Origin: a virus
Strand: one strand, 5' to 3'
Length of the DNA: 23,061 nt
Virus record (IMG/VR): IMGVR_UViG_3300035206_000570
Location: 1-23,061 of that record
The position numbers and the translations under genes were made by a program. Positions 1 through 23,061 of this stretch are shown one piece after another. The notes under the pieces are model-generated. The model saw only the letters and a list, made by a program, of their open reading frames with translations, searched no databases and was not told where the DNA came from. Position 1 is the first letter of the stretch. Each line of letters starts with the position of its first letter.

Positions 1-2
1 AC

Positions 3-536
3 ACCGACCCGGCCAGCTTCCTGCACTTCCGCAAGGCCGACTCCTACGACGGCCAGCCGCTCGTCAGCCAGTTCAGCCCGGGCGGCGACCCGAAGGAGCT
101 GGAGGAGACGCTGTCGAACATGGTGGCCCGCGTCGCCCAAGACGCTGGGGTGCCACCGTCCGACGTGCAACGCCTGGGCGGCACAGCCCGGTCTGGCGTC
201 GCGATCTCGCTCACCAACGAGGGCAAGCGCGCCGCACAGCGCCGGTTCGCCGCCACCTTCCGCGACGGTGACGAGCGCCTGGTTGCGCTGGCCGCGGCGT
301 TCCGCAACCGCGTCATCGGCGGCGATCTGCCCGAGGGTGGGTACACCGTCGCCCACGCCCGCATCCCACTGTCGCCCGACGAGCTGAAGTCCCGCCGCGA
401 TCACGTTCGCGAGCTGGTCGCCGACGGCCTGATGACCCGCGTGCAAGCCATGCTCGAGATCAACCCCGGCATGAGTATCGAGGAGGCCCGGCAGGAGCTG
501 GCCACCATCGACGCAGAGCGCACACTCGCTCGCTGA
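3..536 (+). CDS. Portal protein, C-terminal part (gene starts upstream of window)
   Basis: Only the last 177 codons are present; the reading frame is open from the first full codon, so the gene begins outside the window. The portal is the dodecameric ring at the capsid vertex through which DNA enters and leaves. The visible part holds a stretch typical of phage portals: a Leu-Gly-Gly-Thr-Ala-Arg-Ser-Gly-Val-Ala segment followed by a basic, Glu/Arg-rich long helix (EGKRAAQRRF) and a helical C-terminus that ends in an EEARQELA-like tail. Position immediately before a scaffold and a major capsid gene is the standard place for a portal. The assignment rests on motif resemblance plus gene order; a fused minor head domain upstream cannot be excluded. 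Confidence 0.75.
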   Translation, partial: TDPASFLHFRKADSYDGQPLVSQFSPGGDPKELEETLSNMVARVAQDAGVPPSDVQRLGGTARSGVAISLTNEGKRAAQRRFAATFRDGDERLVALAAAFRNRVIGGDLPEGGYTVAHARIPLSPDELKSRRDHVRELVADGLMTRVQAMLEINPGMSIEEARQELATIDAERTLAR

Positions 537-563
537 TCACCCGTCCCACCACCAGAGGCCCCT

Positions 564-1283
564 ATGACGGACCCCACCCAGACCCTGCCCGCCACTCCTC
601 CCGCAACCCCGCCCGCTGGGGGCGCCTCCGCCCCCCAGACCATCCCCTACGATCGCTTCCGCAGCGTCGTTGCGGAGAAGAACTCCCTGACCGCACAACT
701 CGCCCAGATGGAGGCGCAGCTCACCGCGGCGCAGCAGCGCGGAGCCACCGTGGACACGCTGTCCCAGCAGCTCCAGCAAGCCACCACCCGCGCCACCGCC
801 GCCGAGGGCCGCTTCGACACCTACACGCAGATCGCGGGTGCCACGGGGATCACCGACAACGGCGTCGTCAGCGCCATCGAGCAGGCGTACCAGGGGATCC
901 CCGAGCAGGGCCGCCCCGAGCGCGACGCATGGATCGCGGGGCTCCGCGCCGACCCCACCTCCGCCCCCGCGCTGCTCCGGCCGCATTTCACGCAGATGGG
1001 CGCGATCCATTCGCCGCCGGCCAACCAGCCCCCCGCCCAGCGGCAACCTCCAGCGCAGCAGCGCCAGCCGGCCGCCCAGTTCCCGCCCACGAACCAAGGC
1101 GCGATCCAGCACCAGCACGCGCAGCAGGCGCTCACGCCGGAGGTGTTGGCGAACATGACCCACCAGCAGTTCCTGGATGCGGTACCGGCCATCGACGCCC
1201 GGTATCCGGGGCTGGGCCTCACGCGGAACCCGCTGATCCTGCAGGAGCTGCAGCAGCGGGCCGGCGGCGGAACGTCTGGTTGA
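564..1283 (+). CDS. Capsid scaffolding protein
   Basis: A 239-residue protein. Scaffolds direct procapsid assembly inside the capsid shell and are later removed. The N-terminus is a Pro/Thr/Ala-rich disordered tail, followed by a PYDRFRSVVAEKN segment that is typical of phage scaffolds, then a Gln/Ala-rich coiled coil (about residues 37-85). A Gln/Pro-rich low-complexity region covers about residues 150-190. The short C-terminal segment may be the coat-binding end. There are no Cys residues and no transmembrane segment. It lies between portal and major capsid, as scaffolds do. The start follows an AGAGG-type ribosome site. No protease motif is visible, so this is a scaffold and not a protease-scaffold fusion. 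Confidence 0.8.
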   Translation: MTDPTQTLPATPPATPPAGGASAPQTIPYDRFRSVVAEKNSLTAQLAQMEAQLTAAQQRGATVDTLSQQLQQATTRATAAEGRFDTYTQIAGATGITDNGVVSAIEQAYQGIPEQGRPERDAWIAGLRADPTSAPALLRPHFTQMGAIHSPPANQPPAQRQPPAQQRQPAAQFPPTNQGAIQHQHAQQALTPEVLANMTHQQFLDAVPAIDARYPGLGLTRNPLILQELQQRAGGGTSG

Positions 1284-1335
1284 CACCTGTCAGCGAGGGA
1301 GATAGCCTCAGTTCATAGCCACGGGTCGCCCCCGT

Positions 1336-1365
1336 AAAACGCGAATGGCTTCACGCACGCGTTTT
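1336..1365 (+). terminator. Intercistronic hairpin ahead of the major capsid gene
   Basis: AAAACGCG and CGCGTTTT form a perfect 8-bp inverted repeat around a 14-nt loop, ending in a run of four T. It sits in the only sizeable gap (98 bp) between scaffold and capsid genes. It could be a weak rho-independent terminator, an RNA-processing site or a 5' stabilising stem for the abundant capsid mRNA. The stem is half A:T, so strong termination is unlikely. Confidence 0.4.
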
Positions 1366-1381
1366 CATCGGAGCACCCGCT

Positions 1382-2335
1382 ATGGCTAATGAGCTGTACT
1401 CCACCACCGATCCGGGGCCGGCAGACCTCATCAGCGCCAGCGTCATTGCACGCCGCGTCGCGCTGCTCGGTCTGGCCTCCCGCTACAGCCTGCGCAACCA
1501 CCCCAGCCTGGTCCGCATCGGCGACGACATCGTCGGCATGACCCTGGCCGGTAGCCTCACCGGCGCCGTGGTGGACCTCGACGGCGCCGACATCATGTCG
1601 TCCGTCGCCGAGAACGCTTCGATCAGCAACACCGCGCTGACGACCGCGACCTACACCGTGTCGCCCGCCGACTACGGGCTGTCGCGCGAGGTCTCCGACG
1701 TCTCCCGCCGCCGCGACCCCACCGGCATCCTGAACCCGATGCGACTGGGCCAGGACGGCGTGATGAGCGCCGCGATGACGCTGACGAACCTGCTGGCGCA
1801 GGAGATCGACGGCGGCACGCAGGTGGGATCCACCGGCGTCGACATGACCCATGACACCTTCCTGGCGGCGCAGTTCGCGCTGGAGCAGGCGCTGGTGCCG
1901 GGGCCGTACATGTGCACCCTGAAGCCGAAACAATTCACCGACTGGCAAAGCGACCTCGAGGGCCGGAGCGGCCTGACCCAGTGGCGGCCGTCGTCTGTGC
2001 AGATGCAGCAGCTCCGCGGCGAGGGGATGAAGGGCTCCTACAACGGGATCGACGTCGCGACGTCGAACCAGGTGCAGGGCCTCAACGCCAACGCCGACTG
2101 GGGCGGCGGCATGTGGGGCTACGGCGCCCTCGGCTACCAGGAGGAGCCCCAGGCCCCCGCCGTGCGCTCACAGTTCGTGCTGCTCGACATCCCTGGAGCG
2201 TCCGGCCGGGTCGTGATCCGCGTCGCCGAGACCCGCGACGAGAAGGGCCGGCTGACCGCGATCGTCTCCCACTACAGCGTGGGCACGGTCACCATTGAGG
2301 GTGACCGGCTCCGCACCATCGTCTCTGCCCAGTAG
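1382..2335 (+). CDS. Major capsid protein (HK97-fold type, inferred)
   Basis: A 317-residue protein in the canonical place after the scaffold. The N-terminus has an Asp-Pro/Ala-Asp-Leu helix followed by a loop and a GDDIVGMTLAGSLTG segment, which is how many P22/N4-type and related HK97-fold coat proteins begin. A long central helix (about residues 115-145) is followed by a tyrosine/proline-rich region and a C-terminal β-rich segment ending in VVIRVAETRDEKGRLTAI. No N-terminal prohead-protease delta domain is obvious, consistent with a separate scaffold. A GGAG ribosome site lies 9 nt before the ATG. The fold assignment is inference from position and general pattern; the role as coat protein is well supported by context. 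Confidence 0.82.
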   Translation: MANELYSTTDPGPADLISASVIARRVALLGLASRYSLRNHPSLVRIGDDIVGMTLAGSLTGAVVDLDGADIMSSVAENASISNTALTTATYTVSPADYGLSREVSDVSRRRDPTGILNPMRLGQDGVMSAAMTLTNLLAQEIDGGTQVGSTGVDMTHDTFLAAQFALEQALVPGPYMCTLKPKQFTDWQSDLEGRSGLTQWRPSSVQMQQLRGEGMKGSYNGIDVATSNQVQGLNANADWGGGMWGYGALGYQEEPQAPAVRSQFVLLDIPGASGRVVIRVAETRDEKGRLTAIVSHYSVGTVTIEGDRLRTIVSAQ

Positions 2336-2370
2336 CGGAGGCTGATTCACCCGCATCGGAGGCCCCGACG

Positions 2371-3084
2371 ATGCCCAGCACCCTGCCCGCCAGCGACCCC
2401 GCTTCCCCGCCGCGCCACACACCGGCCGTCCCTGCGGGAGGCGAAGAGCCCGTCGTCCACAAGCAGATCCAGCGCGACCTGCACCGGTACCCGCCGAAGT
2501 GCGACTTCACGCTGCTGGCTAACCCCACCTCGTGGGACATTTTCCTCACCGAGGACGGTCCGGAGATTCTGCCGGCGCTTCGGACCCTGGCCCACCAGCC
2601 CGGAGTCGGCGGCGTACACCAGGTGCGAGACGCTGAGACCAGGGCGATCTACGGCGACCCCGATGGAGCGATCTCCCACGCCCGCAAGCAGGGCTGGGTG
2701 GTAGTGCCGCGGACCATCCAGGTGATCGCGTTCGGCGATACCTTCACCGGGTACGTCCACAGCTACGTCGGCCAGAAGGGCCGCATCCACCTGATGCGGT
2801 GGTGCCGGCTGTTCAAGGTCGGCACTGGATCCCAGGTGACCCGCGATGGCGAGGGCTATCACGCGTTCCTGCGTCGCGTCCGCGACGAGATCCTGGGCGC
2901 CCCGCACCCCGGTATCGTGGCCGGCCTCCAGTCCAAGCTGCGCCGGTTGCACGCCAAGCGCGCAGCCCGCGGCAGGAACGACCCGGCCGCCGAGCGCGAC
3001 GCCGAGATGCTCGCGTCGAAGCTCGACGCCTTCAACCGCAGGGCTCGCCCCCGGCAGCCCGCCGCTGAGCCCGAGGAGGGCTGA
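2371..3084 (+). CDS. Head-region protein of unknown function
   Basis: A 237-residue protein not recognised from sequence. It starts with a Pro-rich disordered stretch (about 25 residues), then a compact mixed domain containing two conserved-looking aromatic/Gly segments (YVHSYVGQKGRIHLMRW). The C-terminal third is a strongly basic helix (LQSKLRRLHAKRAARGRND). The basic tail could bind DNA or the capsid interior, which is inference. Location between the major capsid and the connector gene suggests a head-completion, decoration or structural role. The start is preceded by GGAGGCC. The downstream 31-codon gene begins 2 nt after its stop codon. Confidence 0.7.
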   Translation: MPSTLPASDPASPPRHTPAVPAGGEEPVVHKQIQRDLHRYPPKCDFTLLANPTSWDIFLTEDGPEILPALRTLAHQPGVGGVHQVRDAETRAIYGDPDGAISHARKQGWVVVPRTIQVIAFGDTFTGYVHSYVGQKGRIHLMRWCRLFKVGTGSQVTRDGEGYHAFLRRVRDEILGAPHPGIVAGLQSKLRRLHAKRAARGRNDPAAERDAEMLASKLDAFNRRARPRQPAAEPEEG

Positions 3085-3086
3085 CC

Positions 3087-3182
3087 ATGTCCGCACCCAT
3101 CAAGATCGACCAGGCCGCCGTCGACGCGCGCCTCGATGCCCTCTTCCCTGAGAGGGTCGAGATCAAGCCGACGGCGGCCTGA
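3087..3182 (+). CDS. 31-aa micro-gene in the head operon
   Basis: A short frame, MSAPIKIDQAAVDARLDAL at its start, that ends in a basic/Ala tail. It carries one of the strongest ribosome sites of the area (GAGGAGG, 7 nt before ATG) and fits the operon exactly: 2 nt after the previous stop and 1 nt before the next ATG. The predicted product is one amphipathic helix. Function is unknown; it may be a small structural or coupling peptide. Confidence 0.5.
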   Translation: MSAPIKIDQAAVDARLDALFPERVEIKPTAA

Positions 3183-3183
3183 G

Positions 3184-3363
3184 ATGGGCGAGATCCGAGG
3201 CGTACGCCGGACGGTGGACCGGATGATCCGGCAGGAGATGAAGGGCCGGCCCGCGTGCGACCTGCCGCGCGTGAAGCGTGAGGTGCGGGCGATCGCCCGC
3301 GACTACGAGCGCCGCGTGCGGAGCGGGCAGGAGCCCCCGCCGCCGCTGGCCAACCAGGGCTGA
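3184..3363 (+). CDS. Small basic protein, unknown function
   Basis: A 59-residue, arginine-rich protein, mostly two amphipathic helices (VRRTVDRMIRQEMKG and VKREVRAIARDYERRVRSG) followed by a Pro-rich tail. A further in-frame ATG lies 48 nt upstream but is inside the preceding 31-codon gene; the ATG used here directly follows that gene's stop and is the more economical start. No family was recognised. Position between capsid and connector genes suggests a virion or assembly accessory. Confidence 0.6.
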   Translation: MGEIRGVRRTVDRMIRQEMKGRPACDLPRVKREVRAIARDYERRVRSGQEPPPPLANQG

Positions 3364-3366
3364 TCT

Positions 3367-4143
3367 ATGTCGGGAGCGGACACCACGCACTACACGGCCC
3401 GGTTCCTCATGCCGGACCTGCTGGAGCGAGCACGCGCCAACGCGCTGCGGTGCCCGATCTACAACGCGGGCGCCGTGGTCGCTCCCGACGCCGACGGCAC
3501 GATCACCATCTACGACGCGTCAAAAACGGCCATCGTCGACGCTCAGCCGGCGCCACTCGTCGGCGGCATCGCCAGCTACACCGTTCCCTCTGCCACCCTC
3601 CCGGCGACGATGAGCCTGGGCCTGGGCTGGCGGATGGAGTGGAGCCTGACGATCGCCGGGACGCCGCGGGTGTTCCCCAACGATGCCGCCCTGGTCCGCG
3701 AGCGACTGTACCCGGTGGTCACCGACGCCGACCTGTTCCGGCGGCACCCGGACCTGGACCCGGCGGCCAGCGCCGCGCTGGTGAGCAGCGGCACGAACTA
3801 CCAAGATTTCCTTGACGAGTCGTGGGCCTGGATTCAGAGCCGCCTCCTGGAGTTGGAGAACCGCCCAAACCTGGTCATGTCGCCCAGCTCGTTCCGCGAG
3901 GTCCACCTACTCAGGGCGCTCGAACTGGTGTTTCGACACTTCAGCACCACCGCTGGCGACGGGACGTGGGAGGGACTGGCAGACAGCTACGAGAACCAGG
4001 TGGGCAGCGCCTGGGGCCGCCTGAACTTCATCTACGACAGCGACGACTCAGGGCAGGCCGACAACGCACAGCGGCGGCGACCGGCGCGGCGCACCACGAT
4101 GCTCTGCCGCCGCGGTGAGCAGGCGGATCGATGGCCGCACTGA
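3367..4143 (+). CDS. Putative head-tail connector / structural protein
   Basis: A 258-residue protein. The first half is β-rich (GTITIYDASKTAIV followed by a short sandwich-like segment); the second half is helical, with a DLFRRHPDLDPAASAAL segment that resembles gp6-like head-tail adaptors, which typically contain short helical bundles. The C-terminus is unusually basic (QRRRPARRTT) and overlaps the next gene by 13 nt. Gene order (capsid, this gene, tail terminator, tail tube) fits a connector or adaptor. The exact role is inferred from order and fold impression, not from a decisive motif; a neck or minor structural protein is an alternative. Confidence 0.6.
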   Translation: MSGADTTHYTARFLMPDLLERARANALRCPIYNAGAVVAPDADGTITIYDASKTAIVDAQPAPLVGGIASYTVPSATLPATMSLGLGWRMEWSLTIAGTPRVFPNDAALVRERLYPVVTDADLFRRHPDLDPAASAALVSSGTNYQDFLDESWAWIQSRLLELENRPNLVMSPSSFREVHLLRALELVFRHFSTTAGDGTWEGLADSYENQVGSAWGRLNFIYDSDDSGQADNAQRRRPARRTTMLCRRGEQADRWPH

Positions 4144-4565
4144 GGCAGTCCGAGGTTCGGCAGCGCGCTGCCGCTGCGGTGGCCGGGGCGCTCTCTGACG
4201 CCACGGAGTCACCGATCGGGTACGAACGCCTCGCGGCCACCCCCAACCGGTTCGCCCACCGCGCGTTCGCGGTGCAGGTGCGATCGGCAGCGTCGGCGGG
4301 CGGTCGGCAGCGACTGACGGAGGGCGCCTTCATCGCCTGGAATCTCGCGGTCCTGATGCTCAACCGGAGCCGCCCGAAAGACCAGATCGCATCCTACGAC
4401 GAGACCCTCGACGATCGAGAGACCGTGGTGCAGGCGGTCTTCGGGATGTCACTCGTTGATCTCAACCTGTCCCTCACCGAGATGCGATCCCCCGTCGAGA
4501 TCGCCGACGGGTGGCTGGGCACCGAGACCGTCTTCCGCATCCAGCACCACATCGCTCTTCAGTAG
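4131..4565 (+). CDS. Putative tail terminator / tail completion protein
   Basis: A 144-residue protein directly upstream of the tail tube gene. Tail terminators form the hexameric ring that ends tail-tube polymerisation and joins tail to head. The chain has an N-terminal helix, a central αβ region with FAVQVRSAASAG, and a C-terminal strand ending TVFRIQHHIAL, a frequent way for this class to end. It begins inside the end of the connector gene (13-nt overlap), indicating co-translation. Assignment rests on size, position and end pattern. A minor capsid or neck protein is possible. Confidence 0.6.
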   Translation: MAALRQSEVRQRAAAAVAGALSDATESPIGYERLAATPNRFAHRAFAVQVRSAASAGGRQRLTEGAFIAWNLAVLMLNRSRPKDQIASYDETLDDRETVVQAVFGMSLVDLNLSLTEMRSPVEIADGWLGTETVFRIQHHIALQ

Positions 4566-4574
4566 GAGTCCACC

Positions 4575-5072
4575 ATGGCTATCTCCAACGTCCCCAAAAA
4601 TTTCCGCGACGGCACCCTCCTCATTGAGGACGGGACGGGCACGCCCATCGCTGTCACCGTCCAGTACGAGGCCGGGGACTTCTCCGGCTCCGGCTTCCGG
4701 GAGGGGCAGACGGCGGTGGAGATGATCCTCGACCGAGGATCATTCCACGCGGCCCGGAAGACCAACTTCGAGCCGCCCACGTTCGGCTTCACCGCGAACT
4801 TCACCGACCTGAGCGACGGCACCGAAAAAACCCTGTTCGACGCCATCAACAAGACCGGCGCGTTCGCTGGGGGCGTCTCGACGCTGGGCGCGAACGCTGA
4901 GGTATGGGCGCTGAAGTTCACGTGGACCATCGCCGGCATCATCCACGGCGACGCCGCTGACCATTCGCTGGTCCTTGAGAACTGCGTCTGCTCCATCGAC
5001 ATCGCGGAGGGATCTCCTAACAACACCTTCTCGATCTCGGGAACCACCTTTGGCGACGTGACCCCCGGCTGA
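4575..5072 (+). CDS. Major tail tube protein
   Basis: A 165-residue, β-rich, Gly/Thr/Asp-rich protein with the composition of phage tail tube subunits. It has an early GTPIAVTVQYEAGDFS strand pair, a central long loop, and a DHSLVLENCVCSIDIAEG region leading to a final β-strand. Tail tube subunits polymerise as stacked hexamers around the tape measure. It lies just before the frameshifted tail assembly chaperone, which is the diagnostic position. The start carries the AGGAG-TCCACC-ATGGCT initiation region that recurs at two other virion genes here. Confidence 0.82.
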   Translation: MAISNVPKNFRDGTLLIEDGTGTPIAVTVQYEAGDFSGSGFREGQTAVEMILDRGSFHAARKTNFEPPTFGFTANFTDLSDGTEKTLFDAINKTGAFAGGVSTLGANAEVWALKFTWTIAGIIHGDAADHSLVLENCVCSIDIAEGSPNNTFSISGTTFGDVTPG

Positions 5073-5099
5073 TCCATCACCCCATGACGAGGCCCCCTC

Positions 5100-5495
5100 A
5101 TGGAATCCACCACAGTCACACTCGGCGGTAGGCTGGTCCAACTCCAGCCGCCCCCCTTCGACCACCGCGCGGACATCGCGCTGACTCTGGCAGAAGCGCA
5201 GGGCAGGGGCGACAACCTCGCCGCCTACGCTCGCATCGGCTGGGCCGCCCTTGGACTCTGCCTTCCGGAGAGCTGCCAACCCAAGGCTCGCTACGCCGGC
5301 AATCCCGAGAGGCTGGGGGCCTACGCGGCGACGGTCTACCGCGAGCTCCGCGGTCGAGGCTGGACCCACAACGAGATCCAGGCCGCCTGCCGCGACGCCT
5401 GCAACGCCATCGTCGATGATGTCCTCCTCCCCTCCGCAGAGGCCTCGACACGCGAGGATTTTTCCGGAGCCCTGGGGGGGCCAACGACCTCGTAG
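5100..5495 (+). CDS. Tail assembly chaperone, unshifted (G-like) product
   Basis: A 131-residue helical protein located between tail tube and tape measure, the invariable position of tail assembly chaperones (lambda gpG). It binds the tape measure and recruits tail tube subunits. The N-terminus is a short β-hairpin (TTVTLGGRLVQLQPP), then helices through RELRGRGWTHNEIQAACRDA. The zero-frame stop is a TAG 12 nt after a G7 run; a -1 slip at that run bypasses it and adds 83 residues (see the fusion entry). A GAGGCCCCCTC leader precedes the start. Confidence 0.82.
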   Translation: MESTTVTLGGRLVQLQPPPFDHRADIALTLAEAQGRGDNLAAYARIGWAALGLCLPESCQPKARYAGNPERLGAYAATVYRELRGRGWTHNEIQAACRDACNAIVDDVLLPSAEASTREDFSGALGGPTTS

Positions 5496-5731
5496 CCCTC
5501 CACCTCTCCCTCACCTACGGCGACCACCCTCGCTGGTTCCACAACCTCACCCGCCGGGAGCGAATCGACGTGTTGGCCTATGCCCATATCCGCGGCCTGT
5601 TCACCGTGACGGGTGAGGAACGCCATGGCCCACCGGCCGCGGCGCCAGCCCCGACCGCGCCGCTCAAGCGTCAGGTCAAGGGCACCGCCGCAGGACGGAA
5701 CTGGTTCGCCAGCCTGCCGGGGGTGACATGA
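5100..5731 (+). CDS. Tail assembly chaperone, -1 frameshift (GT-like) fusion product
   Basis: At the heptamer G GGG GGG (5474-5480) the zero frame reads GGG GGG. Slipping back one base continues at GCC AAC GAC and stays open for 83 codons to a TGA that overlaps the next gene's ATG. The fusion is 210 residues. The added part (ANDLVALHLSLTYGDHPRWF, then NLTRRERIDVLAYAHIRGLF) has the look of a T-domain: aromatic/basic, helical, with a proline-rich tail. Lambda-type phages make the same two products at a fixed ratio. The +1 frame is open too, but reads as an out-of-frame shadow with low-complexity composition. Confidence 0.8.
5474..5480 (+). promoter_or_regulatory. -1 programmed ribosomal frameshift slippery site (G7)
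   Basis: G GGG GGG in the zero frame matches the X XXY YYZ rule for -1 slippage, and both tRNAs can re-pair perfectly. It lies 12 nt before the zero-frame TAG. The -1 frame is open for 83 codons with phage T-domain character. No clear downstream stimulatory stem was established by eye. Confidence 0.8.
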
Positions 5732-6165
5732 TGGCCATCAAGGTGGGCAAGGGGCGCTCCGAGGTGACCATCACCGGACCGCTGGCCGACGGCCTGGAGC
5801 GGGAGATCCGGAGCCTGCTGGGACCGCTGGCCGATCGCATGGACGCCGAGGCCTCACGCATCCTCAACCAGGAGATCCGCCCGAACTGGCCGGTGAAGTC
5901 TGGCGACTCCCTGCGCGCATGGAAACAGACCCTGCGGGTGCACCCGGGGACGTTCGTTGTGGAGGCGGTGCTCCACAACCCGCTCCGGCGCACCCGACAC
6001 ATCAAGAGCAAGAAGATCGGGAAGAATAGCCTCTACGCCGGGGGCCGCTACCGCTCGCCACTGCAGGTCCACGCGCGAGAGCCGGTGAAGGCCGCCCGCA
6101 AGCTGCTGAAGAAGGAATTGCCCACGCTCCTCGCCCAGCATCTGCAGGAGGCGGTCGATGGCTGA
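5728..6165 (+). CDS. HK97 gp10-like neck/tail protein
   Basis: A 145-residue protein. The order helix, NWPVKSGDSLRAWKQTLRV, β-strands with HNPLRRTRHI, then a basic C-terminal helix (VKAARKLLKKELPTLLAQHL) matches the HK97 gp10 / minor capsid family. That family shows a central P-x-x-S/T-G-x-L-R motif, here PVKSGDSLR. Such proteins act at the head-tail joining stage. It is somewhat unusual to find it after the tail chaperone rather than before the tail tube. The start overlaps the stop of the frameshifted chaperone by 3 nt (ATGA), and its end overlaps the tape measure gene by 8 nt. Confidence 0.62.
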   Translation: MMAIKVGKGRSEVTITGPLADGLEREIRSLLGPLADRMDAEASRILNQEIRPNWPVKSGDSLRAWKQTLRVHPGTFVVEAVLHNPLRRTRHIKSKKIGKNSLYAGGRYRSPLQVHAREPVKAARKLLKKELPTLLAQHLQEAVDG

Positions 6166-8341
6166 GACTACCCTCCAACTCGGGGCCGACCTCTCCAAGC
6201 TGCGGCGGGAGCTGGCGAAGCTCCCGAACATGACGGAGAAGGCCGCGCAGCAGGCGCTCATCGCTCTGGAGAAGCAGGTCAACAAAGCCGAGAAGGCCGC
6301 GAAGGCTGCTAACGCCCGCCTGAAGAAGAGCGGCAAGGACACGGTGGGCAGCCTGCGTGGAGTCGAGGAGGCGGCCGGCGACGCCGACGCCGCGATCAAG
6401 GGCGTCGGCGGGGCGGTCGGGTTGTTCGTCCCCGAGCTCGAGGACGCCGCGATCGTGGTCGCCGAGATGGGTGCGGGCATCGAGGGCATGATCCGGATGG
6501 GCCGCGCTGCGCTTCCGGTGCTGGGCGCGATGGCGCTCGCCGCTGCCGCCGCTGGCGCGGCGTACAAGGTGTGGTCCGAACGCACAGAGCGGCTGAAGGC
6601 GAACACTGCCGCGGTGGCCGCGGCGACCGGGCACCACCGCACCATGGTGGACAAGATCCGCAGTGCCAGGGAGGATCTGCTCGTCACGCTGGGGAAGGTC
6701 AGCGAGAAAGAGCGCGAGATCATGGCCGTCCGGCGCGCGGCGCTGATCGAGGCCAGCCCGCGACTCCAGGAGTTGACCACGCAGATCACGGCGCAGCAGC
6801 TCGCCGTCGACAAGTCGAAGCGGTCCTACGACGCAGCGGCCGCCTCCGCCGCGGCCGCTGCTGACTCTGGAGACATGGTGGCAGGTGCCACCGCTCGGGG
6901 CTCCCAGCAGCTTCAGGCTTCAGCCAAGTCGCGCGCGAAGTCGCTCAAGAAGGAGCGCCACGAGCTGGAGAAGCTGGAAGGGCAGCGAGCGCAGGCGATC
7001 GCGGACATGGGGGAGTTGATCGCAGTCGGCATCCAAGACATCGAGATGACCGACAAGGCGACCAAGGCCGCCGCCGCCGCCGCTGCCGCCATCAGCGACC
7101 AACGCGAGGAGCGCTCTCGCCTGATCACCCTGATTAATGCCCAGCGCGACCTGGAAGGCCAACTCGGCGCTGCGTCGATCGCTGCCGCCCAGGCCCAGGC
7201 CGGCGCGCTGACGTCTGTGGATGCCGCTCTCGCAGATCAGGAGATGGCGATCCTGCGCGCGCAGGCGACCTACGATGAGGCGGCCGCCGCGCGGGTCCAG
7301 GCGATGGCACGCGAGGAGGCGCTGATGCGCAACCTCGGTACCGCCTCCGATGCCCTGGCACAGCGAGAGAAGGCCATCCAAGCGGAGTATGAGCGCAAGC
7401 TCAGCCTCATCGCGCAGATGGAGGAGGCTGGCGTCAGCCTGGAGGAGCGGGAGGCTAAGGCGTCCGCCGTAGAGTTGGAGCGTGAGCAGCAGATCGCGAC
7501 GATTCGGCAGGAGAACGAGCGCATCCACCTGGCGATGATTGAGGCGCGATCTGAGGCTGAGCGGCTGGCGATGGAGGACGCCGCGCGAGCCGCCGAGGAG
7601 ATGCGGGAGCGGATGCGGGAGGTCATGGGTATGGCGACAGCCTCTGTTGCAGCCCTCGGCGGCTTGGCTGCGGAGAACTCGCAGGCCTCCGAGCAGCGGG
7701 CTGAGGAGTCTGCAGCGCGCCATGAGGACATCCTGACGGCCCTCGATGAGGCGCAGACCGAGTTGACTACGGCGTCTTCCACACGTGAGCGGGACGCTGC
7801 GGAGGCGAAGATCGCCATCCTGCAGGAACAGGCCGCAGCGGAGAAGGAGCGCCAACGGCAGGCAGAACAGGCCGCAGAGCGGGCCGCTCGGGTGGCCCGT
7901 GCCCTGTCGATGATGCAGATTATCGGCTCCACCGCCAGCGCCATCACCAAGGAGATGGAGAAGGGGTTTCCGGCAGCGATCCCAGGTATGGCGCTGGCCG
8001 CGATCACTGGCGGTGCACAGCTCGCCAAGGCCGCAGCGCAGCCCACATCGTTCGACGTAGGCGGCATCATCGGCCGCGGCGGGATGGTGACGTCAGCTCC
8101 TGACCAGGTGCCGATCCGAGCCCTGCCCGGTGAGGCCGTGCTGAACCGCTCCGCGGTCTCTGCGCTGGGTGAACGGGGCGTGGAGAGGCTGAATCGTGGA
8201 GACTCGGGCGGGGGGCTCACCGTGGTCCCTGTCCCGACCTACCGACATTTCGATCGCTTCTACTCTGCGGAGGTCAGGCGAGGCGGAAGCCTGTCGCGCT
8301 CGATCCGAGGGTCGCGCCGAATCGGTCAGCGGGAGGTCTGA
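6158..8341 (+). CDS. Tape measure protein
   Basis: A 727-residue, Ala/Glu/Lys-rich, almost wholly helical protein, the longest coiled-coil in the window. It fills the tail lumen and sets tail length. A hydrophobic segment (about residues 116-138) and a second one (about 607-628) fit membrane-insertion elements used in DNA ejection. The C-terminus has the usual tape measure signature DQVPIRALPGEAVLNRSAV. Using the known scaling of about 1.5 Å per residue, the tail should be near 110 nm. A strong AGGAGG ribosome site lies within the upstream gene. No peptidoglycan hydrolase motif is seen. Confidence 0.9.
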   Translation: MAETTLQLGADLSKLRRELAKLPNMTEKAAQQALIALEKQVNKAEKAAKAANARLKKSGKDTVGSLRGVEEAAGDADAAIKGVGGAVGLFVPELEDAAIVVAEMGAGIEGMIRMGRAALPVLGAMALAAAAAGAAYKVWSERTERLKANTAAVAAATGHHRTMVDKIRSAREDLLVTLGKVSEKEREIMAVRRAALIEASPRLQELTTQITAQQLAVDKSKRSYDAAAASAAAAADSGDMVAGATARGSQQLQASAKSRAKSLKKERHELEKLEGQRAQAIADMGELIAVGIQDIEMTDKATKAAAAAAAAISDQREERSRLITLINAQRDLEGQLGAASIAAAQAQAGALTSVDAALADQEMAILRAQATYDEAAAARVQAMAREEALMRNLGTASDALAQREKAIQAEYERKLSLIAQMEEAGVSLEEREAKASAVELEREQQIATIRQENERIHLAMIEARSEAERLAMEDAARAAEEMRERMREVMGMATASVAALGGLAAENSQASEQRAEESAARHEDILTALDEAQTELTTASSTRERDAAEAKIAILQEQAAAEKERQRQAEQAAERAARVARALSMMQIIGSTASAITKEMEKGFPAAIPGMALAAITGGAQLAKAAAQPTSFDVGGIIGRGGMVTSAPDQVPIRALPGEAVLNRSAVSALGERGVERLNRGDSGGGLTVVPVPTYRHFDRFYSAEVRRGGSLSRSIRGSRRIGQREV

Positions 8342-8342
8342 C

Positions 8343-11300
8343 ATGGCGACCGACAAGACCGGCACAACCTGGCGCGGCCTGCTGATTCAAGACCCGCGGA
8401 TCTCCGAGGTTTGGGAGGAGCAGAGCAACTACACCCAGGCTGATCCCCAGCCCGGTGAGGTTGAGGCGCAGAGCTTGGATACCCGCCTGGTGCTGGCCCC
8501 CGCGGGCTCCATGACTGCGGCACAGTCGCTGCGCATCCAGACGCAGGAGCCTGGACACCCAGGCCCGGGCGGCGGTGGGTTCGTGTGGCGCGAGGCTGCC
8601 GACGGCTCCACGGAGTACCGCGGCAGAGACGTCCCAAACGTGATCACAGGCTACGAGGCCCTGGAGTGGGTCAATGCGGTCACGACGATCACAGCGACCA
8701 AGGACCCACACATCGTCACGCTGTCCGATGGCACGCTGGTGGTGATCTACCAGGATGCGATCTCGGGCTTCCAGCGTCTTCGGGTGAAGACTCGTACCCC
8801 TGGCGGATCATGGTCGTCAGCGACAACGGTTCGCTCTGATGTGACGCTCACAGCGGACTACCTGCCTTGTCTGGCCGTCCTCCCGGGTGACGAGCTGATC
8901 GCGGCGCACCGCTACGTTGAGAGCGCGCAGGACGAAGAGAACGTCAGGGTCTACCGCTCCACCGACAAGGGGACGTCGTGGTCCCTGGTGAGCACCGGAG
9001 CGCTGCGGACGCCCATCAGTAACGACGCCAGCACCGGCTACCTCTGGCGCCGGATGCGGATGGCGTACATGGGTGGCCAGGTGCTCCTGATGGTCGACGT
9101 CATCTACAACGGGGCATCCAATACACGAGACCGGTATTTCCAGTACGCCTCCGACTCGTTCGGCGGCCGCTTCGACCAGGTCGAGGCTGGGCCCGACCTC
9201 CTGTGGGTAGCGTTCCCATCTGTCCTATCAATAGGGACCGCGTTCGTTGTGGCCTACATCGGTGAAGATACGGGGCCCGATCTTCGCGCTGTCCGCGTGT
9301 TGGCTGGAGCGTTTCAACCGTTCTCGACGGCCGAGGAGAAACGTATAAACGAGCCCTACATCTACCACGGAGAGCCAGACGCAGGCCTCGACTACCTGGT
9401 AGACGGCGACGGAGCCGCACTGATCGCTTCGGACGGGGCGTTGTACGTCCTCTCGCGAATCGTACTCGATGCCGGCCTCACCAACTACTACAACTGGTGC
9501 ACGATCGCGCGGTCCTACGACCTGGGGGAGACCTGGGAGTCGTTGGGGTCTACATCAATCCTGATCGCGAAGACCGACGGGGTCTGGTATCAAGCGGACC
9601 CCACCAACCCGCCAGCGGTGACGACGACGCACCCGGTCAACTTCTCGGCGGCCGAGAGTGAGGGCCGTATCGTGGTGGTTTGCAACCACGCCGCCAACCC
9701 GGGAACCGAGGGCGCCAGCTTGTCTGCGCTGTACCTGGGGGGAGCATCCCAGGTGACGATGCCGGGCACGCGAGACGCCCGCAAGGACGCCACCCGTTCT
9801 ACATGGGATCAGGTGGGCCTGCCCTGGGATCTGCCTGGCGACACCGTCTGGACTGGCGCTGGAGTGGCTACTACCGAGCAGCTCGCCAACGCCCGGCTGG
9901 AGCTGGTGTGCGCGGCCGGGGAGACCCGGCGCTACAGCATCACCCCGACGGCGACTGTCGACGAGGGCCTCATCGTCCGTCACACGCTGGAGGTGAACGC
10001 CGGGGGTGATGACGCCGCTGACCGGATCAACATCCGCGTCCGGCTGGACGACGGGGTCAGCGGCTATGACATCGCGGTCCGCTTCGACGTCGCTGGGTTC
10101 TCCGTCTACGATCGAACCGCAGCCGCGAACGTTGGATCGCTAGTGTTCGTCGCTAAAGAGATCGACATCATCATCGCGCTCGGGAAAGGCAAGGTCGCGA
10201 CCTGGTACCGGACGCGCAGCCACAACGCCGATCGTGAGTGGACGGCCGGCCCCGCGGGAACGGTGAGCAACAGCGGCGTCCCGGTCGGGAGCAATCTGAT
10301 CCGTTGGGGCGTAGTCGCCACGGGTGCCGCGACAGCAGACGTATACTGGTACGAGTGGCACGCGATCACTGGGGGCACTGTCGGGCCGGGTTTGCACGAC
10401 GGCTTCACCAACCCCGATGACCTATTCCCCGCCTACTACCCGGGCTTGGGGTTCAAGGCGTGGGTTGATGGGGGTGCCGCGATTCGGGCTGCTGACGGCC
10501 CCGCCTTCAGCGGCGATGAGTACAACTACGATGCGCGCTACGGCTTCCCTGTTGAGCGTATCTTCCCCGCGGAGAGCCCGACACCACGGGTCCGGTGGCG
10601 CTCAACAGACACCGGTGAGCAACAGATCGCGTTCAAGCTTGATGACGGCCTGGGGGCCTTCGACGATAGCGGGCCCGGAAACGACACTATCGGGTTCTGC
10701 TTCTTAGGGGCCAACTTCCGCACCGGCAAGATCCAGGGCTACGTGGCCCTCTCGGGCTGGACTGACCTGGTGACGTTTGATGCCGCCGCCGAGACAACCC
10801 CGCTGGTGGGTGGCTGGGTGAGGGAGGGGAACACCCTCGTCCAGGGTGGGGGCCTTGACGACGACGGCCCGATCTTCGAGGCGGGCGAATTCGCGGGCGG
10901 CTACGTGGACATGGGTGGCACGACGTTCCGGCGAATCGTGACCAACACCGGCGGCATGGGTGGCGCCGGAGGCTACGCCGGCAAGCACTCCACCATCATT
11001 CTTGATGGCGTAGAACTCACCGATCCGGTGTCTGGTGTTGTGATGCGGGTGGTTCCACGTAACTTCACCGTCCTACTCAACCTGCTCGGGGCGAGGTACG
11101 CCGGCTACCGTGTGGTTATCGACGCACAGTCCAACCCCGACGGCTACTTTGAGTTGGGGAACCTCATCGCTGGATGGGTGGAGGTCTTCGGTCACCAATA
11201 CAGCCGAGGGCGGGTCATCGAGGTGGAGGCGGGCGCAGGGGCCGCGCGCTCCTCTGACAACGTGACCCGTTCTCGGTTCATCTCCCCACCAGCGCGAATC

Positions 11301-11678
11301 GTGGAGTTGGCCTGGGTGGAGGGTGTGGACACGGGGCAGATCTGGGGCGACAGCGCCAGCCCGGACTACATCAAGGCGAGCACGTCGATGGGCGCTGAGG
11401 CTGTGGCGCTGACTCGGGATACCCCGCTCCAGCTCGCCGGGCTGGTGGATATTCTCCATCGGCAGGGGTCGGCCGATAATCCCACCGTGGTCTACCTGCC
11501 CTCTGTCGGCGTCGTCACCAACGGCACCGACGTCATCACGTTTGGGCGACGCCGCAGCTTCATGGCTGGGCGGGTTGATCCCCAGATTCGACTTGAGAGC
11601 GTGCTTGGAGACGAGAACGCCCACAGCCTTGGTGAGGTCTTCCGGGTCGCGCGCGCGATCATCCGGGAGATGGTCTGA
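8343..11678 (+). CDS. Large tail protein with Asp-box β-propeller and lectin-like regions
   Basis: A 1111-residue protein, 1 nt after the tape measure stop. A longer frame reaches 147 nt upstream, but the ATG used here has a GGGAGG site and avoids a long overlap. Two sialidase-type Asp-boxes are visible: S206-T-D-K-G-T-S-W213 and S391-Y-D-L-G-E-T-W398 (S-x-D-x-G-x-[TS]-W), within a β-rich region of about residues 100-500 that would suit a six- or seven-bladed propeller. About residues 500-690 look like a concanavalin/LamG-type jelly roll (IRVRLDDGVSGYDIAVRF), followed by a Gly/aromatic-rich domain. The C-terminus ends in a basic segment. Likely a tail tip or receptor-binding protein that contacts surface glycans; catalytic residues of a sialidase cannot be assigned. 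Confidence 0.72.
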   Translation: MATDKTGTTWRGLLIQDPRISEVWEEQSNYTQADPQPGEVEAQSLDTRLVLAPAGSMTAAQSLRIQTQEPGHPGPGGGGFVWREAADGSTEYRGRDVPNVITGYEALEWVNAVTTITATKDPHIVTLSDGTLVVIYQDAISGFQRLRVKTRTPGGSWSSATTVRSDVTLTADYLPCLAVLPGDELIAAHRYVESAQDEENVRVYRSTDKGTSWSLVSTGALRTPISNDASTGYLWRRMRMAYMGGQVLLMVDVIYNGASNTRDRYFQYASDSFGGRFDQVEAGPDLLWVAFPSVLSIGTAFVVAYIGEDTGPDLRAVRVLAGAFQPFSTAEEKRINEPYIYHGEPDAGLDYLVDGDGAALIASDGALYVLSRIVLDAGLTNYYNWCTIARSYDLGETWESLGSTSILIAKTDGVWYQADPTNPPAVTTTHPVNFSAAESEGRIVVVCNHAANPGTEGASLSALYLGGASQVTMPGTRDARKDATRSTWDQVGLPWDLPGDTVWTGAGVATTEQLANARLELVCAAGETRRYSITPTATVDEGLIVRHTLEVNAGGDDAADRINIRVRLDDGVSGYDIAVRFDVAGFSVYDRTAAANVGSLVFVAKEIDIIIALGKGKVATWYRTRSHNADREWTAGPAGTVSNSGVPVGSNLIRWGVVATGAATADVYWYEWHAITGGTVGPGLHDGFTNPDDLFPAYYPGLGFKAWVDGGAAIRAADGPAFSGDEYNYDARYGFPVERIFPAESPTPRVRWRSTDTGEQQIAFKLDDGLGAFDDSGPGNDTIGFCFLGANFRTGKIQGYVALSGWTDLVTFDAAAETTPLVGGWVREGNTLVQGGGLDDDGPIFEAGEFAGGYVDMGGTTFRRIVTNTGGMGGAGGYAGKHSTIILDGVELTDPVSGVVMRVVPRNFTVLLNLLGARYAGYRVVIDAQSNPDGYFELGNLIAGWVEVFGHQYSRGRVIEVEAGAGAARSSDNVTRSRFISPPARIVELAWVEGVDTGQIWGDSASPDYIKASTSMGAEAVALTRDTPLQLAGLVDILHRQGSADNPTVVYLPSVGVVTNGTDVITFGRRRSFMAGRVDPQIRLESVLGDENAHSLGEVFRVARAIIREMV

Positions 11679-13315
11679 TGCCGGCGCACCACCGCTCCAA
11701 CCTGGTCCGCGGCGGCACCCTGGTCTGGCTGGTCGAGGTGGAGTACGCCGGCCGGCTCCACAGGTGGGCCTCGCTGCCGCTGACGCTCGACTCGGACGAT
11801 GGGGAGCTCACCTTCTTTGGTGAGCTGGGTGACGTGCAATTCGCCGAGACGATGGACCGCCTGTCGACCAGCGTGTCAGCGGCGGAGGTGTCGATCGAGC
11901 TACTGTTCCCCGTCAACCTGATTCAGGCCCATCGGCGGGGCCACCATCTCCAAGGTGCGCTGGCGACCGTGGCGTCCGTCGTCACCCGTGGCGGTGTCCC
12001 GGTCACAGCCTATGAGGGGCGTGTCGTCCACCTCGCTGGCGAGGTTTCCCAGCCGCAGTACGGCGACCCGGAGCGCCATGAGGGCTGGGCCGCTTTCACC
12101 ATCGTGGGAAGCGCTGCCGAGGACGTCGCACGCCTGCTCTCACCAGCGGCGCGCATGGGGCCTGATACGTGGTCGTCGACAGACGGCGCGGTGACCGACA
12201 ACCACGGCAAGCCTTACCCGATCATCATCGGCGCCCCAGGTCAGTACCTCGATGGTGGGGAACTGCGGCGCCACGGGGTCAGCCCTGCCTACCCCGTCGA
12301 ATTCGACTCGACCCCCGGCGCTGGCGTCGAGAGGCTGCTCATCGCGGGCCACCATGTGACCGAGACGACGGTCGGAATTGCTGCCGATGACGAGCCAATG
12401 TTCTTCGCGTCCGCTGAGAACACCGCGGACAACTTGGGGCACGCCGTCGCTGTGGTGGACATCACCGGCGCCTCGGCCGGCGTGCGCGAGGCCAACAGCT
12501 ACCGGATCGCCTGGTACATTGCGGTCGGCCACGGCCTGTACAACAACTACGGCCCCGGCGGCCTAAGGGGCTTCGGCGACGTGTTGCGCTGGGCGCTGGC
12601 GCAGTCATCAATCCCCATCGATCACGGGGCTTTCAGGGCCGCAGCGTTTCGCCTGAATGCCTACAAGATCGATACATTCATCAATGATCCCGACGCGGCG
12701 CCGTGGGACTGGCTGCAGCCCATCCTGGAGCTGCTCCCTATCACCATCCGCCGTGGACCCGCCGGGCTCTACCCTATTCTCCACGACACTGGTGCTGCCA
12801 CGCCAGCAGACGCTGTGTCGATCACCGCGGGCCCCGACTTCCGACGGTTCGGACCGGTGCAGGTGGAGCGCGACACTGCCGACCTGACGACCGAAATCAC
12901 CATCGAGTTCGCGCCGCGGTCCGGCTCCCAGGACTACGGGCGGGTGCTCCACCTGTCCGGCAGCGCCCAGCCACAACTGCGAGGGGAGCGCTCGACGGCC
13001 TACTCTCGCATCGCTGCCTCCCGCCACGGCCCCCGCCGAGAGACCGTCTCGACGCACACGGTCTACGACGAGGCCACCGCCGCCGCCATCCTGCGGGACT
13101 TGGTGCGCGAGCGCTCCTCCGTTGTGCTCACCCTTGAGTACGAGGCCGACCCGTCGTGGGGCTGGCTGCCGCTGGGGGGGGCGGTAGCGCTGACCGACGC
13201 CGGGATGTTCTACACCGACCAGCTCGGCGAGATCGCTGCGAAGCGATGGAGCGGAACCCGCTGGCTGTTCTCCATCCTATTTCTGCTCGACTCCGCTCGA
13301 GACAACCGCGCGTAG
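11678..13315 (+). CDS. Tail hub / baseplate-like protein
   Basis: A 545-residue protein whose ATG shares one base with the preceding TGA. It starts VWLVEVEYAGRLHRWAS, then alternates short β-strands and loops. A segment with GKPYPIIIGAPGQYL at about residues 170-185 and a C-terminal LPLGGAVALTD segment with LYNNYGPGG earlier suggest a hub-like β-barrel protein. Tail hub/distal tail proteins with cleft-like domains follow the tape measure in siphoviruses. The specific family cannot be named with confidence. It may carry the fibre attachment sites. No lysozyme or protease motif is apparent. Confidence 0.62.
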   Translation: MPAHHRSNLVRGGTLVWLVEVEYAGRLHRWASLPLTLDSDDGELTFFGELGDVQFAETMDRLSTSVSAAEVSIELLFPVNLIQAHRRGHHLQGALATVASVVTRGGVPVTAYEGRVVHLAGEVSQPQYGDPERHEGWAAFTIVGSAAEDVARLLSPAARMGPDTWSSTDGAVTDNHGKPYPIIIGAPGQYLDGGELRRHGVSPAYPVEFDSTPGAGVERLLIAGHHVTETTVGIAADDEPMFFASAENTADNLGHAVAVVDITGASAGVREANSYRIAWYIAVGHGLYNNYGPGGLRGFGDVLRWALAQSSIPIDHGAFRAAAFRLNAYKIDTFINDPDAAPWDWLQPILELLPITIRRGPAGLYPILHDTGAATPADAVSITAGPDFRRFGPVQVERDTADLTTEITIEFAPRSGSQDYGRVLHLSGSAQPQLRGERSTAYSRIAASRHGPRRETVSTHTVYDEATAAAILRDLVRERSSVVLTLEYEADPSWGWLPLGGAVALTDAGMFYTDQLGEIAAKRWSGTRWLFSILFLLDSARDNRA

Positions 13316-13324
13316 GAGCCCACC

Positions 13325-13666
13325 ATGGCTGAAATCGACCTCACCGCAGTTAACGCCTACCCCTGGATCTACACCCTGACGGTGGGCACCACCTGGCGGA
13401 AGATCTTGCTCCCCAGTCGGCCCGGCAAGCTCACCGTCATCCCCGAGGGTGAGCAGGGCTTCCTGGCGTTCGACAACAACGGCGACCCCAGCTCGGTGGA
13501 GACCCCCGAGGACGATGGCGCTGTCGGTACCCACCGCATCCCGGTCCCCGCCGACGGATCCGTCGACCCGGCGCTGCGCAAGGGCTACCCGATGGGCGCC
13601 ACGAACGCAGCGTTCGTGGCGCGCTCGTCCACCTCAGGCAGCGTCACGCTCATCCTGGAGCTGTGA
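13325..13666 (+). CDS. Small β-rich virion protein
   Basis: A 113-residue protein, mostly β-strands (YPWIYTLTVGTTWRKILL, then a Gly/Asp loop region, ending SGSVTLILEL). It lacks Cys and charged helices, as expected of a small virion or decoration protein. Its initiation region (AGGAGCCCACCATGGCT) is almost identical to those of the tail tube and fibre genes, suggesting strong expression. The next gene starts with GTG 1 nt after its stop. Function unknown; a fibre-associated or baseplate accessory role is plausible from position. Confidence 0.65.
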   Translation: MAEIDLTAVNAYPWIYTLTVGTTWRKILLPSRPGKLTVIPEGEQGFLAFDNNGDPSSVETPEDDGAVGTHRIPVPADGSVDPALRKGYPMGATNAAFVARSSTSGSVTLILEL

Positions 13667-13667
13667 G

Positions 13668-14417
13668 GTGGCCCGGGTCACGCCATCGCCGGCCACCGCG
13701 GCGCGCACCACCCTCATCGCCCGCTGCGCAGCGCAGGGCAACGTCGACGTCTCCAGCGCCCCCGCAGCCAACTCCCCCCTGTGGGACGGCCTGACCCTGA
13801 CGCAGTTCGCTGCCGTCATGCTGCCCCGGCAGGACGACCTCACAGAGGCCGCGCTGTGGGCGTGGGTTGCCGAGGGGCAGCCCATGGTCCGCCACTCCAA
13901 GATGCGGTCAGGCCGGGACCTGGTCGACGGTATCGAGGTGAAGGTTGGGCGGGGGACCAAAGGCAAGGACACGACCTGGAGGCTGACGACGGATCTGCCG
14001 GTTGGTGGGTACGTCTTGGGTACGACCCCGCTGGAGTGGGATGAGATCCCGGCCCCCAGCGCTCAGGGCGCTGTGCAGCAGGACTACTCCTGCCCCGCCG
14101 CGGCGGTCGTTGGCTCCCCGGTCTACGTCGACGGCACCGACAGCGTCGCCCTGGCGCGCGGTGACGACACAGCGAAGGCGGCCACCCACGTGGTGGCCGA
14201 GAAGTTGACCGCGACCACCTGCCGTGCTGCTGGCGCCGGCCGGGTCTCCGGCCTGTCTGGATTGACGCCAGGCGCGGTCTACTGGTTGGCGGCGACAGGC
14301 GGCACCACCGCCATCGCGCCGCTCGCTGGTGCTGAGGTCCTCGCGCAGCGGCTCGGAGTCGCCGCGTCCGCCACCGATCTCGACCTGGCCATCCAGCGCC
14401 TGCTGATGGTGGTCTGA
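13668..14417 (+). CDS. Putative tail fibre / virion-associated protein
   Basis: A 249-residue protein starting with GTG, placed 7 nt after GGAG. The start was chosen because an in-frame stretch upstream lies inside the preceding gene. The first half is Ala/Arg-rich and helical and includes a segment with PMVRHSKMRSGRDLVDG. The second half is a β-rich module, GSPVYVDGTDSVALARGDD..., with GLTPGAVYWLAATGG, like the small fold found in phage fibres and spike tips. A related module forms the end of the 282-aa fibre at 14996. Ends by overlapping the next ATG by 1 nt. Confidence 0.6.
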   Translation: MARVTPSPATAARTTLIARCAAQGNVDVSSAPAANSPLWDGLTLTQFAAVMLPRQDDLTEAALWAWVAEGQPMVRHSKMRSGRDLVDGIEVKVGRGTKGKDTTWRLTTDLPVGGYVLGTTPLEWDEIPAPSAQGAVQQDYSCPAAAVVGSPVYVDGTDSVALARGDDTAKAATHVVAEKLTATTCRAAGAGRVSGLSGLTPGAVYWLAATGGTTAIAPLAGAEVLAQRLGVAASATDLDLAIQRLLMVV

Positions 14418-14620
14418 TGCTCGTCCTCGAGGATGCCTTTATCGCCGCGTGGGTGCAGATCCGCACCGGGATCGCACCCTCTATCGAGCGCACAGGGCGT
14501 GCCAGGGCGCGCTTCACGTTCCCCGGCGTCGACGCCGACAGGCTCCGCACCGAGTACGCGGCCAGCCATGAAGCCGCCCTCTATGCCACCTTCCAATCCC
14601 TATTGAGGGTGATCCGATGA
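14417..14620 (+). CDS. Small protein, possibly DUF5659-like
   Basis: A 67-residue protein coupled by a TGATG overlap to the upstream gene and by ATGA to the downstream one. The pattern D-A-F-I-A-A-W-V, a Thr-Gly turn, RARFTFPGVDADRLRTEYAA and a short C-terminal helix resembles small phage proteins of the DUF5659 type (A-A-x-L near the N-terminus, F-x-F in the middle, a Tyr/Ser helix after). The resemblance is only pattern-level. Function unknown in that family. Confidence 0.5.
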   Translation: MLVLEDAFIAAWVQIRTGIAPSIERTGRARARFTFPGVDADRLRTEYAASHEAALYATFQSLLRVIR

Positions 14621-14940
14621 AAGAGGCGCCCCCCAGCGCGTTCGCTGTAAACTTCGACGAGTACGACTTCACAGACCCCGAGTCGGTGGCGAGGCTTCGC
14701 GCCAAGGCGAGCGAGGCCCTCGACAACATCGACCAGATGCTGGTCGAGTCCGAGGTCAACTTCAAACAGGGCGCGTCGGTGGCTCAGCAGTTCGTCATGG
14801 ACGCACAGCGGCGTATGGCTGCCCTGGAGGCCAGCTACCAGAAGCACGTCGCGGGGCTGAATGGTGCGCGTCATGCGGCTGACGCCGTGCTACAGTTCTC
14901 GCGGCGCTGCTCTACCTGTCTGGAAAAGGGCTCGGCCTGA
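14617..14940 (+). CDS. Helical protein of unknown function
   Basis: A 107-residue protein. After an acidic N-terminus (FDEYDFTDPESVARLRAK) the rest is predicted helical and probably coiled-coil (about residues 25-90), ending with a C-R-R-C-S-T-C-like cysteine cluster (RRCSTCLEKG). Three nearby cysteines in a cytoplasmic phage protein are unusual and could be metal-binding or redox-active, which is inference. ATGA overlap with the upstream gene and a GAGGG ribosome site support expression. Confidence 0.55.
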   Translation: MKEAPPSAFAVNFDEYDFTDPESVARLRAKASEALDNIDQMLVESEVNFKQGASVAQQFVMDAQRRMAALEASYQKHVAGLNGARHAADAVLQFSRRCSTCLEKGSA

Positions 14941-14942
14941 TC

Positions 14943-14972
14943 GACTGAACTGACTGAACTGATCGCGATCAG
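14943..14972 (+). repeat. Tandem 9-bp repeat followed by 14-bp perfect palindrome
   Basis: GACTGAACT occurs twice head to tail (14943-14951, 14952-14960), followed by the palindrome CTGATCGCGATCAG (14959-14972) and, 5 nt later, a T-rich stretch (CTCTTTTT). The palindrome could fold as a 5-bp stem with a CGCG loop, a weak terminator; or be a protein-binding site. It fills the only non-coding gap between the fibre gene and its upstream neighbour. Confidence 0.4.
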
Positions 14973-14995
14973 ACCCTCTTTTTCAGGAGCCCACC

Positions 14996-15844
14996 GTGGC
15001 TTTCATCAATCCCATCTACTACGCCGCCGGCATTCTGAAGCCGTGGGACCCGTCCACCGACGAGTTCAAGGCGCTCAACATCACCGTCAACAATACCGCG
15101 TCGGGCACCATCGCCGGCATCATCGCGGACAACCTCCTCGACAAGTCCGCCGCCGAGTCTGTCGGCGGCGCGTGGACCTTCACCGGCATCCCGACCGTGA
15201 ATGGCGTGGCCCTGACTGGCGCCGGCGGTGCGACAATCACCGGGTTCACCTCGATCGAGGGCATCGCTGCTGCGAACCTCCTCGACAAGTCCGCCGTCGA
15301 GTCCGTCTCGGGCGCATGGGACTTCACGACCCTCGACATCCCGGCAGGCGCGTCCCTGAAGATCGGCGGTGTCGCCGCGACAGCGAACTTCACACAGGTC
15401 AAGTTCGACGAGCTGTTCGACGGCGGCAACGCCACTGGTCACACCCACACCGGCATCGACAGCTTCCTTTCGGTCACCTGCGGAGAGACCGTCTCCCAGT
15501 GGGACTTCGTCTACATCGACTCCTCGACGGGGAAGGTGAGGAAGGCCGACAACGAGGTGCTGGCCAAGGCTCGCATCATCGGCGCGATGAATGAGGCCGG
15601 AGTCCTCGACGACGCCAAGAACATGGTCGCCCACCAAGGCGAGGTGCTCGGCCCGTACACCGGACTCGCCAACGCCACCGCGGGCGACCCTGTCTACCTC
15701 GACGGCGGCGCGAACGCGGGCAAGGTGACAGCCTCCGCGCCCGACGCCGGCCACTACCGGGTAGTGGTCGGAGTGGTCAAGGAGGCCGACCCCACCGACG
15801 GCACGTTCTACTACACGGGCGGCGAGACCCCGCTCCAGGTGTGA
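14996..15844 (+). CDS. Tail fibre with internal repeats
   Basis: A 282-residue protein with GTG start 6 nt after AGGAG. It contains two copies of a motif: DNLLDKSAAESVGGAWTFTG (about residues 45-64) and ANLLDKSAVESVSGAWDFTT (about 92-111), a repeat style common in phage tail fibres that interleave short β-strands. A His-rich GHTHTGIDSF turn follows, then a C-terminal β-module with GDPVYLDGGANAGKVTASAP. The latter matches the module in the 249-aa protein upstream. Likely a trimeric fibre or tip protein; host receptor unknown. Confidence 0.68.
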   Translation: MAFINPIYYAAGILKPWDPSTDEFKALNITVNNTASGTIAGIIADNLLDKSAAESVGGAWTFTGIPTVNGVALTGAGGATITGFTSIEGIAAANLLDKSAVESVSGAWDFTTLDIPAGASLKIGGVAATANFTQVKFDELFDGGNATGHTHTGIDSFLSVTCGETVSQWDFVYIDSSTGKVRKADNEVLAKARIIGAMNEAGVLDDAKNMVAHQGEVLGPYTGLANATAGDPVYLDGGANAGKVTASAPDAGHYRVVVGVVKEADPTDGTFYYTGGETPLQV

Positions 15845-15868
15845 TCTGACGCTCTCGGGAGGTGGCCG

Positions 15869-15949
15869 ATGGGTGAAGGCGACTGCATCGCGGAGCTGGA
15901 GGCCACGGTCGCGGAGCTCCGCGGTCGTGTCCACCCGCGGGAGAGGTGA
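15869..15949 (+). CDS. 26-aa micro-ORF upstream of the lysin
   Basis: A short frame starting MGEGDCIAELEATVAELRG, with heptad-like Leu/Ile spacing and an Arg-rich end. It has a good ribosome site (GGGAGG, 6 nt from ATG), and its TGA shares one base with the ATG of the lysin gene, indicating translational coupling. It could regulate lysin translation or be a small helix-forming peptide. No homology is recognised. Confidence 0.45.
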   Translation: MGEGDCIAELEATVAELRGRVHPRER

Positions 15950-16401
15950 TGCCCCACCTCGACACCACCGACCCGCAGGTCTACGACCTCCTTCGCGCGC
16001 TCGGCGCACGGTACTCCTGGGGGGCGGGGGACCTGCGGGACGCTGCCGGCCGCTGGCCGGCGGGCCCCTTCGACTGCTCGGGGTTCGCCCAGGCGGCTCT
16101 CCTGCGGCTCCGGCAGGTTCGCCCAGGCGCCTGGCACGACAAGAGCGCGCACGACCTGGCCAACGCCTGCGACCCCGTTGAACTCGCTGACGCGCAGCTC
16201 GGCGACATGGCCTTCTACGGCCGGGGCGGGCGCATCTCCCACGTGACCGTGGTGCTCGGGGCCGGCGTGTGCATCGGAGCTAACGGCGGCGGCTCCAACA
16301 CCAACGGCAACACCCCCAGCGCCTGCGTGCAGGTGCGCCCCATCGTCTACCGCAGCGACTTCGTCACGATCGGGCGGATCAAGCAGGAGCATCGGCCGTG
16401 A
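15949..16401 (+). CDS. NlpC/P60-type endolysin
   Basis: A 150-residue single-domain peptidase of the NlpC/P60 fold. The motif F-D-C-S-G-F has the candidate catalytic Cys at residue 43, and ISHVTVVLG has the candidate catalytic His at residue 98. This is the expected Cys/His pair, with a third polar residue likely in the following GANGGG segment. It cleaves peptide cross-links in peptidoglycan. No signal peptide or transmembrane segment is seen, so release depends on a holin. It starts within the cassette's overlapping gene chain and is followed immediately by holin-like genes. The CDS is shorter than multi-domain endolysins, having no cell-wall-binding domain. Confidence 0.85.
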   Translation: MPHLDTTDPQVYDLLRALGARYSWGAGDLRDAAGRWPAGPFDCSGFAQAALLRLRQVRPGAWHDKSAHDLANACDPVELADAQLGDMAFYGRGGRISHVTVVLGAGVCIGANGGGSNTNGNTPSACVQVRPIVYRSDFVTIGRIKQEHRP

Positions 16402-16694
16402 CCGTCCCCGCGCTGGCCACCGCAGCACCACCAGCGGGCACACCTCCGCCCGGTGGGCCGGCGCATTCCTCGCGCACCATCGAGGTCGCGAAGTTAGGGC
16501 TGGCTGCTCTGCTCCTGCTCGGTGCCGGCGTACTACTGGCGCTGCTGCTGGGAGTGCGCGGCGCTGAACTGTCGGCCGTCGCTGACGTGCTCGGCACGCT
16601 GGGGATGTGCGTGGCCATGGTCGCCACCGGCGGCGCTGTCGGGCACGCCGGCAGGCACTGGGGGGCAAAAGAGCCCAGTGGGCGGAAGCCGTGA
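16398..16694 (+). CDS. Holin-like membrane protein
   Basis: A 98-residue protein starting with GTG (AGGAG site), overlapping the lysin stop by 4 nt (GTGA). It has a Pro/Ala-rich N-terminus and two hydrophobic segments: about residues 31-52 (AKLGLAALLLLGAGVLLALL) and 59-82 (SAVADVLGTLGMCVAMVATG), then a basic C-terminus. Two transmembrane helices, small size and location after the lysin fit a class II holin. The pore-forming role is inferred; a spanin component or antiholin is the main alternative. Confidence 0.65.
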   Translation: MTVPALATAAPPAGTPPPGGPAHSSRTIEVAKLGLAALLLLGAGVLLALLLGVRGAELSAVADVLGTLGMCVAMVATGGAVGHAGRHWGAKEPSGRKP

Positions 16695-16969
16695 GCGCCA
16701 CCACCAGCGCGGCCGTCGCCACCGGCGTCGTCGCAGTCGTTGTCGCGCTGTGGGCCTGGTCACGTGGCAGGACATCTGCCGGTCCAGGCGTCACGACAAC
16801 CGCCCCCCAGGCGGAGCCGTCGGTGGACAGTCTGGTGGACAGTCTGGTGGACACTTCCGCGGCCATCATCACCGAGGGCGCCGAGGGCGACGCCGAGATG
16901 ATCGAGGAGGCTGCGACCAGCCCGCAGAGCGCTGCGGAGCTGGCGAAGCTCCGGAGGGGGCGGCGATGA
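16691..16969 (+). CDS. Single-pass membrane protein of the lysis cassette
   Basis: A 92-residue protein with a GTG start (GTGA overlap with the holin-like gene). One hydrophobic segment near the N-terminus (about residues 7-23, AAVATGVVAVVVALWAW), then a Ser/Thr/Pro linker, an acidic region and a basic tail (AKLRRGRR). A 12-nt tandem repeat within it encodes VDSL-VDSL-VD. The topology (N-terminal anchor, soluble domain after it) would allow an inner-membrane spanin subunit or antiholin role, but there is no strong coiled coil. Function unproven. Confidence 0.5.
   Translation: MSATTSAAVATGVVAVVVALWAWSRGRTSAGPGVTTTAPQAEPSVDSLVDSLVDTSAAIITEGAEGDAEMIEEAATSPQSAAELAKLRRGRR
16823..16853 (+). repeat. 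12-bp in-frame tandem repeat (2.6 copies)
   Basis: The unit GTGGACAGTCTG is repeated exactly twice and then starts a third time (GTGGACA). It lies in the membrane-protein gene of the lysis cassette and encodes VDSLVDSLVD. Such in-frame repeats can change length by slippage without disrupting the protein. Confidence 0.7.
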
Positions 16970-17400
16970 GGATCGTTCTCCTGCTCCTGGCCTGCACCAC
17001 ACCGGCCTACGCCGGCCTGCCCCCGCGCCCCACCCAGACCGCGGGCCAGGTCGAGCAGGCGATCGCCAACGGCCAGTGCGCCGAGCTGGCGGTGGTCCCC
17101 GGTACCGTCCTGGACTGCGAGGGGGTCGCACTAGCGACGGTGGTCTGGGGTCACCTGGAGCTGCTGGCGGATGACTCGCGCACGGTGCGGGCGATGTACG
17201 CGCTGGAGGTCGAGCGGGCCGCCTATGAGCTGGCGGTGGAGCAACAGCGCGCGCTCGTCCTCCAGGAGCAGCTCGCCGCGGAGCGCGCGCCGGTGCCGGT
17301 GTTGCAGCGACCGGGCGTGCGGATCGGGGCGTCGATGGCTGGCGGTGCGGCAGCGGTTCTGCTGGGTGCGTGGGCTGTGCAGCTTGTGGGGGGTGCGTGA
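16966..17400 (+). CDS. Secreted/membrane protein of the lysis cassette
   Basis: A 144-residue protein. An N-terminal signal sequence MRIVLLLLACTTPAYA fits signal peptidase I cleavage after AYA; a Cys at residue 10 (LLAC) could alternatively be a poor lipobox. The middle is helical (about residues 75-115, VERAAYELAVEQQRALVLQE) and likely coiled-coil. A C-terminal hydrophobic segment (about 121-143, Ala/Gly/Leu-rich) may be a membrane anchor. ATGA overlaps the previous gene, and a GGAGGGGG site supports the start. A spanin-type or envelope-acting lysis protein is the best guess; unconfirmed. Confidence 0.5.
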   Translation: MRIVLLLLACTTPAYAGLPPRPTQTAGQVEQAIANGQCAELAVVPGTVLDCEGVALATVVWGHLELLADDSRTVRAMYALEVERAAYELAVEQQRALVLQEQLAAERAPVPVLQRPGVRIGASMAGGAAAVLLGAWAVQLVGGA

Positions 17401-17717
17401 TGACGGAGGCGACGGGGACCGAAGCGGCAGCAGAGGCGGTGCCGAAGCTCACACCGGGCGCGATGCTGGTGAAGCTGCTCGACGCGCTGGTGCACCGCTA
17501 CGTGGGGATGATCCTGGTGGGCCTGCTGGGTGCTGGCGTTGGGTCGCTGGGGACGTCGGCGATGACCGCGCCGCAGGCGGAGGTCACAGCCACCGACGAC
17601 GCGGTCAAGGAGCAGCTCGACCAGATGACGCTGATTCTGTGCCTGCTCGCAGCGGAGCACGGGAGCACGCCGGCTGGGTGCGAGGAGTACGAGGGGCTCA
17701 GGTTGGCGGGCCCGTAA
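17400..17717 (+). CDS. Single-pass membrane protein at the end of the lysis cassette
   Basis: A 105-residue protein starting at the ATG that overlaps the upstream TGA by one base. It has an acidic N-terminus, a hydrophobic segment of about residues 34-55 (YVGMILVGLLGAGVGSLGTS) and a C-terminal helical region with two cysteines (LILCLLAAEHG and GCEEYEG). Its TAA stop is at the exact end of the plus-strand late unit, back to back with a minus-strand gene's stop. It may be an antiholin or accessory lysis protein. No family recognised. Confidence 0.5.
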   Translation: MTEATGTEAAAEAVPKLTPGAMLVKLLDALVHRYVGMILVGLLGAGVGSLGTSAMTAPQAEVTATDDAVKEQLDQMTLILCLLAAEHGSTPAGCEEYEGLRLAGP

Positions 17718-17726
17718 TTACCGGGC
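17710..17726. promoter_or_regulatory. Bidirectional stop palindrome / short hairpin
   Basis: GCCCG and CGGGC form a 5-bp stem around TAATTAC. The inner palindrome GTAATTAC supplies TAA to the plus-strand gene and TAA to the minus-strand gene. No T-run follows on either side, so termination by this alone would be weak. It is the full extent of the convergent junction. Confidence 0.45.
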
Positions 17727-17837
17727 GAGCCACCCCATTACAACCCCAATGACGGCCCCAACGCCGGCCCCCGCCGGGCCCGCGGCCTGGTAGCCCAGGG
17801 CAGCGCAGGCGAGACCGGTAACGAGGGCGTAGATCAC
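17718..17837 (-). CDS. 39-aa glycine-rich membrane peptide
   Basis: A short minus-strand frame with a GTG start that overlaps the upstream TGA (GTGA) and a GGGGG ribosome site. The product is almost wholly hydrophobic: IYALVTGLACAALGYQAAG, then GVGAVIGVVMGWLAR. Small residues recur every 3-4 positions, resembling glycine-zipper packing, as in pinholins and small channel or toxin peptides. Membrane insertion is near certain from composition; the role is unknown. It lies tail to tail with the lysis cassette. Confidence 0.55.
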   Translation of the reverse strand: MIYALVTGLACAALGYQAAGPAGAGVGAVIGVVMGWLAR

Positions 17838-18145
17838 ATGGCCCCCAGGTCGCGGGCGTAGGTGGCCGACTCGAAACTACGGTAGGCGCCCACGCGGGGG
17901 AGGGTTCCCGGGCCGCCGAGAGAGCCGGCGCCATCGGGAGCCCACTCCGGGAACAGTCGATCGATCGCCTGCCACAGTGGCTCCGTGTCCAGTGGCTCGA
18001 CGTCGATGTCGAAGTACGCGGTCACCTTCATCTCTTCCCACCCCTCCTCCTCGTCGGAACGGGTCTGAATGTTGACGGCGGCAACCGCGTAGCGCGTGAC
18101 GATCGACTGGCAGAGGGAGGAGAAGATGTCGGGATCGCGAGGCAT
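17834..18145 (-). CDS. 103-aa hypothetical protein
   Basis: A soluble, acidic protein not recognised. It has an N-terminal helix, then strands (AVAAVNIQT and EMKVTAYFDIDVEP), then LWQAIDRLFPEWAPDG and a Gly/Pro-rich C-terminal part. There is a CGGAG ribosome site 6 nt before the ATG. It is translationally coupled to the following 39-aa membrane peptide (GTGA overlap), so the two may act together. Upstream neighbour is 73 nt away. Confidence 0.6.
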   Translation of the reverse strand: MPRDPDIFSSLCQSIVTRYAVAAVNIQTRSDEEEGWEEMKVTAYFDIDVEPLDTEPLWQAIDRLFPEWAPDGAGSLGGPGTLPRVGAYRSFESATYARDLGAM

Positions 18146-18218
18146 GATGACTCCGGTGGTGGTCGGTCGCGCTGAGCGCGGAGCGGGACACCCGATGAGC
18201 GGATGTCGCGCGCCTCAA

Positions 18219-18542
18219 TCAGCCCGCGGCGCGGACGAACCCATCGAGCCGGATCTCTTCCCATCCTCCCCGATACCGCTGATAGGTGACGAGATCGATC
18301 GAGCCGTCGGCCCGATGATCGCGCAGCTCGGATCGGCCGATCCGATGACCGTAGGGCGGATCGTGGCGCTTGAACGCGACGCGGCGCTGCTGGGGGTCGG
18401 CTGCGCCGTCGTCTACCCATGCGTCGCGCTCACGAGCGGACGGGAACGCGTGGAGGGTGGCCGCCAGCGCGGTCGATCCATCGTTGGAGGTCCAGGCGGC
18501 CCCCGCGTAGTCGGTCTCGTAGGCGTAGTATCGGCGGGTCAT
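18219..18542 (-). CDS. 107-aa hypothetical phage protein
   Basis: A small soluble protein beginning MTRRYYAYETDY, then a β/loop region and FPSARERDAWVDDG. This 'aromatic N-terminus plus ERDAWV' shape appears in many uncharacterised small phage proteins, to my recollection. The C-terminal part is basic and Tyr/Arg-rich (YQRYRGGWEEIRLDGFV). GAGGAG ribosome site in front. Second of four genes in a minus-strand unit beside the lysis cassette. Function unknown. Confidence 0.6.
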   Translation of the reverse strand: MTRRYYAYETDYAGAAWTSNDGSTALAATLHAFPSARERDAWVDDGAADPQQRRVAFKRHDPPYGHRIGRSELRDHRADGSIDLVTYQRYRGGWEEIRLDGFVRAAG

Positions 18543-18564
18543 TGTGGCTATGCTCCTCGCGCAC

Positions 18565-18783
18565 TCAGGCGCGCTGCTCGGTGCGGGCTACCGGCAGGGT
18601 GTCGGCAGCGTCGGTGTGGGTGGTGATTGCCAGTGTCAGGCCAGCGGTGAGGATCTGGGCGATGGCCCAGGTGGCGATGCGTCGGCTCGACCTCATCGCC
18701 ATGGTGTCGCCGATCGCGTCGATGGCGGCCGGGAGGGTCACGCTTTGGGCGATTTCGGCGACGATTCTGAGGGCGGTTTTCAT
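18565..18783 (-). CDS. 72-aa membrane protein
   Basis: The start chosen is MKTALRIVAEIAQSV; longer in-frame extensions run into the regulatory gap. A cationic patch (MRSSRR) precedes a hydrophobic segment of about residues 36-55 (IATWAIAQILTAGLTLAITT), followed by a short polar tail. A short, single-pass membrane protein, first gene of the minus-strand unit. Ribosome site is weak (GCGAGCC). Function unknown. Confidence 0.55.
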   Translation of the reverse strand: MKTALRIVAEIAQSVTLPAAIDAIGDTMAMRSSRRIATWAIAQILTAGLTLAITTHTDAADTLPVARTEQRA

Positions 18784-18964
18784 TTTGGCTCGCTGGCTAC
18801 ACAGTACACTTATTCGCATATGCGTACCCGTCAAGCGTATGGGGCCACGATTTTCATATTTCCGCATATTTTGCCGCATCCCAGGGTGCGCGCACACTCT
18901 CACAGACTCCCCAGCGGGCCACGCGCGCCCTCCCGTTGCCGGGCGGCCCCCGCGCGCATAGCGT
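18784..18964. promoter_or_regulatory. AT-rich regulatory gap between divergent genes
   Basis: A 181-bp gap, much AT-richer than its surroundings over its first 90 bp. The minus strand has a TTGACG -35-like hexamer (plus 18829-18834), but no convincing -10 at proper distance was found. Half-sites CGCATA/TATGCG recur (18815-18824 as the perfect palindrome CGCATATGCG, 18863-18868, and CGCATA-GCG-TATGCG at 18955-18969). It likely serves the minus-strand unit and the plus-strand HTH gene. Confidence 0.55.
18815..18824. promoter_or_regulatory. Candidate operator palindrome CGCATATGCG
   Basis: Perfect 10-bp palindrome in the AT-rich gap, within the spacer after the minus-strand TTGACG element. GTAC lies on both sides (18804-18807 and 18824-18827). 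The same half-sites recur across the HTH gene start. Confidence 0.45.
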
Positions 18965-18969
18965 ATGCG
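18955..18969. promoter_or_regulatory. Candidate operator CGCATA-GCG-TATGCG over the HTH gene start
   Basis: Inverted repeat with 6-bp arms and 3-bp spacer that covers the ATG of the plus-strand HTH gene. A protein bound there would block initiation, so autoregulation is plausible. It shares the CGCATA half-site with the palindrome 140 bp upstream. Confidence 0.45.
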
Positions 18970-19261
18970 TATGGATACCACGACACGGACACAGGACACG
19001 CGCGCGGTCATCGGCGCCGCGTTGGTCGACGGGCTCACTGAGGCGATGGGGCTCAGTCGCGCCCAGCTCGCCGACGGCGGGAGGGTGCGGCGTGGCCGCG
19101 TCAGTGAGGTGGCTGCGGGGCGCCGGCCAGCCCGTGTTGAGGAGGTGGTCGCGTGGCTGGATGCTCACGCAAGCGACGTTACGGTGCTACTCACTCGCCG
19201 AGGGGTGGCGGTGGTCACCGGCCCAGTGGTGGCGCTCCCGCCTGGGTCACAGGTGCCGTAG
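18965..19261 (+). CDS. Putative small HTH regulator
   Basis: A 98-residue protein. About residues 14-70 are helical with a Cro/C1-like shape: a GLSRAQLADGG helix, then VRRGRVSEVAAGRRPARVE as possible recognition helix and wing, then VEEVVAWLDAH. A C-terminal β-hairpin (VTVLLTRRGVAVVTGPV) may form a dimer interface. Two in-frame ATGs are six bases apart; the first is in the CGCATA/TATGCG operator-like repeat. No ribosome site is visible, so leaderless translation is possible. Its TAG directly abuts the stop of the minus-strand early operon. Confidence 0.55.
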   Translation: MRMDTTTRTQDTRAVIGAALVDGLTEAMGLSRAQLADGGRVRRGRVSEVAAGRRPARVEEVVAWLDAHASDVTVLLTRRGVAVVTGPVVALPPGSQVP

Positions 19262-19465
19262 TCACTGCGGCGGGATCACCACCAACACGCGACCCCGATC
19301 AGCCCTGATCACGGCCACCCCGTCAGCGACGCGCTCGGCGCTCCAGTACCAGCAGCCCGGATCCCGGGCGGGCCCCTCCACCACACCGGGGGTGCCGCCC
19401 ACCGACAGTCGCAGGCCACGGCGCAGGGTCGAGCCGGATCCAAAGGCCATCACCTGTTGGCTCAT
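19262..19465 (-). CDS. 67-aa hypothetical protein, end of minus early operon
   Basis: Starts MSQQVMAFGSGSTLRRGLRL; a longer in-frame run upstream lies inside the Cys-rich gene, and the ATG used overlaps that gene's stop by 4 nt (ATGA). The chain looks β-rich (GVAVIRADRGRVLVVIPPQ at the C-terminus). Not recognised. Last gene of a nine-gene overlapping chain, ending with no gap to the plus-strand HTH gene. Confidence 0.5.
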   Translation of the reverse strand: MSQQVMAFGSGSTLRRGLRLSVGGTPGVVEGPARDPGCWYWSAERVADGVAVIRADRGRVLVVIPPQ

Positions 19466-19830
19466 ACTGATCCGCCCACAGCGGCGGCGTAGGCCGCCTG
19501 AGCAGCGCGCCACCCCTCTGCCTCCGGGCAGCCCTCTACCACCGCGCACTCCGGTCGCTCCCGGTGCTCGCAGTCGCGGCACGGCTCCTGACGCGGTGGG
19601 TAGCTCTCGATCGGGAGGTCCAGCCGTGCCGCCCCCGCGGAGCCGTTAGCCCGGCACACCACGCGCCTGCCGAACGCCACCACGAGCACCGATCGCAGGT
19701 GGGGGCCGAGAGGAAGGGTGAGCTGACTCACCGCCAACCCCCCCGCACCGCAGGCATTGCACGAGTGCTGACCCCGTGGGGCGGGCTGTTGGTGGCCGGC
19801 ACAGGGTGCGTTTGGGGCTGGGGGAGACAT
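19462..19830 (-). CDS. Cys-rich, probably zinc-binding protein
   Basis: A 122-residue protein with eight cysteines. HSCNACGAGG (C24, C27) looks like a zinc knuckle, and CRDCEHRERPECAVVEGC (C84, C87, C96, C101) gives a second cluster. A β-strand pair (LTLPLGPHLRSVLVVAFG) separates them. It may be a small zinc-ribbon or treble-clef nucleic-acid binding protein. Start is coupled to the stop of the three-finger gene (TGATG overlap). Role unknown; the neighbours are DNA-binding and recombination proteins. Confidence 0.55.
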   Translation of the reverse strand: MSPPAPNAPCAGHQQPAPRGQHSCNACGAGGLAVSQLTLPLGPHLRSVLVVAFGRRVVCRANGSAGAARLDLPIESYPPRQEPCRDCEHRERPECAVVEGCPEAEGWRAAQAAYAAAVGGSV

Positions 19831-20435
19831 CAGCCAGTGCGCTCGGGAGCCACCGGTCGCGACGGGGCAGCCTGGGGCCAGTGTGCGGCCGGATCGAAGT
19901 CTGAGGCCAGTGTCAGCAGGTGCAGATAGACCCGGCCGCACTCTGCGACCGACACACCGTCAGCGGGCAGATCGAAGCGCAAGGCTCGCCCCTCGCCGAG
20001 GGGGAGGTCACGGAGAGCGGGAGCGTTGGTGGCCGGCTTCACGGGTGGGGCCTCGATGACGGGGGTGGGTTCTGGTGGAGGGGGCAGCGGCGCTGGAGCA
20101 CGGGGCTCCGGGCGCTTTCGTTTGTGGTAGTGGGTGGCGCAAAACCCCTCCGAGAGCGCCGCCTTCACGCAGCGTCCGCTGGAGCAGAGGAGGCCCGCAG
20201 CGCGGCGTTCTGCGCGGCGGGCCTGGCTGTAGTGGTTGGCGCAGAGCCCTCGCGCCCGGACCTTGGCTCTACACCCCTCGTGCGAGCAGCCCCCAGGACG
20301 TGCGCTGGTGAGCTGCGCCGCCGTCCTGCCGCGCTGGCTCTCGTCGACCTCGAACTCGGCGGCGTGGCGCGTGCAGAAGCCCCCCTTCGCTGGGGTCAGC
20401 CCGCAGCCGCGGTACTTGCATACGTTCTCAGACAT
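19830..20435 (-). CDS. Three-zinc-finger protein (C-x4-C-x9-C-x2-H repeats)
   Basis: A 201-residue protein with three perfectly spaced motifs: C6-C11-C21-H24, C50-C55-C65-H68, C84-C89-C99-H102. The second (CSHEGCRAKVRARGLCANHY) resembles the finger found at the front of HNH-type nucleases in many phages. Here no HNH domain follows; instead a Pro-rich linker (residues 107-137) leads to a C-terminal helical/β part. It likely binds DNA or RNA through three fingers. Start is coupled to the HTH gene stop (TGATG) with GGGGGG as ribosome site. An in-frame extension upstream is inside the HTH gene. Confidence 0.65.
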   Translation of the reverse strand: MSENVCKYRGCGLTPAKGGFCTRHAAEFEVDESQRGRTAAQLTSARPGGCSHEGCRAKVRARGLCANHYSQARRAERRAAGLLCSSGRCVKAALSEGFCATHYHKRKRPEPRAPAPLPPPPEPTPVIEAPPVKPATNAPALRDLPLGEGRALRFDLPADGVSVAECGRVYLHLLTLASDFDPAAHWPQAAPSRPVAPERTG

Positions 20436-20803
20436 CAGCCCCCCAGGGCCCGTGACAGGGCTTCCCGGGTGGCCAGGCCGCGCACAGCCCCCCACAGGGC
20501 GTTCGCCTGCCTCTGGTGCGCCTCAGCACGATCCATCTGCTCCACGAGCTCCGCGAGCCGGTCGCCTTGCTCTGACCGCCGCTCCAGGCCCATCATCCAG
20601 TCCATCGACACGCCCAGCGCCTGACACAGTGCGACCATGGTCTGGCACCGGGTGTCGCGGCGTGCGGCCTCGAGATCGCGGATGGTGCACTCGCTCACCC
20701 CGGACCGGCGGGCGAGCTCGGCTACGGTGAATTCGTGGCTGATGCGTACCTCCTGTAGTCGTTCGGCGACGGAGCCTGGAGATGTTGAGTTGGGGGCGTT
20801 CAT
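20435..20803 (-). CDS. XRE-family HTH transcriptional regulator
   Basis: A 122-residue protein with a clear HTH_3 domain (about residues 12-75): VAERLQEVRISHEFTVAELA, RRSGVSECTIRDLE as turn and recognition helix, then TMVALCQALGVSMDWMMG. The C-terminal helix (EQGDRLAELVEQMDRAEAHQ) could mediate dimerisation. It sits in the minus early operon after the annealing protein, with ATGA overlap. It is not preceded by its own promoter, so it is expressed with the operon and is more likely an early regulator than a stand-alone lysogeny repressor. Confidence 0.8.
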   Translation of the reverse strand: MNAPNSTSPGSVAERLQEVRISHEFTVAELARRSGVSECTIRDLEAARRDTRCQTMVALCQALGVSMDWMMGLERRSEQGDRLAELVEQMDRAEAHQRQANALWGAVRGLATREALSRALGG

Positions 20804-21381
20804 ACCGTCTCAGGCCGGTACAGCTCGGGATGCTCACCGGCCTTGATAGCCTTGAACAGCGCGATCCGGTCCTCACGCGGCCAGTCGCGGGGGCGCCCGT
20901 TACCCAGCTCCTCCATGCGTGCCGCCACCTGGTCATAGGAGAGACCGAATTCGCCACGGAGGGCGGCGCAGAACCCCACACGATCCGCCCCCCAGCTCGG
21001 GTGCTCTGCGGCCTGCCGCGCTTGCTGCATCACGTTCGCCAGCTCATCGGCGCTGGCGTACTCGGTGCCAGCGAACCCCGCGGCAGCCAGGGCGCGACCG
21101 ATCGCGCTGGTCTCACAGTTCTCCAGGGCGCTGGTCTTGTTGATCGTGCTCGCCGCCCGGTACTCCTCGGCGAACCCGACGGCCACTTCCTTGTTGTCAG
21201 GGTTGACGATGGCGCTGCGGAACACAACGCACTCGTCGTCGCGAGAGACCAGCTCGGTATGGATCGCCCAACCGTCCGTGATAGAGTGCCGCTCACGGAA
21301 GCGTTGGACACGCAGAGCCACCGGCGCGTAGTCTTTGCCGTGGAGCTTGATCGTTCCGTCCTTGTTGACTCGTGGTGCCAT
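20800..21381 (-). CDS. Rad52/ERF-like single-strand annealing protein
   Basis: A 193-residue protein. The hallmark INKTSALENCETSAIGRALA (about residues 80-99) plus the preceding αβ domain with VGFAEEYRAA and the N-terminal YAPVALRVQRFRERH matches phage ssDNA-annealing proteins of the Rad52/ERF-like group. Such proteins pair complementary single strands during phage recombination and replication. The C-terminal part is helical (GRPRDWPREDRIALFKAIKAG) and may bind partner proteins. AGGGAG site before the ATG. No exonuclease partner is seen nearby; a RusA-like resolvase lies in the divergent operon. Confidence 0.75.
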   Translation of the reverse strand: MAPRVNKDGTIKLHGKDYAPVALRVQRFRERHSITDGWAIHTELVSRDDECVVFRSAIVNPDNKEVAVGFAEEYRAASTINKTSALENCETSAIGRALAAAGFAGTEYASADELANVMQQARQAAEHPSWGADRVGFCAALRGEFGLSYDQVAARMEELGNGRPRDWPREDRIALFKAIKAGEHPELYRPETV

Positions 21382-21419
21382 CAGTCGTTCTCCCTGTTGT
21401 CTTTGGCTGTGGGGCTCAT
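21381..21419 (-). CDS. 12-codon coupling ORF (doubtful)
   Basis: MSPTAKDNREND followed by TGA. The start overlaps the upstream 51-aa gene's stop (ATGA) and its stop shares a base with the annealing protein's ATG. It contains the AGGGAG ribosome site of that gene. It probably acts, if at all, as a translational coupler. Too short to judge as protein. Confidence 0.25.
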   Translation of the reverse strand: MSPTAKDNREND

Positions 21420-21571
21420 CGCGTCACCATCGACCACCACAGCACCGTGGTCGCCGGCTGAGACAGACACCACAGCACGAGGCCAAAGGCCAGCATGAGC
21501 GCCACAGCGCCCACGTCTTCCTTCCAGCGCGCGATGGTCTCGGGGCTGGGTGTTGGTGAGTAGCGTTGCAT
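21416..21571 (-). CDS. 51-aa membrane peptide
   Basis: Starts MQRYSPTPSPETIARWKEDV, then a hydrophobic segment (about residues 21-47, GAVALMLAFGLVLWCLS). The start overlaps the 27-aa gene's stop by one base; the end overlaps the next ORF by 4 nt. A longer frame runs upstream but crosses two better-supported tiny genes. Likely a small single-pass membrane protein of early expression; unknown role. Confidence 0.5.
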   Translation of the reverse strand: MQRYSPTPSPETIARWKEDVGAVALMLAFGLVLWCLSQPATTVLWWSMVTR

Positions 21572-21654
21572 CAGGCGATATCCATGTTTGAAACGAACAA
21601 AAAGAGGGCGATTGAAACAAGCGACAGGCCCGCGAGGATGTCGAGAGGGGTCAT
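21571..21654 (-). CDS. 27-aa membrane peptide with perfect Shine-Dalgarno
   Basis: Frame MTPLDILAGLSLVSIALFLF, ending VSNMDIA. Almost all of it is one hydrophobic helix. It has the best ribosome site of the early operon (AGGAGG, 9 nt before ATG). ATGA overlaps the upstream 35-aa ORF and TGATG the downstream 51-aa gene. The strong site argues it is truly made. A toxin-like or membrane-signalling peptide is possible; function unknown. Confidence 0.5.
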   Translation of the reverse strand: MTPLDILAGLSLVSIALFLFVSNMDIA

Positions 21655-21758
21655 GGGGTGCCACCTCCTGTCGCTCGCTGGTACGGGGTGAGGTCATCGG
21701 CGTTATAGGGCCGGCAGCCCCATGAGGAGGTTGTGATCTGGCTGAACAGACGTTCCAT
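21651..21758 (-). CDS. 35-aa ORF, first of the minus early operon
   Basis: Frame MERLFSQITTSSWGCRPYNA, then a polar tail ending GGGTP. AGGGG ribosome site 5 nt before ATG, about 32 nt after the expected transcription start. The stop overlaps the next ATG by 4 nt. Soluble and short; no family. It could be a leader peptide for the operon. Confidence 0.4.
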   Translation of the reverse strand: MERLFSQITTSSWGCRPYNADDLTPYQRATGGGTP

Positions 21759-21797
21759 GCTGCCCCTGTCTCGGCCAGCGTCCGCTGCCGCAAAAAA

Positions 21798-21826
21798 ATC
21801 CTACCAGGGGGCAGGCCAGGGGGCAA
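21798..21826 (-). promoter_or_regulatory. Early promoter, minus strand
   Basis: On the minus strand: TTGCCC, 17-nt spacer, TAGGAT, with TG one base before the -10 (extended -10). It directs transcription into the 35-aa ORF and the annealing protein operon. Two direct copies of CAGGGGGCA (plus strand) lie in the spacer. Confidence 0.65.
21805..21825. repeat. Direct repeat CAGGGGGCA x2 in promoter spacer
   Basis: CAGGGGGCA at 21805-21813 and 21817-21825, spaced by 12 bp (about one helical turn), inside the spacer and -35 of the minus-strand early promoter. Such placement suits repressor or activator binding. Confidence 0.5.
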
Positions 21827-21851
21827 GCAGAAACTTTCACACCAGAACCGC

Positions 21852-21880
21852 TTGCCCTCCCGGCCCTCCCGGAGTATCAT
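21852..21880 (+). promoter_or_regulatory. Early promoter, plus strand, probably leaderless
   Basis: TTGCCC, 17-nt spacer, TATCAT. The expected start of transcription, 7 nt after the -10, falls on the A of the ATG at 21887. No ribosome site precedes that ATG. This is the geometry of a leaderless mRNA, as known for lambda cI from PRM. The spacer consists of two tandem CCCTCCCGG units. Confidence 0.7.
21855..21872. repeat. Tandem 9-bp repeat CCCTCCCGG x2 in promoter spacer
   Basis: Two exact head-to-tail copies fill the spacer between -35 and -10 of the plus-strand early promoter. Likely regulator-binding site. Confidence 0.55.
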
Positions 21881-21886
21881 CGGGGC

Positions 21887-22162
21887 ATGGACCTCAACAC
21901 CCTGATTGAGACGCAGATGTCAGCCCGCGGGCTGACAAAATCCGGGCTGTCCGCTGCGCTCCGCGAGAGCGGCGTTTTCGTCAGCCGACAAGCTGTGAGC
22001 GCGTGGGCCAACGGGCGGGGGCTGCCTCACGCTGAGTGCTGGCATGTGCTGGCACCACTGCTGGGGTGCACCCCGGAGGACATGGCACTTGCGCGCTACG
22101 GGCTGCTGTCCGATGAGCGGGCGCAGGCGCTGTCGGCCGAGCAGGGCACGGGGGTCCGATGA
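21887..22162 (+). CDS. HTH regulator, first gene of plus early operon
   Basis: A 91-residue protein with an XRE/Cro-like domain: LNTLIETQMSARGLTKSGLS, then AALRESGVFVSRQAVSAWAN as turn and recognition helix, then HVLAPLLGCTPEDMALARYG. It is smaller than full repressors and has no C-terminal protease domain, so Cro-like or small-repressor behaviour is likely. Its mRNA appears to be leaderless, so it can be made with intact 70S ribosomes. Its stop overlaps the next ATG by 4 nt. Confidence 0.75.
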   Translation: MDLNTLIETQMSARGLTKSGLSAALRESGVFVSRQAVSAWANGRGLPHAECWHVLAPLLGCTPEDMALARYGLLSDERAQALSAEQGTGVR

Positions 22163-22605
22163 GCCCCCCCTTGCCGCCCATGGACCACATGGATCAGGCA
22201 GTGGACGAGCAGGCGGCCGGCGCGCTGGCGCTGCTCGCCGTGCATGTGTACCTCGATCACCCGGGGCTGACGCTCCAGGACGCCCGCGTACAGATCTCCC
22301 AGCGCATCGACGGCCTACGCAAGCGCGGGGCCGCCGTGGTCTTCCTGGGTTCAGGGTTGGGCCCGGAGGCTATGCGGCCGTCAGCGGCGGATCACAAGCG
22401 TGCGCGCGTGTTTGTGCACGGCGCCCCCTTGCCAGTCCGGGCCGCCAGTGTGGAGGCGCTGGGTAGCACCGCTCGAGAGCTGCGCAGGCGCGGGATGCTG
22501 GGTGTGCTGCTGCTCAACGCGTACCGGCTGACGCGTGGGATGTGGCGCCCACAGAGCCCCGGGGACTGGTTGCTGGACAACCCGCCCCGGAGGGGCTCAG
22601 CGTGA
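22159..22605 (+). CDS. 148-aa hypothetical protein, plus early operon
   Basis: Not recognised. An acidic N-terminus (MDHMDQAVDEQAAGALALLA) leads to a helical region, DARVQISQRIDGLRKRGAAV, a Gly/aliphatic segment (VFLGSGLGPEAMR) and a C-terminal part with RRRGMLGVLLLNAYRL and WRPQSPGDWLLDN. There is a hydrophobic patch near residues 20-30, but not a clear transmembrane helix. It lies between an HTH gene and a recombination gene, linked by ATGA and GTGA overlaps; a DNA-related early role is plausible only from context. Confidence 0.6.
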   Translation: MSPPLPPMDHMDQAVDEQAAGALALLAVHVYLDHPGLTLQDARVQISQRIDGLRKRGAAVVFLGSGLGPEAMRPSAADHKRARVFVHGAPLPVRAASVEALGSTARELRRRGMLGVLLLNAYRLTRGMWRPQSPGDWLLDNPPRRGSA

Positions 22606-22835
22606 CGCCCACAGAACACCTCGCCGTCGCGCTGCTCGAGCAGTACGGCGCCAATGCCGTGGCCCGAATGCTGGATGACGCCGAGAACGGCCTGGCCGGC
22701 CGCGTGCCAGGGCCGGCAGACGTGCCGGCAGACATCCGGGCGAGGGCCCTCTACATGCTCGGCAGCTACGAAGCAGGGTGGAGATCGCTGGTCCGCCCGA
22801 TCGAGGTGTGCAGACCGACCGTGAGGGCGAAATGA
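22602..22835 (+). CDS. 77-aa hypothetical protein, plus early operon
   Basis: GTG start with GGAGGGG ribosome site, overlapping the previous TGA (GTGA). Mostly helical: HLAVALLEQYGANAVARMLD, then a Gly/Pro linker, ADIRARALYMLGSYEAGWRS and a basic end. No known family. Its stop overlaps the resolvase ATG by 4 nt. Confidence 0.6.
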   Translation: MTPTEHLAVALLEQYGANAVARMLDDAENGLAGRVPGPADVPADIRARALYMLGSYEAGWRSLVRPIEVCRPTVRAK

Positions 22836-23061
22836 CCGTGCCCGCCCTCGACTTCCGTATACTCGGCCAGCCAGTCCCCAAGGGACGCCCGCGTCTGGGT
22901 AGCAGAAAACAGACGTACACCCCAGCCAGGACCCGCGCATACGGCGGCAGCGTCGCTACCCAGACGCGGGCAGCCATGCGATATGCCAAGCTCCGGGGCG
23001 CGGCGGCGGGCCTACCGGTCGCCATAGAGCTGGACATCGTATTTCAGCGGCGCTCCGACCT
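22832..23061 (+). CDS. RusA-like Holliday junction resolvase, N-terminal part
   Basis: The first 76 codons are present; the gene runs off the window. The start has the classical RusA opening: LDFRILGQPVPKGRPR followed by TYTPARTRAYGGSVA, and a hydrophobic segment AIELDIVFQRRSD leading to the acidic catalytic region. RusA cleaves Holliday junctions symmetrically. The catalytic Asp residues known from RusA lie further downstream or at the very edge here, so catalysis cannot be checked. ATGA overlap and GAGGG site support the start. Confidence 0.85.
   Translation, partial: MTVPALDFRILGQPVPKGRPRLGSRKQTYTPARTRAYGGSVATQTRAAMRYAKLRGAAAGLPVAIELDIVFQRRSD

Follow-up and report, generated by a model that had tools for sequence, protein, structure and literature searches.

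The gene at positions 5100-5495 (+ strand) of the window, a virus record of 23,061 bases that is listed as linear, without end repeats and perhaps a fragment, raises the question of where a ribosome would leave the zero frame to extend its 131-residue product. The initial annotation had proposed that a run of seven G residues (G7, 5474-5480) acts as the site of a -1 frameshift and thereby makes a GT-type tail chaperone. The elements on which this proposal was built are present as described: G7 lies in phase as G_GGG_GGG within the open reading frame 5100-5495, where it is read CTG GGG GGG CCA in the zero frame, the zero-frame stop TAG (5493-5495) follows 12 nt past the last G, 83 sense codons can be counted in the -1 frame from 5480 up to the TGA at 5729-5731, and this TGA overlaps the ATG (5728) of the next gene. 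The -1 frame is open already from 5420, that is, 5' of G7, and its openness therefore cannot place the slip at G7. Long G runs are no rarity in the window, whose GC content is 63-72% per kb; its + strand carries seven G runs of at least six residues, one of which, a G8 at 13174-13181, is longer than G7. As suggested by our comparison with related sequences, the longer form of the tail chaperone is very probably made by a one-base ribosome slip; the proposal of a frameshifted G/GT chaperone is well supported by a conserved extension and by the gene order, whereas the slip itself most likely occurs not at G7 but at the heptamer GGATTTT at 5456-5462.

The gene order that points to tail assembly comprises, all on the + strand, a major tail (tube) protein-like gene of 165 aa (4575-5072), the G/GT gene, a 145-aa gene (5728-6165) and a tape measure protein-like gene of 727 aa (6158-8341), which is the position of a G/GT gene, with each of the matches being modest. 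The product of 4575-5072 was recognized by its tblastn relatives and by comparison of its structure model (pLDDT 67.4, moderate) with the PDB, which gave no match under E 1e-3, the best tail tube match having E 1.3e-3 and lambda gpV 0.23. The 727-aa protein matched phrog_24 (tape measure) weakly (E 0.0022) and its counterpart in the relative L011 by BLASTP (E 2e-11 over 127 residues), and seven of the eight relatives' proteins encoded at the tape measure place matched tape-measure PHROGs at E <=0.01 (best 2.3e-11). The gene at 5728-6165 showed weak similarity to the L011 gene in the same place (E 0.008, a single comparison). In all ten relatives inspected, among them the near-copies L003 and L005, GT and the tape measure gene are likewise separated by an ORF, 168-207 aa long, and the two of these that were scanned gave no PHROG match at E 0.01. 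The ORF 8196-11678 (+), located 3' of the tape measure gene, gave a sub-threshold match to the Pfam family BNR_2 (E 1.9e-4, 21.3 bits, cut-off 31.4).

The zero-frame product was identified as G-like by its ORF, its homologues in the relatives and its structure model (pLDDT 88.4). VIA-align placed 5ir0 (Z 8.2), 3klu (Z 6.8) and 2ob9 (Z 5.6) ahead of the next row at 2.9, and these middling scores are support for, not proof of, a predicted tail chaperone fold. Foldseek searches of the G model against PDB and BFVD gave no match under E 1e-3; the best BFVD match (E 1.3e-3) was an uncharacterized protein of an uncultured marine virus, and several of the weak matches (E 0.18-1.3) were named tail assembly chaperone. 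PHROG and Pfam profile searches of G, T and the tail protein returned no credible match. Membership of the locus in the G/GT-type tail assembly chaperone class, as a remote member, nevertheless appears well supported by sequence comparison.

The relatives used in this comparison were retrieved through the upstream 165-aa tail gene, which as a tblastn query revealed 62 relatives in viral contigs and, searched as an alignment, 151 relatives, the best 80 of which were used. One further relative came from a MAG contig of a genome collection; a relative in the 4,025-base contig JAEMRB010000084.1 (L064), binned with a Chloroflexi MAG, gives a weak possible hint of the host. Many of the relatives' loci were identical contigs fetched twice, and junctions were accordingly counted as distinct 150-nt sequences, 74 with the window included, many of them near-copies and together forming 40 clusters below 90% identity. 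The window protein is a distant one, its best identity to the relatives compared being 36% and its end branch on the tree 2.36. The G protein alone, used as query in a viral scan, gave 15 stretches and 0 confirmed ones. Since tblastn with the tail tube, fusion and tape measure proteins found 0 matches among 50,697 annotated phage records, the phage lineage of the window appears to be without an annotated isolate in that set.

The T-like -1 extension of 89 aa (5462-5731, coding 5462-5728, stop TGA 5729-5731) was recovered by profile in 49 of 63 sequences at first and later in 120 of 144. The remaining 24 sequences have at most 418 nt past the tail gene match, too short for the extension, and none of them was counted as a counterexample. 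Aligning the -1 frame of related phages, as the initial annotation had suggested, revealed a conserved extension that overlaps the 3' end of G, so that the refuting outcome named there, related phages lacking such an extension, was not seen; the alignment places the frame switch most probably at GGATTTT in place of G7. It is unlikely that T has a start of its own, since the similarity of the -1 frame to the relatives begins exactly at the slip site.

Many G ORFs of the first set of relatives carry GGGTTTT or AAATTTT, with 24-33 nt from there to the last base of the zero-frame stop, and in the full sample an in-phase NNNTTTT was found at the homologous place in every one of the 74 distinct junctions. 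TTTT was sought from -15 to +18 nt around the model start and was found at offset 0 in 70 junctions and at +3 in 4; the background of same-phase TTTT in these sequences, counted between -300 and +180 nt, was 6 out of 11,757 positions. Conservation both of the -1 extension and of the T run 5' of G7 is more than chance would give. Measured from the site to the last base of the stop, the distance is 33 nt for 47 junctions, 30 nt for 13, 24 nt for 9 and another value for 5; the window, whose zero frame ends 33 nt past GGATTTT, has the commonest value. In three loci (L128, L132 and L137) GGGTTTT is followed immediately by a zero-frame stop (TAA/TGA), at 3 nt compared with 24-36 nt in the other 71 junctions. 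In view of this conservation, the gene in all likelihood undergoes a programmed -1 frameshift at GGATTTT (G_GAU_UUU, next base U at 5463), by which a tailed-phage tail assembly chaperone gene would yield G-like and GT-like products.

The constant part of the site is its 3' half: the identical A- or U-type YYY of a canonical X_XXY_YYZ heptamer is present as TTT followed by T in 74/74 junctions, and the run is T4 in 59 and T5 in 15 of them. The triplet before TTTT is GGG in 40 junctions, GGA in 19, AAA in 4, GGC in 3, GAC in 3 and TGC, GAG, CAG, AAC or GGT in one each, so a canonical XXX (GGG, AAA) precedes TTTT in 44. GGATTTT, the form of the window, is thus second in frequency, and GGA occurs in 10 of the 40 clusters below 90% identity. 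As GGA (5456-5458) is no canonical XXX, re-pairing in the P site is expected to be poor at G_GAU_UUU. Seven different P-site codons precede U_UUU among the relatives, and the preceding triplet requires a minimum of 17 changes on a quick tree, in which 33 of 71 inner branches are weak and some branches, including that of the window, are long; U_UUU stays constant. A fixed U_UUU with a drifting triplet, as read from these alignments, is the one unusual point of the system. UUU is a minor Phe codon in the window (7 UUU vs 62 UUC in 11 mechanically chosen ORFs). Phe121 is the sole invariant column among 40 G proteins, which is no separate evidence because the rows were chosen at loci where TTT had been found.

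The two candidate sites predict proteins that differ at the junction. A slip at GGATTTT would give 121 + 89 = 210 residues, next to the 131-residue G, with the predicted protein ...EDF-FRSPGGANDLVALHLSLTY, the junction ...EDFFRSPGGAND... and the spanning peptide EDFFRSPGGANDL; a slip at G7 would give ...EDFSGALGG-ANDLVALHLSLTY, with the junction ...EDFSGALGGAND... and the spanning peptide EDFSGALGGANDL. The former agrees better with the relatives, which read F-YRSPRGGADL where the window reads F-FRSPGGANDL, and one of which (L030) reads F-YRSPRGGADLTALHLGLKY. Against a fusion profile of 21 representatives, with the window left out, the fusion from GGATTTT scored 98.5 bits and that from G7 87.0. 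Across the 18 nt that separate the two sites, the window and 10 relatives share 43% identity in the -1 frame (mean BLOSUM 2.40) and 8% in the zero frame (mean BLOSUM -0.63), the sample being those 11 representatives, out of 22, whose 33-nt distance has no gaps. For all 55 pairs of these 11 representatives, the identity was 0.59 (-1) vs 0.45 (zero frame) over the first 18 nt and 0.55 vs 0.49 from site to stop, a modest contrast, and no third-position excess was found among the changes of the -1 frame in the 55 pairs (188, 161, 178). A small frame contrast without third-position excess is as expected for overlapping frames and is no proof of selection.

G7, located 18 nt 3' of GGATTTT and inside the conserved -1 coding sequence, is the sole in-phase XXXYYYZ found between site and stop in the 74 junctions, and only the window has it. 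Given its absence from the other 73 junctions and the conserved -1 coding, G7 most likely serves as glycine codons of the -1 frame, within Gly-Gly-Ala, and at most as a piece of a downstream stem. That it has in addition been acquired as a second in-phase slip site beside U_UUU, yielding two GT isoforms at most six junction residues apart, is very improbable. Such tandem use overlaps with a slip at GGATTTT and adds to it, and would, if true, amount to a double-chance frameshift. Both heptamers lie in the overlap, in phase and 5' of the zero-frame stop, the window is alone among the 74 junctions in having a second one, and an all-G heptamer is not a named exception among the E. coli shifters in the quoted part of one report (PMC4066793). 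The fact that none of the other 73 junctions shares the second heptamer speaks against it, and since GGG is frequent here, at 58 of 272 Gly codons across 11 ORFs chosen mechanically, chance suffices to explain its presence.

Slippage on G7 in place of GGATTTT, as initially annotated, would produce E-D-F-S-G-A-L-G-G-A-N-D at the junction and is very improbable. It has the right phase, lies 12 nt before the stop, fits X_XXY_YYZ exactly and yields a fusion that can still be aligned to the profile at the score given above. In E. coli, 61 of 64 X_XX.Z_ZZ.N heptamers shifted above threshold with the strong IS3 stimulator, G_GG.G_GG.G is not one of the three exceptions named in the quoted part of that report, and all-purine motifs tend toward better shifting (PMC4066793), so that G7 may be able to act as a shifter; 'six' and 'threethree' are also among the phage motifs of PRFect in the section cited here (PMC10885494). 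These general properties are outweighed by the relatives: with the all-G site present in 1/74 distinct junctions, the conserved FRSPGG codons would not be read in the -1 frame after a slip there, and the score falls 11.5 bits below that of the fusion from GGATTTT. The same partial account of E. coli sites states that GGN A-site codons shift worse than UUN on average and gives G_GG.G_GG.U without stimulator the lowest value quoted (PMC4066793). A search of one literature collection found no paper joining tail assembly chaperone, frameshift and GGGGGGG.

Transcriptional slippage, by which the mRNA would be altered in length at T5 (5459-5463) or G7, is suggested by both being homopolymers and by T5 occurring at the site in some relatives, and is less probable again: T4, which is all that most junctions contain, is a short run for transcriptional slippage, and the enrichment of Shine-Dalgarno-like motifs described below fits a ribosomal event better. 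That the G run was misread or misassembled, in a record that is perhaps fragmentary, and one continuous gene thereby split, is barely credible, for homopolymers are error-prone but the same-phase split recurs in the relatives, and the site-to-stop distance of the window, shared with most junctions, argues against a miscounted run. For the reasons given for each, a main slip on G7, slippage during transcription and an error in the sequence were all rejected.

Possible stimulators of the slip at GGATTTT were sought on both sides of the site. By the criteria printed in one report, as far as cited here (PMC4066793), a Shine-Dalgarno-like motif is located at stimulatory distance in 57 of 74 junctions and in 33 of 40 clusters below 90% identity; in the window, one of those 57, it is GAGG at 5439-5442 (+ strand). 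At control positions such motifs occurred in 511/1554 cases (33%) upstream and 742/3024 downstream, and the enrichment may come in part from conserved Glu/Gly/Val codons. Downstream of the site, a hairpin was predicted at 5475-5501 (arms 5475-5481 and 5495-5501) with G7 in its 5' arm, for which a stimulatory role is possible; in a comparison with shuffled sequences, three overlapping stretches 3' of the site gave folding z values of -0.17, -1.75 and 0.00, not clearly above the shuffles. Averaged across 70 loci, structure in the 60 nt past the site somewhat exceeds that of the neighbouring sequence (mean z -0.82); the window's own 60 nt do not stand out in this way (rank 0.63), and no common downstream fold was seen by eye among 10 of the 70 loci.

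Sequence comparison thus revealed a conserved site, a conserved extension and the gene order, and from these we infer the slippage itself, its rate, its stimulators and the function of the products. Most ribosomes would terminate after reading 5100-5492, the product being the 131-residue G-like protein. The upstream GAGG may pair with 16S rRNA and hold up a minority of ribosomes, which would slip back one base at G_GAU_UUU when the P site holds GAU and the A site UUU; tRNA-Phe may then re-pair with the preceding UUU and the -1 frame would be read to 5728, with the 210-residue GT-like fusion as the result. If lambda is a guide, the tape measure protein may be bound by both G and GT, and tail tube subunits may be recruited by the T part. 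In the quoted data, which come from E. coli reporters, a strong stimulator makes U_UU.U one of the active tetramers, and codons of the UUN and AAN type in the A site shift better, on average, than those of the CCN and GGN type (PMC4066793).

The heptamer G_GAU_UUU is identical to a Pea enation mosaic virus and umbravirus shift site, which has been tested in Pea enation mosaic virus, a plant RNA virus; in the account cited, full re-pairing is available there only for the A-site tRNA (PMC4737148). In the Pea enation mosaic virus experiments quoted from this source, shifting was 112% of wild type with the site changed to GGGUUUU, 36-40% when re-pairing in the P site was prevented, and near background when the U's were mutated (PMC4737148). 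Comparable exchanges of the P-site triplet appear to occur naturally among the relatives of the window, which also include the forms listed there for other umbraviruses (AAAUUUU) and BYDV (GGGUUUU) (PMC4737148). Common ancestry is not implied, as the site of Pea enation mosaic virus works with eukaryotic ribosomes, in a replicase gene and with a large 3' structure. Also comparable are the Z_ZZN tetramers of IS elements and E. coli reporters, in which, in the portion cited, U_UUU is a fixed element and Shine-Dalgarno-like stimulators are known (PMC4066793), as here; in contrast to these, the window has a phage structural gene, and its family a canonical heptamer in the majority of junctions. 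By motif name (two, one and four identical bases) GGATTTT also fits the 'twoonefour' motif of PRFect, described, in the section cited, from annotated phage frameshifts (PMC10885494).

With the probable slip position corrected, the predicted fusion protein differs at the junction, and the locus illustrates that an attractive canonical heptamer can act as a decoy in GC-rich phage DNA. The family moreover presents a single frameshift site in a range of naturally occurring P-site variants, which bears on the role of the P-site codon in setting the G:GT ratio.

The system is otherwise ordinary in kind, the device being common among tailed phages, and a conserved -1 frameshift in tailed-phage tail assembly genes was reportedly described by Xu, Hendrix and Duda in 2004. 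The lambda slip site is GGGAAAG, and the window differs from lambda in its probable slip site GGATTTT, in having G and T proteins without PHROG or Pfam match and in carrying one gene between GT and the tape measure gene. A gene in this place has been reported in HK97, SPP1 and KL1, as given in the part of the source cited (PMC3483164). The predicted fold of G resembles the HK97 tail assembly chaperone (PDB 2ob9) over 86 residues, at the middling Z score given above and with 9% identity. With lambda, as gpG and gpGT are described in the cited part of the literature (PMC5009743), the window shares the order of tail tube gene, G/GT and tape measure gene, a short G, a -1 extension starting near the 3' end of G and, as predicted here, two products from one start.

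Follow-up and report, generated by a model that had tools for sequence, protein, structure and literature searches.

The closest described counterparts of the region analyzed here are the PY54 cI/cro immunity region and the 33-34 control region of mycobacteriophage BPs. In PY54, the cI and cro mRNAs are both leaderless; the CI sites show only marginal similarity, and Cro recognizes one site apart from them (PMC4488713). In BPs the promoters are likewise divergent; O_R sits within the P_R spacer, and O_Rep is a distinct site (PMC4557955). Leaderless genes in Actinobacteria and Deinococcus-Thermus are marked by a TANNNT hexamer roughly 12 bp upstream of the start codon (PMC3160421, PMC12340547), and leaderless starts are common in high-GC Actinobacteria and Deinococcus.

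The window, by which we mean the whole stretch of DNA analyzed, is a fragment of viral DNA, 23,061 bp long, with a GC content of 68%. Its divergent region resembles that of PY54 in having small HTH regulators and an mRNA predicted to start at the AUG, and in both cases the operators (here candidates) are not simply common to the two directions. Unlike in PY54, only the rightward gene looks leaderless and the leftward operon opens with small peptides rather than a repressor; the likeness carries no claim of sequence relationship. With BPs the region shares a short intergenic stretch from which two promoters diverge, an operator (again a candidate here) inside a promoter spacer, and a Cro-like gene at the head of the rightward operon. 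The BPs operator, however, is built on a 12-bp palindrome, whereas the repeats found here are direct and in tandem, and no integrase is recognized among the genes examined in this 23-kb fragment. As in the leaderless genes of Actinobacteria and Deinococcus-Thermus, a ribosome site is missing and the −10 lies some 12 bp upstream of the ATG; the present case is a viral record. Overall, this is an ordinary-looking phage control region, and switches like it have been described from other phages. An earlier note had regarded separate operators as unusual, shared ones being the norm; PY54 and BPs provide precedents that contradict this view.

Predicted divergent promoters and operons

The promoter elements, their geometry, the operons, and the repeats are legible in the sequence itself (Table 1). 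Each operon needs a promoter within 21759-21886, which is where the predicted pair sits. All of the sequences that the earlier note named for the two promoters were found, including TTGCCC as −35 and a 17-bp spacer in both directions. Both −35 hexamers and the −10 TAGGAT are imperfect matches to the consensus. Under relaxed sigma70 criteria (at least 4 of 6 matches per hexamer and at least 8 of 12 overall), four sites occur in the whole window, compared with 9.0 in shuffles, and the two at 21798-21880 form its sole divergent pair. In 1000 dinucleotide shuffles of 21750-21949 no such pair arises; this figure overstates the surprise, like that for the tandem repeats below, because the tests were picked after the feature had been seen. 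The predicted leftward start lies near 21791.

Table 1. Positions of promoters, repeats, and genes in and around the divergent region, numbered from the first letter of the window
Feature	Coordinates	Strand	Details
Leftward promoter	21798..21826	−	−35 TTGCCC (21826-21821), 17-bp spacer, −10 TAGGAT (21803-21798); 8/12 consensus matches
Rightward promoter	21852..21880	+	−35 TTGCCC (21852-21857), 17-bp spacer, −10 TATCAT (21875-21880); 9/12 consensus matches
12-bp tandem duplication (11/12), CCAGGGGGCAGG/CCAGGGGGCAAG	21804..21827		Fills leftward spacer and −35; putative operator
Exact 9-bp tandem duplication, GCCCTCCCG x2	21854..21872		In rightward promoter; putative operator
Inverted repeat GGGCAAGC/GCTTGCCC	21821..21857		Arms mainly the two −35 hexamers
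Perfect 20-bp palindrome TGTCAGCCCGCGGGCTGACA	21918..21937		Inside HTH gene, codons 11 to 17; possible autoregulatory site
91-aa small HTH protein (Cro/CI type)	21887..22162	+	Predicted leaderless mRNA; HTH_31, fold model
Second rightward gene	22159..22605	+	ATGA overlap; no function assigned
Third rightward gene	22602..22835	+	Overlaps both neighbors; no function assigned
RusA-like Holliday junction resolvase	22832..23061	+	PF05866 E=3.9e-6, phrog_140; cut by record end
First leftward gene, 35 aa	21651..21758	−	AGGGG ribosome-site-like sequence; leader about 33 nt
27-aa probable membrane peptide	21571..21654	−	Ribosome site AGGAGG; hydrophobicity judged by eye
51-aa probable membrane peptide	21416..21571	−	Hydrophobicity judged by eye
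Putative Mgm101/Rad52-like single-strand annealing protein	20800..21381	−	phrog_11717
HTH_3 regulator	20435..20803	−	ATGA overlap with preceding gene
Second leaderless-type promoter	18936..18973	+	TTGCCG-17-TAGCGT-6-ATG; gene 18971-19261 (weak HTH match)
GCRTATGCGTA pair	At 18816 and 18961, within 18813..18971		Candidate operator common to both directions

Both operons are tightly packed, with genes that overlap by a few bases. The rightward order is the HTH gene at 21887, the genes at 22159 and 22602, and RusA at 22832; leftward from 21758, three tiny genes are followed by the putative annealing protein and the HTH_3 gene. Judged by consensus and geometry, the region would share with lambda-type switches a pair of divergent promoters in one intergenic region. 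Lambda-type switches also have an HTH gene at both ends of that region; here this holds for the rightward end, and in the leftward operon the HTH gene comes fifth. The 91-aa rightward protein matches HTH_31 with E=3.8e-5 and 24.3 bits, below the Pfam gathering cut-off of 27 bits. Its predicted model is all-helical (pLDDT 82), and its best Foldseek matches are weak ones to XRE-type regulators such as ClgR and P22 c2. The function given for the putative annealing protein is taken solely from one relative, its best phage-record match, which is annotated as Mgm101-like.

Predicted leaderless starts

The earlier proposal that the rightward start falls on the ATG, with no ribosome site, is borne out as a prediction. 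Only 6 nt separate the rightward −10 from the ATG at 21887. TATCAT begins 12 bp before this ATG and the −10 at 18971 is spaced equally, as expected for the TANNNT mark of leaderless genes. The nearest GGAG is some 11-14 nt away from the ATG at 21887, upstream of the −10 and of the predicted mRNA start, and a GGGG stands one base away from that ATG. When the gene starts of the window are compared, no usable Shine-Dalgarno (SD) sequence is found at 21887 or 18971; an SD-like sequence precedes most of the other genes, and several of those that lack it overlap the preceding gene. In the whole window, the strict geometry TTGCCN-17-TANNNT-6-ATG is confined to these same two genes, with one occurrence each, compared with 0.003 occurrences in shuffles. 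Its presence at the second gene supports the leaderless start and serves as an internal replicate of the earlier claim.

For this second regulator-like gene, 18971 is a better start than 18965; its HTH profile match is weaker than that of the 91-aa protein. Both genes open across a divergent intergenic region. The one at 18784-18973, from which the predicted leaderless gene 18971 starts, is a further divergent control region; its repeats enclose several CGCATA/TATGCG half sites. GCRTATGCGTA stands on both sides of this region, which looks like the usual shared-operator arrangement.

Repeats and candidate operators

In the leftward spacer, the earlier note described two CAGGGGGCA copies 12 bp apart. 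Both are present (21805-21813 and 21817-21825), but the second runs into the minus −35, and the true unit is a 12-bp tandem duplication. The rightward spacer was said to consist of two exact 9-bp copies; the copies, at 21855-21872, are indeed exact, but the first takes in the final three bases of the plus −35. Similarly, the −35 regions do form an inverted repeat with exact 8-bp arms, which amount to the six shared −35 bases plus two. Because six of the eight arm bases are the hexamer itself, this repeat does not count as independent evidence for an operator. With tandem repeats that are putative operators and an inverted repeat that is mostly −35, the claim of distinct operators for each direction is unproven.

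Two tandem repeats within 90 bp arise in 0 of 3000 shuffles of the region (a figure overstated in the same way as that for the promoters), and tandem repeats of period 8-15 number only nine in the whole window. It is unlikely that both promoter spacers would contain such repeats by chance. GCCCTCCCG has three copies in the window, two at the rightward promoter and one against the −35 of the 18971 promoter, and thus all copies fall at the two leaderless promoters. With one mismatch allowed, the sequence is not enriched in the window. We rejected the idea that the two spacers hold copies of one operator, as their likeness is not significant. Phase variation by tandem-repeat slippage was also set aside; loss of one unit would leave a spacer of 8 or 5 bp, and the promoter would be destroyed rather than tuned. 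The palindrome TGTCAGCCCGCGGGCTGACA starts 31 bp into the HTH gene, and a palindrome of at least 20 bp is found somewhere in 28 of 300 whole-window shuffles. The candidate operators are the two tandem repeats, the palindrome at 21918-21937, and the DNA between the −35s.

Relatives and host

Searches with the HTH protein (against viral and genome collections), the neighboring proteins, the DNA, and the repeat sequences gave no informative relatives that carry the control region. The sole viral match of the HTH protein (L003) was judged unrelated, as it is a contig of 40% GC with only a 16-residue stretch in common. The capsid relatives (L006-L009, 48% identity) match the window in the order of their head and tail genes, and contain neither a match to the 91-aa HTH protein nor the strict leaderless motif. 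Two phage records from different metagenome samples (L010-L013; 32 and 31 kb) also follow the head/tail gene order of the window, with 24-48% protein identity. A search for the host via prophages gave no identification. A lysis/lysogeny switch is a possible reading of the region, but neither an integrase nor a full-length repressor is visible in the 23-kb fragment.

To the left of the control region lie head and tail genes and an NlpC/P60 gene. The protein encoded by the latter (15949-16401, after the tail genes) is a possible endolysin or tail-associated hydrolase. The late region also contains a tandem 12-bp repeat with about three copies of GGTGGACAGTCT (16821-16855).

Proposed mechanism and alternatives

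We consider it probable that this is the control region between divergent early operons, with a leaderless HTH gene rightward, an SD-led operon leftward, and HTH proteins that probably repress at the repeats. For promoter activity, transcription start, host group, and which protein binds where, we infer the following. The interval 21759-21886 would separate the two early operons of a tailed phage whose host is a high-GC bacterium, probably actinobacterial or of the Deinococcus type. Rightward transcription would start at or within a base of the 21887 ATG, and the small Cro-like HTH protein, translated from a leaderless mRNA, would head the operon that leads to RusA. The leftward promoter would produce an SD-led mRNA for small membrane peptides, the putative annealing protein, and the second HTH protein. 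By binding the repeats over the spacers and −35s, either or both of the HTH proteins probably shut the promoters off. A more specific version, in which each early promoter has its own direct-tandem-repeat operator in the spacer (12-bp left, 9-bp right), different HTH proteins recognize these operators, and the 9-bp unit acts for 18971 as well, is distinctly unlikely.

It is quite possible, if short of probable, that the promoters are real while the tandem repeats, rather than being operators, arose by recent small-scale duplication within a C-rich spacer. Regulation would then take place elsewhere, for example at the 20-bp palindrome or in the AT-richer 25 bp between the −35s, and only the operator step of the mechanism would be affected. 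The C-rich character of the repeats, the lack of significant likeness between the spacers, the unenriched one-mismatch copies of GCCCTCCCG, and the position of the perfect palindrome just inside the HTH gene all fit this account. On the other hand, two separate duplications, a number that none of the 3000 shuffles reaches, fall exactly on both promoters, and the 9-mer also adjoins the −35 of the other leaderless promoter.

That a single protein shuts both promoters from one symmetric operator over the two −35s, as in shared-operator switches, appears unlikely. The exact inverted repeat (arms 21821-21828 and 21850-21857) suits such a site, but its arms are largely the −35 hexamer and lie 29 bp apart, start to start. 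Finally, the leftward promoter might be no promoter at all, with a stem and T run there terminating antisense leftward transcription, which we regard as highly improbable. A terminator-like minus-strand stem with a T run does exist at 21815-21800, where it overlaps the minus −10. However, such matches are as numerous in shuffles, the stem folds no better than chance, and no convincing leftward gene lies upstream, while the leftward operon requires a promoter at precisely this location.

The principle behind a leaderless divergent control region is already known. The window offers a clean example, in which a phage keeps ribosome sites for most of its genes, yet two divergently placed regulator genes, one HTH and one with a weak HTH match, use identical leaderless promoter geometry. 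In similar uncultured phages, this geometry could help to predict the host group and the promoters of regulators.
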